Program-made: the position numbers and the translations under genes
Notes under the pieces: generated by a model
Told to the model about the DNA's origin: nothing
What the model saw: only the letters and a program-made list of their open reading frames with translations
The model's database searches: none
In this document: positions 1 through 64,000 of the stretch, one piece after another
Position numbering within the stretch: the stretch's first letter is position 1
Layout of the letters: the number at the start of each line of letters is the position of its first letter
Source: Bacteroidota bacterium
Lineage (GTDB): Bacteria; Bacteroidota; Bacteroidia; Bacteroidales; JAAUTT01
Direction of reading: 5' to 3'
Length of the DNA: 64,000 bases
Assembly (NCBI GenBank): GCA_030706405.1
Contig: JAUZOO010000007.1
Span: 186,001 to 250,000, forward strand

Positions 1-290
1 TGATTGTCAATAACCGGTTGATGAAATTCATCGCTTAACTGGTTAGTGGTTAAATGTTCCATAAATTTGGAAATAATTTTCAAATTTTCCTATCAAAAAA
101 GTACTGTCTCATCTTAAGAAATTTTTATTTTTACAAATAGTAAACCTTATCGATTACTGCGTAGTTGTAAGTGATCTTTAAGTTGGACAGGACTTTGGCA
201 GGGTTTGGATTTAAAGTTTTAAAGAAATGTAGCATTTTATTTTTGGTCAAGTTTTTAGCTTGCCCTTATCGGCTATATACACATTCCAGG
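1..290. other. Window edge, no gene seen
   Basis: This stretch lies downstream of the minus-strand repressor gene and runs to the window edge. I see no convincing gene, tRNA or hairpin terminator in it. The only open frame (171-353, plus) overlaps the repressor's 3' end and has no recognisable features, so I treat it as chance. Confidence 0.5.
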
Positions 291-737
291 TTACCCAACC
301 TTTCTTTTTTGCCCACGTTGCGGATGTGTGAGCTCTTCAATTTTTTCCTGTAGATTTTCGATTGTTATTTCCTGCGCTTTTACAGTCTTTTCCATGGCTG
401 TAATTGTGCGATCTTTTTCTTTGCACAACTCACAAGCTAAATTTGGAAGTGCCGCCATCTTTCTTTCTTCGCCAGGAGGACTCAGGACCTCCTGCATTTT
501 TGTTGCATGATCTTTTGGTAATAACATCATGTCGCCTTCGCCGGTAATAAACCATCGTGGATTTATGTCGGAAAATGTTGATATTATTTTGTGTATAACT
601 TCAAATGATGGATTTGTTCTTCTGCCCGAGACGATATGGTGTAGCGTTTGAGGTTGGATGTTTGTTGCAGTACTAAATGAGTTTTTGTTCAGTCCTTTAA
701 TTTTGATTATTTCTAAAATCCGATCCTGAATATTCAT
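291..737 (-). CDS. XRE/CI-type helix-turn-helix repressor with coiled-coil tail
   Basis: A predicted DNA-binding regulator of 148 aa. Residues ~1-70 form an XRE-type helix-turn-helix (FSTATNIQPQTLHHIVSGRR) followed by NPRWFITGEGDM, a segment typical of phage-like repressors in Bacteroidota. Residues ~105-140 are rich in E, K, I and L in heptad-like spacing and probably form a dimerising coiled coil. I chose the ATG at 737 over a TTG two codons upstream. A perfect 14-bp palindrome lies 9 bp upstream of that ATG, and a 15-bp inverted repeat lies beyond it, so autoregulation is likely (inference). It diverges from the PLP-enzyme gene at 940. No phage genes are nearby, so a domesticated or orphan regulator is plausible. 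The target is unknown. Confidence 0.8.
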   Translation of the reverse strand: MNIQDRILEIIKIKGLNKNSFSTATNIQPQTLHHIVSGRRTNPSFEVIHKIISTFSDINPRWFITGEGDMMLLPKDHATKMQEVLSPPGEERKMAALPNLACELCKEKDRTITAMEKTVKAQEITIENLQEKIEELTHPQRGQKRKVG

Positions 738-746
738 ATGCAATTT

Positions 747-760
747 TTCTTACGTAAGAA
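747..760. promoter_or_regulatory. 14-bp perfect palindrome (candidate operator)
   Basis: TTCTTACGTAAGAA reads identically on both strands and sits 9 bp from the repressor start codon, where bound protein would block transcription or translation initiation of the repressor gene. The operator role is inferred from position and symmetry. Confidence 0.5.
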
Positions 761-765
761 TAAAT

Positions 766-808
766 ATATAGGAATATGTTGCAATATTCATAAAACATAT
801 TCCTATAT
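766..808. promoter_or_regulatory. 15-bp perfect inverted repeat, 13-bp spacer (candidate operator)
   Basis: The left arm atataggaatatgtt (766-780) and right arm aacatattcctatat (794-808) are exact reverse complements. The right arm overlaps a plus-strand TAnnTTTG match (TATATTTG, 804-811) pointing toward the gene at 940. A site like this could repress transcription in both directions, or it could be a transcript hairpin. Confidence 0.5.
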
Positions 809-811
809 TTG
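804..811 (+). promoter_or_regulatory. Bacteroidota-type -7 element
   Basis: TATATTTG fits the Bacteroidota -7 consensus TAnnTTTG. A TTG at 779-781 is a weak -33 candidate with a slightly long 22-bp spacer. It would drive the gene at 940 with a leader of about 120 nt. It overlaps the inverted repeat at 766-808. Confidence 0.4.
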
Positions 812-939
812 TTATATAAAAATACATCAAATAATTCATAAAAATGGGATAGTTCGTGCCTTTCTAAAACGATGAATTATTCTATGCCTCGTTAGCCATA
901 AACAATGTTCACATTTCTATAAATTAAAATTTCAAAAGT

Positions 940-2214
940 ATGAGCAGTAAATTTTATGATCAGTTGACGACAATCGTTCAATCGTCTATTAATTTGGGAA
1001 TTGGCCATTTAACAACTGACGCCAATGGCTTTGCAGGTAATTCATTTGTGGCGCGCGGCAAAAAACTTATCAATTTTGCTCTTTGCGATTATTTGGCTTT
1101 AGGGCACGATGACAGACTAAAAAAGGGAGCTATCAGGGCAATTTTGGATCATGGGTTCTTTGCTTCTGTGTCCAAAGTTTATGTGAAGTTGGACATCTAT
1201 GAGAAAGCAGAGGAATACCTTTCGTATGTTTTTGACAAACCAACCTTGTTGTTTCCCCGAACAACGCTTGCTCACATGGGAGTGTTACCCGTACTTGCGG
1301 ATAAGGACGATGCTGTGATTCTTGATCATCATGTACATACCAGTGTACGTGTGGCATCGGACCTGCTTAGAAGTTACGGTGTACATGTCGAAACTATTCG
1401 GCATAACCGAATGGATATTCTGGAAGATCGAATCAAAGATCTCAAAAACAAATACACACATGTTTGGTACCTTGCCGATGGTATATATTCGACGTATGGA
1501 GACAATCTTCCAATCAATGATATACGCCGACTGCTCAATGATTACGAACAATTTCATGTTTACATCGACGATTCGCATGGCATGAGCTGGGCTGGAACCA
1601 ATGGTAAAGGATTTATAAACGAGAATCTGGGAAGTCATCCGCATATGATTCTATCCACATCCCTTTGTAAGGGTTATGGAGCCGAAGGAGGCGTAATTGT
1701 TTGCAATGACGAAGAAGTTAAGAAAAAGTTGGGAACCTGCGCTGCTCCCCTAATCTTTACTTCGCCTATAAGTCCGTCAACCTTGGGCGCTATTATTGAA
1801 TCAGCCAAAATTCATCTTTCCAGCGAAATTGACATACGGCAAGCCGAACTTAAAGAGCGTATCGATCTTTTTAATACAACATCGCAACAATTAGAACTTC
1901 CGTTAATCAGTGCTCCCAATACTCCCATTGGCTTTTTCTTTACAGGTGCAACCGATTTAAGTCAGGAGCTCTGCGCAAGCCTTATGCGAAGAGGATATTA
2001 TGTCAATGCATTTCATTTTCCGGCAGTTCCTGTTAATAGTTCAGGGGTGCGCTCGCTAGTTAGCCTTTACCAAAGTCTCGACGACATTACAGGGCTTTTG
2101 ACTACTCTGCGCGAAGAATATGATATTGCACTGAAGAAAAGAGGGATGACAATGGCTGAGATTTTACCCCGTCACCGGGAGATCAAACGACTGGAAGAAG
2201 AATTCTTGTCGTAG
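940..2214 (+). CDS. Alpha-oxoamine synthase-like PLP-dependent enzyme
   Basis: A fold-type I PLP enzyme of 424 aa related to the alpha-oxoamine synthases (glycine C-acetyltransferase, 8-amino-7-oxononanoate synthase, serine palmitoyltransferase), which condense an amino acid with an acyl thioester. Family landmarks are a histidine-rich segment near residue 130 (DHHVHTS), the PLP-contacting DDSHGMSW near residue 210, and the Schiff-base lysine in STSLCKGYGAEGG near residue 245. The ~400-aa length is normal; a charged helical tail of ~30 residues ends the protein. No biotin, threonine or sphingolipid gene adjoins it, so the substrate is undefined. It is divergent from the repressor at 291 and may be under its control. 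Confidence 0.75.
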   Translation: MSSKFYDQLTTIVQSSINLGIGHLTTDANGFAGNSFVARGKKLINFALCDYLALGHDDRLKKGAIRAILDHGFFASVSKVYVKLDIYEKAEEYLSYVFDKPTLLFPRTTLAHMGVLPVLADKDDAVILDHHVHTSVRVASDLLRSYGVHVETIRHNRMDILEDRIKDLKNKYTHVWYLADGIYSTYGDNLPINDIRRLLNDYEQFHVYIDDSHGMSWAGTNGKGFINENLGSHPHMILSTSLCKGYGAEGGVIVCNDEEVKKKLGTCAAPLIFTSPISPSTLGAIIESAKIHLSSEIDIRQAELKERIDLFNTTSQQLELPLISAPNTPIGFFFTGATDLSQELCASLMRRGYYVNAFHFPAVPVNSSGVRSLVSLYQSLDDITGLLTTLREEYDIALKKRGMTMAEILPRHREIKRLEEEFLS

Positions 2215-2252
2215 CTTATTATGAACGATTTTGGCAGAACATTGATATTCTG

Positions 2253-2813
2253 TCAAAATCGTTTGTTTATTAAAAAATTATCAGCATAGATCACATTTGC
2301 ATAAAAATAACTCAACGCCGATAGAAACGCAGTCTGGACATCTTCAGCCAAAGTTGTTTTACCAAACACCATTAAATCCTTCGTAGCACAGGCATCGCCA
2401 ATTAATGTACAGGTAAAGCCAAAATCCTTTGCCGCACGTACCGTTGCATCCACACACATGTGCGTCATCATCCCGCAAATAACAAGTTCTGAGGTTTGAA
2501 GTGATTTTAGGGTGGTTAATAATTCTGTATCCCTGAAGCTGTTGGGAAAATGCTTTACGATGACGGGTTCACCATTTACGGGCTTTACGCTTTCGTGAAT
2601 GTCGGCACCTGTTGTTCCCGAAACAAAGAACGAAGCTCCCGGCCGGTTGGCTATATGTTGAATGTGAATAATCGGTAACCCTTTATTCCGGAAATCCGTT
2701 AATACATCTTTGGCTTTAAGGCTTGCCTCTAAACTGCCGATTAGCGGATTAGTACCTCCCTGAAAATAATCGTTCTGAATATCGATAATAAGCAATACCT
2801 TTTGTGCTTTCAT
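2253..2813 (-). CDS. Isochorismatase-family cysteine hydrolase
   Basis: A predicted 186-aa soluble cysteine hydrolase of the isochorismatase/nicotinamidase fold. The catalytic triad is visible: Asp in LLIIDIQNDYF near the N terminus, Lys in VIVKHFPNSF near residue 100, and the nucleophilic Cys in MMTHMCVDATVRAA near residue 135. ATG at 2813 is preferred to the TTG two codons upstream. Length is typical. The substrate cannot be assigned: family members hydrolyse nicotinamide, isochorismate, ureido compounds and others, and the neighbours give no pathway. It is convergent with the PLP-enzyme gene. Confidence 0.85.
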   Translation of the reverse strand: MKAQKVLLIIDIQNDYFQGGTNPLIGSLEASLKAKDVLTDFRNKGLPIIHIQHIANRPGASFFVSGTTGADIHESVKPVNGEPVIVKHFPNSFRDTELLTTLKSLQTSELVICGMMTHMCVDATVRAAKDFGFTCTLIGDACATKDLMVFGKTTLAEDVQTAFLSALSYFYANVIYADNFLINKRF

Positions 2814-2953
2814 CTTCAATTATCCTGTTTTATTTAATGAGATTAATTTTGACAACGTAAGTTTGAATACTTGGTTAGTTGCATTTTACATCAATTCGTC
2901 CACCGTCTGATACTATTACGGCAATATTCTGGGTTATATTTTTTCTATTTATG

Positions 2954-2961
2954 TACTTTTG
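2954..2961 (+). promoter_or_regulatory. -7 element close to a start codon
   Basis: TACTTTTG matches TAnnTTTG exactly and lies 13 bp before the ATG at 2975. The transcript would have a leader of only about 6 nt, with no room for a ribosome-binding site. No good -33 element is seen. Confidence 0.35.
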
Positions 2962-2974
2962 CTTTTTTACTATC

Positions 2975-3307
2975 ATGGAAGAGAAAAGAAACAATAAAAC
3001 GCCTCAGGAAAATACCAACAAATCGTCGAATATCCTTGGGGCTTCATCCAATTTGCTGGGTTTATGCTTTATCGTAATGACTTCGTTGAAGATACTTAAG
3101 CTCACTACACAGGCCCGTACCGTAAATAAATTTATGATTATTGCCATTGTAGCATTTATGGCAAGCAGCGTATTTTCATTCCTGGCAATCCGGTCGAAAA
3201 CCAAACGGGGAATTTTGTTCGAAAACATCGCCGATATTGTCTTTCTGGTAGGTTTATTTATCCTCTTCGGAACAACAATGCTTATTGCTTTCGATTTTAT
3301 AATGTAA
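2975..3307 (+). CDS. Small three-helix membrane protein, unknown function
   Basis: A 110-aa protein with a charged, Asn/Lys-rich N terminus (~20 residues) followed by hydrophobic segments near residues 22-38, 50-68 and 85-108, so probably three membrane helices. I do not recognise a family. An upstream in-frame extension to 2879 exists, but the -7 element at 2954 and the charged MEEKRNNK start argue for 2975. It is convergent with rodA, 12 bp away. Confidence 0.6.
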   Translation: MEEKRNNKTPQENTNKSSNILGASSNLLGLCFIVMTSLKILKLTTQARTVNKFMIIAIVAFMASSVFSFLAIRSKTKRGILFENIADIVFLVGLFILFGTTMLIAFDFIM

Positions 3308-3319
3308 AAGGCCTTTACG

Positions 3320-4747
3320 CTACCGGAACAGTTCCAGACGACTGGAATCCAATTTTAAAAGAATAAACAACAACACTGTAAACGACCATAACGACGACCC
3401 TCCGTAACTAAAGAACGGTAATGGGATACCAATTACCGGCAGAAGTCCGATGGTCATCCCAACATTGATCGCCACATGAAAGAAAAATATAGACGCGACA
3501 CTATACGCATAAACACGACTGAATACCGAGCGCTGTCGCTCGGCCATGGCAACAATACGCAGAAGCAGAAATAAAAACAGGCCGATAACTACCGATGTGC
3601 CTACAAATCCCCACTCTTCGCCCACAGTACAGAAAATAAAGTCGGTACTCTGCTCCGGGACAAAATTATATTTAGTTTGTGTGCCCTGAAGAAAGCCTTT
3701 TCCCAACACTCCGCCGGAGCCAATGGCAATCATCGACTGGTTAACGTTATAACCCATTCCAAGCGGGTCGGATTCGAGCCCCAGCAAGATATTCATACGC
3801 GTACGCTGGTGCTCTTCCAGTGCATGATGGAACACATAATCAACGGAAAATGTGAACAGTATAGCTCCAAGCAGGAATAATACAAAGGATGCCAGAAACC
3901 TGATTTTACGAAAGAATGAAACCACCAGGAAAGCTATCCCCGACACCACAAATGAAGCTGCAATAATGTAATAATAATCGAGTCCCAAGTGTCCGATGGC
4001 CGAGATTGCCCATAAAAGTAAAGACAGTCCGCTAAATAGCAGAAAACCCAGCCCTGTTTCGCGGTAACGGCCGGTAAAAAAGGCAAAGGCTACGAAGCCT
4101 GCTCCAACAATTATAGAGACAATCAGTAGTTTCGATAATAGTAGCGATGTGATAAACAATACGCCCAGCATAAACCCGAATAACAGGAATGCTCCCGGCA
4201 ATCCTTCGCGGAACAAAACAATCGAAAATGAAAGATATACGAGCAATGAACCTGCATCCGGTTGCAGCAGGATTAGCAACATGGGTAAACCAATAATTAT
4301 TCCGATAATAACGAATGTCGACGAATTGTTGAATTTTATATTCTCCGATCCCATAAATTTAGCCAAAGCCAAAGCCGTGGCCACCTTTGCAAATTCGGCC
4401 GGCTGAAGTCCAAAACTTCCAATTCTAAACCACGAACGGGCTCCATTCACTTTTTGGCCGACCACCAACACCAACATCAATAACAGAATACAAGCCCCAT
4501 AAAGTAAATAAGCCGAAACAGTAAAGACTTTTAAATCAACCAGAATAATAACGGTGGCAATAATAAAAGCGGCCGCAATTAAAATCATCTGAGAACCATA
4601 ACGCTGCGAAAAATCAAAAATGTTTTTATGTTCTTCATTATATACCGCAGCATAAATATTTATCCACCCAATAAGCACCAGAACAACATAGACAACAACA
4701 GTTATCCAATCGATGCCGGAGGCCATATTTTCTTTTCTGTTAATCAT
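3320..4747 (-). CDS. rodA: Peptidoglycan glycosyltransferase RodA
   Basis: A SEDS-family polytopic glycosyltransferase that polymerises lipid II during lateral wall growth, in partnership with PBP2. It has 475 aa and many membrane helices. Family motifs are GARSWFRIGSFGLQPAEFAK, GMGYNVNQSMIAIGSGG, and PEQSTDFIFCTVGEEWGF with the conserved Asp. It is longer than the ~370-aa enterobacterial RodA because of an extra hydrophobic stretch in the middle (roughly residues 195-300), a common feature in Bacteroidota. Its ATG overlaps the mrdA stop codon (ATGA), so translation is probably coupled. Last gene of the purH-mre operon. Confidence 0.93.
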   Translation of the reverse strand: MINRKENMASGIDWITVVVYVVLVLIGWINIYAAVYNEEHKNIFDFSQRYGSQMILIAAAFIIATVIILVDLKVFTVSAYLLYGACILLLMLVLVVGQKVNGARSWFRIGSFGLQPAEFAKVATALALAKFMGSENIKFNNSSTFVIIGIIIGLPMLLILLQPDAGSLLVYLSFSIVLFREGLPGAFLLFGFMLGVLFITSLLLSKLLIVSIIVGAGFVAFAFFTGRYRETGLGFLLFSGLSLLLWAISAIGHLGLDYYYIIAASFVVSGIAFLVVSFFRKIRFLASFVLFLLGAILFTFSVDYVFHHALEEHQRTRMNILLGLESDPLGMGYNVNQSMIAIGSGGVLGKGFLQGTQTKYNFVPEQSTDFIFCTVGEEWGFVGTSVVIGLFLFLLLRIVAMAERQRSVFSRVYAYSVASIFFFHVAINVGMTIGLLPVIGIPLPFFSYGGSSLWSFTVLLFILLKLDSSRLELFR

Positions 4748-6555
4748 ATCTTCCGTTTAAAGGTTAACATCCGGTCTTGAAGTGCTGGTCGGGAAATCGA
4801 ACCTTTTAAGTATTTTTCAATCATCAAGCTGCCAATGGGGACAGCCCACGTAGCACCAAATCCTCCATTTTCGACATAAACAGCTAATGCAATTTTAGGA
4901 TTATTGCGTGGTGCAAAAGCAATAAAAATTGAATGGTCTTCGCCATGTGGGTTTTGAGCGGTACCGGTTTTTCCGCAAATGGGAATATCGGCAAGCCTTC
5001 CAATACCTGCAGTACCTGCGCCATTTACGGCCTGGTACATTCCTTCCACAACAATACTGTATAAGGTAGAGTCGAAAGGAGTGGTGTGCTTTTCTTTAAA
5101 CCGGGGATCAATATTGGTACGTCCGCGGATTTTCTTTACCACGTGAGGTGTGTAATAATACCCACGGTTAGCAATGGTTGCAGCCATGTTGGCCATTTGA
5201 ATCGGGGTAATTCCCAACTCACCCTGTCCGATGGACAATGAAATAATTGAATATGCATTCCAATGGTGTGCTCCGTGGAATTTGTCATAGTATTTAACGG
5301 TAGGCACATATCCGTTTAATTCGTTGGGAACATCGCTGTTAAGCTTGCGTCCGAACCCAAAAGCCTTCACATAATCGTACCATTGCTGATACCCGGCTTC
5401 GGATGATCCGAATTCCCGGTTTTCAACAATCGACCTGAAAACATTACAGAAATAAGCATTACAAGAGATTGCAATGGCTGCGGTAAGGTTTAACGGGGAT
5501 GGATGATTGTGGCACTTTAGAACGCGGTTGCCAAAATGAAATCCTCCAGCACAGGAATAGCGGGTTTCGGTGGATAACACTCCTTCTTTCAGGCCTATCA
5601 ATGTGTTCAGTAACTTAAATGTAGATCCCGGAGGGTATTTTGCCATCACAGGGCGAAAGAACAAAGGCTTGAGCGGATCTCTCTGCAGAGCTGCGTAATT
5701 CGCCGCACGTGAACGACCAATCAACAATGCCGGGTCGTACGTTGGCATCGATACCATGGCGAGGATTTCACCTGTTGACGGCTCAATGGCCACAATACTT
5801 CCGCTCATATTTTGCATCAGGTATTCGCCATATTCCTGCAGGGAAGCATCGAGCGATGTAGTCAGGTCTGCTCCAGCCACAGCAGTGGTGTCGAACCGCC
5901 CGTTTTGGAACGAGCCTTTCACGCGGTTATGAACGTCGACCAACAGGATGTTTACCCCTTTTTTTCCCCGCAATTCGGTTTCGTACGATTTTTCGATGCC
6001 GCTGATGCCGATATAGTCGCCCATTTTATAGTAGGGCTCCTTTTTAATGACATTGTCGTCGGCTTCGCCCACATACCCAAGCACGTGTGCTGCTATCTTT
6101 TTCTGATATTTACGTAAAGTTCGCGTTTGGACGAAGAAACCTGGATATTTGTACATTTTTTCTTCGAACACGGCATACGTTTCAGCAGATATTTGTTTTA
6201 AAAATACCGACGACCGGTAAATCGAGTATTTACGGGCCAAACGAATATTGTCACGGACATATTTAGGCGTGATGTTCAGTAAATTGCAGAACTCAGTAGT
6301 GTCAAACGGCTTTAATTGAATTGGCGTAACCATAATGTCGTACGCAGCTTCATTGTAGGCGATCATTTTACCATTCCGGTCGTAAATAACCCCGCGGGCA
6401 GGGTACTGTGTTACATAACGACGCGAATTGTTCTCTGCCGAATATTTATAGGAAAGGTCAATAATCTGAATATAGGCCAGCCGTAAAAGGTATATCAGTA
6501 CGGTTGCTATGAATATTGCGCTAATGATGTATCGTCGGGAAGCGTACGGATTCAT
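4744..6555 (-). CDS. mrdA: Penicillin-binding protein 2 (elongasome transpeptidase)
   Basis: A class B penicillin-binding protein of 603 aa that cross-links peptidoglycan and activates RodA. It has one N-terminal membrane anchor (~residues 8-27), a dimerisation/pedestal domain, and a transpeptidase domain from ~residue 250. Active-site motifs are present: SxxK in PPGSTFKLL, SxN in ISCNAYFCN, and KTG in CGKTGTAQNP. Length is normal. It is one base from mreD upstream and overlaps rodA downstream, so the two partner enzymes are co-translated. Confidence 0.95.
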   Translation of the reverse strand: MNPYASRRYIISAIFIATVLIYLLRLAYIQIIDLSYKYSAENNSRRYVTQYPARGVIYDRNGKMIAYNEAAYDIMVTPIQLKPFDTTEFCNLLNITPKYVRDNIRLARKYSIYRSSVFLKQISAETYAVFEEKMYKYPGFFVQTRTLRKYQKKIAAHVLGYVGEADDNVIKKEPYYKMGDYIGISGIEKSYETELRGKKGVNILLVDVHNRVKGSFQNGRFDTTAVAGADLTTSLDASLQEYGEYLMQNMSGSIVAIEPSTGEILAMVSMPTYDPALLIGRSRAANYAALQRDPLKPLFFRPVMAKYPPGSTFKLLNTLIGLKEGVLSTETRYSCAGGFHFGNRVLKCHNHPSPLNLTAAIAISCNAYFCNVFRSIVENREFGSSEAGYQQWYDYVKAFGFGRKLNSDVPNELNGYVPTVKYYDKFHGAHHWNAYSIISLSIGQGELGITPIQMANMAATIANRGYYYTPHVVKKIRGRTNIDPRFKEKHTTPFDSTLYSIVVEGMYQAVNGAGTAGIGRLADIPICGKTGTAQNPHGEDHSIFIAFAPRNNPKIALAVYVENGGFGATWAVPIGSLMIEKYLKGSISRPALQDRMLTFKRKI

Positions 6556-6556
6556 A

Positions 6557-7063
6557 CTACCGTTTTAAAGTAAAAAGTTGGCTCAATACAATAAGTGTCA
6601 AGGTAAATGCAGAACTCAGGATTGCCCTTAATAACGTTTCGAAGAACTGATAAAAGGTAAATACCTGGATGAAAAACAATAAGAAATGGTGAATTAATAC
6701 AAGGATTAGGGCATACCTGAAGAACCACGAAAGCCCCATGAATTCCGAGTTGGGTTTGGTGCCGGTATCATATCCGTCACGAGGGGCTAAAAAATCGAGC
6801 AAATGAGGACGAACATAGGCCATAGCCACCGAAGCAAAGGCGTGAATTCCTAAAGATTGCGAAAACCAGTCGACAGATAGTCCCAATAGGAAAGCCGTAA
6901 CCAATAACAACCATTTGGGCGTTTCGAACGGCAACAAAAGAATAAAAAGCACATACAGGTATGGATTGAAGAGGCCGTTGATTTCCACATGGTTTAAAAG
7001 AACCACCTGCAATAAAACCAAAAATATAAAGTTGAATAAGTTTCGTGCTATCTCTTTAATCAT
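6557..7063 (-). CDS. mreD: Rod shape-determining protein MreD
   Basis: A 168-aa polytopic inner-membrane protein with about five hydrophobic helices, the usual size for MreD. MreD sequences diverge strongly, so the call rests on size, topology and position between mreC and mrdA. It overlaps the mreC end by 8 bp, which suggests coupled translation. It links the cytoplasmic MreB filament with MreC and the PBP2-RodA pair. Confidence 0.88.
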   Translation of the reverse strand: MIKEIARNLFNFIFLVLLQVVLLNHVEINGLFNPYLYVLFILLLPFETPKWLLLVTAFLLGLSVDWFSQSLGIHAFASVAMAYVRPHLLDFLAPRDGYDTGTKPNSEFMGLSWFFRYALILVLIHHFLLFFIQVFTFYQFFETLLRAILSSAFTLTLIVLSQLFTLKR

Positions 7064-7895
7064 GATCTGCTTTTTGTTCCATTTTTTTCTCCAGTACCTC
7101 TCGTTCCTGCTTTTTGAGGTCTCCTACCAGAGTCACATAATCCAATCCCCTGAAATCAGTTGTAAGCTTAACCTGTATGGTATAGAAATTACCATCCTTG
7201 AGTTCTGCTTTTTTGACAACACCGATAGGTACTCCTTCCGGGAATATTCCTGAATATCCGGTAGTCACAATAGTGTCGCCAAGATGGACCTGTACGTGGT
7301 GAGGAATGTCGTTAAGAATACAAGTCTCAGAGCTGACTCCTCCCCAAGTAAGCGAACCAAAAAAGCTGCTTTTACGAAGTTTGGCACTGACTTTAAAATT
7401 TCGGTTCAATACCGGTAATACCGTTGAAAAGCTCTCGGAGACACCCGACACAACTCCAACAATCCCTTTAGGAGAAAGAACAGCCATATCGAGTTTAACC
7501 CCATCGCGTGCCCCCTTGTTAAGTGTGATGTAGTTAAATTGTTTGCTAACAGTATTGTTTATAATCTTGGCCGAAAAATACACGTACCGCTGTTTATAGG
7601 TAGTGTCAATAACAGAATCCTTTTTTTCGTGGATAATCTTGCGAAATGAAGCCAATTTATTGCGTAAATCTATATTTTCTTTGGCCAAAATTTCGTTGTT
7701 TGCCCTCAGCGAAAAGTAAACTTTAATATTATCTGCCTGTTCATAAAATTTACCCGTAACGGTTTGGGCTATTTGCAGGTAACTAGCCCTCTGAAAGTTG
7801 TTGTTTTCGACCATTAGAAATATCGACACCCCTTCCAGGATCAGAAACAAAATCAAAAATGAGTAAGTATAAAGAAACTTTAAAAGATTCTGCAT
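7056..7895 (-). CDS. mreC: Rod shape-determining protein MreC
   Basis: A 279-aa bitopic membrane protein of the elongasome. One N-terminal membrane helix is followed by a coiled-coil stretch (FSLRANNEILAKENIDLRN, ~residues 55-80) and the periplasmic MreC beta domain with family segments GVVSGVSESFSTVLPV and VTTGYSGIFPEGVPIGVV. ATG at 7895 is preferred to the TTG three codons upstream. A 160-bp gap containing a hairpin separates it from mreB. Confidence 0.92.
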   Translation of the reverse strand: MQNLLKFLYTYSFLILFLILEGVSIFLMVENNNFQRASYLQIAQTVTGKFYEQADNIKVYFSLRANNEILAKENIDLRNKLASFRKIIHEKKDSVIDTTYKQRYVYFSAKIINNTVSKQFNYITLNKGARDGVKLDMAVLSPKGIVGVVSGVSESFSTVLPVLNRNFKVSAKLRKSSFFGSLTWGGVSSETCILNDIPHHVQVHLGDTIVTTGYSGIFPEGVPIGVVKKAELKDGNFYTIQVKLTTDFRGLDYVTLVGDLKKQEREVLEKKMEQKADHD

Positions 7896-8001
7896 TTCAG
7901 GCAAGAAATTAATCTGTCATCGCCAGGGCGACATTTGAATGGTAAAACGTAACAAACGATTTGGTAAAACCGTCTTGTTTTCAATTTCTTATGAAGGACA
8001 A

Positions 8002-8046
8002 TTCCGTTTAGCTAAGTCTGTTTACCCATGACTTAACCAAACGGAA
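8002..8046 (-). promoter_or_regulatory. Imperfect 17-bp-arm hairpin between mreB and mreC
   Basis: Arms at 8002-8018 and 8030-8046 are complementary at 15 of 17 positions with an 11-nt loop. It lies in the only long gap inside the operon and has no T-tract on the transcribed strand. It could attenuate or process the transcript so that mreB is made in excess of mreCD (inference). Confidence 0.5.
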
Positions 8047-8073
8047 CTGAATATCATCATACTGTTTTAAGAA

Positions 8074-9096
8074 CTATCTCATTAGGAATGAGAAACGATC
8101 AACATTTTTAAGTGCAATACCGGTACCGCGGGCAACTGCACGCAATGGGTCTTCGGCTACGTGAAAAGGTATGTTAATCTTATCGGTAAGACGTTTGTCC
8201 AAACCACGGAGTAACGCGCCTCCACCGGCAAGATAAACTCCTTTTGTAACAATATCGGCATATAACTCCGGAGGAGTTTGCTCCAACACGCCAAGAATAG
8301 CAGTTTCAATTTTTGCAATCGACTTATCCAAACAGTGCGAAATTTCCTGATATGACACCGGAACCTCGATAGGTAGGGCTGTCATGAGGTTAGGACCACG
8401 TACTACATAATCATCGGGCGGAGTTTCCAGATCAGGCAAAGCCGAACCTACCTGAATTTTAATTTCCTCGGCAGTACGTTCGCCTACCTTAATATTGTGT
8501 TGATGGCGCATGTAAGCCTGAATGTCAGCTGTAAAACCATCCCCAGCGATACGGATGGATTTATTGCATACAATACCGCCAAGAGCGATTACCGCAATTT
8601 CAGTGGTTCCTCCTCCGATGTCAACAACCATGCAGCCTTCAGGAGCTTCAACATCCAAGCCTATACCGATGGCTGCGGCCATAGGTTCGTAAATCATGTA
8701 AACATCACGTCCTCCGGCATGTTCAGAAGAGTCACGTACAGCACGTACTTCAACTTCAGTACTTCCCGAGGGGATGCATACAACCATTCGCAGCGAAGGG
8801 GTAATCCAGTTGTTTTTGCTGTTGATCATTTTAATCATACCGCGGATCATCAGCTCTGCAGCATGGAAGTCGGCAATAACGCCATCTCTCAACGGACGGA
8901 TAGTTCGGATGTTTTCGTGCGTTTTACCGTGCATTTGCCTGGCTTTCTCGCCAATGGCAATTAGCTTCCCGGTAGTGTGGTCGATTGCCACAATAGAAGG
9001 CTCGTCAACCACCACTTTATCATTATGAATGATAATGGTATTGGCAGTCCCTAAGTCAACGGCAATCTCCTGTGTTAAAAATGAAAAGAGGCCCAT
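8074..9096 (-). CDS. mreB: Actin-like cell-shape protein MreB
   Basis: A 340-aa bacterial actin that forms membrane-associated filaments and positions wall synthesis. Nucleotide-binding segments are clear: DLGTANTIIIHNDKVVV near the N terminus, VVDIGGGTTEIAVIALGG near residue 160, and YLAGGGALLRGLDKRL near residue 290. The N-terminal MGLFSFLTQE resembles the membrane-binding start of other MreBs. Length is typical. purH lies 32 bp upstream. Confidence 0.97.
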   Translation of the reverse strand: MGLFSFLTQEIAVDLGTANTIIIHNDKVVVDEPSIVAIDHTTGKLIAIGEKARQMHGKTHENIRTIRPLRDGVIADFHAAELMIRGMIKMINSKNNWITPSLRMVVCIPSGSTEVEVRAVRDSSEHAGGRDVYMIYEPMAAAIGIGLDVEAPEGCMVVDIGGGTTEIAVIALGGIVCNKSIRIAGDGFTADIQAYMRHQHNIKVGERTAEEIKIQVGSALPDLETPPDDYVVRGPNLMTALPIEVPVSYQEISHCLDKSIAKIETAILGVLEQTPPELYADIVTKGVYLAGGGALLRGLDKRLTDKINIPFHVAEDPLRAVARGTGIALKNVDRFSFLMR

Positions 9097-9128
9097 GTTT
9101 ATTTAATTTTTTTATTTACAGCTTGAGT

Positions 9129-10655
9129 CTAATGTTTGAAATGCCGGATTCCTGTGAATGCCATGGCGATGTTGTGATGATCGCAGTATTCAATAGAATC
9201 ATTGTCTTTAACTGATCCGCCAGGCTGAACTACACTGGTAATTCCTGCCTGATGGGCAATTTCAACACAATCGGCAAAAGGAAAGAATGCATCGCTGGCC
9301 ATTACTGCTCCTTTTAAATCGAAACCAAAAGTACCAGCCTTTTCGATTGCTTGTTGAAGCGCATCAACTCGTGATGTCTGTCCAACTCCGCTGGCAAAGA
9401 GTTGCTTGTTCTTTGCCAGAACAATAGCATTCGACTTGGTATGTTTTACAATTTTATTAGCAAAGATAAGGTCGGAAATTTCTGCCGAAGTCGGGGCTTG
9501 TTTGGTGACCGTTTGCATGTCGTTTTCAGTTTCAATGCTGAGGTCTTTTTCCTGCATTACCACACCATTCAGAAGCGAACGATGAGTATACGCCGGAAGT
9601 TGCGCCGGTTTTTGAATGAGGATAATCCTGTTTTTACGCGACTTCAAAACCTCAAGGGCTTTTTCGTCGTATGCAGGGGCAATAATTACCTCGAAAAATA
9701 ACTGGTTGATTTCGTTGGCCGTTTCTGCGTCAACGGTTTTATTGGTGATGAGAACACCTCCAAAAGCCGAAACAGGGTCGCCGGCAAGCGCATCTTTCCA
9801 GGCATCAATAAGGTTTTCGCGTGAAGCTATACCGCAGGCATTGTTGTGTTTAAGGATAGCAAACGTTGTTTCGGAAAATTCCGAAATCAGGTTTACAGCA
9901 GCATCAATGTCGAGCAAATTATTGTAAGATATTTCTTTACCGTGAATTTGCTGGAAAATATCGTCGAGGTTGCCGAAGAAGAATCCTTTTTGATGTGGAT
10001 TTTCGCCATAGCGCAAAGTAGAACCTTTGGTTATGCTTTGTTTGAATACCGGGAATGTCGAATCCTGATTGAAATAATTAAAAATCGCGGTATCGTAGTG
10101 CGACGAAACGTTAAAGGCAGATGCAGCAAACCATTTGCGGTCGGCCAGCGATGTTTCGCCATGTTTTTCGTTGAGAAGCTCGATGAGTTTGCCGTATTCG
10201 TTTTTCGAAGGGACAATCACTACATCGTTAAAGTTTTTGGCAGCAGCCCTGATGAGTGAAATGCCTCCAATGTCAATTTTTTCGATAATTGCCTGCTCTT
10301 CAGCACCTGAAGCTACAGTTTCTTCAAAAGGATATAGATCGACAATTACAAGATCAACCGGGGGAATTTCATATTGGCTGGCTTCGGCAAGGTCTTTCGG
10401 ATTGTCGCGACGGTACAAAATGCCGCCAAACACTTTTGGATGTAAGGTTTTTACCCGTCCGCCAAAAATTGAAGGATATGATGTTACGTCTTCAACTGCG
10501 GTAACTTTTATGCCTAAGCTTTCAATAAAGTCTTGTGTTCCACCTGTGGAATATAACTTAACGTTCAGTGAATTAAGTTTTTTTACAATCTCTTCCAGGT
10601 TATCCTTATGATAAACTGAAATCAATGCCGATGTAATCTTTTTTAAATCGTTCAT
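9129..10655 (-). CDS. purH: Bifunctional AICAR transformylase/IMP cyclohydrolase PurH
   Basis: The enzyme for the last two steps of IMP synthesis; 508 aa. The N-terminal IMP cyclohydrolase domain (~1-190) carries STGGTQDFIESLGI and GGRVKTLHPKVFGG. The C-terminal transformylase domain carries LRYGENPHQKG, LKHNNACGIA, KHTKSNAIVLAKN and the closing TGIRHFKH. Length and both domains are complete. It is the first gene of the mre operon; purH next to mreB is a recurring arrangement in Bacteroidota. A -7 element at 10679-10686 probably drives the whole operon. Confidence 0.97.
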   Translation of the reverse strand: MNDLKKITSALISVYHKDNLEEIVKKLNSLNVKLYSTGGTQDFIESLGIKVTAVEDVTSYPSIFGGRVKTLHPKVFGGILYRRDNPKDLAEASQYEIPPVDLVIVDLYPFEETVASGAEEQAIIEKIDIGGISLIRAAAKNFNDVVIVPSKNEYGKLIELLNEKHGETSLADRKWFAASAFNVSSHYDTAIFNYFNQDSTFPVFKQSITKGSTLRYGENPHQKGFFFGNLDDIFQQIHGKEISYNNLLDIDAAVNLISEFSETTFAILKHNNACGIASRENLIDAWKDALAGDPVSAFGGVLITNKTVDAETANEINQLFFEVIIAPAYDEKALEVLKSRKNRIILIQKPAQLPAYTHRSLLNGVVMQEKDLSIETENDMQTVTKQAPTSAEISDLIFANKIVKHTKSNAIVLAKNKQLFASGVGQTSRVDALQQAIEKAGTFGFDLKGAVMASDAFFPFADCVEIAHQAGITSVVQPGGSVKDNDSIEYCDHHNIAMAFTGIRHFKH

Positions 10656-10678
10656 TTACAATATCTTGAAATTTCGTG

Positions 10679-10686
10679 CAAAGTTA
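10679..10686 (-). promoter_or_regulatory. -7 element upstream of purH
   Basis: On the minus strand this reads TAACTTTG, an exact TAnnTTTG match 23 bp upstream of the purH ATG. It predicts a leader of about 18 nt. No clear -33 element is seen. Confidence 0.45.
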
Positions 10687-10887
10687 TTAAAAAAGTATTT
10701 AAAATTAATTACTTTTAGCAATCCAATTGCTTATTAGTAATAATTATCAATCCAATATTGTTGTCGAGATCCTTGGCTGGGGGGTGTTCTAAGTTCAGAA
10801 TAGATTACTCCCTGCTAAAACGGTCAAAAATACTTATAAAAGTGCTTTGAAACACTATCATTAAAAAATAATTCAAAATAATTTACT

Positions 10888-12135
10888 GTGGTATTATTCG
10901 CTAAACTTCTGAAAGAAAGTATGCTGTTTGCTTATAGCTCTGTTGTTGTAAACAAACTTCGTACGTTCCTTACTTTACTGGGTATTACCATTGGGATTTT
11001 TGCCATCATATCGGTTTTTACCATTCTTAATTCGATGGAGACTAATGTCCGCGAGAGCATATCCTCACTGGGTAGCGATGTTATATACATACAGAAGTGG
11101 CCGTGGTCATTTGAAAGCGATTATCCGTGGTGGGAATATATCAAACGCCCGGAACCGGACCTGAACGATTATAAAGAACTGAAAAGGAGAAGCCGGTTGG
11201 CCGATGCGGTATGTCTTTCGTCGCAAGTGAGCCGCCAGATTAAATATGGTAATAATTATACCGAGAAGATTGATATTATGATGAATACCCATGAGTATTT
11301 CGATATCAAACCTTTTGAGCTGGAATATGGACGATATTTTTCGCCGGTAGAATCGGAATTTGGACGAAACTGCTGCATTATCGGGAATAATATCGCTTCC
11401 CAGCTTTTTGAAAACCAAAATCCGGTTGGAAAGGAAGTGAAACTGATGGGACGGAAACTTTTGGTAATTGGTGTTGTGAAAAAGATGGGAAAAGATTTTT
11501 TGGGTGCAAGCAGTCTGGACGATGCAGCGTTAATCCCCTTGAATTATGGTAAGTACCTGTTCGATATTCGATATATCGGAGCCTCTTTAATGGTAAAAGC
11601 TAAAGTTGGCGTATCCTTGGGCGAACTTCAGGAAGAATTACGGATAATAATGCGTTCGATTCGTAAAATCAGGCCATTGGAGAAAGAGAATTTTGCACTA
11701 AACCAGACTAGCCTCCTTAATAAAATGACTGATAGTATTTTTAAAGTTATTAACCTTGCCGGTTGGATAATTGGCGGCTTTTCGATTTTGGTGGGCGGTT
11801 TTGGTATTGCCAACATTATGTTTGTGTCCGTAAAGGAGCGTACTCATATTATAGGTATTCAAAAGGCTTGCGGGGCAAAACGGTACGTGATACTGGTGCA
11901 GTTTCTCTCCGAAGCTGTTATTTTGGCAATTGCAGGTGGAATCATCGGGTTGTTACTGGTTTTTTGCGGTACACTCATCGTAAATTCGCTTAGTTCATTT
12001 ACCATTACGCTAACTTTGGGCAATGTCATTACAGGGCTTTTAGTATCGGGGATTATTGGCGTAGTTTCGGGGTTTGCCCCGGCCTGGTCAGCTGCAAGGC
12101 TAAGTCCGGTGGATGCGATAAATACTCATTTTTAA
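10888..12135 (+). CDS. ABC transporter permease, MacB/FtsX type
   Basis: A 415-aa permease subunit of the type VII (MacB-like) ABC superfamily, which typically extrudes lipoproteins, peptides or drugs across the envelope by mechanotransmission. The order is an N-terminal membrane helix (~25-45, LTLLGITIGIFAIISVF), a large extracytoplasmic MacB_PCD domain (~50-280), then three membrane helices (~285-400) of the FtsX domain. GTG at 10888 is chosen because the residues before the next ATG match the usual family start. No ATP-binding subunit is adjacent, so it must be encoded elsewhere. It overlaps the convergent antiporter gene by 4 bp. Confidence 0.88.
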   Translation: MVLFAKLLKESMLFAYSSVVVNKLRTFLTLLGITIGIFAIISVFTILNSMETNVRESISSLGSDVIYIQKWPWSFESDYPWWEYIKRPEPDLNDYKELKRRSRLADAVCLSSQVSRQIKYGNNYTEKIDIMMNTHEYFDIKPFELEYGRYFSPVESEFGRNCCIIGNNIASQLFENQNPVGKEVKLMGRKLLVIGVVKKMGKDFLGASSLDDAALIPLNYGKYLFDIRYIGASLMVKAKVGVSLGELQEELRIIMRSIRKIRPLEKENFALNQTSLLNKMTDSIFKVINLAGWIIGGFSILVGGFGIANIMFVSVKERTHIIGIQKACGAKRYVILVQFLSEAVILAIAGGIIGLLLVFCGTLIVNSLSSFTITLTLGNVITGLLVSGIIGVVSGFAPAWSAARLSPVDAINTHF

Positions 12136-14147
12136 TCGGTTATTTCTGGTAAATCAACCTGCTCAGGATAGATAATCATAAACCGTTTGGTTCCTAACTG
12201 TGTCATTAGCCGGGGAAGGACTATTTGACGACGACTAAAGGAAAACATCGAAGGCCGGGCTGATATAGCAACCAGCAAATCCTCTGCTTCAATTTCAATG
12301 GGCAATAACGAAATGTTCGGATAAAAGCCGTAAGGGATATAGTTGTTGTCGTTGAACGACTTATAGGCTTGCATACGGGTTTTTAATTCATCCATTATAA
12401 TATTGGGCGCCAGAAATTTAATTATGCCACCCGAGTTCTTCGATAAGCTCATTAAGGCGTTTACCCATCCGTAAAATCCAACTTCTTTACAGGCATTTAC
12501 AGGTACCATCACGTAAATATGCTTCAACCGGACAATGGGCTCGTTTATTTTGACCACCATAATCATCAGTCGTGTGCTTTCGAGTAAATTATCGATAATG
12601 TTGCCGAAAAAGTAGTTCACAGTGGAAGAACGTCCGCTCCATCCGATAACGATGCGCGTTGCAAGCAGTTCTTTTGCAGCACGCGAAATGCCCGAGGGTA
12701 TATTAATGTCCACCCGGGTAAGCGGAGTTACAACTACATCGGCTGCGGCTGCATGGGCTGATAGTTTTTCCATGGTGTTACGGTTGTCTCGAGCCGTCTG
12801 GGAAGCCTCGTTATCGTCATTTATGATTGACAACGAATAGATTACGGAATCGGATTTTGGTAATCGCGTAAAGAGAGCCAGATCAACCAGTTTTTTAAAT
12901 GATTCTGGTTTGGCAACGGGAACCAGGATGCGTTCGGAGCCGGAGGTCAGGTCGTGGACAGGATCTGCTTCGTAGAGGGCAATCGTTCGTCCGGCATATT
13001 CGGTCATAAATGAGCTAACCAGGCAGGTAGCAAGAATTAGTAAGATTGTACCGTTTAGAACTTTGTCGTCAAGAAGTCCAATTTGATACCCTACCATAAT
13101 CACTGCAATAGTTGCGGCAGCATGAGAACTACTCAATCCGAAAATCAGGTTGCGGTCGGTACGGGAGTATTTATACATCCATTGTGTGAGTGAGGCTGCC
13201 AGGAATTTTCCGGCAATGGCTACAGAAATCAGTACAAAGGCAATAATGAGCGTGTCGGGACCGGAAAATAAAACTTTTAGATTAACTAACATCCCTACGC
13301 TAATCAGAAAAAACGGAATAAATAACGAGTTTCCGATAAATACGGTACGGTTCATCAATGGAGAATGGCTGGGAATAACCCGGTTAAGGGCCAAGCCCGA
13401 TAAAAATGCACCAACAATAGGTTCAATGCCAGCCCATTTTCCGAGCATTGCCGACAAAAACATGGCTACAAGAACAAATACATATTGCTGTGTACCGTCG
13501 CTTTGAAAATTGTCGAAATACCAACGGGCTATTTTAGGCAAACCCCAAAGTACAACAAATACGAACACTGCAAGAAGCACGATTAATTGAAGCCAGAACA
13601 TTCCGTTCAGCTTTCCTTCGTAAGCCGTGGTAATAACCGTAAGTAATAACAGAACAGCGGTATCGGTGATAATTGTTCCGCCAATGGTAACAACTACCGA
13701 TTCCCGGCGGGTGATATTTAATCGGCTGACAATGGGGTATGACAACAACGTGTGTGTCGAAAACATACTCGACACCAGTAATGCTGGCAAAAACGCAAAA
13801 TTTAAAAGGTACTTAAGGATGAAAAAACCGGTAATGAGCGGTATGAAAAATGTTGCAGCGCCAAAAAATAAGCTTTTATTCCGGTTCCGCACAAAGCTGC
13901 TCATGTTTATCTCTAAACCCGCCAGAAACATAATGTAGAGTAAACCTACAGTGCCAAAAATGCTGACACCCTGATTGTTGTCTAGAAAGCCGGAGCCGTT
14001 TGGCCCAATTATTACCCCGGCAAGGATTAGTCCAAAAATTGAAGGGATATTAATTTTCCGCGAAAGGTAGGGGACAAAAAGGATGATGGAGATAATCAGC
14101 GTAAAGATTGCGACAGGGTTCTTTATAGGCGTAATGTCAAGTACCAT
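12132..14147 (-). CDS. CPA2-type cation:proton antiporter with C-terminal regulatory domain
   Basis: A 671-aa protein. Residues ~1-390 hold about 12 membrane helices of the CPA2 (KefB/NapA-like) exchanger fold, with segments such as LAGVIIGPNGSGFLD, IVGAFLSGLALNRVIPSHSP and FFLISVGMLVNLKVLF. Residues ~405-671 are soluble and resemble tandem universal-stress/nucleotide-binding domains (ERILVPVAKPESF; TRIVIGWSGRSSTVNYFFG). It probably exchanges Na+ or K+ for H+ under nucleotide control (inference; the ion cannot be read from sequence). Confidence 0.85.
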   Translation of the reverse strand: MVLDITPIKNPVAIFTLIISIILFVPYLSRKINIPSIFGLILAGVIIGPNGSGFLDNNQGVSIFGTVGLLYIMFLAGLEINMSSFVRNRNKSLFFGAATFFIPLITGFFILKYLLNFAFLPALLVSSMFSTHTLLSYPIVSRLNITRRESVVVTIGGTIITDTAVLLLLTVITTAYEGKLNGMFWLQLIVLLAVFVFVVLWGLPKIARWYFDNFQSDGTQQYVFVLVAMFLSAMLGKWAGIEPIVGAFLSGLALNRVIPSHSPLMNRTVFIGNSLFIPFFLISVGMLVNLKVLFSGPDTLIIAFVLISVAIAGKFLAASLTQWMYKYSRTDRNLIFGLSSSHAAATIAVIMVGYQIGLLDDKVLNGTILLILATCLVSSFMTEYAGRTIALYEADPVHDLTSGSERILVPVAKPESFKKLVDLALFTRLPKSDSVIYSLSIINDDNEASQTARDNRNTMEKLSAHAAAADVVVTPLTRVDINIPSGISRAAKELLATRIVIGWSGRSSTVNYFFGNIIDNLLESTRLMIMVVKINEPIVRLKHIYVMVPVNACKEVGFYGWVNALMSLSKNSGGIIKFLAPNIIMDELKTRMQAYKSFNDNNYIPYGFYPNISLLPIEIEAEDLLVAISARPSMFSFSRRQIVLPRLMTQLGTKRFMIIYPEQVDLPEITD

Positions 14148-14248
14148 AATTTATTATATTTTAGCAACCCTACTCATTAATTTCTCAGAATCGGCAATCT
14201 AAAATAACGGATAATTGGTACAAGGACAAAAAAATGTCAAGCTTCAGC

Positions 14249-15049
14249 TTAGTTCTCTTTGTAAATATCCTGAATAACAAGGCCTGCCAAGGTAAAACCG
14301 AAAATTGCGGTAATGTGTGCCGTAGTTCCGTTGATAACAGCTTTCAGGCTACACCACTCGTGATCGACAAGTTCAGGGTCGCCGGGGCCGTTTTTAGCTT
14401 TTGGGCATAAGCATTTGTCGGTTCCGCAGGTGGCGCCGGAACCTTTATTTTCAAGTACCTCGTCGCTATAAACACATAAAAATGCTTTAGCAGGAAGGTC
14501 GCCCTTCCGGATCATTTTTCTAATCTTTGAACCCAGTGGACAGCCACTCACCTTCCAGAATTCGCCTACCCTTATTCTGGTTGGGTCAACTTTTAACGAT
14601 GCTCCCATTGACGAGAAAAAAGTAGCATTGGTTCGGGTAGCCATGCGGATAAGATGAATCTTGCTTCCTAAACTGTCAATAGCATCAATAATATAATCGT
14701 ACGAATCGAGATCAAAACTGTCGTGATTATCTTTATTGTATATTTTCTGTAGTGCATTAATTTCTGCGTATGGGTTAATTTCAAGCAACCGGGTTTTTAA
14801 AGCTTCGGTTTTTACTTCCCCTACGGTTTTTGTGGTAGCATGCAATTGCCGGTTAATATTAGTAACGCATACCCTGTCCGAATCGACGAGGGTGATTTTT
14901 TTGATCCCGGTACGTACCAAGCTCTCCGCACACCAACTACCAACGCCTCCAATTCCAAAAATGATTACTTTTTTTCCTGACAGCCCGTCCATTTTTTCTT
15001 TTCCCAACAGTAGCTCTGTCCGTTGGAAAATCCCCCGCTCAATACTCAT
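14249..15049 (-). CDS. tcdA: tRNA threonylcarbamoyladenosine dehydratase TcdA
   Basis: A 266-aa E1/ThiF-like enzyme that cyclises t6A to ct6A in ANN-decoding tRNAs, using ATP. Visible are the Rossmann motif FGIGGVGSWCAESLVRTGI, the Mg/ATP-binding VDSDRVCVTNINRQLHA, and a cysteine-rich segment (GATCGTDKCLCPKAK, ~residues 205-220). Length fits TcdA (~265 aa) rather than MoeB or ThiF. It probably has its own promoter at 15085-15092. Confidence 0.9.
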   Translation of the reverse strand: MSIERGIFQRTELLLGKEKMDGLSGKKVIIFGIGGVGSWCAESLVRTGIKKITLVDSDRVCVTNINRQLHATTKTVGEVKTEALKTRLLEINPYAEINALQKIYNKDNHDSFDLDSYDYIIDAIDSLGSKIHLIRMATRTNATFFSSMGASLKVDPTRIRVGEFWKVSGCPLGSKIRKMIRKGDLPAKAFLCVYSDEVLENKGSGATCGTDKCLCPKAKNGPGDPELVDHEWCSLKAVINGTTAHITAIFGFTLAGLVIQDIYKEN

Positions 15050-15084
15050 AAAAGAATAAATGATGTTTATATCTTATTTGTGGG

Positions 15085-15092
15085 CAAAACTA
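15085..15092 (-). promoter_or_regulatory. -7 element upstream of tcdA
   Basis: On the minus strand this reads TAGTTTTG, an exact TAnnTTTG match 35 bp upstream of the tcdA ATG, giving a leader of about 30 nt. No matching -33 element was found. Confidence 0.4.
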
Positions 15093-15135
15093 CTAAAAAA
15101 TAAGATATTGAAATTTGTGAACAGTTAATTTACAA

Positions 15136-16458
15136 TTACTTGGAAATTTGAATTTTAACCTTCTTTTTTTTCAACGGTTCGTCCTTGAGTAATCGTATAA
15201 CCTGATGGGCCAGGGTGCGTTTTATCGCTACATACGATGTGTAGTCAAGGACATCAATTCGTCCGAGGTCTTCTTTTTGAAGTTTTCCTTTCTGCAGGAC
15301 AAAACCAACGATGTCTCCTTTGCTAATCTTGTCCTTTTTTCCTTTACCTATATATATAGTAATCCATTGCGGATGTTCCGGAACTTCCGGGTAATCGGGA
15401 AGGGAAATAAAATCGGGTTCAATATTCAGATATTCAGGAAGATGATCTTCTTCGGCAAGCACCAGATATGCAGTACCCTCAGCGTTCATACGGGCAGTGC
15501 GTCCGTTACGGTGTAGGAAAACCTTCTCCTGTGTGGTAAGCTGATAGTGTATAACGTATTTTATTTCAGGAATGTCCAGTCCTCGCGAAGCCAGATCGGT
15601 GGTAATAAGAAGGTGATGACTGCCGTTTCTGAATTTGATGAGTTCGCGTTCGCGTTCATCCTGTTCCATCCCACCATGAAAGATGCCATGTTCCAGACCT
15701 TTTTCCCACAGTAGGTTGCTAATGCGTTCTACAGTATCACGATGGTTGCAGAATACCAGAGTTGCTTCGTTGCCCAATTTGCAAACCAAACGAAACAAAG
15801 CTTCCAGTTTGTCGCTTCCTTCCGAACGTACGGCTTTCTGTGCCAGCCCACGAGGAGACGCATTTTCTAGGTAATTCAAAGTTTTGGGAGTGGTAATACC
15901 GGTAAAATCGGGAATCTCAATGGCGTTCGTAGCCGATGTCAAAATACGTTTTGAGAGCGATGTTAACTGCCCGGTGATAAAAGCCATTTCTTCCTGAAAT
16001 CCCAGTTCGAGCGATTTGTCGAACTCGTCGAGTACCAGTGTTCGGATGGAAGAAACATTTATATTATTCCGGCGGATATGATCGGCGATACGACCAGGCG
16101 TTCCGATAAGTAGTGCAGGAGGCTGAATCAAATTGTTTTTTTCAATCTTTATGGGGTGTCCTCCATAGCAGCAATTAACTTTGAATCCGGTAGCCATTTG
16201 CTTAAAAACCTGTTCTATCTGCAACGCCAGTTCCCGCGAAGGTGTTAGTACCAATGTCTGTATGCCGGGTTGGTTTAAATCAAGGGTTAACAATACCGGC
16301 AATAGAAATCCAAGGGTTTTCCCTGTTCCTGTAGGCGAAAGCAAAACTATATCAGACGGTTGTTCCCCAGCATCTATAGCGGCAACTTGCATTGGGTTCA
16401 GAGACGAAATTTTAAGGTTGTCCAGTACTTTTTGGATGATGATATTTTTTTTCTGCAT
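15136..16458 (-). CDS. DEAD-box RNA helicase, DbpA-like
   Basis: A 440-aa ATP-dependent RNA helicase. Motifs in order: Q motif (LNPMQVAAI), Walker A (LSPTGTGKT), Ia (TPSRELALQ), DEFD in place of DEAD (LVLDEFDKS), SAT (RILTSAT), ITTDLASRGLDIP and HRNGRTARM. The C-terminal ~75 residues (ITIYIGKGKKDKISKGDIVG onward) resemble the DbpA RNA-binding domain that targets 23S rRNA, so a role in 50S assembly is likely. An exact -7 match ends 4 bp before the ATG, raising a leaderless mRNA. It is divergent from the RRM gene. Confidence 0.88.
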   Translation of the reverse strand: MQKKNIIIQKVLDNLKISSLNPMQVAAIDAGEQPSDIVLLSPTGTGKTLGFLLPVLLTLDLNQPGIQTLVLTPSRELALQIEQVFKQMATGFKVNCCYGGHPIKIEKNNLIQPPALLIGTPGRIADHIRRNNINVSSIRTLVLDEFDKSLELGFQEEMAFITGQLTSLSKRILTSATNAIEIPDFTGITTPKTLNYLENASPRGLAQKAVRSEGSDKLEALFRLVCKLGNEATLVFCNHRDTVERISNLLWEKGLEHGIFHGGMEQDERERELIKFRNGSHHLLITTDLASRGLDIPEIKYVIHYQLTTQEKVFLHRNGRTARMNAEGTAYLVLAEEDHLPEYLNIEPDFISLPDYPEVPEHPQWITIYIGKGKKDKISKGDIVGFVLQKGKLQKEDLGRIDVLDYTSYVAIKRTLAHQVIRLLKDEPLKKKKVKIQISK

Positions 16459-16462
16459 CGGG

Positions 16463-16470
16463 CAAAGGTA
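16463..16470 (-). promoter_or_regulatory. -7 element abutting the helicase start codon
   Basis: On the minus strand this reads TACCTTTG (exact TAnnTTTG), ending 4 bp before the ATG at 16458. Transcription starting 4-7 nt downstream would begin at or inside the start codon. Confidence 0.35.
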
Positions 16471-16542
16471 AGTAAATAAAGGGTTCTAATTTTTATTGTA
16501 AATATCCTGTTTATTTACTGTGGTTTACATTGAAAATATCAC

Positions 16543-16550
16543 TACATTTA
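16543..16550 (+). promoter_or_regulatory. Near-match -7 element upstream of the RRM gene
   Basis: TACATTTA matches TAnnTTTG at all but the last base and lies 36 bp upstream of the RRM start codon. No good -33 element is seen. Confidence 0.25.
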
Positions 16551-16586
16551 CAGAATTAAATTAAAACTTAAAAGAATAAGCAGATT

Positions 16587-16982
16587 ATGAACATTTTTGT
16601 AGGAAGCCTTCTGTTCGATATGGATGAAGATGAATTAAGACAAATCTTCGAAGAGTATGGCGAAGTAACCTCTGTAAAAATCATCACCGATAAATTTTCA
16701 GGGAGAAGCAAAGGTTTTGGCTTTGTTGAAATGCCAAATGCCGAAGAAGCCAAAAAAGCCATAGAAGAACTCAACGGCGCCGAAATCGAAGGCCGTGCAA
16801 TGGTTGTTAATGAATCAATCGAAAAGAAGGACGGTCCTCGCAAAAGCTTTGGCGGCGGAAACCGTGGCGGCGGTTTCGGTGGTGGAAACCGTGGCGGTGG
16901 CGGCTATAGAGGCGGTGGAAACCGTGATAACCGTGACAATAGAAGAGATAATAATAGAGGAGGCGGACACAGAACTTATTAA
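16587..16982 (+). CDS. RRM-domain RNA-binding protein with Gly/Arg-rich tail
   Basis: A 131-aa RNA-binding protein. Residues 1-80 form one RRM with RNP2 (IFVGSL) and RNP1 (KGFGFVEM). Residues ~88-131 are low-complexity GGGNRGGG/RDNRDN repeats, an RGG-like tail that can bind RNA and promote condensation. This architecture resembles cyanobacterial Rbp proteins and is widespread in Bacteroidota; targets are unknown. It diverges from the DEAD-box helicase gene 128 bp away, suggesting related RNA-remodelling roles (inference). It ends at a bidirectional terminator. Confidence 0.9.
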   Translation: MNIFVGSLLFDMDEDELRQIFEEYGEVTSVKIITDKFSGRSKGFGFVEMPNAEEAKKAIEELNGAEIEGRAMVVNESIEKKDGPRKSFGGGNRGGGFGGGNRGGGGYRGGGNRDNRDNRRDNNRGGGHRTY

Positions 16983-17000
16983 TCTGTGTGATATAACTTT

Positions 17001-17035
17001 AAAAAGCCCGGTTGGAATCTCCAACCGGGCTTTTT
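17001..17035. terminator. Bidirectional hairpin terminator
   Basis: A perfect 15-bp stem (AAAAAGCCCGGTTGG, loop AATCT) is followed by T-rich sequence in both directions. It sits between the convergent RRM gene and nucleotidyltransferase gene and can serve both. Confidence 0.9.
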
Positions 17036-17038
17036 GTT

Positions 17039-17944
17039 TTATTCCCAAAGCACTGAGGGGTAAACCCCGGCTTCGACTAATTCTTTAATTTTGGACACAA
17101 CCATAGGTTTATCCTCTTTGTAAGTTACTCCAAACCAACGGTCGGTACTGCGCAGTACCTTAACGGTAGCTTGTTTGCTTTTAATTAGGTCGTCAACCAC
17201 AAACGGAAGAAAAAACTCGGCTTTGGGGTTGGTGTAGTTACCTTTAATAAAGGACTGAAATTCTGCGTCAAGTTTTTTGAAGAACAAGGGGGTAAAGCCC
17301 CAAAAATTCATCGACACAATCGACTTGTCGCTGATGTATACCGGCTGTCCGTTTTCATCTTTATAGGCAACGCCTTTTTCGTCGCGCCCAATCTGGGTAC
17401 GTTCGGTAACGCTAATCAGGTCAGAAGCCGCATCCACATCGCACACTCCGCGCGAAACCAATCCATGTTCCGAAAGCGTATTGTCGAGATCAAAGCCTAC
17501 CATTGAAAAGTCTGCCTGGTTGTTGTCGAGTTGCGAAAGGTAATCGGCGATTTTCTTATAAGCATCGGAACCATAATAGTCGTCGGCATTGATAACAGCA
17601 AAAGGTTCGTTAACTTTTGATGCTGCAACCATAACAGCATGTCCCGTACCCCATGGTTTTACACGTTCGGCAGGAACCTGAATTCCGGCGGGAACCATGT
17701 CGAGTTCCTGGAATACGTATTCAACTTCAATGTATTTACGGAGTTTATTGATGAAAATTTCTTTAAAATCGTTTTCGATATCCCGACGAATTACGAAAAC
17801 CACTTTACCAAATCCGGCACGAATGGCGTCAAAAACTGAGTATTCGAGGATGGTTTCGCCGGAAGGACCTACCGGATCGACCTGTTTTAGGCTACCGTAA
17901 CGGCTCCCCATGCCGGCAGCTAAAATTACAAGTGTTGGTTTCAT
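17039..17944 (-). CDS. Sugar-phosphate nucleotidyltransferase family protein
   Basis: A 301-aa GT-A-fold nucleotidyltransferase. The signature LAAGMGSRYGSLKQVDPVGP at the N terminus and INADDYYG near residue 110 (metal-binding Asp) are diagnostic. Family members transfer NMP onto sugar 1-phosphates. The substrate is unclear; no sugar kinase or nucleotide-sugar pathway gene adjoins it here. Length is normal for the Bacteroidota group. Confidence 0.8.
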   Translation of the reverse strand: MKPTLVILAAGMGSRYGSLKQVDPVGPSGETILEYSVFDAIRAGFGKVVFVIRRDIENDFKEIFINKLRKYIEVEYVFQELDMVPAGIQVPAERVKPWGTGHAVMVAASKVNEPFAVINADDYYGSDAYKKIADYLSQLDNNQADFSMVGFDLDNTLSEHGLVSRGVCDVDAASDLISVTERTQIGRDEKGVAYKDENGQPVYISDKSIVSMNFWGFTPLFFKKLDAEFQSFIKGNYTNPKAEFFLPFVVDDLIKSKQATVKVLRSTDRWFGVTYKEDKPMVVSKIKELVEAGVYPSVLWE

Positions 17945-18491
17945 TATCTGTTGATTATTTGGTTAATGATTTGATAGCGTATTTATACTTGTGTTTATTG
18001 TTGATTTTCAAAATGTTTAGCACGAAAATACTTCATTTGAAATAATTGACGAAGATATAAATAATGTCGATTGTCTGAATATTATCCGTTTAAAACAAGG
18101 CAAAAGCGCGTTGTTAACGGTTGGCAAATGATTCCTTCGGGGCACAAAATCGGTCTTAATGAGAATGGCTAATTTTCGTATTAATATCCAACTTTAACTT
18201 AAAATAATATTTTTTGTCGTTGAAATTTGGGTAAAGGTTAAATAATTGACGAAAGATTAGAAGTGCAACTAATTGTCTGTCAGATAAAGTGAAAACTAAG
18301 ATGTGGCCGGGTGCGCAAACAGTGAATTGATTTATGGGGGTAATGGCAAATATATCAAGTTGTTATTGTGTTGTTAATAATAAATATAAATAACACTTCA
18401 GGCTCCCCAATTAATTTTGTTTATTACATCAGAACTTCTAATTTAGGCGACGAGTTTTACATTTACTTTTAACTATAAATTTAATTATCAC
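17945..18491. other. Long intergenic region upstream of hppA
   Basis: A 547-bp AT-rich gap between the divergent nucleotidyltransferase and hppA genes. It contains a 14-bp direct repeat AAATAATTGACGAA at 18040-18053 and 18240-18253, exactly 200 bp apart, and the hppA -7 element near its right end. I see no ORF or strong hairpin. A long leader or regulatory RNA cannot be excluded. Confidence 0.5.
18412..18419 (+). promoter_or_regulatory. -7 element upstream of hppA
   Basis: TAATTTTG is an exact TAnnTTTG match 72 bp upstream of the hppA ATG, giving a leader of about 66 nt. The expected -33 TTTG is not evident. Confidence 0.45.
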
Positions 18492-20930
18492 ATGAAGAAA
18501 AAGCTATTAATAAGTTCGTTGATAGCTTTGCTTGCCCCTACATTCTCTTATGCAAGCGAAGCTGATTTGAAGGTGCCAGATGCTATTAAAAGCGAGGGTA
18601 TTTTGTATTGGGGATTTTTGGTATGTGCTTTAGGTTTGCTATTTGGACTTTACCAATTTATGAAAGTGAAGAAATTGCCTGCCCATAAGGCAATGCTCGA
18701 TGTTTCTGATGTAATTTATAAAACTTGTGGTGCTTACCTTAAACAACAAGGTAAATTTATTGCTATCCTTTTTATTTTTATTGGTGCAGCCGTGGCTGGT
18801 TATTTTGGCTTTTTGGCCAAAGGTCATGATGGACAATCTCTTTTTGGAATTGGAGGCGTGTTGCTAATCTTAACATGGACTGTAGTAGGTATCTTAGGAT
18901 CGTACTCTGTTGCTGCATTTGGTATTCGTATGAATACGTTAGCCAACTCTCGTATGGCTTTTGCTTCGCTGGAAAAGAAACCTCTTAAACTTCTTAATAT
19001 TCCGTTAACTGCGGGGATGAGTATTGGTGTTATGCTTGTTTGTATCGAGCTTATCATGATGCTTATCATTTTATTATTAATGCCTGGTAATTTAGCCGGT
19101 GCTTGTTTTATTGGTTTTGCTATTGGTGAATCTCTTGGAGCTTCGGCCCTTCGTATTGCCGGTGGTATTTTTACCAAAATTGCTGATATTGGTTCTGACT
19201 TAATGAAGGTTGTGTTCAAAATTGGAGAAGACGATCCTCGTAACCCTGGTGTTATTGCCGACTGTACTGGTGACAATGCTGGTGATAGCGTAGGGCCTAC
19301 TGCCGATGGTTTTGAAACTTATGGTGTAACCGGGGTTGCCCTTGTTTCTTTTATCCTTTTAGCTGTTGGAATTACAGGCAATATCGATCTTACTGCAGTT
19401 TTACAAGTTAAACTTCTGGCGTGGATTTTCTTTATGCGTATTTTGATGGTTATTACCTCTGTGGTAGCTTATTACATTAACGGCGCTATTAGTAAAGCCA
19501 GATATAGTGATGTAGACGATTTAGATTTTGAAAAACCTCTTACCAGTTTGGTTTGGATTACATCAGTTCTTTCTATCCTTGTAACATTTGCTGCAAGTCA
19601 CTTAATGATTCCCGACCTCAATGGCAATACAGATATGTGGTGGATTCTTTCAGCTATTATCAGTTGCGGAACTCTTGGCGGTGCACTTATTCCTGAATTT
19701 ACTAAGATATTTACTTCGCCTAAGTCGGCTCACGTACAGGAAGTTGTAAGTGCAGGCAGAGAAGGTGGAGCATCATTAACTATTCTTTCAGGTTTTGTTG
19801 CCGGTAACTTCTCCGCTTTTTGGATGGGTTTGGTTTTCTTCGCTTTAATGTTTGCTGCTTATTTCATGAGTACCTTTGGCTTACATGAAATCATGGTGTA
19901 TCCTTCCATTTTTGCCTTTGGTTTGGTTGCTTTTGGTTTGTTAGGTATGGGGCCTGTAACGATTGCTGTTGATAGCTATGGACCTGTAACAGATAATGCA
20001 CAGTCTGTTTATGAATTGTCATTAATTGAAGAAGTTCCGAATGTTAGTGCTGAAATTGAAAAAGATTTCGGATTTAAACCTGACTTCGAAAAATCGAAAC
20101 ATTACCTTGAAGCTAACGACGGTGCTGGTAATACCTTTAAAGCTACCGCAAAACCTGTATTAATCGGTACCGCTGTTGTAGGTGCTACCACCATGATTTT
20201 CTCTTTGATCCTTATGATCCAGAAAACATTAGGTGTCGATCCTACTTCAATTTTGAATCTTCTAAACCCATATTCAATTTTGGGGTTCATTCTTGGTGGT
20301 TCGGTGATTTACTGGTTTACAGGAGCGTCTACTCAGGCTGTAACAACCGGGGCTTTCCGTGCTGTTGAATATATCAAGAAGAATATTAACCTTGATCCCA
20401 ATGCTCCTAAAAAGGCCGATCCTAAATCATCTATCGAGGTGGTTAAGATTTGTACCCAATATGCGCAAAAGGGTATGTTTAATATCTTTATTGCAATATT
20501 CTTTTTTGCTTTAGCATTTGCATGTTTATCATCTCCTTCGGGAATTGGAGGCAATAATGCTGTTGCTTTGTTTGTAAGCTATTTGATTGCAATTGCCGTA
20601 ATTGGTTTATTCCAGGCTGTGTTTATGGCAAATGCCGGTGGTTGCTGGGACAATGCTAAAAAAGTAGTAGAAGTTGACCTGCAAATGAAAGGTACGGCTC
20701 TGCACGATGCTACTGTAGTTGGCGATACCGTTGGAGACCCGTTCAAAGATACTTCATCGGTGGCGCTGAACCCAATTATCAAGTTTACAACCCTGTTTGG
20801 ATTATTGGCGATGGAAATTGCCATTTCAGCAGCATTTCGCGATGTTGCGCCATTCTTTGGCGTTGCCTTCCTTGCGATAGCCTTAGTATTTGTATGGCGC
20901 TCATTCTACAAAATGAGGATTGTCAAATAA
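18492..20930 (+). CDS. hppA: Membrane-bound ion-translocating pyrophosphatase
   Basis: An 812-aa integral membrane pump that hydrolyses PPi and moves H+ and/or Na+ out of the cytoplasm. It has about 16 membrane helices plus a signal-like N terminus (MKKKLLISSLIALLAPTFSYA). Catalytic signatures are EDDPRNPGVIADCTGDNAGD near residue 250 and GGCWDNAKK and GDTVGDPFKDTS near the C terminus. The motif that separates K+-dependent from K+-independent enzymes reads GNTFKATAKP; a Lys there is typical of K+-independent forms, but the motif is divergent. It has its own promoter and terminator, so it is monocistronic. Ion specificity is not decided by sequence. Confidence 0.95.
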   Translation: MKKKLLISSLIALLAPTFSYASEADLKVPDAIKSEGILYWGFLVCALGLLFGLYQFMKVKKLPAHKAMLDVSDVIYKTCGAYLKQQGKFIAILFIFIGAAVAGYFGFLAKGHDGQSLFGIGGVLLILTWTVVGILGSYSVAAFGIRMNTLANSRMAFASLEKKPLKLLNIPLTAGMSIGVMLVCIELIMMLIILLLMPGNLAGACFIGFAIGESLGASALRIAGGIFTKIADIGSDLMKVVFKIGEDDPRNPGVIADCTGDNAGDSVGPTADGFETYGVTGVALVSFILLAVGITGNIDLTAVLQVKLLAWIFFMRILMVITSVVAYYINGAISKARYSDVDDLDFEKPLTSLVWITSVLSILVTFAASHLMIPDLNGNTDMWWILSAIISCGTLGGALIPEFTKIFTSPKSAHVQEVVSAGREGGASLTILSGFVAGNFSAFWMGLVFFALMFAAYFMSTFGLHEIMVYPSIFAFGLVAFGLLGMGPVTIAVDSYGPVTDNAQSVYELSLIEEVPNVSAEIEKDFGFKPDFEKSKHYLEANDGAGNTFKATAKPVLIGTAVVGATTMIFSLILMIQKTLGVDPTSILNLLNPYSILGFILGGSVIYWFTGASTQAVTTGAFRAVEYIKKNINLDPNAPKKADPKSSIEVVKICTQYAQKGMFNIFIAIFFFALAFACLSSPSGIGGNNAVALFVSYLIAIAVIGLFQAVFMANAGGCWDNAKKVVEVDLQMKGTALHDATVVGDTVGDPFKDTSSVALNPIIKFTTLFGLLAMEIAISAAFRDVAPFFGVAFLAIALVFVWRSFYKMRIVK

Positions 20931-20950
20931 ATCCATTTTCTTTAACTTTT

Positions 20951-20980
20951 AAAAAAAGCTGTCCTCGGGCAGCTTTTTTT
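20951..20980 (+). terminator. Hairpin terminator of hppA
   Basis: AAAAAAAGCTG and CAGCTTTTTTT form an 11-bp stem with an 8-nt loop and a terminal T-run, 20 bp after the hppA stop. Confidence 0.9.
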
Positions 20981-21010
20981 ATTTTATATCCTAAATAAAC
21001 CTTTGCAATG

Positions 21011-21041
21011 TTGACTTAATATGCTAATTTCAATAAATTTG
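21011..21041 (+). promoter_or_regulatory. Promoter of the histidine kinase gene
   Basis: TTG (21011-21013), a 20-bp spacer and TAAATTTG (21034-21041) fit the Bacteroidota TTTG-N19-TAnnTTTG promoter closely. It lies 45 bp upstream of the ATG at 21087. Confidence 0.55.
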
Positions 21042-21086
21042 TCAGACTTTTTTATTTGAAAGAGAAACATACCGCAATAAACGCCG

Positions 21087-22547
21087 ATGAACTTCAAACT
21101 AATTAAAACTTTAGGCTCGATAGGCTGCTCGGATATGTATCCGGCAGGAGAGAACCGTTATATACAGCTAACCAATTATTGTTGTTTAATTGGAGTTGTA
21201 AGCATCCTTTTATTTAACACAACCCGAATATTCGAAGATTTTCGAATTGCCTTACTCCCGATTGTTATGATTTCCCTTTATATTCCTGTACTTCTGGGTG
21301 GCATTTATCTTAATTCAAAAAAACGTCATCTGGCAGCCAGTGTATTGGCAAACCTTACATTTACCTTAGCTGTATTTACATGTACCGGCATTTACATGGG
21401 GAAATTGCCCGGGGTGCATTTCTATTTTTTGTTGTTTGCGATAGTTCCTGCGGTTACGATTCCATTTAAGAATATTAAGACTATTTTGGTGCTTACTATT
21501 CTCAATCTGTTTTGTTTTGTTTATGTTGAAGATATTAAATCTTCCGAAAGCATTCTTTATTATTTCCCTGCGTCAGTCAATACGGCTTATCGAATTGCTG
21601 CAGTAATCACGAGCTTTTCGACTATCATTTTTATCATGTGGGCAAATCAGTCCATTCTTAACAAGAATGAAAGTAAACTCCAAAAACAATCGGACGATCT
21701 TTTAAAATTAAATGCCGAATTGTTAAAACAAAATGAAATTGTTAAAAAACAAGCTGGAAAAATAGCTGAGCATAATCAACATCTTTATAAATTAAATCAG
21801 GAGCTTTCGGAATTCAACGCCACTCGCGATAAATTTTTTTCTATCATAGCTCACGACTTGAGGCATCCGTTTGGGATTATTCAAGGTTTTTCGGAAATAT
21901 TGATCGAAAAACTCGAAAAAAATTCTTGCACACAAGTCAGCGAATGTGCTCAGCATATTCATAACACCTCCAAACAAACCTGCGAATTGCTTGAAAATCT
22001 TTTGAAATGGGCAAGTTCACAAAATGGTACAATGCCTTTTAACCCGGCAGTAATTGACCTGAAACAAACCATAGATGAAGAAGTAAGTAAGCTGGTCGAT
22101 TTTGCTGGCCAAAAATCAATTGAAATTCAGAACAAATTGGTCGGTTCAATCCATGTTGCAGCCGACAAAAATATGCTCGATACAATACTGCGGAATCTGA
22201 TAACCAACGCCATTAAATTTACTCCTGAAGGTGGTGTGGTTGAGCTTAATGCATTTGAAAATAAGTTGGCAGAGATAAGCGTAAAAAATAGTGGAATCGA
22301 AATAGCTCCTGATGTAAAAGAAAAGCTTTTTAGAACCGACGTAAACATATCATCAATAGGTACCAATCATGAACGCGGCATGGGTTTAGGCCTTGCTTTG
22401 TGCAGAGAATTTGTTGAAAGGCATGGCGGGGAAATATGGGTGGAAAGCGAATTTCATCTTGGCAGTGAGTTTAAATTTACCATACCATTGGCATCCAACG
22501 AGGCCAATAAGCTAATATTTAAAACTGCCGGGGCAGCAGCTGAATAA
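21087..22547 (+). CDS. Orphan membrane sensor histidine kinase
   Basis: A 486-aa kinase with about six membrane helices in residues ~30-190, a coiled-coil linker (~195-245), a HisKA domain with the H-box FFSIIAHDLRHPFGIIQGF near residue 255, and a HATPase domain with N-box LRNLITNAIKF and G2-box GMGLGLALC. The G1 box, usually DxGxG, reads NSGIE here, so the adenine-contacting Asp is replaced. No response regulator adjoins it. The signal is unknown; the multi-helix N domain suggests a membrane-embedded or small-molecule stimulus. Confidence 0.85.
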   Translation: MNFKLIKTLGSIGCSDMYPAGENRYIQLTNYCCLIGVVSILLFNTTRIFEDFRIALLPIVMISLYIPVLLGGIYLNSKKRHLAASVLANLTFTLAVFTCTGIYMGKLPGVHFYFLLFAIVPAVTIPFKNIKTILVLTILNLFCFVYVEDIKSSESILYYFPASVNTAYRIAAVITSFSTIIFIMWANQSILNKNESKLQKQSDDLLKLNAELLKQNEIVKKQAGKIAEHNQHLYKLNQELSEFNATRDKFFSIIAHDLRHPFGIIQGFSEILIEKLEKNSCTQVSECAQHIHNTSKQTCELLENLLKWASSQNGTMPFNPAVIDLKQTIDEEVSKLVDFAGQKSIEIQNKLVGSIHVAADKNMLDTILRNLITNAIKFTPEGGVVELNAFENKLAEISVKNSGIEIAPDVKEKLFRTDVNISSIGTNHERGMGLGLALCREFVERHGGEIWVESEFHLGSEFKFTIPLASNEANKLIFKTAGAAAE

Positions 22548-22582
22548 GGAAATTGATTTTACAATACAACACTTTAAAGTTT

Positions 22583-25794
<3,212 letters not shown>

Positions 25795-25813
25795 CATTAA
25801 GGAAAATATCTGG

Positions 25814-25847
25814 TAGGCGTAGCGTTCATCGTTACGCCTATTTTTTT
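25814..25847 (+). terminator. Hairpin terminator of the GH2 gene
   Basis: TAGGCGTAGCG pairs with CGTTACGCCTA with one mismatch, followed by seven T residues, 19 bp after the GH2 stop. Confidence 0.85.
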
Positions 25848-26316
25848 AATAATTAATGTTCTACCGATTGTTATGAATAATTGGTAATATTTGGATTCGT
25901 AACACGGATAAGTTTGGACTTGCCATTCTTGCCAATAGCCTGTAATACGACCATAATAATTATTTAAAGGCTGTATAGGTCTAGTTTGCTATTAGCCAAG
26001 CTTATAATAAAGCAGAAATCCCATATACGCATTTAAAATAGGACAACTTTGAACGAAATTTTCACTCATTATACCTTGAAAAAGGCTAGTGAACTATGTT
26101 GTAAAACGTGTAATTTAGGGCAAATATTAAACATCAAGACCTTATAATGCAGCAATAATCACAGCTGGTAGCGATTATTGAGGTGTTGTAGCCAATATTA
26201 AAAATCGCTTCGATAAAATTATTACCTGATATTTGTAAAATTAAGTTTTAAAGATTATGTTTGTAACATAAAGGTTACATAAAGATAATTAAGTGTTACA
26301 TTTAAAACTTTAAATA
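25848..26316. other. AT-rich intergenic region before the membrane/XRE pair
   Basis: About 470 bp with no credible ORF. It contains an AATAATC/GATTATT inverted pair near 26155-26180 and ends with the TGTAAC-N6-GTTACA dyad. A short TGTAGCCAAT near 26190 resembles the core of the repeats at 26.97 and 27.25 kb but is too short to call a copy. Confidence 0.4.
26262..26279. promoter_or_regulatory. TGTAAC-N6-GTTACA dyad (candidate operator)
   Basis: Perfect 6-bp arms with a 6-bp spacer lie 38 bp upstream of the membrane-protein ATG. A near -7 element (TACATTTA) follows at 26297-26304. It is a likely binding site for the XRE protein encoded in the same operon (inference from position and symmetry). 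Confidence 0.45.
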
Positions 26317-26754
26317 ATGGAAATTTCCTTAATTGAACAATATGACAAATCAAGGTATAACTTGATTAAATGGCTGACAGTTGGATGGGCTGCATGGTTT
26401 GGTACTTATATTCTAAAAGACCTAATTAATGACAAATTTCTATTTGTGCAAATTTTGATTGGGTTTGTTGGATTAATTGGTTTTATCTTTTTTGTTATAA
26501 ATCTGCAAAAGTATTTAAGATTGGCTTCGAAAATTAAATATAGCAGATTAAACGATGCTTTAAATAATGAATTACATCAAATCTATAAATACAAATCGTT
26601 TTTTTTCGGATTCAAGGTTTTATTGAGTACAATTTGTGTTTTTTTTACAATATCTCTATTTTGTCAAATTTCGGCAAAATTTGTTTGTGAGATTACTTTG
26701 TATTTGGGAGTATTATCATCCTTGATAGCTGGATTAGTATATAATAGAGATTAA
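26317..26754 (+). CDS. Four-helix membrane protein, unknown function
   Basis: A 145-aa protein with hydrophobic segments near residues 20-35, 45-67, 94-116 and 119-140, and charged loops between them. I do not recognise a family. It is directly followed by an XRE regulator (1-bp gap), a pairing seen in many bacteria where a small HTH protein controls a membrane partner. The codon composition is AT-rich compared with the GH2 gene upstream. Confidence 0.7.
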   Translation: MEISLIEQYDKSRYNLIKWLTVGWAAWFGTYILKDLINDKFLFVQILIGFVGLIGFIFFVINLQKYLRLASKIKYSRLNDALNNELHQIYKYKSFFFGFKVLLSTICVFFTISLFCQISAKFVCEITLYLGVLSSLIAGLVYNRD

Positions 26755-26755
26755 T

Positions 26756-26968
26756 ATGATTGTTTGTGAATTGCGGAATCAGATAAAGGTTCAGCGTGCG
26801 ATGAAAAATATAACTCAAGATGAACTTGCTGCAAAGATTGGAGTGACAAGGAAAACCATTAATACAATTGAAAATGGCAAATATGTTCCTTCAACCATTT
26901 TAGCAATTAGAATGGCAAGATTTTTTGAGATTAAGGTTGAAGAATTATTTGAATTGATTGAAAAATAA
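26756..26968 (+). CDS. Minimal XRE-family transcriptional regulator
   Basis: A 70-aa protein that is essentially a single Cro/CI helix-turn-helix: RNQIKVQRAMKNITQDELAA, with recognition helix GVTRKTINTIENGKY, ending in the FEIKVEELFELIEK typical of this small-regulator group. It follows the membrane gene by one base, so the two are co-transcribed, and it probably autoregulates through the dyad at 26262. Confidence 0.88.
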   Translation: MIVCELRNQIKVQRAMKNITQDELAAKIGVTRKTINTIENGKYVPSTILAIRMARFFEIKVEELFELIEK

Positions 26969-26970
26969 AA

Positions 26971-27114
26971 TACTGGCTACAACACGCGGTATAGCCAATA
27001 AGGGTTTCAGTAGTATGCGTAGTTCATCACCCGCATCAGTCTTTCGTCTCGGTTGATAGGAACGTCGCTCCGCAATCCCTTACTGGCCATACCGCCACCG
27101 TTAGCGGTAAATGT
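26971..27114. repeat. Hairpin-forming repeat, copy 1
   Basis: Arms at 26986-27004 and 27077-27095 pair at 17 of 19 positions, the two others being potential G-T pairs in the transcript, around a 72-nt loop. Outer flanks GCTACAAC and GTTAGC add weak complementarity. The fold recalls integron attC sites, but the outer boxes do not fit the canonical consensus and no integrase is in the window. A diverged second copy lies about 285 bp downstream. Confidence 0.6.
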
Positions 27115-27250
27115 ATAACGACGCACTCGGCAGTAAAATATTTTAACAGAATCATTGAAATCATATTTGAGCTTATTATCTCATGGCTTTTACTTTGGAT
27201 TGTTGAAAGAAAACATCTTTACTAACAAAAGCTCACCAAATGTTGACCAA
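27115..27250 (+). other. Spacer between repeats with a membrane-helix-like fragment
   Basis: Between the two repeat copies the plus strand reads ...IIEIIFELIISWLLLWIV... then ends at a TAA near 27222. No ATG or GTG start is in frame upstream, so this is either the tail of a degraded small membrane protein or chance. Confidence 0.25.
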
Positions 27251-27390
27251 CAGAACAACTACCGCGAGCATGCAATATAGCCAATAAGTGTTTCAGTAAT
27301 TTGCAAGCTCAGTGCCCGAAGACAAGTTTGCAACGGCGGCTAGTGATGCATCTCGCAATCCCTTCCTGGCCTTAGCCGTAAACGTTTAAT
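27250..27390. repeat. Hairpin-forming repeat, copy 2 (degenerate)
   Basis: Shares three blocks with copy 1: 27277-27299 (22 of 23 identical to 26990-27012), GCAATCCCTT-C-CTGGCC at 27355-27371 (one change), and AGCCGTAAACGT at 27374-27385 (two changes). Its arms pair less well than those of copy 1. Confidence 0.55.
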
Positions 27391-27445
27391 GGAAATTCAA
27401 TGAAAATTTAGTTATATTTATATAAAACATTACGATATCAGGATT

Positions 27446-28315
27446 ATGGTTTCAAGTATTCAAAAAGAAAAAGCTGAAATGTTCCTGAAATTTCATCATG
27501 ACAAAGAAATTTTGGTTCTGTTAAACTCATGGGACATTGGAAGTTCTAAATTAATAGAAGCTTGTGGCTACAAGGCAATTGCGACAACAAGTATGGGAAT
27601 AGCTGCCTCTTTAGGTTATCCCGACTGTCAGATCATACAATTGTCGGAAATGATTCAGGTTATAACGGGAATCGTAAATGCAGTAAAAGTTCCGGTAACT
27701 GTTGATATTGAAGCCGGATACGGAAGTAATTTGAATGAAATAATTGAGTCGGTTAAGAAGATCATTGCCACAGGAATTGTTGGAATAAACATCGAAGACA
27801 GCATCGATTTAAGTGCGGTGTTAATTGACGAGATGGAATTTTGTGAGAGAATATCGGCTATTCGAGCATTATCAGATTCTCTGGGCTTTCATTTAGTAAT
27901 TAACGCAAGGACTGATTCGTTTTACACTTCGTCAGGTTCCACACGTGAAAAATTATCGGAATCAATAAGGCGTGGCAATAAATACCGGGAAGCAGGGGCC
28001 GACTGCATTTTTGTACAACCTGTGTGGGAAAAAGAAACGATTTCAACACTGGTTAAGGAAATTAATGCGCCAATCAATATTCTTTCAAACCCTGCAATTG
28101 GGGCAGGGTTACCTCCATCTGTTCGTGAACTTCAGGATTTAGGTGTCGCCCGATTAAGCCTTGGCTCAAGCTTGATGAAAGCTACTTTGGCCCTAATTAA
28201 AAAAGTTGCGGACGAACTATCGGAAAAAGGAACTTACACTGTTTTATCAGAAACAATGACACCACGTCCCGAAGCTGCATTGGCCTATAAAATGGCAATA
28301 GGGTTAAATAAATGA
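27446..28315 (+). CDS. Isocitrate lyase/PEP mutase superfamily protein
   Basis: A 289-aa (beta/alpha)8-barrel protein of the isocitrate lyase/phosphoenolpyruvate mutase superfamily, whose members break or form C-C or P-C bonds next to a carboxylate. Metal/substrate motifs are VDIEAGYG (~residue 95), GINIEDS (~112) and INARTDSF (~153). The KKCGH motif of true isocitrate lyases is absent. The family includes oxaloacetate decarboxylase-like and methylisocitrate lyase-like enzymes; I cannot pick one. First gene of a three-gene run with gaps of 26 and 15 bp. Confidence 0.85.
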   Translation: MVSSIQKEKAEMFLKFHHDKEILVLLNSWDIGSSKLIEACGYKAIATTSMGIAASLGYPDCQIIQLSEMIQVITGIVNAVKVPVTVDIEAGYGSNLNEIIESVKKIIATGIVGINIEDSIDLSAVLIDEMEFCERISAIRALSDSLGFHLVINARTDSFYTSSGSTREKLSESIRRGNKYREAGADCIFVQPVWEKETISTLVKEINAPINILSNPAIGAGLPPSVRELQDLGVARLSLGSSLMKATLALIKKVADELSEKGTYTVLSETMTPRPEAALAYKMAIGLNK

Positions 28316-28341
28316 CGAACAGTATAACACTGTAATAAATA

Positions 28342-29781
28342 ATGAAGATTCTTTTAACGGGTGCTACCGGATATATTGCAAAAATATTATTACCAGTTTT
28401 GTTGGACAACGACCATCAAGTGGTATGCTGTGTAAGAGATAAAAACAGGTTTAATATACGCAAATATAATTCTGATAAAATAAGTGTTATTGAAGTTGAT
28501 TTTTTAGATAAAAAAAGTTTACAAAATATACCTGATGATATTGATATTGCATTTTATTTTATCCATTCAATGTCTTCTCAATCGGGCGACTTTGAAGATA
28601 TGGAAAGTCAATGTGCAACAAACTTCAAAGAAAGAATTCAAAATACAAATACGAAACAAGTTATTTATTTAAGTGGTATTGCCAATGAAGTTAAATTGTC
28701 TAAGCATTTATCATCCCGAAAAAATGTAGAAAGTATCTTAACCGATTCAGCTTTTGCATTAACAACATTAAAAGCAGGTATTATTGTTGGTTCAGGAAGT
28801 GCGTCGTTTGAGATTATTCGCGACTTGGTTGAGAAACTTCCAATAATGATTACGCCTCGTTGGCTTAAAACCAAATGTCAACCAATTGCTATTCGCAATG
28901 TAATTGAAATATTAAATGGCGTAATTGGTAACATCGAAACCTATAACAAAAGTTATGATATTGGCGGACCAGATATTCTTAGTTATAAAGAAATGCTTTT
29001 GCGATTTGCGAAAATCAGAGGTCTTAAAAGAAGAATAATTATTGTGCCCGTAATGACGCCCAGGATTTCATCTTATTGGTTGTATTTTGTTACGTCAACC
29101 TCCTATAGTCTGGCTAAAAATCTGGTTAATAGCATGAAAGTTGAGGTGATTTGCAAACCCAACGAGTTAATAGCATTGCTCAACATTTCATTAATTGATT
29201 ACGACACTTCGATAAAACGTGCATTCGATAAGATTGAACAGAATCAGGTATTATCGAGCTGGAAGGATGCACAGACAAGTGAAATTATTCAAAAAGGAAT
29301 TTCGAAATACATTGAAGTGCCGGTAGATGGTTGCTTTAAAGATATTCGTAAGAAAAAAGTTGAAAGCAGAGAAATAGCACTTCAAAAAATTTGGTCAATC
29401 GGCGGAAAAACAGGTTGGTATTACTGCAACTGGCTTTGGGAGATTCGTGGTTTTATAGACCAAATGTTTGGCGGTGTAGGAATGAGAAGGGGACGCAAAA
29501 GTGAAACCGACATTTTTCCCGGCGAAGCGCTTGATTTTTGGAGAGTACTGGTCGCCAGCAAAGATGAAAAACGATTATTATTATATGCTGAGATGAAATT
29601 ACCGGGAGAAGCATGGTTGGAATTCAAAATAGATGAAAAAGACATATTAATACAAACTGCAACTTTCAGACCTTTAGGTTTACTGGGAAGGCTATATTGG
29701 TACAGTGTTTACCCTTTTCATACAATAATATTTAATGGGTTGATAAATAGAATTTCAGCCAGCGGACAGGGAAAGCTATAA
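28342..29781 (+). CDS. SDR-family NAD(P)-binding protein with DUF2867 domain
   Basis: A 479-aa fusion. Residues 1-~310 are an atypical extended-SDR/NmrA-like Rossmann domain with the nucleotide motif TGATGYIAKILLP and AFYFIHSMSSQ. Residues ~325-479 match the DUF2867 domain seen in this subfamily (GWYYCNWLWEIRGFIDQMFGG; WLEFKI). No catalytic YxxxK is obvious, so it may be a redox sensor or reductase with an unknown substrate. It lies directly upstream of the photolyase gene, an association I believe recurs in Bacteroidota light or redox clusters (recollection, not shown here). Confidence 0.8.
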   Translation: MKILLTGATGYIAKILLPVLLDNDHQVVCCVRDKNRFNIRKYNSDKISVIEVDFLDKKSLQNIPDDIDIAFYFIHSMSSQSGDFEDMESQCATNFKERIQNTNTKQVIYLSGIANEVKLSKHLSSRKNVESILTDSAFALTTLKAGIIVGSGSASFEIIRDLVEKLPIMITPRWLKTKCQPIAIRNVIEILNGVIGNIETYNKSYDIGGPDILSYKEMLLRFAKIRGLKRRIIIVPVMTPRISSYWLYFVTSTSYSLAKNLVNSMKVEVICKPNELIALLNISLIDYDTSIKRAFDKIEQNQVLSSWKDAQTSEIIQKGISKYIEVPVDGCFKDIRKKKVESREIALQKIWSIGGKTGWYYCNWLWEIRGFIDQMFGGVGMRRGRKSETDIFPGEALDFWRVLVASKDEKRLLLYAEMKLPGEAWLEFKIDEKDILIQTATFRPLGLLGRLYWYSVYPFHTIIFNGLINRISASGQGKL

Positions 29782-29796
29782 AAATTATTATTGAAT

Positions 29797-31134
29797 ATGA
29801 CAAGGAATATAGATGGCCATAAAAAAACTGAAATTAGCATCTTTTGGTTTAGAAGGGATTTTAGGCTTAATGACAATGCTGGTTTATTTGAAGCATTGAA
29901 AAATAGCGATTCGGTTGTACCCTTGTTTATTTTTGACACAGAAATACTTGAAAAATTACCAGGCAAAGAGGATAAAAGAGTTGTTTTTATTCATAGAGCT
30001 ATTTCTAAATTACAAAACGAATTATTGAAAATTGGTAGCTCAATCCTGGTTATGCATGGAAACTCATTGACCATTTTTAATGAGTTACTTACTAAATATG
30101 CTATTACCTCGGTATTTGCAAATTCAGATTATGAGCCATCAACGATAGAACGTGATAATAAAATTTTAGATTTATTAAAAAGTAAAGGCGTAACATTTAA
30201 GTTGTTAAAAGATCATGTGATTTTCGAAAAATCTGAGATATTAAAAGAAGATGGCTGTCCGTTTAAAATGTTTACACCTTATTCAAAAGCTTGGAAACAT
30301 AAATTAAATGAAGAGAAAATCAAGACGTTTGCAAGTGAAGGTTTGCTGCACAATTTTTGCAAAACAAAACCAATTCAAATTCCTACCCTTGATGAAATCG
30401 GTTTTAAAAACATTGAAATCAATATTCCCCAGCCAATTATCGATAAAAATATAATTCGTCACTATCATGAAACACGCAATTCCCCATTCTTAAAAGGAAC
30501 ATCAAATTTAAGTGTGCATCTTCGCTTTGGCACTATAAGCATTAGAGAGCTTGTTAAAATATCCTTAGATTTGAATGAGCAATTCTTAAACGAACTAATT
30601 TGGAGAGAATTTTTTATGATGATTTTATATCATCATCCATATGTTGCAAATGAATGTTTTAAGAAACAATATAATAACATTGTTTGGAGAAATAATGAAG
30701 AAGAATTTAAAAGATGGTGTTTAGGTGAAACAGGTTATCCAATTGTTGATGCCGGAATGCGTGAATTGAATGAAACCGGGTTTATGCATAACAGAGTCAG
30801 AATGATAGTTGCAAGCTTTCTTACTAAGCATTTATTAATTGACTGGCGCTGGGGCGAAGCCTATTTTGCCGAAAAACTTCTCGACTTTGAATTGTCCTCT
30901 AATAATGGCAATTGGCAATGGGCTGCAGGTTGTGGATGCGATGCAGCTCCATACTTTAGAATATTTAATCCTTACGAACAAATAAAAAAATTTGATGCAA
31001 ATTTAATATACACTAAAAAATGGGTAAAAAATCTCAATAAAACAGATTATCCAACTCCAATTATTGAGCACAAATATGCACGAGAGCGGTTTTTGAAATT
31101 ATACAAAACTACTTTAGAGAGCTATAAAAAATGA
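29797..31134 (+). CDS. phrB: Class I CPD photolyase
   Basis: A 445-aa FAD-dependent enzyme that repairs cyclobutane pyrimidine dimers with blue light. The N-terminal antenna domain begins FWFRRDFRLNDNAGLFEAL. The FAD domain carries LNELIWREFFMMILYHHP, WCLGETGYPIVDAGMREL, HNRVRMIVASFL, DWRWGEAYFA and the FAD-contacting SSNNGNWQWAAGCGCDAAPY. A GCGCD replaces the more usual STGTD. ATG at 29797 is used rather than the TTG two codons upstream. Codons are strikingly AT-rich (15 of 60 bases are G or C on the line starting 30601). Confidence 0.94.
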   Translation: MTRNIDGHKKTEISIFWFRRDFRLNDNAGLFEALKNSDSVVPLFIFDTEILEKLPGKEDKRVVFIHRAISKLQNELLKIGSSILVMHGNSLTIFNELLTKYAITSVFANSDYEPSTIERDNKILDLLKSKGVTFKLLKDHVIFEKSEILKEDGCPFKMFTPYSKAWKHKLNEEKIKTFASEGLLHNFCKTKPIQIPTLDEIGFKNIEINIPQPIIDKNIIRHYHETRNSPFLKGTSNLSVHLRFGTISIRELVKISLDLNEQFLNELIWREFFMMILYHHPYVANECFKKQYNNIVWRNNEEEFKRWCLGETGYPIVDAGMRELNETGFMHNRVRMIVASFLTKHLLIDWRWGEAYFAEKLLDFELSSNNGNWQWAAGCGCDAAPYFRIFNPYEQIKKFDANLIYTKKWVKNLNKTDYPTPIIEHKYARERFLKLYKTTLESYKK

Positions 31135-31280
31135 AAAGGAATGATTTTTTAGGACTAATTAAAAATTGATACAAGTCATACAATACATTTTTACACATCA
31201 CATCATCACTTATTGCTTTTTTAAAATGAAACTCGATTCAAACGTATTCGCATTTTTTTTTCTTAACAATATCCTTGCTA

Positions 31281-32759
31281 ATGCTGGCTTTTGCCAATCG
31301 GTTTATGGTTTTAAGAAAATTGTACAGTCAATATAGGAAGAATGCATTAGTGTCACATTTGCGATCCATGATAATGTGGTTACTCCTGCTTACGCTGTCA
31401 ACTACTTCCTGGGCTGCAACGGGCAACTGGACCAGCAAGGTTACAGGAGGTGATATCGCTTACTTATCAACCGAAGCCTGTTCGCCCGTCAAGGATTTTG
31501 CAGGCAATTACGTTACAGTCGTCTATCTCGAGAATGTGGGTTTTAGCAAAATCGGAAGAAATAGCAATGCCACTGATGTGGCCTGGTTACTTTCACAGGG
31601 CTATCGTGTTGTCGAACTAAACTATGCCAACAACGTTAACGCCGTCACACCAGCGATCAACGCAGATGTTATCGCGATAAATGCCGCAATCGCTGCCGGA
31701 TCGTTCTGTGGGCACTCCAATTGTTCGCAAAGCAAATCCTATGTTCTGTTTGAAGGATTCCGGATCTTACGCAACGTGCCCTACTTCAGGGACGAGCCAA
31801 CAGTCTACAATACCCCTGCACAGTATACCATAGGAGATACGCTGCACATGGACATCATCTATCCGGCAAATGCCCCTGTGACCGTGCCGGTTATTTTATC
31901 TTTTTCGTATAGTAACAGTTATGCTACCTATGATCCTGACAAGAAGATGCTCACGGATGCCAATAAAGACCAACGGTTGAATCTTGGAAATTCATTGGCC
32001 GGTTTTAACGATTCGTTTTTGGAAGGCGCACCAGCCAACGGCATTGCCTGGGCAATCGCCGACCACCCGAAATACTGTCCTTGGGGAAAAGGCAAGCCCG
32101 TTAATGGAGCCAATGATACATATAAATCATACGAAACGAATCCGGATGCAGCCCGCAAAGTGAAATCGGCCGTTCGTACCCTGAGTGCAATGGGGGCCGG
32201 ATTGGGTCTTTCGGGCAAGATCGGTATCTTCGGATTTTCTCGAGGATCGACTGCCGGGTCAATGGCCATCGGCGACCGAATCGTTCCAGATTTTGAAAAT
32301 GCCGGTTTTAACATTGGCATCTCCGACCATGTACAGGCGGCAGCGCTCGGCCCGGGAGTTTTCGATTACACTCAAATCTATAACACTTTTGGAGACGGCG
32401 ATTCAAACTTGGAAACCCGATGCCCATGGGTTTGGGGTCCTTTGGCAAACAATTATGACCTCTGGCAATCCATGGGTTCCGCCTATCTGGCTCAATCTTC
32501 AGCTACGGCACCAGTGCTCTTCTTCTACAACACTAATGACGAACATTATTATCAAGATCAAATAGCCCATTTCAAGGCTAAGTTAGATTCGCTGGGCGTC
32601 CCCACTTCCACACTGGTAAACTACGGCACCGGGCATGCAATTCCCCAAACCAGTGCTTCATTATCCACGCTCTATAACTTCTTCAATCAGTACCTGGCCC
32701 CACCGACACCGATAATAGGGAAGGATATTTATCCTCACAGAGCGGTGACTAAGCCATGA
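31281..32759 (+). CDS. Secreted alpha/beta-hydrolase (esterase-like)
   Basis: A 492-aa exported hydrolase. A signal peptide is clear around MIMWLLLLTLSTTSWAATG; the ATG at 31374 is an equally good start and would give ~461 aa. The alpha/beta-hydrolase triad is visible: Ser in IGIFGFSRGSTAG near residue 315, Asp in FYNTNDEHYY near 418, His in GTGHAIPQT near 452. It resembles bacterial esterases with a long N-terminal beta region. It ends abruptly with no type IX sorting domain. Its GC content is clearly above its neighbours (35 of 60 on the line starting 32161), which suggests a different origin. Confidence 0.75.
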   Translation: MLAFANRFMVLRKLYSQYRKNALVSHLRSMIMWLLLLTLSTTSWAATGNWTSKVTGGDIAYLSTEACSPVKDFAGNYVTVVYLENVGFSKIGRNSNATDVAWLLSQGYRVVELNYANNVNAVTPAINADVIAINAAIAAGSFCGHSNCSQSKSYVLFEGFRILRNVPYFRDEPTVYNTPAQYTIGDTLHMDIIYPANAPVTVPVILSFSYSNSYATYDPDKKMLTDANKDQRLNLGNSLAGFNDSFLEGAPANGIAWAIADHPKYCPWGKGKPVNGANDTYKSYETNPDAARKVKSAVRTLSAMGAGLGLSGKIGIFGFSRGSTAGSMAIGDRIVPDFENAGFNIGISDHVQAAALGPGVFDYTQIYNTFGDGDSNLETRCPWVWGPLANNYDLWQSMGSAYLAQSSATAPVLFFYNTNDEHYYQDQIAHFKAKLDSLGVPTSTLVNYGTGHAIPQTSASLSTLYNFFNQYLAPPTPIIGKDIYPHRAVTKP

Positions 32760-32875
32760 AGCCGTTTGCCGAACGTAACTTTGAGAAATGCATCAAAAGA
32801 AATGAAGGATTCTGATAATTTATTCCCTATATACCATAAATAGCGCGTACTACAAATTATTAACGATAACCAGAT

Positions 32876-33343
32876 ATGAACAACACCATACGACGACAGG
32901 ACCGAAAGATAAGCGACAGTGAAGCGATTGCGATTCTACAAAAAGGCGAATTTGGAATCCTCTCCATGTGTACCCCCGACAATGAGGGTTATGGCATTCC
33001 TTTAAATTTTGCATTGCAAGGTAATGCTATTTATTTTCATTGTGCTATTGAGGGGTCTAAGTTAGAGTACTTGAGAAACAACAATAAGGTTTCGTTTTGT
33101 GTAGTTGGAAAAACCGAGGTGCTGCCCTCTAAATTTGGGACCATTTACGAGAGTGCTATCGCCTCTGGAACGGCCTCCGTGGTTGACGGCAACGAAAAAT
33201 ACGATGCTTTAATGCATATCATCCAAAAATACTCGGGCAATTACATAGAGGAAGGGAAGGGGTATATTCAAAAATTTTACGACAAGGTAAATGTTATAAA
33301 GTTGTCGATAGAATCAATCACCGCCAAAGCCCGGAAGCAGTAA
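32876..33343 (+). CDS. NimA-like FMN-binding split-barrel protein
   Basis: A 155-aa member of the pyridoxamine 5'-phosphate oxidase-like fold. Landmarks are GFGILSM-type start (GEFGILSMCTPDNEGYGIPL), AIYFHCAIEGSKLEYL with the flavin-proximal His, and KVSFCVVG. Family members related to NimA reduce nitro-compounds or bind flavin or haem. It is monocistronic. Substrate unknown. Confidence 0.82.
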   Translation: MNNTIRRQDRKISDSEAIAILQKGEFGILSMCTPDNEGYGIPLNFALQGNAIYFHCAIEGSKLEYLRNNNKVSFCVVGKTEVLPSKFGTIYESAIASGTASVVDGNEKYDALMHIIQKYSGNYIEEGKGYIQKFYDKVNVIKLSIESITAKARKQ

Positions 33344-33388
33344 ATGGGCAATTAGCTATTGGTGGTTAGACAAAAAATGTAGTTTTTA

Positions 33389-33419
33389 TTTGTTTGTTAA
33401 ACAAACCGTTTTAATTTTG
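33389..33419 (+). promoter_or_regulatory. Consensus Bacteroidota promoter
   Basis: TTTG (33389-33392), a 19-bp spacer and TAATTTTG (33412-33419) match TTTG-N19-TAnnTTTG exactly. The next credible start codon is at 33610, so the leader would be about 185 nt. Confidence 0.65.
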
Positions 33420-33609
33420 GACAATTAAATAATCGTTGAAAATAATAGTGTCAGATAAAGGAAATAGCTATGGGGCATTTGGAGTCCATTCGTTAGTATT
33501 TATTTTGTAATGAATTAATTATGATGTGTTTTTGGTAATTTTATCCAGTCCGTTGTGTAAAATAATTTTTTATTAAATAAATGTTAAACTTTAAATCGTA
33601 AAATTCAAA

Positions 33610-34044
33610 ATGATGAAAAATTTAAAAGCAATTCTGTTAATCGTATTAGTTTCAATGAGTGTAAACAGTTATTCCCAAATTGGGATAACAGGTTATTCAA
33701 TCAATGCGTTGGGCGTTAACACGACTCAGAACAAACCTCTTAGCTGTGAATTAAAAGTATTTGCCAATCGTGGCGAGTTCAATAATACTTTTGGCGAATT
33801 TGATGTGTTTTACAATTTTAAACCAGGCCAATATCATCGGTTCTCATTAGGTGCTGGATTTCGCGCAATGCCATTTAATTCCAACAATACACAAACAGCA
33901 ATAACAATACCGGCAGCTATTGAAATTTACCCGTTAAAAGATTTCAAAAAAATATCTGTATTATTTGAGCTGGCTCCCGAATTCTACGAGAACAGCACAA
34001 ACCTGCGGAGCCTATGGGGACTCCGTTATACTTTTGGTGAATAA
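33610..34044 (+). CDS. Small exported beta-barrel-like protein
   Basis: A 144-aa protein with a signal peptide (MMKNLKAILLIVLVSMSVNS, cut near YSQ) and alternating hydrophobic/polar strands (FDVFYNF; RFSLGAGFRAMPF; ISVLFELAPEF), ending LRYTFGE, where aromatic residues near the C terminus suggest an outer-membrane beta-signal. I do not recognise a family. It is preceded by a consensus promoter with a long leader and followed by a strong terminator, so it is monocistronic. Confidence 0.65.
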   Translation: MMKNLKAILLIVLVSMSVNSYSQIGITGYSINALGVNTTQNKPLSCELKVFANRGEFNNTFGEFDVFYNFKPGQYHRFSLGAGFRAMPFNSNNTQTAITIPAAIEIYPLKDFKKISVLFELAPEFYENSTNLRSLWGLRYTFGE

Positions 34045-34133
34045 ATAATCTTATGAAGGACTTCTAGGAAAGACGATGAAAGACGAAATTGAAAAGAAAT
34101 ATAAGTAATTACAGTTTCTAAGAACATTTTCCT

Positions 34134-34169
34134 CCCCGTGCATAACCTCGCTTATGTACGGGGTTTTTT
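34134..34169 (+). terminator. Hairpin terminator
   Basis: CCCCGTGCATAA pairs with TTATGTACGGGG (one mismatch) around a 6-nt loop, followed by TTTTTT. It closes the small beta-barrel gene. Confidence 0.9.
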
Positions 34170-34472
34170 CTACCTTCCTGCGGATATCGATAAATCCGCA
34201 AAAGCAATAAGAGCCCCCAATTATTCTCCCTTTAATCTAATTTGTAAACCGATACTTGCTATTAGCAGTTATGTAAAAGTTGCTCCAGACTGAAATTGGA
34301 AAAGAAATAATCCCTGAGTGTTGGTTACTTATTGGAACAGTTTTCTAAAATGAGTCAAAATAAAAAGCAATATTTTTGCTTTAATATTTTGAGCAATAAG
34401 CTATTGCTAAAATGTTGCCCTATAACATATATAAAAATGAATTCTAAAGTAACAACGGACAGTTTGTTATAT

Positions 34473-34480
34473 TACATTTG
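34473..34480 (+). promoter_or_regulatory. -7 element of the nuo operon
   Basis: TACATTTG is an exact TAnnTTTG match. Transcription would start near 34487, about 20 nt before the nuoA ATG at 34506. No -33 TTTG at the ideal spacing. Confidence 0.5.
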
Positions 34481-34505
34481 CGCACTCAATGAAAAAGTTT
34501 TAATT

Positions 34506-34856
34506 ATGGGAAGTGTCTCTATTATAGTGTTATTGTTTAGCGCATTAGGGTTTGCTGCTCTCGTTCTTGCCATTGGTAAAATCTTCGGGCTTTCATCAAC
34601 TAATCCCGAAAAAGGCCAGCCTTACGAGTGTGGTATCGAAACCAAAGGGGTAACCTGGATTCAGTTCAATGTTGGATATTACCTCTATTCGCTGGTGTTT
34701 CTTGTGTTCGATGTCGAGATCGTGTTCCTCTACCCTTGGGCAACTGTGCTGAAGGAAGTTGGAATGGTTGCTTTTGTCGAAATATTGTTTTTTACGTTGT
34801 TCCTTTTCATGGGACTTTTATACGCATATAAAAAGAAAGCGCTTACATGGATGTAA
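34506..34856 (+). CDS. nuoA: Complex I subunit NuoA
   Basis: A 116-aa membrane subunit with three helices that caps the quinone tunnel. Family motif YECGIETKG and acidic helix [21 protein letters not shown] are present. ATG at 34506 gives the normal length and follows the promoter; the longer open frame upstream is rejected. It overlaps nuoB by 10 bp. First gene of nuoABCDHIJKLMN. Confidence 0.95.
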
Positions 34857-35401
34857 AGAAGGATTTTCTCCCAGACTATCCGGGAGAAGCATATAAAGAC
34901 GAAAACGGTAAAACCAGTTTTATCGTTACCAGTGTTGATGCTTTAGCAAACTGGGGCCGCAGCAATTCGCTATGGCCTTTGTCGTTTGGTACCAGCTGTT
35001 GTGCAATCGAACTTATGTCTACCGTATCGGCCAAATACGACTGGTCGCGGTTCGGGTTCGAAGTTATGCGCGCCAGCCCTCGCCAGTGTGACCTTATTGT
35101 TGTAGCAGGTACCATCACTTATAAAATGGCCCCTGTGCTCAAACGATTGTACAATCAAATGCCTGAACCTAGATACGTGATAGCAATGGGCGCATGTGCC
35201 ATTTCCGGCGGTCCGTTTTTCTACAATTCGTATTCGGTGGTTAAAGGGGTTGACAATATCATCCCGGTTGATGTTTACATCCCCGGATGCCCGCCTCGTC
35301 CCGAAGCTCTGATTCACGGGATGATGTCTCTTCAGAAGAAGATTATGCTCTCCAAAGCCTACGTCATCGAGAAAAAACCTAAAGAGGAGGAAGATAAATG
35401 A
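34847..35401 (+). CDS. nuoB: Complex I subunit NuoB
   Basis: A 184-aa peripheral-arm subunit that carries the N2 [4Fe-4S] cluster donating electrons to quinone. Cluster cysteines are visible in [12 protein letters not shown] (tandem Cys), GACAISGG and PGCPPRPE. Overlaps nuoA by 10 bp and nuoC by 4 bp (ATGA). Confidence 0.97.
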
Positions 35402-35856
35402 ACCGCGAAGAACTCAAATCATATCTGGAAAGTAATTTTTCCAACTGTCAGGTAAGCGAAACTTTCGATTTTCCTTTACTGATCGTACCTAAAGAAGAAC
35501 TGTTGAGTGTCGCCGGCAAATTGAAAAATTCTTCCGAAACACTTTTCGATTTCCTTTTCTGCGAAACTGCCGTTGACCGCAATCCTAATCTCGAGGTTGT
35601 TTATCACCTCACGTCAACCACGTTCCGCCATGATATGGAAATGAAGGTAATCCTCGAAGATCGCGAGAATCCGGAAGTTGAATCGGTTTACTCTCTTTGG
35701 CAGGCAGCCGATTTATTCGAAGACGAAATCTACGACATGTTCGGGATTCGTTTCGCCAACCATCCTAACCTGCGCCGCATCATGCTTGGTGACGAATGGC
35801 AAGGCTTCCCGCTTCGTAAGGATTATAAAGATGATGTAAATATTGTAACCTTGTAA
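35398..35856 (+). CDS. nuoC: Complex I subunit NuoC
   Basis: A 152-aa (30-kDa type) subunit of the connecting module. The signature [21 protein letters not shown] is complete, followed by GFPLRKDYK. It is separate from nuoD, not fused as in E. coli. A strong GAGGAGG ribosome-binding site precedes it. Note that it is short for the family because the C-terminal tail is minimal. Confidence 0.95.
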
Positions 35857-35873
35857 TTAGGGGCTAATCAATT

Positions 35874-37001
35874 ATGGAAAATCAAGATATTTCACTCCCC
35901 CTCGAAGAGCAAACCGAAGAATTTGTGGTCAATATCGGGCCACAGCACCCTTCCACCCACGGAGTACTCCGCCTGGAAGCCACGCTCGACGGGGAAACTA
36001 TTAAAGACATTCTGCCTCACCTGGGCTACATCCACCGCGGTATCGAAAAGATGACCGAATCGCTTGGCTACAAGCAGTCGATTTATCTGACCAGCCGTAT
36101 GGATTATCTTTCGGCTCACATCAACAACCAGGCATGTTCTTTGGCGGTTGAAAAAGCCCTTCAGGTGGAAGTTCCTGAACGTGCCAAAGCAATCCGTATC
36201 ATCATGGCCGAACTCCAACGCCTTACCTCGCACGAATTGTGGTGGGGTTCCTGCGCTATGGACATCGGAGCGGTAACCCCGTTCTTCCTCGGCTTCCGTG
36301 ACCGTGAACGCATCCTCGAAATTTTTGAAGCAAACACCGGTAACCGTCTTACCATGAATTATATCACTCCCGGTGGTGTAATGCAGGACGTTCTTCCTTC
36401 GTTTGTTTCAGACCTGAAAACTTTATTAGTTAAAGTAAAAGGCTACCTAGCCGAATACGATACTCTTATCACCGGAAATATCATCTTCCAGCGTCGTTTG
36501 CAAGGAGTTGGTGTTCTTCCGAAAGAAATGGCTATTTCGCTCGGCTGTACCGGTCCAACCGCCCGTGCATCGGGGGTAAGCTGCGACGTTCGTAAATATC
36601 ATCCTTACGATGGTTACGAAAAACTCGAATTTAAGGAAATCCTTAATGACGGTTGTGACTCCTGGGCTCGTTACCTGGTTCGCATGGAAGAGATGAGAGA
36701 ATCTATTTACATCATCGAACAGTTGCTCGACAACTTACCTGAAGGTGAGTATCGTGCCAAGATGAAAGGTGTCATTAAACTTCCTGCCGGTGAATATTAT
36801 CAGCGTGTTGAAACAGCCCGCGGTGAACTTGGTGTTTATATCGTGAGTGACGGAACCAACAAGCCTTACCGTATGAAGTTCCGGACTCCGTGCTATTCGA
36901 ACCTTGCCGCTGTAAAACCCATCAATGTTGGCGCTAAAATCGGCGACCTGATGGCAAGTATGGCAACCATCGACTTGGTAATCCCGGATATTGACAGATA
37001 A
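35874..37001 (+). CDS. nuoD: Complex I subunit NuoD
   Basis: A 375-aa 49-kDa-type subunit that forms the quinone-binding site with NuoB. Motifs: NIGPQHPSTHGVLRLE with the conserved quinone-proximal His, GYIHRGIEKMTES, and the C-terminal ATIDLVIPDIDR. Length is normal for an unfused NuoD. No nuoE, nuoF or nuoG follows; the next gene is nuoH. Confidence 0.97.
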   Translation: MENQDISLPLEEQTEEFVVNIGPQHPSTHGVLRLEATLDGETIKDILPHLGYIHRGIEKMTESLGYKQSIYLTSRMDYLSAHINNQACSLAVEKALQVEVPERAKAIRIIMAELQRLTSHELWWGSCAMDIGAVTPFFLGFRDRERILEIFEANTGNRLTMNYITPGGVMQDVLPSFVSDLKTLLVKVKGYLAEYDTLITGNIIFQRRLQGVGVLPKEMAISLGCTGPTARASGVSCDVRKYHPYDGYEKLEFKEILNDGCDSWARYLVRMEEMRESIYIIEQLLDNLPEGEYRAKMKGVIKLPAGEYYQRVETARGELGVYIVSDGTNKPYRMKFRTPCYSNLAAVKPINVGAKIGDLMASMATIDLVIPDIDR

Positions 37002-37074
37002 ATGAGCCAATGATCAATGTGCTAATGTGTCAATTATTTGCGGCGCAGCGGTGCATTAAAATTTGATAAATAAT

Positions 37075-38151
37075 ATGATTCAGTTTTCAGACATAACAAG
37101 TTGGATACACGAAACCCTTTCGGGACTATTGTCGCCGGGGCTGACATTCCTCGCTGAGCTCGTCCTCGCCGGGGTTGCTGTGTTAGCCATGGTTTTGGTT
37201 TTTGTAGTAATCTTTGTGTATATGGAACGTAAAGTTGCAGGTTTCATGCAGCTTCGTTACGGTCCTAACCGCGTAGGTATCTGGGGGTCCTTGCAGGTAA
37301 TTGCCGACGTTTTTAAACTTCTGTTAAAAGAAAGCTTTGCGCCGGATAGCGTAGATAAACTTCTTTTTAACCTTGCGCCTTATCTGGTGCTTGCCGTTTC
37401 GTTTATGGCGCTGGCTCCTATTTCGTGGGCACCTGGTTTACAGATGTGGGATACCAACATCGGCGTTCTTTTCATTTCTGCCGTATCATCAATTGGGGTT
37501 ATCGGTATCCTGATGGCCGGATGGTCGAGTAACAACAAGTATTCGTTGATTGGGGCCATGCGTAGTGGTGCACAGATTGTAAGTTACGAGCTTTCGGCCG
37601 GACTTTCGATCCTTGCGGTTGTAGCCATGTGCGGAAGCCTTTCGGTACACGACATCATTCAGTCGCAAGCCGATGGTTGGTGGATCTTTAAAGGTCACCT
37701 TCCGATCATCTTCTCGTTTGTAGTTTATGTAATTGCCAGTACTGCTGAATGTAACCGCGCTCCCTTCGACTTAGCCGAAGCTGAATCGGAGCTTACCGCT
37801 GGTTACCACACCGAATATTCGGGTATGGGCTTTGGTATTTTCTACCTTACTGAGTATATCAATATGTTGGTGGTTGCAATGGTTGCTTCGACCGTGTTCC
37901 TTGGCGGATGGCTGCCTTTCCATATTTATGGATTCGAGGCCTTTAACCATGTGATGAATTTTATCCCTTCGTGGATTTGGTTCTTTGGTAAGATTTTCTT
38001 CATCATCTTCCTGATTATGTGGTTCCGGTGGACTTTCCCCCGTTTACGTATCGACCAGCTGCTTAAGCTTGAATGGAAGTATCTGTTGCCGCTTAGCATC
38101 GTCAATCTGGTGATTGTAGCTTTCATCACCATCATGGGCTGGCATTTTTAA
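37075..38151 (+). CDS. nuoH: Complex I subunit NuoH
   Basis: A 358-aa membrane subunit with about eight helices linking the quinone site to the proton channels. Family motifs MERKVAGFMQLRYGPNRVG and AECNRAPFDLAEAESELTAG are intact, with E residues lining the quinone path. ATG at 37075 is used rather than the TTG four codons upstream. A 73-bp gap with short reiterated AATGTG-like words separates it from nuoD. Confidence 0.97.
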   Translation: MIQFSDITSWIHETLSGLLSPGLTFLAELVLAGVAVLAMVLVFVVIFVYMERKVAGFMQLRYGPNRVGIWGSLQVIADVFKLLLKESFAPDSVDKLLFNLAPYLVLAVSFMALAPISWAPGLQMWDTNIGVLFISAVSSIGVIGILMAGWSSNNKYSLIGAMRSGAQIVSYELSAGLSILAVVAMCGSLSVHDIIQSQADGWWIFKGHLPIIFSFVVYVIASTAECNRAPFDLAEAESELTAGYHTEYSGMGFGIFYLTEYINMLVVAMVASTVFLGGWLPFHIYGFEAFNHVMNFIPSWIWFFGKIFFIIFLIMWFRWTFPRLRIDQLLKLEWKYLLPLSIVNLVIVAFITIMGWHF

Positions 38152-38173
38152 TCGTATAAAATAAGGATTTTCA

Positions 38174-38656
38174 ATGAAAACAGTATTACGATATCTTCAG
38201 GAAGTTGCTTTGGCATTTCGTTCGTTGTGGAGCGGTTTAAGGCTTACGCTTTACTTCTTTACCCACCCGCGCAAGGAAATCATCACCGAGCAATATCCCG
38301 AAAACAGGACAACCTCCATCAACATTCCGGAACGTTTTGCCGGTGAGGTAGTGCTTACCCACGACGAAAACAACGAGCATAAATGTACCGCTTGTACCCT
38401 TTGCGAAATGGCTTGTCCGAACGGTACCATCAAAATCATTTCTGCCCAGGTTGAAACCGAAGACGGCAAGAAGAAAAAGGTGCTCGACAAATGGGTTTAT
38501 AACCTTGGCATGTGTACTTTCTGTGCCCAGTGTATCGATGCTTGTCCGCAGAACGCCATTACGATGAAAAACTCGTTTGAGCTTAGCGTGTACAATCGCA
38601 GCGATTTAATAAAGACTCTCAATAAACCTGGTTCGAAACTTAAAGAAAAATCATAA
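38174..38656 (+). CDS. nuoI: Complex I subunit NuoI
   Basis: A 160-aa ferredoxin-like subunit with two [4Fe-4S] motifs, CTACTLCEMACP and CTFCAQCIDACP, that relay electrons to NuoB. In a complex lacking NuoEFG this is the likeliest docking point for an external electron donor such as ferredoxin (inference). It overlaps nuoJ by one base. Confidence 0.96.
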   Translation: MKTVLRYLQEVALAFRSLWSGLRLTLYFFTHPRKEIITEQYPENRTTSINIPERFAGEVVLTHDENNEHKCTACTLCEMACPNGTIKIISAQVETEDGKKKKVLDKWVYNLGMCTFCAQCIDACPQNAITMKNSFELSVYNRSDLIKTLNKPGSKLKEKS

Positions 38657-39168
38657 TGAGCGCATCGACCATTATATTTTACATTTTAGCGGCTTTAACG
38701 CTTACTTTCGGGGCGTTAACAGTTTTTTCGCGTAAAATTTTCAGGGCAGCGGTATTCTTGCTGTTGTCGCTTATCTGCATTGCCGGTATCTATATCCTCA
38801 TGGAAATGGATTTTGTGGCAGCCCTTCAAATCGTCATTTATGTAGGCGGTATTGTGGTTCTTATCATCTTCTCGATATTCCTGACCCAAAAGGCTGGAGA
38901 ACGGTTGCCTTCGCGACTGCCCAAAAGACTTTTGTGGGCGATACTGTTGCCCGTTGCCGGTTTGGCTTTTTCGAGCTGGGTGATTTTTAACCATCCGTTT
39001 GCACAAACAGGAACAGCGCCTATCGAACCAACGGTTCATAATATCGGGTTGCAGTTGCTTAATTATGATCAATATGGTTATGTGCTTCCTTTCGAAGCGG
39101 TGAGTATTTTGTTGCTTGCTTCGCTGGTAGGTAGTATCATCATCGCCATGAAGAAAAAACAGCAATAA
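38656..39168 (+). CDS. nuoJ: Complex I subunit NuoJ
   Basis: A 170-aa membrane subunit with five helices, including the pi-bulge helix segment ALQIVIYVGGIVVLIIFSIF typical of NuoJ. Length normal. Confidence 0.94.
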   Translation: MSASTIIFYILAALTLTFGALTVFSRKIFRAAVFLLLSLICIAGIYILMEMDFVAALQIVIYVGGIVVLIIFSIFLTQKAGERLPSRLPKRLLWAILLPVAGLAFSSWVIFNHPFAQTGTAPIEPTVHNIGLQLLNYDQYGYVLPFEAVSILLLASLVGSIIIAMKKKQQ

Positions 39169-39195
39169 TCTCAGTACTGAGAAAACGAAAAAACT

Positions 39196-39510
39196 ATGGA
39201 ACAAGTACCATTGACTCACGTTTTAATATTAAGCTCCACCCTGTTCTTTCTGGGTATCTACGGTTTCTTTTCGCGCCGTAACCTCATTACCATGTTAATG
39301 TCGATAGAGCTTATCCTTAATAGCATCAATATCAATTTTGTGGCATTCAACAAATACCTGTATCCGCACCAGCTGGAAGGTGTATTCTTTACCCTTTTCA
39401 TTATTACGGTTGCGGCTGCCGAGGTTTCGCTGTCTATCGCCATCATCATAAACCTCTTCCGCAGGTTTAACACCATTGATATTGAAGATACCAACACCTT
39501 GAAATTCTAA
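39196..39510 (+). CDS. nuoK: Complex I subunit NuoK
   Basis: A 104-aa membrane subunit with three helices; the conserved glutamates lie in MLMSIELILNSININFVAF and AAAEVSLSIAIIINLFR. Standard length. Confidence 0.95.
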   Translation: MEQVPLTHVLILSSTLFFLGIYGFFSRRNLITMLMSIELILNSININFVAFNKYLYPHQLEGVFFTLFIITVAAAEVSLSIAIIINLFRRFNTIDIEDTNTLKF

Positions 39511-39514
39511 GCTT

Positions 39515-41449
39515 ATGAGCAGTTACGATTTATCGTCTATTCTAATTGTGCTTTTACCCATCGTAAGTTTCGTTACACTTTCGGTTTTCGGTAAAAGAAT
39601 AAAACCCAGTATTTCCGGAGTACTCGGAACCATGTCATTGGCCATTACCTTAGTCTTGGCGCTTTATGTGGCTTACGGTTACTTTTTCGATTTTGGCATG
39701 CAGGCCGGAGCTCACGTAAAACATATTGCTTTGCAGTTTCAGTGGCTCAAGTTTAACGAAAACCTTTCCATCGATTTAGGTATCGTCCTCGATCCTATTT
39801 CGGTAATGATGCTTGTTGTGATTACCGCAGTTTCTACGATGGTTCACCTTTACAGTATCAACTACATGCACGGTGAAGAACGTTTTACCATGTATTATGC
39901 CTATCTGTCGTTGTTTACCTTTTCGATGTTAGGTTTGGTGGTTGCTGTTAACATTTTCCAGATGTATATTTTCTGGGAGTTGGTAGGGGTTTCCTCTTTC
40001 TTGTTGATTGGTTATTACTATACCAAACCTTCGGCCATCGCCGCTGCCAAGAAAGCTTTCATCGTTACCCGGTTTGCCGACCTCGGTTTCCTGATCGGTA
40101 TCCTGATGTTGAGCTACGGTGCAAAAACACTCGATTTCTTTACACTCATTGAACGTCTTACCCAACCCAATTCAGTTTACCTCGCTTCGTTTGCCGGTTC
40201 TTCCTTCTTAGGATTGTCGGCACTTTCGTGGGCATTGCTTTTGGTATTTACCGGTGGTGCTGGTAAATCGGCCATGTTCCCGTTGCATATCTGGCTGCCC
40301 GATGCTATGGAAGGTCCGACGCCGGTTTCTGCGTTAATCCACGCTGCTACCATGGTTGTTGCCGGAGTATTTTTGGTTGGACGTTTGTTCCCGATATTCG
40401 CTATTTCCGCTCCCGATGCGCTTCATATCGTGGGTTACATCGGTGGGTTCACTGCATTGTTTGCAGCCATCATCGCTTGTACACAAACCGATATTAAACG
40501 TGTTTTGGCATATTCGACCATCTCGCAGATTGCCTTTATGATGTTTGCCCTCGGGGTTTCCGGCTGGGGCGAAGAAAGCGAAGGTTTCACTGCTTCGATG
40601 TTCCACCTCTTTACCCACGCATTCTTTAAAGCGTTGTTGTTCCTCGGTGCCGGTGCAGTTATCCACGCTGTTCACAGCAACGAAATGGAAGATATGGGCG
40701 GTTTGCGCAAAGCTTTACCGATTACGCACATCACCTTCCTTTTAGCTTGTTTGGCGATTGCAGGGGTTCCGCCGTTTGCAGGGTTTTTCAGTAAGGAAGC
40801 GATCCTTTCGGCTGCTTTCCACGGTAATTCGTTGATTTTTTACGTAGGTCTTTTTACCAGCTGTTTAACAGCTTTCTATATGTTCCGTCTGTATTTCCGT
40901 ATCTTCTGGTACAATCCTGTTAAAGAAGACCATCACAACCACGAAGGCCATACCTGGCCGATGAACATTGCGCTCATCATCCTTGCTTTCGGGGCTGTAT
41001 TTGCCGGATTAATTCCTTTCGGACACTTCGTAAGCGCCGATGGCAAGCCCATTGAACTTCCGTTCCACCTTACCTTCTCTATTGCTCCGGTATTGCTTGG
41101 GATTGCAGGTATTCTGCTTGCTTACGTAATGTATGGTGAGAAAAACGAAATGCCTGATAAGCTTACAGCTTCAATAAGCGGACTTTATCGCGCGGCTTAT
41201 CGCAAATTCTATATCGACGAAGTGTATTTGTTCGTTACCAAGAAGGTTTTATTCAACTTGGTTGGACGTCCGGCCGCTTGGTTCGACCGCAACGTGGTTG
41301 ACGGCATGATTAACGGTTATGCTTCGATTACCACCATGAGTTCCGAATCTATCAAACCTATGCAGTCCGGAAGGTTGCAATCGTACACCATGTTCTTCCT
41401 TGGAGGCGTTTTGCTTGTAGCTGCATTATTAGTAATTAAATTCATGTAA
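39515..41449 (+). CDS. nuoL: Complex I antiporter-like subunit NuoL
   Basis: A 644-aa subunit, the distal proton-pumping channel. Motifs: MYIFWELVGVSSFLLIGYYY with the conserved Glu, GAGKSAMFPLHIWLPDAMEG with the conserved Lys, and IHAATMVVAGVFLVGR. The C-terminal ~100 residues form the lateral helix. Four bases separate it from nuoK. Confidence 0.97.
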   Translation: MSSYDLSSILIVLLPIVSFVTLSVFGKRIKPSISGVLGTMSLAITLVLALYVAYGYFFDFGMQAGAHVKHIALQFQWLKFNENLSIDLGIVLDPISVMMLVVITAVSTMVHLYSINYMHGEERFTMYYAYLSLFTFSMLGLVVAVNIFQMYIFWELVGVSSFLLIGYYYTKPSAIAAAKKAFIVTRFADLGFLIGILMLSYGAKTLDFFTLIERLTQPNSVYLASFAGSSFLGLSALSWALLLVFTGGAGKSAMFPLHIWLPDAMEGPTPVSALIHAATMVVAGVFLVGRLFPIFAISAPDALHIVGYIGGFTALFAAIIACTQTDIKRVLAYSTISQIAFMMFALGVSGWGEESEGFTASMFHLFTHAFFKALLFLGAGAVIHAVHSNEMEDMGGLRKALPITHITFLLACLAIAGVPPFAGFFSKEAILSAAFHGNSLIFYVGLFTSCLTAFYMFRLYFRIFWYNPVKEDHHNHEGHTWPMNIALIILAFGAVFAGLIPFGHFVSADGKPIELPFHLTFSIAPVLLGIAGILLAYVMYGEKNEMPDKLTASISGLYRAAYRKFYIDEVYLFVTKKVLFNLVGRPAAWFDRNVVDGMINGYASITTMSSESIKPMQSGRLQSYTMFFLGGVLLVAALLVIKFM

Positions 41450-41455
41450 CAGCCA

Positions 41456-42967
41456 ATGGATACTTTATCATTATTAATTCTTATTCCGCTTGTTACAGCA
41501 CTGGGCGTTTTGGTTTCGAAAAAAGACCAAACGATTAAACTGGTTGCCTTAGCCGGAAGTATTTTACAGCTTGGATTTTCGGTGTGGCTCACCTTGTTTT
41601 ATGTTGGGCTTCGTAATGCCGGCATCTCCGGAATGTTTTTGATGCAGAACAGCATCGAATGGTTTGCTCCGCTTCACATTTATTTCCGTTCGGGAGTTGA
41701 TGGTATTTCGCTGTCGATGATCCTGCTGACGGCTTTTGTTGTGGTTGGGGGTATCCTCGTTTCGTGGAGGATTGAAAAACAGGTTAAAGAATTTTTCTTT
41801 CTCCTCATATTCCTGAGTTTGGGAGCCTATGGGTTCTTCATTTCCACCGATTTGTTCATGATGTTCTTCTTCCTCGAAATTGCCGTAATCCCTAAATATC
41901 TGTTGATTGGCATCTGGGGAAGCGGAAAGAAAGATTACAGCGCCATGAAACTTGCCCTGATGCTCATGGGAGGTTCTGCCTTGGTATTTTTAGGAATCGT
42001 TGGTATGTATTATGCAGCCGGCGTTTACGGAAGCGCTCCTACCTGGGATTTGCAGGCTCTGTCTCAAATCAAACTTCCAATTGAAATTCAGCGTGTACTT
42101 TACATCCTTATATTTACCGGGTTTGGTATTTTTACTGCAATGTTCCCGTTTCACACCTGGGCTCCCGATGGTCACTCTTCGGCTCCTACTGCTGCATCGA
42201 TGTTCCTCGCAGGTATTTCGATGAAACTTGGAGGTTACGGTTGTTTGCGCGTGGCAACCTATCTTTTGCCCGACGCCGCTCAGGAACTCTCGTGGATATT
42301 TATCATTTTGGCTTCGATTGCTATCATCTACGGTGCTTTTGCCACGATGATGCAGAAAGACCTTAAGTATATGAACGCATACTCGTCGGTAAGTCACTGC
42401 GGGTTTGTGATCCTCGGTATAGCCATGCTTACCAAGACGGCTATCACGGGTGCCGTTATCCAGATGGTTTCGCACGGTGTGATGACAGCCCTTTTCTTTG
42501 CCACCATCGGGATGATTTACGATCGTGCTCATACCCGTCAGGCCGATGAACTGGGAGGTGTGCTCAAGCAAATACCTTTTATCGGAACAACCTTCATCAT
42601 TGTAGGTTTATGTTCGCTTGGTCTGCCCGGTTTCAGCGGTTTCGTTTCCGAAATGACTGTTTTTGTTGGTTCGTGGGAACATCCCGGCGTATGGTACAAA
42701 GTTGCTACCATCCTGGCTTGTGCTTCTATCGTGGTAACTGCCGTTTATATTCTTCGTGCTGTTGGTCTCGCCATCTGGGGAACCATCAAAAACAAAGAAT
42801 TTGAACAGCTTAAAGATGCCCGTTGGAACGAACGTCTGGCCACGGTGCTGTTGGTTGTCGGTATTCTTATCATCGGGTTGTGTCCGTTCTGGATTACCAA
42901 GTTGGTCGATAGCGATTCGCTCATCATATTTAATAAACTAATTTCAGTGGCCTCGCTGGCCCACTAA
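41456..42967 (+). CDS. nuoM: Complex I antiporter-like subunit NuoM
   Basis: A 503-aa proton-channel subunit. Motifs: MFFFLEIAVIPKYLLIGIWG with the key Glu, FGIFTAMFPFHTWAPDGHSS, and KDLKYMNAYSSVSHCGFVIL. Length normal. Confidence 0.97.
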   Translation: MDTLSLLILIPLVTALGVLVSKKDQTIKLVALAGSILQLGFSVWLTLFYVGLRNAGISGMFLMQNSIEWFAPLHIYFRSGVDGISLSMILLTAFVVVGGILVSWRIEKQVKEFFFLLIFLSLGAYGFFISTDLFMMFFFLEIAVIPKYLLIGIWGSGKKDYSAMKLALMLMGGSALVFLGIVGMYYAAGVYGSAPTWDLQALSQIKLPIEIQRVLYILIFTGFGIFTAMFPFHTWAPDGHSSAPTAASMFLAGISMKLGGYGCLRVATYLLPDAAQELSWIFIILASIAIIYGAFATMMQKDLKYMNAYSSVSHCGFVILGIAMLTKTAITGAVIQMVSHGVMTALFFATIGMIYDRAHTRQADELGGVLKQIPFIGTTFIIVGLCSLGLPGFSGFVSEMTVFVGSWEHPGVWYKVATILACASIVVTAVYILRAVGLAIWGTIKNKEFEQLKDARWNERLATVLLVVGILIIGLCPFWITKLVDSDSLIIFNKLISVASLAH

Positions 42968-42986
42968 TCCTGTTAATGATTAAGCT

Positions 42987-44402
42987 ATGAGTTTAGACTC
43001 CATTTTGTTATTACGGTTTGAGTGGATAATCACCCTGATTATCTTCATTCTGCTGGTCTTGAAACTTAGCGATGCCGATAATAAAGTCGGTGCGTTGATG
43101 AAGGCCATCAATGTATTATTGTTTGTGAATTTTGCAGCAGGATTATTGCCTATTGGTGAAGGTTCACTGTTTAACGGGTTCTTTAAAACCTCCGAACTGA
43201 TTGTTCTCGAAAAGAACATTCTTAACCTCGGGGTGCTTTTAATCTCACTGGCATCGTTTACCTGGCTTACCAACCATAAGCACCGCATCGAATTCTATAT
43301 TCTTATGCTCAGTAGTATGCTTGGGGTTTATGTGATGCTTTCCAGCGGTCATCTTCTGATGTTGTACCTTGGTTTGGAAATGTCGACCATTCCGGTTGCT
43401 GCCTTAGCCAACTTTAACAAGACAGAAAAGCGTTCGTCTGAAGCCGGTGTGAAGTTTATCCTTTCATCTACTTTCTCAACAGGTATTATGCTGTTTGGTA
43501 TTTCCCTGTTGTATGGTGCTGTAGGTAACCTGAGCTTCGAATCGATCATTGCAAACCTGCATCCCGATGCGCTCACTTTGTTTGCTTTTGCATTCATCCT
43601 GGGAGGTTTCGGTTTCAAGATGTCGATGGTGCCTTTCCATCTTTGGACAGCCGATGTTTACGAAGGTTCTCCCGTTGGCGTCACCAATTATCTTTCGGTA
43701 ATCTCCAAAGGTTCGGTAATCTTCATCTTCATCACGGTGTTATATACTGTTTTTGGAGGAATGAAAGATGCCTGGCTGCTGGCTGTCGGCGTTTTAGCTG
43801 TGTTAAGCATGACCATTGGTAACCTTTTCGCTTTGCGTCAGGATAACATCAAACGGTTACTTGCTTTTTCTTCCATCTCGCAGGTTGGTTTTGTGCTGGT
43901 GGGTATTGCCGGAGCTGCCAAAGTGGGTGTAACTGCCGTAGTTTATTTCGTATTGATTTACATGCTTAGTAATATCGCAGCCTTCGGTGTTGCCGGTGCT
44001 ATTGCCGATACTACCGGGAAGGAATCGCTTAATAAAGCTTACAAAGGTCTTTATAAATCGAATCCTTTCTATGCGCTTATCCTCGCCCTCGCGTTGTTCT
44101 CCCTTGCCGGGGTTCCGCCTACTGCCGGTTTCTTCGGAAAATTGTTCCTTTTAACCTCGGGTATGGGTACTGCCATGTACGTTGTGCTGGGTATTGCCGG
44201 GATTAATCTGGTAATTTCGCTTTACAACTACCTGCGTGTGGTTAAATACATGTTTATCGACGAAGCCGAAGAAGTCCTTCCGGTTGTTGATAAAAACAAA
44301 GCCCTAACCACTGCCCTTATCGTTTGTATCATCGGTTTATTGGTGATTGGTTTTGTAACACCGATTTACCAGTACATCGACTCGATAAGCTTTGGAATGT
44401 AA
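42987..44402 (+). CDS. nuoN: Complex I antiporter-like subunit NuoN
   Basis: A 471-aa proton-channel subunit. Motifs: LYLGLEMSTIPVAALANFNK with the conserved Glu, GFKMSMVPFHLWTADVYEG and QDNIKRLLAFSSISQVGF. Length normal. Followed 20 bp later by an unrecognised small ORF in the same orientation. Confidence 0.97.
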   Translation: MSLDSILLLRFEWIITLIIFILLVLKLSDADNKVGALMKAINVLLFVNFAAGLLPIGEGSLFNGFFKTSELIVLEKNILNLGVLLISLASFTWLTNHKHRIEFYILMLSSMLGVYVMLSSGHLLMLYLGLEMSTIPVAALANFNKTEKRSSEAGVKFILSSTFSTGIMLFGISLLYGAVGNLSFESIIANLHPDALTLFAFAFILGGFGFKMSMVPFHLWTADVYEGSPVGVTNYLSVISKGSVIFIFITVLYTVFGGMKDAWLLAVGVLAVLSMTIGNLFALRQDNIKRLLAFSSISQVGFVLVGIAGAAKVGVTAVVYFVLIYMLSNIAAFGVAGAIADTTGKESLNKAYKGLYKSNPFYALILALALFSLAGVPPTAGFFGKLFLLTSGMGTAMYVVLGIAGINLVISLYNYLRVVKYMFIDEAEEVLPVVDKNKALTTALIVCIIGLLVIGFVTPIYQYIDSISFGM

Positions 44403-44422
44403 TTATCTGAAAATTTGAACTT

Positions 44423-44728
44423 ATGGCAATTAATCCATATCATACTGTAGAAGAAATCAACGGAACGCGTTGTTCGGTTGTTGAGAAGAAGGTTTCTGCC
44501 GAACGGGCTGCTTTTATTAAAGGCATCCTTGTAAACAGCGGTCTTACGGTTGAAGTTGCTACCGATGCCGAAGGAGTTTCCACCGTTGGGGTTACTGACG
44601 TTACCTTTAATGCGCTTCATGCGTTGTATGCCCGTAAACTTTTTACTGCCGACAAGAAAGTTATTATTCCTTCCGTCTGGTATCAGAAAGAACAAACCGG
44701 CGATTACTATTGGGATTATAAGAAATAG
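44423..44728 (+). CDS. Uncharacterised 101-aa protein at the end of the nuo operon
   Basis: A small, soluble, acidic/basic mixed protein of 101 aa with no signal peptide, membrane helix or cysteine pair. It contains a single Cys (GTRCSVVEKK) and an aromatic C-terminal end (YYWDYKK). The middle (GLTVEVATDAEGVSTVGVTDV) looks like a beta-hairpin. I do not recognise a family. It lies 20 bp after nuoN and before the operon terminator, so it is co-transcribed with complex I and may be an accessory or assembly factor (inference). Its last codons belong to the duplicated terminator module at 44717-44810. Confidence 0.7.
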   Translation: MAINPYHTVEEINGTRCSVVEKKVSAERAAFIKGILVNSGLTVEVATDAEGVSTVGVTDVTFNALHALYARKLFTADKKVIIPSVWYQKEQTGDYYWDYKK

Positions 44729-44810
44729 TACTGAGTAGATAGTATTAAGTACTTAGACAAACGCCCATTGGTTTATTTTTGGATAAATCAATGGGCGTTT
44801 TGTTTTTAAT
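44717..44810. repeat. Terminator-module repeat, copy 1
   Basis: This stretch begins at the last codons of the 101-aa gene (AAGAAATAG), runs through an AGTACT-containing segment (GTATTAAGTACTTAGACAAA) and ends in a hairpin terminator. A second copy, similar throughout, lies at 47761-47855 after the GH78 gene. The two stems differ by compensatory changes. Confidence 0.75.
44759..44808 (+). terminator. Hairpin terminator of the nuo operon
   Basis: AAACGCCCATTG pairs with CAATGGGCGTTT; the loop side adds further TTTAT/ATAAA pairing, and TTTTGTTTTT follows. It closes nuoABCDHIJKLMN plus the 101-aa ORF. Confidence 0.9.
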
Positions 44811-45046
44811 GTTGCAGTTTGCTTATCGAAGTTATGCTATCGTTAAACTTCGTCGAGCTTGGGGTTTTTTGTAGAAATAATCCCACCTGGTGTCATTTTA
44901 TGTAAATTAAAAGCCATTTTATGTAAATAAGAAGGCATGTTCATTAATAATGTTACTTTTATTTTTACATAGTTCAACTAAAAGCTTTTAGCTGAACTAT
45001 GTAAAAGGAATTCACTAACAAATTACTAATTAGAAGGAGTTGTAAA
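44811..45046. promoter_or_regulatory. Control region of the GH78 gene
   Basis: This gap contains two tandem sites with a 21-bp period (44894-44914 and 44915-44936) sharing CATTTTATGTAAAT, then a 44-bp near-perfect palindrome (44963-45006), then an AGAAGGAG ribosome-binding site before the ATG at 45047. No exact TAnnTTTG element is seen; TACTTTTA at 44954 is the nearest. The arrangement suggests activator sites plus an operator or leader hairpin (inference). Confidence 0.55.
44963..45006. repeat. 44-bp near-perfect palindrome
   Basis: Two 22-nt halves are reverse complements at 21 of 22 positions with no spacer, centred on AAAAGCTTTT. It has no T-run on either side, so it is not an ordinary terminator. 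It sits 40 bp upstream of the GH78 start. Confidence 0.8.
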
Positions 45047-47770
45047 ATGACAAAACCACACGGAGTATTAATATTACTCATAGTTCTTTGCACGCCATGT
45101 GCATTCGGAAAAATCAAAGTAGAGAAACCGGTTACCGAGTATAATGCCAATCCAATAGGAATTGACATAGCTAAACCTCGTTTAAGCTGGCAGCTGATTT
45201 CGGACGTCAACAACAGTTTGCAAACAGCCTACGAGATACATGCCGCCGATTCCCCGGAATTATTAAAAGGGAACAAAAAACTGCTCTGGAACTCGGGAAA
45301 AGTTACCAGCGACCAGTCCGTAAATATAGAATACGCCGGCCCGGCTTTGAAGTCGGCTCAACGGGTATGGTGGCAGGTGAGAGTTTGGGACAACAAAGGC
45401 AATGCGTCAGCCTGGAGTGAGCCTGCTTACTGGGAAATGGGTATACTTAGCCCTACAGAATGGACAGCTCAATGGATAAGCCGTAAAGAGGAAAAAGGCT
45501 CTCATCCTTGTCAGTATTTCCGCAAAGATTTCTCACCCACAAAAAAAATAAGTTCAGCCAGGGTATACATAACATCGCTGGGCTTATACCAGTTATTCCT
45601 TAACGGGAAGAAGGTAAGCAACGATTTGTTCACCCCGGGTTGGACCAGCTATAACAAACGACTTCAGTACCAAACTTACGACGTGAGCGCCCTCCTTGGT
45701 AAGGACAATGCCATTGGCGTTATCCTTGGCGATGGTTGGTATCGCGGTAAAATAGGATGGTCCAGCCAGGACGGATATTATGGCAACAAACTCGCACTGC
45801 TGTTCCAATTGCAGATTAAATATACGGATGGGACTTCCGAAACCATCGCATCAAACAACGACTGGAAGGTTACTACCGGCCCCATTCTTGCCTCAGGCAT
45901 TTACGATGGCGAAACTTATGATGCCCGGTTGGAACTTCCCGGCTGGAATCAACCCGGCTTCAAGGACAATAATTGGGAGATGGTGGAAATTCTTCAACAC
46001 TCCAAAGATATGCTAACCGCTCCCCAAGGAGTCCCGGTGAAAGCCATTCAGGAAATACACCCCGTGAAAATAATTACCACCCCCAAAGGCGAAACCGTTT
46101 ACGACATGGGCCAGAACATGGTGGGTTGGGTGCGACTGAATGTTCGTGGCAACAAAGGCGACAAGGTGATTTTAAAATTTGCCGAAGTGCTCGATAAACA
46201 AGGCAACTTCTACACCGATAACCTTCGAAGCGCTAAATCTACAGATACTTATATCCTGAAAGGAAATGAAGAGGAAGTGTTTGAGCCACATTTTACCTTT
46301 CACGGCTTTCGCTTTGTAAAACTCGAAGGATTTCCGGGTACACCGGCATTAAATAACATCACCGGAGTTGTTATTCACTCTGCGATGGAGCCTACCGGTT
46401 CATTCTCGTGTTCCAATGCATTGATTAATCAGTTACAACACAATATCCAGTGGGGACAACGTGGTAACTTTCTCGATGTTCCTACCGATTGCCCTCAACG
46501 TGACGAACGGCTCGGATGGACCGGCGATGCACAGGTGTTTAGTATGACAGCGGCTTATAATTTTAACGTGGCTCCGTTCTTTACCAAATGGACGAAAGAT
46601 ATTGCCGCCGATCAACTTCCCAATGGCAAGGTTCCGCATGTAATACCGGATGTTTTGAAAGGTGAAGGCGGCTCAACTGCTTGGGCCGATGTCTCCATTA
46701 TCATTCCCTGGACGGTTTACCGGGTTTATGGCGATACCCGCATACTGGAAACCCAATATCCCAGCATGAAAGCCTGGGTCGATTACATGAAAAACAGAGC
46801 CGGCGACGACTATCTCTGGACTGAAGATGGTCATTTTGGTGATTGGCTGGCGTTTGCTTCTACAAATTCCGATTACACGGGAGCTACCACCGAAAAGGAT
46901 TTAATTGCGACTGCTTATTTTGAATACTCCACCAAGCTTTTAAGTAAGATTGCGCGGATTATCGGCCGTACCCAGGATGCTGATGAGTACGAAAAGTTGG
47001 CTCAAAAGATAAAAAATGCGTTTATCGAAGAATATGTTACTCCTAAAGGAAGGTTGGTTTCGCATACACAAACGGCCTATGCCCTTGCGTTATCATTTGA
47101 TTTATTACCAGAGCAACTAAAAGGGAAAGCTGCCGAATACTTTGCAAACGATGTGAAGAAATTTGGGCATCTTACCACCGGGTTTGTGGGGACTCCATTA
47201 TTGTGCAGTACACTATCTTCGATCGATCGCGACGATCTGGCATTCATGCTCCTTACCCGGCAGCAATATCCATCGTGGCTTTACCCGGTTACCCAGGGCG
47301 CTACCACCATTTGGGAACGCTGGGATGGCCAAAAACCTGACGGGACCTTCCAGGATGTGGGCATGAACAGCTTTAACCACTATGCCTACGGAGCCATTGG
47401 CGAGTGGCTGTACTCCCATGTAAGCGGAATCAATTACGATCTGGCATATCCGGGATACAAGCATATCCTCTTTATACCTCACGTCGGAGGTGGCCTCACT
47501 CAAGCTACCGGAGATTTTACGTCCATGTATGGGAAAATAACTTCGAGCTGGAAACTGGAAAACGACGTCTTTACCTACGAAGTGTCGGTACCCGCCAATA
47601 CTACGGCTACGGCAGTATTGCCCAACGCAACCCTCAAAGATGTTCTCATAAATGCGGTTCCTGCCGAGAAAGCGCTAAAAGACGCCATAAAGTTGGATGG
47701 AAACCAGCTATCAGTTGAGTTGGGCTCCGGCAATTATAAATTTCAATACCCCATGCCGATTAAGAAATAG
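45047..47770 (+). CDS. Secreted GH78 alpha-L-rhamnosidase
   Basis: A 907-aa exported glycosidase that removes terminal alpha-L-rhamnose from plant or bacterial polysaccharides. The signal peptide ends near CAFGKIK. Domains in order: N-terminal beta-sandwiches (~25-340), an (alpha/alpha)6 catalytic barrel (~440-790) with the family block DVPTDCPQRDERLGWTGD carrying catalytic acids, and a C-terminal beta-domain. Length is typical. A duplicated terminator module flanks the gene on both sides. No other rhamnose gene adjoins it. A palindrome and tandem sites upstream suggest induced expression. Confidence 0.94.
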   Translation: MTKPHGVLILLIVLCTPCAFGKIKVEKPVTEYNANPIGIDIAKPRLSWQLISDVNNSLQTAYEIHAADSPELLKGNKKLLWNSGKVTSDQSVNIEYAGPALKSAQRVWWQVRVWDNKGNASAWSEPAYWEMGILSPTEWTAQWISRKEEKGSHPCQYFRKDFSPTKKISSARVYITSLGLYQLFLNGKKVSNDLFTPGWTSYNKRLQYQTYDVSALLGKDNAIGVILGDGWYRGKIGWSSQDGYYGNKLALLFQLQIKYTDGTSETIASNNDWKVTTGPILASGIYDGETYDARLELPGWNQPGFKDNNWEMVEILQHSKDMLTAPQGVPVKAIQEIHPVKIITTPKGETVYDMGQNMVGWVRLNVRGNKGDKVILKFAEVLDKQGNFYTDNLRSAKSTDTYILKGNEEEVFEPHFTFHGFRFVKLEGFPGTPALNNITGVVIHSAMEPTGSFSCSNALINQLQHNIQWGQRGNFLDVPTDCPQRDERLGWTGDAQVFSMTAAYNFNVAPFFTKWTKDIAADQLPNGKVPHVIPDVLKGEGGSTAWADVSIIIPWTVYRVYGDTRILETQYPSMKAWVDYMKNRAGDDYLWTEDGHFGDWLAFASTNSDYTGATTEKDLIATAYFEYSTKLLSKIARIIGRTQDADEYEKLAQKIKNAFIEEYVTPKGRLVSHTQTAYALALSFDLLPEQLKGKAAEYFANDVKKFGHLTTGFVGTPLLCSTLSSIDRDDLAFMLLTRQQYPSWLYPVTQGATTIWERWDGQKPDGTFQDVGMNSFNHYAYGAIGEWLYSHVSGINYDLAYPGYKHILFIPHVGGGLTQATGDFTSMYGKITSSWKLENDVFTYEVSVPANTTATAVLPNATLKDVLINAVPAEKALKDAIKLDGNQLSVELGSGNYKFQYPMPIKK

Positions 47771-47855
47771 CAGTACTCAGTAGAACGTATTGAGTACTTA
47801 GACAAACGACGCCCTTAGGTTTATTTTGGATAAATCTAAGGGCGTTTTGTTTTTG
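47761..47855. repeat. Terminator-module repeat, copy 2
   Basis: Second copy of the module at 44717-44810, again starting at the stop codon (AAGAAATAG) of the preceding gene. Its stem is GCCCTTAG/CTAAGGGC instead of GCCCATTG/CAATGGGC, so pairing is kept despite sequence change. The hairpin (~47808-47846) is followed by TTTTGTTTTT and terminates the GH78 gene. Confidence 0.75.
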
Positions 47856-48331
47856 AATATGTAACTATTTGAAAATATATAAATTAGGTTATTGGGTGGG
47901 TGAAAATAAAGAAAGAGTAGTAATGAGAAAAGATACTATTATACATAACCTTAATGTCTTGAGATATACTAACACCATCCTTTTAATTGGCGTTAAATAA
48001 CTACAAAATAAAAGTTAATCTCCAACTTTGTATTTCATAGTTTCGAACTAACGGGGGGGAATATGAATAATTAACCGGTTACTGACAATATTAATTTTTG
48101 AACAATTATGCACCAAAACATAAACAATAATTAAAAAGAAAATTAAATTAGCAGGATAAATAATATACTGTACTAGCTATAGGTGAAATTGAGTAATTGT
48201 TGTTGATTGCGGTTGCCGGTTTATTAGCGGCAGTCATGTTGGGATAATTTTGATTGAAAATAGCTCATTATTATTTAAAAAACAGACTCTTATAATTTTT
48301 AATATTGATTATCATTTAAAAAAGGATGCTT
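47856..48331. other. AT-rich intergenic region before the DUF3857 gene
   Basis: About 475 bp with no credible gene. A TAATTTTG -7 element at 48245-48252 probably starts the downstream transcript with a leader of about 75 nt. A run of seven G residues lies near 48051. No hairpin or repeat stands out. Confidence 0.5.
48245..48252 (+). promoter_or_regulatory. -7 element upstream of the DUF3857 gene
   Basis: TAATTTTG is an exact TAnnTTTG match 79 bp upstream of the ATG at 48332. No -33 element at good spacing. Confidence 0.4.
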
Positions 48332-51300
48332 ATGCTTAAGAAACTATTATTTACAGGGTTACTCTTATTTATTGTCTCAAAAGTTATTCCCAACGAGCTG
48401 ACGGAAGGGTATAAGTCATTTATTGACAATGACATCAAACAAGCTTATCAGCATTTTACAGCCGCTACCTTAATTCCTGAAACAAAAGCCGAGGCCTATC
48501 TGATGCTTTCGCTCCTATCAACCACAGATAAGGATCAGGCTACCTCGTTTGGCTATTTCATGGACTTTTATAAAAATTCCGAAACCCCCGATCCTTATGT
48601 AATAGCACTGTTTAATCATAAGAGTGTGTTAAGTTACTCCACGTTGAAATCAAATGCTCAGATAGCCTGGTTAGAGGAGCTAAACAAACGGCCTAACCTT
48701 AATTCTACCTTGAAAGCCTATATAAATGAAGTTTTGGCTAAACATTATGAATATACTTATGACTTGAAACGGGCTAAAGAATATTTTTCAAATATTGGAG
48801 CCGTTATGAATTGGCAGATTGTCGGGGATTTCGAAAATATTTCTTCCAGTGGGTACGACAAAGAGTATGCACCGGTTAGTCATCCGGAGCCTGAATCCGT
48901 TTTTAAAAACAAGCTCAATGCCGATGTTAAATGGTTTAATCTATACAATCAGTTGCCAGGCAAATGGATTGATCTTACGTATAATTTTTATTGTAATAAT
49001 TCATTAATATACGCTCAAACCTTTTGTGAAAGCCCCATAGATCAAACTGTTTATTTCAGGATAGGAACCTCCGGGTCGTTGAAATTATGGGTAAACGACC
49101 AGTTACTTTTTCATGAAGAAGAAGAGCGCAATAATGGGTTAGATACTTACATTATTCCTGTTAAAGTTACCAAGGGTAATAACCGCATTTTATTACAACT
49201 CGGGTGCAGTAAAATTGAACAATGTAATTTTTTGTTTCGAGCAACGGATAAATTGGGTAATTTATCAAAGGACCTGACCTTTTCGAATACTTTCAAAACA
49301 TACAATAAAAATGTTCAGGATATTCCTAAACCAGCAGTTTCATACGCAGAAGAATGTCTGTTGCAAAAGATTAACGAAAATCCAGACAAGCTGGTCAACT
49401 ATCTGGTTCTTGCGAATGCCTACTTGGCCAATGATAAGATTCATGATGCTATGCAGATCCTGTTAAATGCTCAGAAAATGGCCCCCAATTGCAGTTTTAT
49501 TCTCCGGCAACTATCAGAGCTTTATACCCGTGACCAGAACAGAACATTAAACAGCCTGACCTGGGAAAAATTAAAACAGGTCGATCCTGACAATCCTAAT
49601 GTTTTGGATTACGTTATAGATAATGCTTTTGAAGCTAAAAATTACACTGAAGCCCGGAAGTATATCGAAAAGAGAGAAAAATTATACGGAGAGAATAGAG
49701 AATTAGCTTATTATAAATTAAAATTAGCATCCTCGGATAACAAAACCGAAGAATATACTGCATTATTAGAAAAGTATTATGCTGCTTATTCCGATGACTA
49801 TGAGTTTGTTTATGATAAATATCAGTTTGAGAAAGAATATAAACAGGATAAAAAAACGGCAATAAAAGTATTGAAACAGTTTACCCGGAAATTTTTTAAT
49901 AAAACAGCCCTTAAATTACTATCCGATGAATATGTTGAAGCCGGGATGTTTAATGAAGGGTATGAAACCATGAAGAAATTGGCCGACTACTATTCGTTTA
50001 ATGATTCATACTATAAACTGTTAGGATTGTATGACTTAAAAAACAAAAATTACAATTCGGCCAGGCATTATTTTGAGGAAATTATAAAGATTGCACCGTA
50101 TTATGGCCCATACCATGGCAATTTGGCCAAAGTTTTCGAGGAATCCGGAGAAACGGATAAAGCAATAAACGAATATAAATCGAATATTGTATATAAACCG
50201 GACGATTACGAGGCTATTGCCAAGTTGCGAAGCTTACAGTCGAAAAAGGAGGTATTCGAATATTTCCCCACAAAAGATTATTATAAGATATATGAGAATT
50301 CGCCCTCTGCCTCTGATTTTCCTTCGGATAATTTTTTATCATTATCCGAAGACCGGCAAGTTGTTTTATATGAAAATGGAGGCTGCGAATTGCGTCAGAT
50401 TCTTTTGCTGAAAGCTTTAACTTTAAAAGGCATTGATTATCTGAAAGAGTATAAAATCAGTTATGCCTCAAATGAAGAATATACCGTTGAAAAGGCAGAA
50501 GTGCTTAAAAAGAATGGCAACCGTTTGAAAGCCGAAGTAAATGATAATCATATTGTATATACTTCTCTTGAACCGGGCGATGCCGTATTCTTGATTTTTA
50601 AAAAAAGCAGGGGTGTCTCCGATCAAATGACCAAACAGTTCTATGAAAAATGGCTGATGAATAATTGGTATGCTACTCAAAATTTAGAGTATAATTTATT
50701 GGTGTCTAAAAATGTAAAGTTTAATTACAAAATGGATAATTCCAACATTGAACCTACTGTGGCGGATGTGGATGATTATAAGCTTTATTCGTGGAAAACA
50801 ACTGCCAATAAATCGTTGCAACTTGAATCCTACATGCCAGCTATGGTCGATATCGGACAAGTGTTAAGTATATCAACTTTGCCGGATTGGGATTATGTTT
50901 CAAAATGGTATTATGACATTTCTTATACAAAATCAAAACCAGATAAGGAAGTTGTAGAAGTTGTCAACGATTTGCTTAAAGGAAAAGAAAACCTTTCGCA
51001 AACTCAAAAAGCCCGTGTTTTTTATAATTATATTGAACAAAATATTCGATATAGCTCCGTTTCATTTCGTCAGAGTCCCACTGTTCCTCAAAAAGCCTCC
51101 CAGGTTCTTGTAACCAAGATAGGCGATTGTAAGGATCTTTCAATCCTTTTTACCTCTATGTGTAAGGTTGCCGGAATCAATGCAAATGTCGAATTGGTTA
51201 TTCGTCGTCAAAATGGAACTAATTGGATGAGTTTGCCATCATTTGATTTTGACCATGCCATAGCAAAAGCAAATCTGGATGGGAAGGATTATTATATAGA

Positions 51301-52069
51301 GCTCACATCGAGTTATTATCCGTTTGCAGCTTTAGGTGAGGCTCATATCAACGCTATAACGCTTGATGTCAACAATGACCATGCTGCGAAAGTTGTTCCC
51401 CAGGCATTGACTTCGAATACCCGTCTCCAAAATAATACGTATAGAGAATCCAGGGTTTCCTTTACCGGAGATGTCATGAATAGCACTATTTCCACCAAAA
51501 GAACTGGCGTTATGGCGGCTAATACCCGTTCATACTATCGGGATTTAGGGAAAGAAGAACGTGAAAAAGAATTCAATAAATCGTTAACAACCGATTATTC
51601 TAATATCAAGCTTTTAGCCTTAACGTTTGATCCTAATCTTTACAATTGTGCGGATACGCTTAGTTATAACTATACTTTTACTGCACCTAAAGTGTTTACA
51701 AAACTTAATGATTTGTCCATCGTTAAGCTTCCTCTTGTTGATAAATTAGATCCGATGCAATTTCTTTCGTTAGAAGAACGTATTTATCCAATTGAGTCAT
51801 GGAAATACAATACCTGTGACACGCTCATCGAAAAACTTAACATTATGATTCCCGAAAATAAAAAATTGGTTGAAGTGCCAAAGACGGTCAATTATTCTTG
51901 TAAACAAGCTGATTATGCGTTAACATTTAATCTTTCCGGAAAAGAATTGATGGTAACAAGAACGATGGTTAATAAATTGAATTATGTACCTGTACAGGAT
52001 TATGCTCAATACCGAAGTTTCATCGAGTCTGTTGTTAGTTCGGATAACCAACAAATAGGGTTTAAGTAA
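48332..52069 (+). CDS. Large exported TPR protein with DUF3857 and transglutaminase-like domains
   Basis: A 1245-aa protein with an N-terminal signal peptide (MLKKLLFTGLLLFIVS). Residues ~20-340 hold alpha-helical repeats and a beta-sandwich; ~350-620 are TPR-like repeats (YYGPYHGNLAKVFEESGETD; MAPNCSFILRQLSELYTRDQ); ~640-800 fit DUF3857; ~880-1010 form a transglutaminase-like papain-fold domain with Cys in KIGDCKDLSILFTSMCKVAG, His in SFDFDHAIAKANL and an acidic residue in DYYIELTSSYYP. The C-terminal ~200 residues are beta-rich (DUF3858-like). The architecture is known in Bacteroidota, function unknown; protein cross-linking or proteolysis in the periplasm is plausible. Either ATG (48326 or 48332) could be used; AAAGG spacing favours 48332. 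Confidence 0.82.
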   Translation: MLKKLLFTGLLLFIVSKVIPNELTEGYKSFIDNDIKQAYQHFTAATLIPETKAEAYLMLSLLSTTDKDQATSFGYFMDFYKNSETPDPYVIALFNHKSVLSYSTLKSNAQIAWLEELNKRPNLNSTLKAYINEVLAKHYEYTYDLKRAKEYFSNIGAVMNWQIVGDFENISSSGYDKEYAPVSHPEPESVFKNKLNADVKWFNLYNQLPGKWIDLTYNFYCNNSLIYAQTFCESPIDQTVYFRIGTSGSLKLWVNDQLLFHEEEERNNGLDTYIIPVKVTKGNNRILLQLGCSKIEQCNFLFRATDKLGNLSKDLTFSNTFKTYNKNVQDIPKPAVSYAEECLLQKINENPDKLVNYLVLANAYLANDKIHDAMQILLNAQKMAPNCSFILRQLSELYTRDQNRTLNSLTWEKLKQVDPDNPNVLDYVIDNAFEAKNYTEARKYIEKREKLYGENRELAYYKLKLASSDNKTEEYTALLEKYYAAYSDDYEFVYDKYQFEKEYKQDKKTAIKVLKQFTRKFFNKTALKLLSDEYVEAGMFNEGYETMKKLADYYSFNDSYYKLLGLYDLKNKNYNSARHYFEEIIKIAPYYGPYHGNLAKVFEESGETDKAINEYKSNIVYKPDDYEAIAKLRSLQSKKEVFEYFPTKDYYKIYENSPSASDFPSDNFLSLSEDRQVVLYENGGCELRQILLLKALTLKGIDYLKEYKISYASNEEYTVEKAEVLKKNGNRLKAEVNDNHIVYTSLEPGDAVFLIFKKSRGVSDQMTKQFYEKWLMNNWYATQNLEYNLLVSKNVKFNYKMDNSNIEPTVADVDDYKLYSWKTTANKSLQLESYMPAMVDIGQVLSISTLPDWDYVSKWYYDISYTKSKPDKEVVEVVNDLLKGKENLSQTQKARVFYNYIEQNIRYSSVSFRQSPTVPQKASQVLVTKIGDCKDLSILFTSMCKVAGINANVELVIRRQNGTNWMSLPSFDFDHAIAKANLDGKDYYIELTSSYYPFAALGEAHINAITLDVNNDHAAKVVPQALTSNTRLQNNTYRESRVSFTGDVMNSTISTKRTGVMAANTRSYYRDLGKEEREKEFNKSLTTDYSNIKLLALTFDPNLYNCADTLSYNYTFTAPKVFTKLNDLSIVKLPLVDKLDPMQFLSLEERIYPIESWKYNTCDTLIEKLNIMIPENKKLVEVPKTVNYSCKQADYALTFNLSGKELMVTRTMVNKLNYVPVQDYAQYRSFIESVVSSDNQQIGFK

Positions 52070-52104
52070 TGATTTGAACCAATAATATACTGGGCATTTT
52101 CACA

Positions 52105-52140
52105 AGGGCTTCATGTTGGCAGCTGCCAACATGAAGCCCT
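52105..52140. terminator. Perfect 36-bp palindrome between convergent genes
   Basis: The half AGGGCTTCATGTTGGCAG is followed at once by its exact reverse complement, giving an 18-bp stem without spacer. It sits between convergent genes ending at 52069 and 52159, so a bidirectional terminator is the natural reading, although no T-run follows on either strand. Confidence 0.65.
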
Positions 52141-52158
52141 ATTCATTAGCGGGAATGC

Positions 52159-52755
52159 TCATTTGAGCGCTTCAAGCTTACTTTCTTCATTTTTAACATC
52201 ATATTCATTCAGTTGCTCGAGTTCTTCGTTAATAAGATTATTCCACTCTGCTTGCTTGGTCTTTAATTTACCGTGTTCCGTTTCTTCATCATATTTTCCC
52301 TGGAATACATCGGCTTCCAGCGTAAGCAGGTTAATACCCGATTCAAGGACTTGGACAGATTGCTTCGGATTGAAATTTTGAAGAAACTTGCGCAGTTTTC
52401 GGGCATATAATTCGGAAATGTCAAAATGTCCCTGTTCGTGTTTTAGCAGAATTTCGGAGATAGTATCTCTCGTCCACGATTTATTCTTTCTAAAATAGCT
52501 CACGACTTTAAAAGTTAATCGTTTACCTGTATTCTCGTACAAAATAGATATGTCAGTAGAGGCTATTGCTACATTATCGGTGGCAGAATCCAATGGAGAG
52601 ACCTTCCCTCTGAAATCGCTCCACGTAAGACGTTTATGTTTGTTCCAGTAAATAATTGCATCATTGGTATTCTGCGAAAACATAGGAGCACTTATAAAGA
52701 GCAGTATAATCCCTGTCTGAATATAGCGCAGTAAAAATCGCATTTTCAATATCAT
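52159..52755 (-). CDS. Secreted DUF922-type putative zinc protease
   Basis: A 198-aa exported protein. The signal peptide ends near PMFSQN. The family core is KRLTWSDFRGK (~residue 40) and LLKHEQGHFDISELYARKLR, which contains an HExxH-like metal site (~residue 107). DUF922 proteins are predicted zinc-dependent proteases. ATG at 52755 or 52743 could be the start. It lies 54 bp downstream of the MBL hydrolase gene in the same direction and may be in its operon. Confidence 0.75.
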   Translation of the reverse strand: MILKMRFLLRYIQTGIILLFISAPMFSQNTNDAIIYWNKHKRLTWSDFRGKVSPLDSATDNVAIASTDISILYENTGKRLTFKVVSYFRKNKSWTRDTISEILLKHEQGHFDISELYARKLRKFLQNFNPKQSVQVLESGINLLTLEADVFQGKYDEETEHGKLKTKQAEWNNLINEELEQLNEYDVKNEESKLEALK

Positions 52756-52809
52756 ATCGAGTTGGTCTGTATTAACCAGTGTCTTGGTTGTTGGTGCTAA
52801 TTGGGATGG

Positions 52810-53634
52810 TTACTTGATTTTAGAAGGTTCATACACAATACTTACGCCATTGAGTGTGGCTATAGTCGGATCTGGTCCCCCTATTTTAGGAACCTTTATG
52901 TTATAAGGTTTGGGCGAGGGGGCATTTTCGTTGTTAATAGCCTCGGAAAGCATCCGCATATTTTTGATATAGTCGATATTGAAAGCCTTTTTTACGTACG
53001 GATAATGTCCGCAATAAATTTTACTGATACCTTTGTTCATCAGTTGCTCCATTTTCCGGCACGATTGAATATAGGTCTCCATAGGCGAGAATGGCCACAG
53101 TTGAAGCCATACTAACCCCGAGCCAAATGCGTCGCCCGAAAAACAATTACCGGCAGCGCGGTCAAGAAGCACGATAGAGCCCGGCGTATGACCCGGCATG
53201 TGTTTTACTTCAATTTTTTTATCTCCAAGATCGAAAACATCCCCGTCGTTCACAAAGTGAGTCTTCCCTTTATAGGGTTTAATGCGGCTTAATAATACGG
53301 TGTCTGCGGCATGATAATAAATGTCCGGGAAAGGCTCGATATTTCCCGCATGGTCAATATGGATATGAGTAATGACGACATAAAGGGGCTTTTGCGTAAT
53401 ATGCTGAACTACCTCATCCAGCTTTTCGCATTTGGTTCCGGTATCGATAAGCATCGCCTTTTTGCTTCCTTCAATGATATACATCGTAGTTTTATCGGTA
53501 GTTTCAACTACCCATAACTTGTCTTCGAGCTTGGTAATTGTTAAGTCGGCATTACTAAATACCTGTGCCGAGATGCTTGAGAACATTCCGATTGTTAACA
53601 AAAGTGTAAATAATAAGTAGTTTCTGTTTTTCAT
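52810..53634 (-). CDS. Exported MBL-fold metallo-hydrolase
   Basis: A 274-aa metallo-beta-lactamase-fold hydrolase with a signal peptide (YLLFTLLLTIGMFSSISAQ). The metal motif HxHxDH appears as THIHIDHAGN (~residue 96), with further ligands in MPGHTPGS and CFSGDAFGS and a late His in IYCGHYPY. This resembles other generic MBL hydrolases rather than a proven carbapenemase. ATG at 53634 is preferred to an upstream start because it begins the signal peptide. It probably has its own promoter at 53715-53722. Confidence 0.85.
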   Translation of the reverse strand: MKNRNYLLFTLLLTIGMFSSISAQVFSNADLTITKLEDKLWVVETTDKTTMYIIEGSKKAMLIDTGTKCEKLDEVVQHITQKPLYVVITHIHIDHAGNIEPFPDIYYHAADTVLLSRIKPYKGKTHFVNDGDVFDLGDKKIEVKHMPGHTPGSIVLLDRAAGNCFSGDAFGSGLVWLQLWPFSPMETYIQSCRKMEQLMNKGISKIYCGHYPYVKKAFNIDYIKNMRMLSEAINNENAPSPKPYNIKVPKIGGPDPTIATLNGVSIVYEPSKIK

Positions 53635-53714
53635 GTTATTGGAAATTAATTCAACAATTTTTATAATAATCAACGTCAAGTGTTATTGTTATTAACTATT
53701 CGATTAGCGGGCAA

Positions 53715-53722
53715 CAAAAGTA
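53715..53722 (-). promoter_or_regulatory. -7 element upstream of the MBL gene
   Basis: On the minus strand this reads TACTTTTG, an exact TAnnTTTG match 80 bp upstream of the MBL ATG at 53634. No good -33 element is seen. Confidence 0.4.
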
Positions 53723-53817
53723 AACTCTCCCTGAAATAACCGGGCGGAATTAAAATTTTGCTCATCGATACGGTTATAAGAAATGACAAGCAAAGGTTGA
53801 GGTGTGTTTTGTAGTGG

Positions 53818-54588
53818 TTATTTCAAAAAAAATAAAACAGGTATTGTTACTAATGATCTAACTTTTTGTCCATCTTTAATTGCAGGAGTCCAATTAGGCA
53901 TTAATTTGACGACTCTTAATGCTTCTTCGTTCAGCTCACTACATAAATTACGGATTAATTTAAAATTACTTAATTTCCCATCGCATTCTACGATACATTG
54001 GACAAAGACAAATCCAGCACAATCTGCTTCAATATCCGGCCAAATTAGTTTGCTGTTTATAAAATTATTAATTCTATCTCTTTTAGTTATTCCTTCAAAT
54101 CCTCTAAAATCTGGTAATACATCAACATCTTTACATACTGAATCATCTGTTTTATATTGCAAACATTTAAAATGTGTATATGGTATTTTTATTATTATTG
54201 ACATTTTAGTCTCAATCTTTTTCCCATTTTGAAGAGGAGGTTTCCATTTGGGTGCCAATTTAAATACTCTCATAATTTCGTATTCAACAAGGGTATCTTT
54301 AACCAGCCCTTTTACCCTTGATAAATATTGTGGATTAATATTTATATTTACCACGTTACCTAACGTATCAATTTCAAATTGAACAATTACTCTTCCTGTA
54401 GAATCTCCTAAATTTAATCGCTCATAATTAAAAGAGCTTTCTAAAAAACAGGAGAAGGCTTCTTCTCCTCCAGTGAATACAGGATATTGTTCAATAGGAT
54501 CAATAATAAGATCATCGTTTATGTTTTTATTCTGGCTGTATATATTAATTGAAACAAATAAAATAAATATTACAGATAAACTTTTCAT
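53818..54588 (-). CDS. Exported protein with two TonB_C-like domains
   Basis: A 256-aa protein with a signal peptide (MKSLSVIFILFVSINIYSQ) and two TonB C-terminal-like modules: one at ~65-150 (GRVIVQFEIDTLGNVVNINI ... WKPPLQNGKK) and one at ~180-256 (GFVFVQCIVECDGKLSNFKL ... NWTPAIKDGQKV). It lacks the long proline-rich spanning region of a true TonB, so an energy-transducing role is doubtful. ATG at 54588 begins the signal peptide; an open extension upstream runs into the transposase gene and is rejected. An IS5-family element begins 23 bp upstream and may have removed its native promoter. Confidence 0.75.
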   Translation of the reverse strand: MKSLSVIFILFVSINIYSQNKNINDDLIIDPIEQYPVFTGGEEAFSCFLESSFNYERLNLGDSTGRVIVQFEIDTLGNVVNININPQYLSRVKGLVKDTLVEYEIMRVFKLAPKWKPPLQNGKKIETKMSIIIKIPYTHFKCLQYKTDDSVCKDVDVLPDFRGFEGITKRDRINNFINSKLIWPDIEADCAGFVFVQCIVECDGKLSNFKLIRNLCSELNEEALRVVKLMPNWTPAIKDGQKVRSLVTIPVLFFLK

Positions 54589-54611
54589 AGAGGCTTTTTT
54601 AAATTGATTAA

Positions 54612-55476
54612 GAGTATGTTTTGGTTTTAAAGTATTATTATTCAATTTATTATACTCAGAATCACGGCGCAGTTGGCTAATAAAAGCACAGATTCGGCAC
54701 ATTTAGTTGAATGCTCGTAATCTTTGGAGAGTCTGCGAAAGAAATTAAACCACCCAAAAGTTCGCTCACTAACCCATCGTTTTGCAACAGGAATAAACCC
54801 TTTTTCACTGGGAGGTTTTGATGTAACCTCCACAGTTATTTCAAAGCATTTTTGAGCTTCTTCGATGAATGTTCCTTTGTATCCTCCATCGACTAATATC
54901 TTTTCAAGCCGCAATAGCCTGTCTTTTATTTTTTCAAACAAATTACACCCCATCACTGTATCCGAAAGATGGGCTGCATGAACAGAACAAGACCAGACAA
55001 GCCCCAAAGTATCTACTAATACCTGACGTTTTCGTCCGTTTATCTTCTTATTTCCATCTATGCCTTTATCTTCATAAATCATAGGAGCTAATTTAATCGA
55101 CAGGCTATCAACACAACCTAAACTTGGCGTTTCTTCCCGGTTGGATTGTTTACGAAGATGCCCGTTCAATGAAAAAGTAAGAGCTTCAAAGGTTCCATCA
55201 TTGGTCCATCGATAAAAATAGTAGTAAACACTATGCCACCGCGGGCATATTTTACCAGGAAGGTTGCGCCATTGACAACCCGTTCTGAGGATATAAAATA
55301 TTCCGTTTACTACATTTCTCAACGAATTCTTCCGTTTCCTTTGGTTATTTAACACGGGTGATATAATTCCCCACTGGGAATCTGTAAGCTCATTAAATTG
55401 AGTGACCATAATTTTAGTTTGTCGTTATTCCAAAATTATGAACAGATTCCTTATTTCAAAATTTCAAAACGTGCTC
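54612..55476 (-). mobile_element. IS5-family insertion sequence (IS1031-like)
   Basis: About 865 bp. The ends GAGTATGTTTTGG (54612-54624) and, inverted, GAGCACGTTTTGA (55464-55476) match at 10 of 13 positions. TAA lies directly outside both ends (54609-54611 and 55477-55479), consistent with a 3-bp TNA target duplication as I recall for the IS1031 subgroup. It holds one intact transposase gene. A second candidate right end lies at 55669-55689. Confidence 0.75.
54642..55409 (-). CDS. IS5-family transposase
   Basis: A complete 255-aa DDE transposase. The N-terminal block MVTQFNELTDSQWGIISPVL and GCQWRNLPGKICPRWHSVYY are typical of IS5-group proteins. Catalytic residues are visible: Asp in GCVDSLSIKLAP, Asp in ILVDGGYKGTF, and Glu with the following Arg in WVSERTFGWFNFFRRLS. 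No frameshift or internal stop is seen, so it may be active. Confidence 0.92.
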   Translation of the reverse strand: MVTQFNELTDSQWGIISPVLNNQRKRKNSLRNVVNGIFYILRTGCQWRNLPGKICPRWHSVYYYFYRWTNDGTFEALTFSLNGHLRKQSNREETPSLGCVDSLSIKLAPMIYEDKGIDGNKKINGRKRQVLVDTLGLVWSCSVHAAHLSDTVMGCNLFEKIKDRLLRLEKILVDGGYKGTFIEEAQKCFEITVEVTSKPPSEKGFIPVAKRWVSERTFGWFNFFRRLSKDYEHSTKCAESVLLLANCAVILSIIN

Positions 55477-55482
55477 TAAAGG

Positions 55483-55647
55483 ATGCTATTGGATATTCAT
55501 CATTGCATCAGGCCTGAGTTTCTGCAGAGTTATCTAAACGAATTTTGCTACAAGTTCAATGGACGATATTTCGTAGAAGTTCTGTTTGATAGGTTTTTAG
55601 TGGCATCGGTCGCTTCGAAAAATGAATTTAGGTACAGGGTACAATAA
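55483..55647 (+). pseudogene. C-terminal remnant of an IS1595-type (ISXO2-like) transposase
   Basis: A 54-codon fragment starting at the right border of the IS5 element: IHHCIRPEFLQSYLNEFCYK then FNGRYFVEVLFDRFL. The pattern IHH...LQ.YLNEF.YKFN.R...LFDR matches the C-terminal end of IS1595-family transposases (IHH...LQ.YLDE...FNRR). An in-frame TAA directly precedes it. The rest of the gene is not found in the window. Confidence 0.6.
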
Positions 55648-55668
55648 TCATAAAATATAATTTTAAGT

Positions 55669-55689
55669 CTTTAAAATCAAAACATGTTC
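55669..55689 (-). repeat. Solo terminal inverted repeat related to the IS5 left end
   Basis: Reading on the minus strand from 55689, GAACATGTTTTGATTTT matches the IS left end GAGTATGTTTTGGTTTT at 14 of 17 positions, and over 21 bases at 18. It matches the left end better than the inner right end does. TAA follows at 55690-55692. Confidence 0.55.
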
Positions 55690-55887
55690 TAAGAAAAATA
55701 ATTTGACCAAACAAGACAATGCGAATTATCTCAATAAAAATTTGTCCAATAATATTAATGGTTATTGTAAACAAATTCGTCGCCATAATAATATATGCAA
55801 CAAAAAGTTCGAAGGGGGATTTTGTTGTCAAATTTTTTGGTTGTTCTTAAACTCGTGCAAATTGTATACTAAATAAAATCACAAAAT
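55690..55887. other. AT-rich gap, no gene seen
   Basis: A minus-strand frame covers 55628-55831 (67 aa, hydrophobic), but it overlaps the IS1595-type remnant and the solo terminal repeat and begins in unstructured AT-rich DNA. I judge it to be chance. Nothing else is recognised here. Confidence 0.4.
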
Positions 55888-55924
55888 AAGCCCGGCAAAA
55901 TTATAAAAAATTTATGCCGGGCTT
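55888..55924 (-). terminator. Hairpin terminator of the Cys-rich protein gene
   Basis: AAGCCCGGCA pairs with TGCCGGGCTT around a 17-nt AT-rich loop; TTATTTTG follows on the minus strand. It lies 37 bp after the stop of the secreted protein gene. Confidence 0.75.
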
Positions 55925-55960
55925 TACAATCTTTAGCTTAGTCAACCAAATTTTAATAAA

Positions 55961-56356
55961 TTATATGTTCCACGAAACTTTAGCTTCGCAATAGCACTCA
56001 TACCAACCATCCGTTTCTAAAAAAAGACGAATGATTCCTGTGTATCGTAGTTCACAATTTTCCATCTGGTATCTATCATACGTAGAAGTTCCGTCATAAT
56101 TCCATGCATAGGTCCAGTAAATAGGGGAATTATTGACAGGATTGCCATTTGCTTCTATTTCGACGCACTGAACATCTCCCCAACAATATTGTCCGCTTCC
56201 AGAAAAAGTACAATCAAGGCTTACATTATAGGTGTCTGTATTGATATTTATATCCGTATATACAACATTACCACATGCTGTCAGGGTTTGCTCATATGCA
56301 AAACTGCTTGATATTGAAACAAAAAGAACGGTTAATACTAAAAGTATTTTTTTCAT
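55961..56356 (-). CDS. Small cysteine-rich secreted protein, unknown function
   Basis: A 131-aa protein with a signal peptide (MKKILLVLTVLFVSISSSFA). The mature part (~110 aa) has seven cysteines (in TACGNVV, LDCTFSG, YCWGD, QCVEIE, NCELRY, and ECYCEAK), many aromatic residues and few lysines, consistent with a disulfide-stabilised beta fold. I do not recognise a family. It lies 137 bp downstream of the SurA-like lipoprotein gene on the same strand, which could fold or chaperone it (inference). Confidence 0.65.
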   Translation of the reverse strand: MKKILLVLTVLFVSISSSFAYEQTLTACGNVVYTDININTDTYNVSLDCTFSGSGQYCWGDVQCVEIEANGNPVNNSPIYWTYAWNYDGTSTYDRYQMENCELRYTGIIRLFLETDGWYECYCEAKVSWNI

Positions 56357-56493
56357 AATTTTAAATTTTATATGATTAATAATTAAACATAAAGGTTGAC
56401 TAAATCTGTAGAAGGATTGTTCGTGAATATTTTTTAGTTTGTTTCTTCGCGCGTAAAACCAGCAAAGAACACGTTTTTATTATTGTTACTTTT

Positions 56494-58173
56494 CTATTTT
56501 TTATGTATGTATTCTTTCAGCCGATTTACTTTTACCGGATATTTTGCTTTAAGCTCGTCCATTAATTTATCGTATAATTTCTTTTCTTCCATCTGCAGCA
56601 ATTTGCGCCTAATCTCTTCTTTTACATAATTATAAGGCAAGGTTGCTTCCCCGTTTTTTTTCAACAGGTTAATTGCCGACATTTCTCCATTAACTTCAAT
56701 TGGCATAGATAGCTGTCCTTCGTTCATTTGAACAATAACCCTGATAAAGTTTATATTATTGCCAGATGTATCTGAAACCACCAGTTTAACCTTTTCGCTT
56801 ACTGATAAAAGACCTGAAATTTTCTTGGAATCAATTTTAGCATTTGGACTTAGTTTCAAATGCTGCCGTATTTGATTCATCCCGGAAAACGCAGACTGTT
56901 TATCCTTAAACTTATAAATGGATACAATGGCAGATTCAAAACTTTTAAAAAGGCTTCTATTCTCTTCGTAATATTTTTTTATCATCTCCTCTCCAAAGGA
57001 TAAACGGGACATATTTTTTTCTTTGTAATACTGAATATAAATTTTGTTTAAGTATTGCCTTCTGAAGAGCTGATACTGATTGTCGGCATCGATATTTAAT
57101 TTTTGGGCTTCTTCAAACAAATAAATATCAAACAAATAATTTTTCATCATACCCTTAACATCTTTGTCATTCGAAAGGGATCCTAAAAACATAGGCTGAC
57201 ATTGGGTAAACTCTATAAAATCGGATACCCTGTAAGATAAACGTTTCCCTTGAAACATGTAATCCATGAGTACCTTCCGCTTATCCACACCTGGCCATTC
57301 TTTCTTGTCCGGTTTATATTTTGAAACCATTTCTAATATTTCGGGATCATGCCAATAGGGATTTGCTTTACTCAAAATATCTTTTTGACTTTCCCAAATA
57401 TATTTTTCAGTCAGGCTATTTAACAATTCTTCCTCTATTTTAGATTTTTCTTTTTCAAAGGCAGGTTGGGTAATTTTTTTTATTCCGGCTAAATAAACAT
57501 CATAATACCCGTTTAAAGTTTCTACCGGCCCCCATACATGTCCTATTTTTGCATTATTTAAATCCTTGATGTAATTTCCAATTGGGTAGAATGGGTAACA
57601 TTTACGATAAGTTATAAATTTAATATCTGGGTTTGTTGCTACACGGTTTTTCAGCAAAAAAAAATCGGAAGCTGATTTTATTTTTACCTCTTCGTTGAAA
57701 TGTTTATCCGACAAACTCTTTTGGGGAAAATAAATCAGATTTAATTCATATTCGGAGCTCCTTTTATTAAAGGCCTCTTGAACTTCCTCTTTACTAACTT
57801 TAAGGAATGGTTTAACTTTGTGGTTCCATACAAACCCATTAACTTCAGAAGCATAAAGGCGGGAAGCATACTTTAACCTATTTTTTAATAAGGCAATCGT
57901 GTCGAACCGGTTATCCAAAGCATAAGCAAGGATATATCCATCTTCTGTTATTCTTTTTTCAATTTGGTCTTCACTAATAGCTTGTTTTCTTTTTTCAAAG
58001 TCACTCTTTAGTTTTTGATAATCATCAACTACAAATTTGTATTTCCCAATTTCGAGGAGAACCTCATTCCCAATATTGGTTTTACAACTCAAAATAAAGA
58101 TTGTGAGTAATGATAAAATACATGCAACTCCTGATTGTACAAGTGTTTCTGATGGTTTTTTTATTTTTGGCAT
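56494..58173 (-). CDS. SurA/PpiC-like peptidyl-prolyl isomerase lipoprotein (divergent)
   Basis: A 559-aa protein with a lipobox-type signal sequence (SLLTIFILSCKTN), so it is predicted to be anchored in the membrane by a lipidated Cys near residue 30. The layout fits a chaperone of the SurA/PrsA class: an N-terminal helical SurA_N-like region (~35-140), a degenerate parvulin-like segment ending VWGPVETLNGYYDVYLAG (~215-235), then a second long helical/parvulin-like half (~290-540). The isomerase active-site residues are not obvious, so chaperone activity without catalysis is possible. The 649-bp region upstream has repeats but no recognised promoter. Confidence 0.6.
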   Translation of the reverse strand: MPKIKKPSETLVQSGVACILSLLTIFILSCKTNIGNEVLLEIGKYKFVVDDYQKLKSDFEKRKQAISEDQIEKRITEDGYILAYALDNRFDTIALLKNRLKYASRLYASEVNGFVWNHKVKPFLKVSKEEVQEAFNKRSSEYELNLIYFPQKSLSDKHFNEEVKIKSASDFFLLKNRVATNPDIKFITYRKCYPFYPIGNYIKDLNNAKIGHVWGPVETLNGYYDVYLAGIKKITQPAFEKEKSKIEEELLNSLTEKYIWESQKDILSKANPYWHDPEILEMVSKYKPDKKEWPGVDKRKVLMDYMFQGKRLSYRVSDFIEFTQCQPMFLGSLSNDKDVKGMMKNYLFDIYLFEEAQKLNIDADNQYQLFRRQYLNKIYIQYYKEKNMSRLSFGEEMIKKYYEENRSLFKSFESAIVSIYKFKDKQSAFSGMNQIRQHLKLSPNAKIDSKKISGLLSVSEKVKLVVSDTSGNNINFIRVIVQMNEGQLSMPIEVNGEMSAINLLKKNGEATLPYNYVKEEIRRKLLQMEEKKLYDKLMDELKAKYPVKVNRLKEYIHKK

Positions 58174-58582
58174 ATTAAAAATGTATAGGATAGTGGTAAT
58201 TTTATAACGTATATTTACTTTCTATAATTAAAATTTAAACAAATATTCAATACCAACTTACTTGTATTAAGCCAACAGTTTCTTTGGTAGTTTCAATTTT
58301 TAGCATGATACTTTCCCAAGACAGGTAAATATTATGTAAGTTTGATTAAATACGAAAGTATTTGTTAGTTGAAATAATTTTTTCATAATGATGGAATTTA
58401 TGAAGTTAGTAAGTGAATTCGTAATTTGATGTAATTATAGTTTTTTGCGTGTAGTACATTAAACTATTTTTCCCTGTGTCTATTTTAAAGTTATTATATG
58501 TGATAAAAGTAATTATGCCTAAACAAAAGCACTGATCAATAAGTAACAATGTTTAGTAAATGTGTAACAATAATTTTATTCT

Positions 58583-58615
58583 ATTTACAATGTGTATTAT
58601 TAATACATTGTAAAT
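58583..58615. repeat. Inverted repeat with 10-bp arms
   Basis: ATTTACAATG (58583-58592) and CATTGTAAAT (58606-58615) are exact reverse complements; the 13-bp core between them (58593-58605) is also partly self-complementary. A candidate operator or leader hairpin, 410 bp from the start of the SurA-like gene. Confidence 0.5.
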
Positions 58616-58763
58616 CAATATTTTGTTTTTGTTACTATTGTGGATTTAGGATATTTTGGAGTATGCTTATATACTTCAGTAAGCAGAAAGTTAACCATTA
58701 TGTTTTAAAATGTGGTTCCTTTTAAACTAACAAGCCAAGGATGTTTTACCAATTTTTCTGACA

Positions 58764-58801
58764 AAATAAACGACGCAACCACTTGGCTACGTCGTTTATT
58801 T
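58764..58801 (-). terminator. Hairpin terminator of glgB
   Basis: AAATAAACGACG pairs exactly with CGTCGTTTATTT around a 14-nt loop; it lies 22 bp downstream of the glgB stop on the minus strand and is followed there by TTTGTC. Confidence 0.8.
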
Positions 58802-58822
58802 GTAATGAAGGTTTTGAGTCAA

Positions 58823-60847
58823 TTATAAATCGTACACGCTTTTTGAAGGAGTGCGTTTAAAGACCAATCCCGTCCGGCTGGGGATGTAGATTATCAGTCG
58901 GTTGTTTACCATCAGGTGATTGTCGGGATGGTTGGTGTAATAAGTCATTTTTTCGTCTACCAGTCCGTTTCCCCCGTATTCCTTCGAGTCGGTATTCAGT
59001 ACAATCGAATATTTTCCGGGATCGATTTCAATAATATAGTCGTGGTATGAATTTTTTGGGTTAAGGTTAAACACAAATAACAGATCGTTGCGTTTGAAAG
59101 CGATAATCTGTGCCGGTTTGTTTTCGTGTATCATATAAATTTCAGGATGTTCAAGGGTATTGTGCTCCTTAATTAAATGAAGCATGGCCTTGTCAAAATC
59201 CGACAGGTAGTGATATTTCAGTTCTTTGTTGTCCACAAGGCTCCACTGCCGTCGCGCGTATTGGTACGACCAGTTGTTCCCTTCCCTTGGAAAGTCGATC
59301 CATTCGGGGTGGCCAAATTCATTTCCCATGAAGTTGAGATAGCCATTCCCGGTAGTGGCAATTGTCATTAACCGGATTATTTTATGCAGTGCAATGGCCC
59401 GGTCTACAACCAGATTGGGCTGGGCCTTGTTCATGTGAAAATAAATCTCTTTATCCATCAACCGGAAAACGAGCGTTTTGTCGCCCACTAAGGCCTGATC
59501 GTGCGATTCGGCATAACCCACGGTCTTTTCGTCGTGCCGTTTGCGGCTTAATTCGTAGAAAAGCTCACCGACATCCCATTTTTCATCGGGCAATTCCTTG
59601 ATGATTTTAATCCAGTAATCGGGAGTCCCCATGGCCAGACGGAAGTCGAACCCAAAACCACCGTCGTCGAACGGAGAGGCTGTTCCGGGCATGCCGCTTA
59701 CCTCTTCGGCAATGGTAATGGCGTCAGGTCGTATCGAGTGTATTAAACGATTGGCTAACATTAGGTAGGTGATGGCGTCTTCATCCTGGTTTTTGTCAAA
59801 GTATTGCTCGTAACTGGTAAAGTGTTTGGATAAGCCATGGTCGAGGTACAACATGCTGGTTATCCCGTCGAACCTAAAACCGTCGAAATGATATTCGTCG
59901 AGCCAGAATTTGCAGTTCGAGAGCAGAAAATGCAGCACTTCGTTTTTGCTGTAATTGAAACAGAGCGAATCCCATGCCGGGTGGTTTCGTCGTGCCCCGC
60001 TGTGAAAGTATTGATAGGTTGTTCCGTCGAAGCAATTTAGCCCTTCCAGTTCGTTTTTAACGGCGTGCGAGTGTACCAGGTCCATGATAACAGCAATGCC
60101 GTGTTGATGGGCTGTGTCGATAAGCTCTTTCAGCTCGTCGGGTGTCCCAAACCGCGACGAAGCAGCAAAAAAGTTTGATACATGGTAACCGAACGAACCA
60201 TAATACGGGTGTTCCTGAACGGCCATCAGCTGAATGGTGTTGTATCCGCCCCCGATGATTCGAGGAAGTGTGTTGTCGATGAATTCGCGGATCGTTCCCA
60301 CCCTGCGCTCCTCGGTGGCCATGCCGATATGGGCTTCGTAGATGATCGGAGTTGTTGATTTTACGTTGAAGTTTGGAACTTTCCATTGGTAAGGCGCATC
60401 CGGGGCCCATGCCTGAGCGCTGAAAATCATGGTTTGCGGGTCTTGCACTACGCGTCGTATCCATGCTGGGAGGCGCTCACCTTGTCCTTTGGGCCAGGTA
60501 ATTAAAAGCTTGAATAAATCGCCGTGTTTGATGGCTTGTGGGGGTAGTTTTAATTCCCAGATGCCTTTCCCGGGCGACGAAAAGGCCCAACCGTCAGACT
60601 TCTTCCATTCGTTGAAGTCGCCAATCAGCCAGATGCCTGTTGCATTCGGCGCCCATTCGCGGATTACCCATCCTTCGTCCGTTTTGTGCAGGCCAAAGTA
60701 CAAATAGCCCGAAGCAAAATCTGAAAGGTTTTGCGTGCTTCCGGTAAGTTCAGTTTCTTTTTTTAAGGTGTTTAGATGCCGTTGCAGTATAATTTCTTCG
60801 TAAGGCTTTAAGCCTTGGTCGTTTTTTATAAGGTTTAATTTATTCAT
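58823..60847 (-). CDS. glgB: 1,4-alpha-glucan branching enzyme
   Basis: A 674-aa GH13 enzyme that cuts alpha-1,4 glucan and re-attaches it as an alpha-1,6 branch in glycogen. A CBM48 domain (~55-160; VIREWAPNATGIWLIGDFNEW) precedes the barrel. GH13 motifs: VIMDLVHSHA, GFRFDGITSML with the nucleophile Asp, AEEVSGMPG with the acid/base Glu, and GYAESHDQALVGDKT. The motif set and ~670-aa length fit the eukaryote-like branching-enzyme subgroup common in Bacteroidota. No other glycogen gene adjoins it. It is divergent from gmd. Confidence 0.95.
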   Translation of the reverse strand: MNKLNLIKNDQGLKPYEEIILQRHLNTLKKETELTGSTQNLSDFASGYLYFGLHKTDEGWVIREWAPNATGIWLIGDFNEWKKSDGWAFSSPGKGIWELKLPPQAIKHGDLFKLLITWPKGQGERLPAWIRRVVQDPQTMIFSAQAWAPDAPYQWKVPNFNVKSTTPIIYEAHIGMATEERRVGTIREFIDNTLPRIIGGGYNTIQLMAVQEHPYYGSFGYHVSNFFAASSRFGTPDELKELIDTAHQHGIAVIMDLVHSHAVKNELEGLNCFDGTTYQYFHSGARRNHPAWDSLCFNYSKNEVLHFLLSNCKFWLDEYHFDGFRFDGITSMLYLDHGLSKHFTSYEQYFDKNQDEDAITYLMLANRLIHSIRPDAITIAEEVSGMPGTASPFDDGGFGFDFRLAMGTPDYWIKIIKELPDEKWDVGELFYELSRKRHDEKTVGYAESHDQALVGDKTLVFRLMDKEIYFHMNKAQPNLVVDRAIALHKIIRLMTIATTGNGYLNFMGNEFGHPEWIDFPREGNNWSYQYARRQWSLVDNKELKYHYLSDFDKAMLHLIKEHNTLEHPEIYMIHENKPAQIIAFKRNDLLFVFNLNPKNSYHDYIIEIDPGKYSIVLNTDSKEYGGNGLVDEKMTYYTNHPDNHLMVNNRLIIYIPSRTGLVFKRTPSKSVYDL

Positions 60848-60940
60848 GAACTATAACTTTCAGGGTTTATCGAATTTGATGCTTCTTAAAATTACCATTT
60901 TATTTACAACATTCATCAGCTTATTTTGTAATCAAATTGT

Positions 60941-60948
60941 TAAATTTG
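60941..60948 (+). promoter_or_regulatory. -7 element upstream of gmd
   Basis: TAAATTTG is an exact TAnnTTTG match 79 bp upstream of the gmd ATG, giving a leader of about 75 nt. A TTTG lies only 12 bp upstream, too close for a normal -33. Confidence 0.4.
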
Positions 60949-61027
60949 ATATGGGTGAATTCAAATTTAGGGATTTATTTGTTTTATTTGCATCCTCAAA
61001 ACGATCAGCACAATTAATTAAATAATT

Positions 61028-62143
61028 ATGAGTAAAATAGCTTTAATTACGGGAGTTACAGGACAGGACGGTGCTTATCTCGCAGAATTTCTTTTAAAGA
61101 AGAATTATATTGTTCATGGTATTAAACGTCGCAGTTCGTTGTTTAACACCGATCGTATAGATCACTTATATCAGGATCCACACGATGAGAATAAGAATTT
61201 TTTTCTTCATTATGGCGATCTTACTGATTCGTCCAATTTAATTCGCATCATACAGGAAGTTCAACCCGACGAAATTTATAACCTGGCAGCAATGAGCCAT
61301 GTTGGAGTGAGTTTTGAAACACCCGAATACACCGCCAATGCCGACGGTATCGGAACCCTGCGTATTCTCGAAGCTGTTCGTCTTTTGGGGCTTGTTAATA
61401 AGACCAAGGTTTATCAGGCTTCAACCAGCGAACTTTACGGTTTGGTTCAGGAGATTCCACAAAGCGAAAAAACTCCCTTTTATCCGCGTAGCCCTTACGC
61501 CTGCGCTAAACTTTACGCGTACTGGATTACGGTTAACTATCGTGAAGCTTATAAGATGTTTGCCTGTAACGGGATTTTGTTTAATCACGAATCGCCTATC
61601 CGTGGCGAGACTTTCGTGACCCGTAAAATTACCCGCGCGGCAGCACGCATTGCTTTGGGTATGCAGGATAAGATCTATCTCGGTAATTTATCAGCACAGC
61701 GCGACTGGGGTCATGCTAAAGATTACATCGAGGCAATGTATCTTATTCTTCAACAACCCGAACCGGACGATTATGTTATCGCAACCGGTATTACTACCGA
61801 AGTTCGTGAGTTTGTCCGTATGGCTTTTGCCGAGTTGGGTATTGAACTCGAATTCAAAGGCGAAAATGAAGAGGAAAAAGGCTATGTGGCAAAATGTAAT
61901 AATCCCGAATTTCAGCTTGAGATCGGTAAAAACGTGGTAGCTGTTGATAAACGGTACTTCCGTCCTACCGAAGTAGAATTGCTTATTGGGAATCCGTCTA
62001 AAGCCCGAACTAAATTAAACTGGACGCCTAAATATGATCTCCCTGCTTTGGTCAAAGATATGATGCAAGGCGATCTTAAACTGATGAAAAAGGAACGTTA
62101 CCTGCGCGATGGCGGCTACAAAATCATGAATTATTTTGAATAA
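61028..62143 (+). CDS. gmd: GDP-mannose 4,6-dehydratase
   Basis: A 371-aa extended-SDR enzyme that converts GDP-mannose to GDP-4-keto-6-deoxymannose, the first step toward GDP-L-fucose. Motifs: [18 protein letters not shown] (NADP-binding), [16 protein letters not shown], the catalytic YxxxK in [12 protein letters not shown], and [17 protein letters not shown]. Length is complete. The fcl gene follows 81 bp later, completing the pathway. Confidence 0.97.
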
Positions 62144-62224
62144 CAAATCGTTGATATAAAATACAGAGTCATTCTAAATATCGGGATGGCTCTTTGTTTA
62201 TTATCAAACTATACCGTTTTAATT

Positions 62225-63316
62225 ATGAATAAAGATGCCAAAATATTCGTGGCCGGTCATCGTGGCCTGGTTGGAAGTGCTATTGTGAAGGCTTTGCAAC
62301 AACAAGGTTATCAGAATTTAGTGCTTAAAACTTCGTCGGAACTGGATTTGCGCGACCAAAAGGCTACGGCTGCCTTTTTTGCCGAAGAAAAACCTGAGTA
62401 CGTTTTTCTGGCTGCTGCCAAAGTGGGTGGGATTATGGCCAACAATACGTATCGGGCTGAGTTTATCTTCGAAAATATACAGATTCAGAATAATATCATC
62501 CATAATTCCTACCTCACGGGCGTAAAAAAACTATTGTTTCTTGGGAGTTCGTGCATTTATCCTAAAAATGCGCCTCAGCCCATGAAGGAGGAACACCTGC
62601 TCACTTCGCCGCTCGAATATACCAACGAACCTTATGCCATTGCTAAGATTGCCGGCATCAAGATGAGCGAAAGCTATAACCTGCAATACGGGACCAATTA
62701 TATTTCGGTGATGCCTACCAATCTTTACGGGCATAACGATAATTTCGATCTCGAAAAATCGCACGTACTGCCAGCGCTTATCCGCAAGATGCACCTCGGG
62801 AAGGCATTGCAAAATAACGACTGGACAGCCATTCGTAAAGATTTTGATCGTAATCCGGTCGAAAAGGTTGACGGGAAAGCTTCCGATGAACAAATTCTTG
62901 AGAAATTGGCTAAATACGGTATTCGTAAAAATGGTTCTTCTGTCGATGTTACCTTGTGGGGAACAGGAAAACCGCTTCGCGAATTTCTATTCTCGGACGA
63001 TTTGGCCGCAGCTTGCGTATTTTTGATGGAAAAGGTCGATTTTAAGGAGTTGGTAGCAATCTCTACCGATACTGCCAAAGAAGTGCGGAATACCCACATC
63101 AATATTGGCTCGGGCGTTGATTTGCCTATTGGCGAACTGGCCGAACTGGTGAAAAAGATTGTTGGTTTTGAAGGAAATATCGTTTGGGATTCAACCAAAC
63201 CCGACGGTACATTCAAAAAACTTCTGGATGTTTCAAAACTTAAGAAACTTGGATGGGAGTATAAAGTGAAGCTTCCGGAAGGAATCGCCAAAGTATATGA
63301 GAATTATCAGCAATAA
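62225..63316 (+). CDS. fcl: GDP-L-fucose synthase
   Basis: A 363-aa epimerase/reductase that turns the Gmd product into GDP-L-fucose. Motifs: [39 protein letters not shown], and catalytic YxxxK in [17 protein letters not shown] at 62225 follows the usual [12 protein letters not shown] start; an open extension to 62186 is rejected. It carries an insertion near residue 205-235 ([20 protein letters not shown]), a feature seen in the longer Bacteroidota forms. Confidence 0.96.
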
Positions 63317-63320
63317 AATG

Positions 63321-63349
63321 AAAAGTCCGGCTAACCAAACCGGACTTTT
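63321..63349 (+). terminator. Hairpin terminator of gmd-fcl
   Basis: AAAAGTCCGG pairs with CCGGACTTTT around a 9-nt loop, followed by more T. It closes the GDP-fucose gene pair. Confidence 0.9.
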
Positions 63350-63397
63350 TCGTTTTGAGAATGAACTGCTTTAGCTCTGTTATCGTAAATCTTTTAT

Positions 63398-63405
63398 TAT
63401 TTTTG
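63398..63405 (+). promoter_or_regulatory. -7 element upstream of ribF
   Basis: TATTTTTG is an exact TAnnTTTG match 24 bp upstream of the TTG start of ribF, giving a leader of about 18 nt. Confidence 0.4.
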
Positions 63406-63429
63406 CAGCCTGTTTAAATTTCTTGACAA

Positions 63430-64000
63430 TTGGAAGTTCATTTCGATTATAAAAGCTACAACGTTGAAAATGCCGTAGTTACTACCGGGGTTTTTGACGG
63501 TGTGCATAAAGGTCATCTCGAAATACTGGAGCGTTTGAAAAAAGCGGCCAGTGCTATTCATGGCAGCCCGGTGGTTATTACGTTTTGGCCTCATCCGCGT
63601 CTTGTGCTCCATCTCGATCCTGCCATTAAATTGTTAAATACGCTTGATGAGAAGCTCGAACTACTCGAAAAGGCCGGCATTGAACATGTTGTGGTGATAC
63701 CTTTTACCGAGGAGTTCTCTCAATTGTCGTCTGACGATTTTATTACTAAGATTCTTGTTGAAAAATTAAATGTCAGGCATTTGATTGTTGGCTTTAACCA
63801 TCATTTTGGGAAGGGCAGGGAAGGCGATTTTGATCAGATGCTTACTTATGGCGAACGTTTTGGGTTTTCGGTTGAGAAACTCGAAGCTCAGATTGTTGAA
63901 AACGAAAAAGTAAGCTCCACCCTCATTCGTAAAGCGCTTGTTAGTGGCGAAGTTGATGTAGCTTCCCGGTACCTGGGGTACGACTACTCCATTACCGGTA
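63430..64000 (+). CDS. ribF: Bifunctional riboflavin kinase/FAD synthetase RibF (5' part)
   Basis: An open frame of 190 codons that runs off the window end. It translates to the FAD synthetase domain: TTGVFDGVHKGHLEILERL (GxFDGxHxGH nucleotidyltransferase motif), FWPHPRLVL, HLIVGFNHHFGKGREGDF and KVSSTLIRKALVSGEVDVAS. The riboflavin kinase domain would begin just past the edge (YDYSITG is its usual entry). The start is a TTG preceded two codons earlier by a stop, so no upstream ATG is possible. Confidence 0.92.
   Translation, partial: MEVHFDYKSYNVENAVVTTGVFDGVHKGHLEILERLKKAASAIHGSPVVITFWPHPRLVLHLDPAIKLLNTLDEKLELLEKAGIEHVVVIPFTEEFSQLSSDDFITKILVEKLNVRHLIVGFNHHFGKGREGDFDQMLTYGERFGFSVEKLEAQIVENEKVSSTLIRKALVSGEVDVASRYLGYDYSITG

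Follow-up and report, generated by a model that had tools for sequence, protein, structure and literature searches.

Repressors of phage type are often found without a phage, and to our knowledge the targets of such phage-less repressors are rarely known. The locus described here raises the question of what an XRE regulator of this type controls when its nearest divergent neighbor is the gene of a metabolic PLP enzyme. The window, by which we mean the whole 64-kb stretch of DNA analyzed (C19:186001-250000), belongs to a 4.93-Mb genome of 21 contigs from the order Bacteroidales. The operator proposed below was readable from comparison alone and points to one neighboring gene, which makes the case open to direct testing.

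XRE Regulator and Its Phage Kinship

The regulator gene (291..737, minus strand) is predicted to encode an XRE/CI-type helix-turn-helix protein of 148 amino acids, as judged from Pfam, PHROG transcription-regulation families and alignments. Its ATG lies at 737 on the minus strand and the PLP gene runs from 940 to 2214 on the plus strand, so that the two genes are divergent. In Pfam the protein reaches 25.0 bits with HTH_26 (cut-off, 22) and 23.2 bits with HTH_3 (cut-off, 23), which gives it a Cro/C1-type HTH domain, and alignments identify its recognition helix as IQPQTLHHI. Pfam detected neither a Peptidase_S24 domain, so the protein does not class with the LexA/S24-type inducible repressors, nor a recognizable ligand domain; the C-terminus is coiled-coil-like by prediction (judged by eye). 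Relatives of the regulator occur in 33 of 393 genomes of the order, its own genome counted (E <= 1e-12). Its DNA-binding domain was found across the phylum in one of 395 genomes at 1e-15, the window's own, and in one of five genomes within the family of G169, which corresponds to Coprobacter secundus 177. Annotated phages gave no match at 1e-5, and plasmids gave distant matches only (5 records, 31-39% identity).

The window XRE aligns at 63% over 70 residues with the XRE protein of a Mu-like contig, L104, and is thereby related to a Mu-like phage repressor. Divergent from the XRE gene of L104 stand MuA-like and MuB-like genes, one encoding a protein that matches a PHROG transposase family (E 1.2e-26) and the other a protein that matches a PHROG DNA transposition protein family (7.6e-23); the rve match of the transposase is 29.5 bits, which is under the Pfam cut-off of 32.6. 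Because these transposition genes are divergent from a related XRE gene, the window XRE is, by sequence, kin of a transposable-phage repressor, and movement from phage to host and from host to phage would both be compatible with that kinship. No transposition or structural phage genes were recognized, partly by eye, in the 14-kb stretch around the XRE gene (L042), where a resident Mu-like prophage would have both alongside.

Symmetric Sites in the Divergent Region

An earlier note on this DNA had singled out two symmetric sites between the divergent genes, and both are present as perfect symmetries: a 14-bp palindrome, TTCTTACGTAAGAA, at 747-760, and an inverted repeat at 766-808 with 15-bp arms, ATATAGGAATATGTT (766-780) and AACATATTCCTATAT (794-808), and 13 bp between them. 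The inverted repeat is above chance, since none of 3000 dinucleotide shuffles of 738-939 produced a perfect one whose arms were 15 bp or longer and no more than 30 bp apart. The palindrome is not above chance, since perfect palindromes of 14 bp or more arose in 201 of 3000 such shuffles, and the window as a whole has five of them, as against a mean of 5.2 (range, 1 to 11) over 10 shuffles. It was found at a single place in the genome at 0-1 mismatch, and upstream of the three XRE relatives that share the recognition helix its best matches had 5, 5, and 6 mismatches, which is no better than shuffles. Being at chance level and missing upstream of these relatives, the palindrome was rejected as a second operator and the regulatory role claimed for it was not borne out. 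Two other long perfect inverted repeats of the window, at 17001-17035 and 52105-52140, lie between convergent genes and are probably bidirectional terminators.

To follow the inverted repeat among relatives, the half-site AACATATTCCTATAT was scored over the 150 bp preceding each XRE gene, both in relatives from the order and at further XRE loci, which gave 35 rows comprising the window and 32 distinct relatives (L055 is the same as L101, and L054 the same as L102). The two copies in the window stand at -71 and -43 from the XRE start. In Coprobacter secundus, which is of another Bacteroidales family, the half-site occurs with one mismatch at -69 and -44, again inverted, and with three mismatches at -11 (0 of 300 shuffles as good). 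In the Mu-like contig it is found twice, at -41 and -11, each time with three mismatches and in direct order (3 of 300 shuffles as good). L102, whose XRE has the same recognition helix, shows one weak site with three mismatches at -48 (15 of 300 shuffles), and its upstream region scores 19 against the window operator. Among the 29 distinct relatives with other helices, two reach three mismatches (L060, 11 of 300 shuffles; L074, 23 of 300) and none does better. A site near the regulator's own start that is kept together with the recognition helix was thus found strongly in Coprobacter and the Mu-like contig and weakly in L102.

Pattern searches were also made, and their counts are partly circular rather than blind because the degeneracies were widened after the relatives had been seen. 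The inverted pattern TAGGAAWWTGTTN{2,30}AACAWWTTCCTA was found in two of 393 genomes of the order, the window's own (G000) and G169, in both at these XRE genes, and the reversed-pattern control was found in neither of the two. IMG/VR contigs contained no inverted pattern, and the direct pattern hit one stretch in the whole IMG/VR collection, which is the Mu-like contig. Among the matches listed, the exact pattern AACAWWTTCCTATR occupies three places in G169, each of them before its XRE gene, and likewise three in G000, of which two are at the window operator; motif places in G346 and G199 fall outside the matches listed. The operator motif shows no genome-wide excess, with 26 places at <=1 mismatch versus 55 for the reversed control, which is why a wider regulon in this genome was rejected. 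A PLP gene was present in none of 36 XRE loci (those from genome searches span 1.5 kb on each side) and an XRE gene in none of 22 PLP loci, so that no second locus with the pair was found among them.

Because the repeat recurs with the recognition helix of the XRE protein and not with the PLP gene, this protein very probably has its operator here. Spacing between copies varies, from 28 bp in the window to 25 in Coprobacter and to 30 and 33 for other neighboring copies, and orientation varies too, which leads us to think that each copy is its own predicted binding unit. The repeat is therefore better read as two neighboring operators that face each other: copy 1 at 766..780 (AACATATTCCTATAT on the minus strand), nearer the XRE gene, and copy 2 at 794..808 (AACATATTCCTATAT on the plus strand). 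The part of the earlier note that took the repeat for a regulator's site is upheld by these comparisons, and the part that took it for a single symmetric site gives way to a facing pair. A single copy as a self-contained palindrome was also rejected, the dyad within the 15-mer not being significant (282 of 2000 column permutations).

Among the other XRE relatives, TTACATTTGTAA-like palindromes are seen by eye upstream of the XRE genes of L064, L071, L073, L076, L077, and L079 and are probably their own operators. In L102, the divergent neighbor of the XRE gene encodes a very long membrane protein (1-4426, >1200 aa), and a DDE transposase gene (4882-6126) lies near the XRE gene.

Candidate Promoter and Leader of the PLP Gene

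Bacteroides promoters carry TAnnTTTG near -7 and TTTG near -33 (PMC7366714). In the window, TATATTTG at 804..811 on the plus strand fits TAnnTTTG, is the sole exact match to it on that strand within 706-939, and is our candidate -7 element of the PLP gene; a TTG at 779-781 on the same strand is, by eye, a possible -33 element. As had been observed earlier, the right arm of the repeat overlaps this -7 element: operator copy 2 shares 5 bp with it, and copy 1 covers most of the TTG. No exact -7 element lies close by for the XRE gene, the nearest on the minus strand being at 933-940.

The DNA to the right of the operator was compared with the upstream regions of two relatives of the PLP gene, in G199 (50%) and G041 (49%), which lack the inverted pattern and whose PLP and kinase genes have no XRE gene between them. 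Aligned with the G199 region, 761-939 scored 37 (1 of 1000 shuffles as good), with TATATTTG paired with TAGATTTG and TATATTTGTTAT paired with TATAGATTTGTTAT; it scored 32 with G041 (50 of 1000 shuffles) and 19 with G003 (230 of 1000). Ranked against 321 real upstream regions, a set that leaves aside L080-L099 and the own-genome loci L001, L031, L042, L083, L098, L108, and L109, the same stretch matched best the Coprobacter XRE region (43), then the PLP regions of G199 (37) and G041 (32), the next scoring 30; the XRE regions of the Mu-like contig and L102 were outside the best 12 of the 321. When the operator was removed and 809-939 was ranked on the same strand, G041 (32) and G199 (31) still led by a thin margin, followed by a region at 30, and with both strands counted an unrelated region ties at 32. 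By the alignments and ranking, 809..845 on the plus strand is a stretch that resembles the leader of the two PLP relatives.

The PLP gene starts 128 bp past the -7 element, compared with 43 bp in G199. Relative to G199 and G041, about 95 bp of the leader (845-939) are extra, and an imperfect inverted repeat is found at 825-839/872-886. A structured leader RNA was considered for 812-950 and rejected (z -1.35, 18 of 200 shuffles as good), and Rfam returned for the leader only a chance-level snoRNA match.

Taken by its sequence, the region looks like a mosaic in which a phage-type operator, to the left, meets an older PLP promoter with its leader, to the right, the -7 element standing at the junction. 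Support from the comparisons is strong for the left part and moderate for the right. The operator seems to have been joined to a PLP promoter older than itself, because the adjoining right-hand DNA resembles the promoter and leader of PLP relatives that lack an XRE gene. The same resemblance lends weight to the proposal, made earlier, that the -7 element under the operator belongs to the promoter of the neighboring gene.

PLP Enzyme and Sensor Kinase

The PLP gene (940..2214, plus strand) encodes a predicted alpha-oxoamine-synthase-like enzyme of 424 amino acids with an Aminotran_1_2 domain, as judged from Pfam, NCBIfam and alignments. The protein lies near PRK07505, BioF and other alpha-oxoamine synthases and reaches no NCBIfam cut-off. 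It contains the motif SLCKG, whose lysine we take, from knowledge of the fold, to be the Schiff-base lysine; the motif aligns with SLNKG of 8xha, and the lysine is kept in four relatives. Identity with CqsA was rejected, as the enzyme scores 90.2 bits with the CqsA equivalog model NF005526 versus a cut-off of 428, and among solved structures BioF-like enzymes match it better than CqsA does (128 vs. 48 bits).

A gene for a membrane histidine kinase of 427 amino acids is found to the left of the XRE gene, on the minus strand; its 5' end occupies 1..31 of the window and the remainder lies to the left (C19:184748-186031). The kinase has HisKA and HATPase_c domains and a hydrophobic N-terminal domain, with five segments in a simple scan and six in the G041 counterpart. 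The PLP enzyme thus has a membrane sensor kinase as a neighbor. Relatives of the PLP enzyme are found in 12 of 393 genomes of the order, its own included (E <= 1e-55), and in 9 of the 11 other genomes a histidine kinase is encoded within a few genes. In G041, G199, and G003 the PLP gene is divergent from the gene of a kinase whose sensor domain is related, and in G162, G031, G132, G317, G121, and G156 the PLP gene is near other kinases; in the stretches examined of G155 and G144 no kinase was found, the PLP gene lying near a contig end. Viewed from the kinase, the association is less tight, as the sensor domain occurs in 42 of 324 genomes and a PLP gene lies within 1.5 kb at 3 of the 19 kinase loci examined outside the window's own. 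The PLP protein as a single query against the genome contigs gave no match. These neighborhoods suggest that the PLP enzyme and the kinase may form a signaling module. The pair is not filed under CqsA/CqsS, because the cut-off of the CqsA model was missed.

Several relatives have features of their own. The divergent PLP-kinase arrangement of G041, G199, and G003 (L043, L044, and L053) is a candidate synthase-sensor signaling pair. An AMP-binding ligase gene, checked against Pfam only for L051, accompanies PLP relatives beside kinases in L053 (8857-12925), L051 (7771-10650), and L052 (5446-8040), and by eye the clusters of L053 and L051 also contain an acyl-carrier-like gene. In L045, L048, L049, and L050 the PLP relatives are about 810 amino acids long, have a long extra C-terminal part and lie near PAS or hybrid histidine kinases, with a DUF7793 protein also nearby in L048.

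What the Regulator May Control

We propose, with a probability of roughly 0.6, that 766-808 is the operator pair of a solitary phage-type XRE regulator, placed against an older PLP promoter, and that the regulator represses both itself and the PLP gene. XRE dimers would bind both operator copies, and bound protein would block RNA polymerase at the PLP promoter, with copy 2 over part of the -7 element and copy 1 over the possible -33 element, so that the regulator probably switches the neighboring PLP gene off. It would also limit its own synthesis, like CI-type repressors, and the position of the copies 43-71 bp upstream of its start fits such autoregulation. Since its neighbor, the PLP enzyme, resembles a small-molecule synthase and is paired with a sensor kinase, the regulator may moreover gate the signaling module of the two.

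The operator pair might instead serve self-regulation of the XRE gene alone, with the PLP gene unaffected and transcribed from another promoter in 812-939, a reading that we consider possible but doubtful. It would account for the near-equal operator distances in Coprobacter (-69 and -44 vs. -71 and -43), where the PLP gene is absent, and for the length of the 128-bp leader; TATATTTG also follows the outer operator in Coprobacter, so that the -7-like string may belong to the operator itself. What speaks for a PLP promoter at the operator, and hence for repression of both genes, is that 812-939 is free of further exact TAnnTTTG matches on the plus strand and that the -7 element and the bases after it align with the upstream region of the G199 PLP gene. 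The overlap of copy 2 with the -7 element, a position usual for repression, speaks against a further reading, in which the XRE protein binds there and activates the PLP gene or answers a signal from the neighboring enzyme. Some CI-type proteins do repress and activate, and regulator, enzyme and kinase are neighbors, but the regulator has no recognized ligand domain, and we hold this reading to be quite unlikely.

Very improbable in our judgment is that the inverted repeat is an RNA hairpin, a terminator or a chance symmetry unrelated to the XRE protein. The window does contain the other long-armed perfect inverted repeats at 17001 and 52105; those two lie between convergent genes, whereas 766-808 lies upstream of two divergent ones, and a hairpin would not explain why XRE genes elsewhere also have the 15-mer, in both inverted and direct order. 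Repression of both genes from the operator pair stays our preferred reading. A bolder version of it would make the locus a CqsA/CqsS-like synthase-sensor pair of Bacteroidales that makes and senses a small lipid-like signal and has come under an immobilized Mu-like-phage repressor whose operator became fused to the synthase promoter, so that a former lysogeny switch gates the signal; we offer it as speculation that is rather unlikely to hold as a whole. Should the synthase-kinase pair be a signaling system, the range of synthase-sensor quorum sensing would reach into Bacteroidales, and the locus would illustrate how a phage switch can be wired into such sensing.

Comparison with Known Systems

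The literature searched, some of it in excerpted form, contained no description of such a locus, which is not proof of absence. The CI/RepC-type repressors of transposable, Mu-like Bacteroides phages, of which the hankyphage RepC-HP is an example (PMC12135933), are, like the window XRE, small CI-like HTH proteins. In contrast to RepC-HP, to which it is likened by description, the window XRE has a PLP enzyme gene as its neighbor and no recognized phage gene in the 14 kb around it. The solitary XRE-S24 protein of Coprobacter secundus 177 (L101) is 61% identical to the window XRE over 75 residues and has the same recognition helix and an inverted operator pair at near-equal distance. Unlike the window, L101 has a third operator copy, carries Peptidase_S24, differs by 3 bp in the spacing of the pair and is without a PLP gene. 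With the alpha-hydroxyketone quorum sensing systems CqsA/CqsS and LqsA/LqsS (PMC3376566; PMC3285556), the locus shares a PLP enzyme of the alpha-oxoamine-synthase fold and a membrane sensor histidine kinase, whereas its enzyme falls under the CqsA cut-off (90 vs. 428 bits) and is closer to BioF-like enzymes.

Follow-up and report, generated by a model that had tools for sequence, protein, structure and literature searches.

A SurA-like lipoprotein lacking catalytic parvulin histidines is consistently paired with small, divergent exported proteins in Bacteroidales

The window analysed here is a 64,000-nucleotide stretch (G000:C19:186001-250000) of a 4.9-Mb Bacteroidota genome. On its minus strand lies a pair of genes: first a lipoprotein gene and then, 137 bp on, a gene for a small exported protein (ORF list). 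The initial annotation had described a 131-aa exported protein with seven cysteines on the same strand as a 559-aa lipoprotein, and both open reading frames (ORFs) are present as described. In window coordinates, the features of the locus are:

55888..55924, minus strand: hairpin terminator behind the small gene, AAGCCCGGC...GCCGGGCTT (sequence, hairpin scan)
55961..56356, minus strand: small exported partner, 131 aa; mature part 111 aa with 7 Cys and 19 aromatics (ORF)
55964..55984, minus strand: C-terminal strand ending AKVSWNI, carrying the Trp signature conserved among partners
56297..56356, minus strand: Sec signal peptide of the small protein, MKKILLVLTVLFVSISSSFA (cleavage site placed by eye)
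56494..58173, minus strand: SurA-like lipoprotein, 559 aa (ORF, Pfam PF13145, AF2, Foldseek, catalytic columns)
56617..56991, minus strand: parvulin-like domain 2, residues 395-519, catalytic His absent (Rotamase_2)
57448..57798, minus strand: parvulin-like domain 1, residues 126-242, catalytic His absent (Rotamase_2 match C19:243448-243798, six-frame genome search)
58084..58086, minus strand: lipobox Cys, residue 30 (LSC-KTN; ...FILSC30), invariant in family alignments
58764..58801, minus strand: palindrome with 18-bp arms just behind glgB, probably the glgB terminator; upstream boundary of the module

With the hairpin behind the small gene at one end and the palindrome behind glgB at the other, the pair has the look of a single, delimited unit. 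Its downstream neighbour is an open ORF for an IS4/5-family transposase (255 aa, 54642-55409; Pfam), so that the insertion sequence (IS) reported initially is present, as more than the mere 'scar' it was taken for. The longest ORF of a TonB-like gene (53818-54702) overlaps the 3′ end of the transposase ORF, which suggests that the IS inserted just upstream of that gene. The 650-bp intergenic region, initially called structured, deserves the term to a moderate degree: it folds better than shuffles (z -2.5), its strongest element is the palindrome at 58764-58801, and it has no match in Rfam. A perfect 11-bp palindrome in the lipoprotein gene's leader (ATTTACAATGT/ACATTGTAAAT, 11-bp spacer, 58583-58615) is a possible regulator site. 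The Bacteroidetes promoter TAnnTTTG was not found upstream in the window, and comparisons with viral contigs, plasmids, PHROGs and Rfam gave no matches.

Several approaches agree with the initial annotation on the SurA-like layout of the lipoprotein. Pfam Rotamase_2 (PF13145) matches residues 395-519 at 1.6e-13, and an AF2 model built with five homologues (mean pLDDT 83) predicts two consecutive helix-plus-parvulin halves. Foldseek against the PDB placed PEB4, Cj1289 and HP0175 best and also matched PrsA and SurA, while a profile search against PDB sequences reached PEB4 at 7.5e-13. By its predicted structure, the 559-aa lipoprotein is thus a double-parvulin SurA-like protein. The isomerase residues had been described as not obvious; when the domains are aligned with housekeeping parvulins of the same genome, the catalytic columns lack both His in both domains in all nine family members (for example, GYY, GYF or GWY for GYH, and SIY or SVY for HIM), which marks the lipoprotein, as judged from its residues, as a pseudo-parvulin. 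Housekeeping parvulins are encoded separately in the same genome, and its 561-aa housekeeping PPIase keeps both catalytic His. The family thus has the SurA-like fold with parvulin domains and is exported, and lacks in 9/9 members the catalytic His that would be expected in at least one domain of a SurA-type protein. For SurA itself, PPIase activity is dispensable in the assembly of outer-membrane proteins (PMC9820271). In NCBIfam, where the PrsA equivalog cut-off is not reached, the window lipoprotein has no PrsA-named match; its best curated match is PRK00059 (36.8 bits versus a cut-off of 303), and one relative scores 38.4 against a cut-off of 343 with the PrsA model PRK03002.

Full-length members of the lipoprotein family were found at nine loci in four genomes (two in G000, four in G046, two in G852 and one in G846), which represent different families of the host's order. 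The family is rare: one draw of 393 genomes from the order contained at least 2 carriers, and another, in which the best three candidates per genome were scored, at least four genomes with full-length matches; these counts are lower bounds, and several hundred genomes of the order were sampled overall. Phylum-wide matches outside the order are partial and fall on ordinary SurA/PpiD proteins, and the distribution is patchy and accessory. The second G000 locus, on contig C16, encodes a 43% identical paralogue with a small exported protein on either side, the two small proteins sharing 80% identity. The first three members from G046 (MAG SZUA-471), at about 20% identity, each have a small exported neighbour.

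The pairing hypothesis was set from the window, C16 and these three G046 loci, and further loci were then found by profile. In all four later loci (the fourth in G046, the G852 pair and the single G846 locus) the lipoprotein has a small exported protein as its immediate neighbour, and in G846 there is one on either side. Across the family, one or two signal-peptide proteins of 110-139 aa adjoin the lipoprotein on the same strand at 9/9 loci, four of them blind. The same detection script found such a neighbour for 0/38 ordinary parvulins of other Bacteroidota and for 6/92 background genes, the neighbour in four of these six cases being one of the same small genes (2/92 without them). Fisher's test gives p of about 7e-10, an upper bound on the strength of the association because paralogues are not fully independent; chance is nonetheless excluded by the contrast between 9/9 family loci and 0/38 control parvulins. 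Gene order varies, the small gene standing first, last or on both sides, and the pairing holds at 16-20% lipoprotein identity and across genomes, where partners can no longer be aligned. The neighbourhood survey that the initial annotation had proposed therefore upheld its candidate as a real and conserved module, on a footing far stronger than the adjacency from which it started. That the lipoprotein and the small exported protein form a dedicated module is, on comparative grounds, well supported, and our comparisons suggest that such a helper-plus-client module is undescribed.

Other neighbours proved accessory. A Wzy_C O-antigen-ligase-like gene stands beside two of the four G046 loci (one of the remaining loci lies at a contig end) and is absent from the loci of other genomes; a 1030-aa hydrolase, beside three of the four, is likewise absent from the loci of other genomes, and G033 and G381 carry it unaccompanied by the lipoprotein. 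The G046 regions concerned (L011:377-7664, L012:3240-6326 and L013:1661-6602) encode Wzy_C+TPR O-antigen-ligase-like proteins and 1030-aa alpha/beta-hydrolase lipoproteins, and G381 (L061) carries the hydrolase with a Wzy_C+TPR protein and without a SurA-like lipoprotein. At C16 of G000 (L004:7990-10626), the gene immediately downstream of the second small gene encodes an 878-aa protein with an MG2 domain and a TonB plug domain; the region starts with SusC/SusD-like genes. Among the neighbouring ORFs read at the nine loci, part of which were scanned against Pfam, no ATP-grasp ligase was recognised.

The 11 small partners have mature parts of 90-119 residues, with 16% aromatics, 2.4% Pro and 0-7 Cys; this range leaves no place for a Cys-rich, disulfide-based definition of the kind initially emphasized. 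Their signal peptides are similar, that of the window being nearly identical to one at a G852 locus (L095; MKKALLILSVLFVSISSSYA), and most end in S-F/Y-A or -G (cleavage by eye). Gln stands at the predicted mature start, placed by eye, in 0/11 partners, contrary to the Bacteroidetes Q-rule, by which most exported Bacteroidetes proteins begin with Gln (PMC10653852). The window partner is homologous to a partner at a second G852 locus (L096; z 4.7, 0/300 shuffles), and the latter to one from G846 (z 3.1); beyond these pairs and the C16 duplicates, partner alignments were no better than those of shuffles. The two C16 partners show a dN/dS of about 0.66 (NG86), a ratio that indicates that these copies are diverging fast.

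Trp lies within the last three residues of 8/10 partners, one C16 copy being omitted, against 1.0 expected (p 2.8e-7, uncorrected for the 60 tests made; the signature was spotted post hoc). It mostly closes a strand of the form phi-x-phi-x-W. Ar-X-Ar motifs, considered as a sign of SurA clients, number 28 against 26.7 expected from composition and were set aside. Pfam, NCBIfam and PHROGs gave no match that names any partner, leaving them orphans; DUF6520 scored 16.2 bits against a gathering score of 25.4, mostly on the signal peptide. A haemolysin-like fold (E 0.011) came from a poor alignment and vanished with better ones. The AF2 model of the window partner is poor (pLDDT 51), strand-rich at low confidence, and was discarded as a structure-search query. 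Because most partners from different loci have no detectable homology, they are grouped as a putative client family by their position, their size, the signal peptide and the terminal Trp.

In the scan, 6/11 small genes are followed by a hairpin that scores better than every shuffle. Both C16 small genes are also followed by the stem of the window hairpin, there with a longer loop (by eye). None of the nine lipoprotein genes has a hairpin behind it; in loci with the small gene in first position, the hairpin separates it from the lipoprotein gene. Such placement would fit an abundant client and a scarce chaperone.

We give about an even chance to the reading that the pair comprises a client-dedicated, non-catalytic periplasmic chaperone lipoprotein and its fast-evolving small exported client. 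The small protein would be exported by Sec through its signal peptide, and the lipid-anchored, catalytically dead SurA/PrsA relative would act as a periplasmic holdase dedicated to the small protein encoded beside it, binding it unfolded, probably through the aromatic C-terminal strand, and keeping it in a state from which it could fold, insert into the outer membrane or be secreted further. The chaperone would stay conserved while its clients diversify fast. This reading explains the fold, the anchor, the lost catalysis, the constant pairing, the asymmetric divergence and the aromatic C-terminus together. SurA recognises aromatic motifs near client C-termini and can act as a chaperone without PPIase activity (PMC9820271), and both properties support it, the former in combination with the 16% aromatic content and the terminal Trp of 8/10 partners. 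It is weakened by Ar-X-Ar frequencies at the level of composition, the mostly undetectable partner homology, the poor partner model and the post hoc Trp signature. Of the dedicated folding or secretion chaperone proposed initially, the module is thus well supported, and the mechanism is plausible, being in keeping with a pseudo-parvulin fold, a lipid anchor and the Trp conserved at partner C-termini.

Known systems resemble the module in part. The family shares its fold and its chaperone-domain-plus-parvulin layout with SurA, PEB4, HP0175 and Cj1289, but differs from them in being lipid-anchored, in its two consecutive halves, in the loss of all catalytic His, in its constant pairing with a small exported protein and in its restricted distribution. 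PrsA foldases are likewise lipoproteins with a parvulin chaperone fold; unlike the present family, they are general Gram-positive foldases with one parvulin domain and no tie to a divergent neighbouring gene. A precedent supporting the chaperone reading is the SurA-like partner MirC, on which rosaritide biosynthesis depends: MirC and the TIGR04500 PpiC-related partners of graspetide clusters are, like the protein proposed here, SurA-like and dedicated to one small ribosomal product (PMC13097080). However, MirC belongs to a host without a periplasm, works with an ATP-grasp ligase and has a single SurA-like domain, and TIGR04500 gave no match to the window lipoprotein and 11.6 bits against a cut-off of 180 for one relative (E 0.12).

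The strongest rival of the chaperone reading, which we regard as unlikely, has the small protein secreted to antagonise related bacteria and makes the lipoprotein an immunity factor or a decoy or resistant copy of the target. The partners are small, of secreted type and very divergent, with the C16 dN/dS noted above, and stand beside a catalytically dead, target-like protein of patchy, accessory distribution; PDB entry 8hm3, 'PPIase-BfUbb', also ranks 25 among the fold matches of the lipoprotein. BfUbb, a small secreted Bacteroides toxin, has reportedly been crystallised with a PPIase. The likeness to BfUbb lies in a small secreted protein tied to a PPIase, and that to BSAP in an adjacent target copy: BSAP toxins go with a resistant version of their receptor encoded alongside, and BSAP genes were acquired with adjacent receptor orthologues (PMC5705921). 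Yet the small proteins have no sequence match to these Bacteroidales toxins, and Pfam and NCBIfam show neither a ubiquitin nor a MACPF fold in them. No toxin family was matched in Pfam, NCBIfam or PHROGs, the one weak haemolysin match was lost, BfUbb producers have no adjacent immunity gene and need none, and a lipoprotein far more conserved than its partner would be unusual among toxin/immunity pairs.

Were the small proteins structural subunits of a fibre, coat or surface layer, with the lipoprotein as their assembly factor in the manner of pilin chaperones, the chaperone reading would simply acquire a polymeric product; the two small genes flanking the lipoprotein at C16 and G846 and the strand-rich, low-confidence partner model point that way, but the loci share no gene for an usher, exporter or pilin, and we assign this variant little probability. 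It is also quite improbable that the genes are co-inherited or co-regulated yet function independently, with the lipoprotein as a general envelope chaperone. The unfixed gene order would suit separate action, and loci within one genome may be duplicated cassettes; against it, the same genome already encodes separate housekeeping parvulins, and the pairing persists across genomes at 16-20% lipoprotein identity with unalignable partners. A bolder and doubtful combination would be an undescribed Bacteroidota weapon or signalling system, in which a dead SurA-like lipoprotein that reads the Trp-ended strand matures diversifying small secreted payloads and protects the producer; the variable cargo would then be the functional payload.

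SurA-like chaperones are normally generalists. If the chaperone reading is true, the family would represent a client-dedicated periplasmic chaperone, non-catalytic and lipid-anchored, encoded beside one divergent small exported protein. The module would then offer a way into an unannotated class of secreted proteins that evolve fast; their Trp-ended C-terminus makes the proposed recognition step directly testable.
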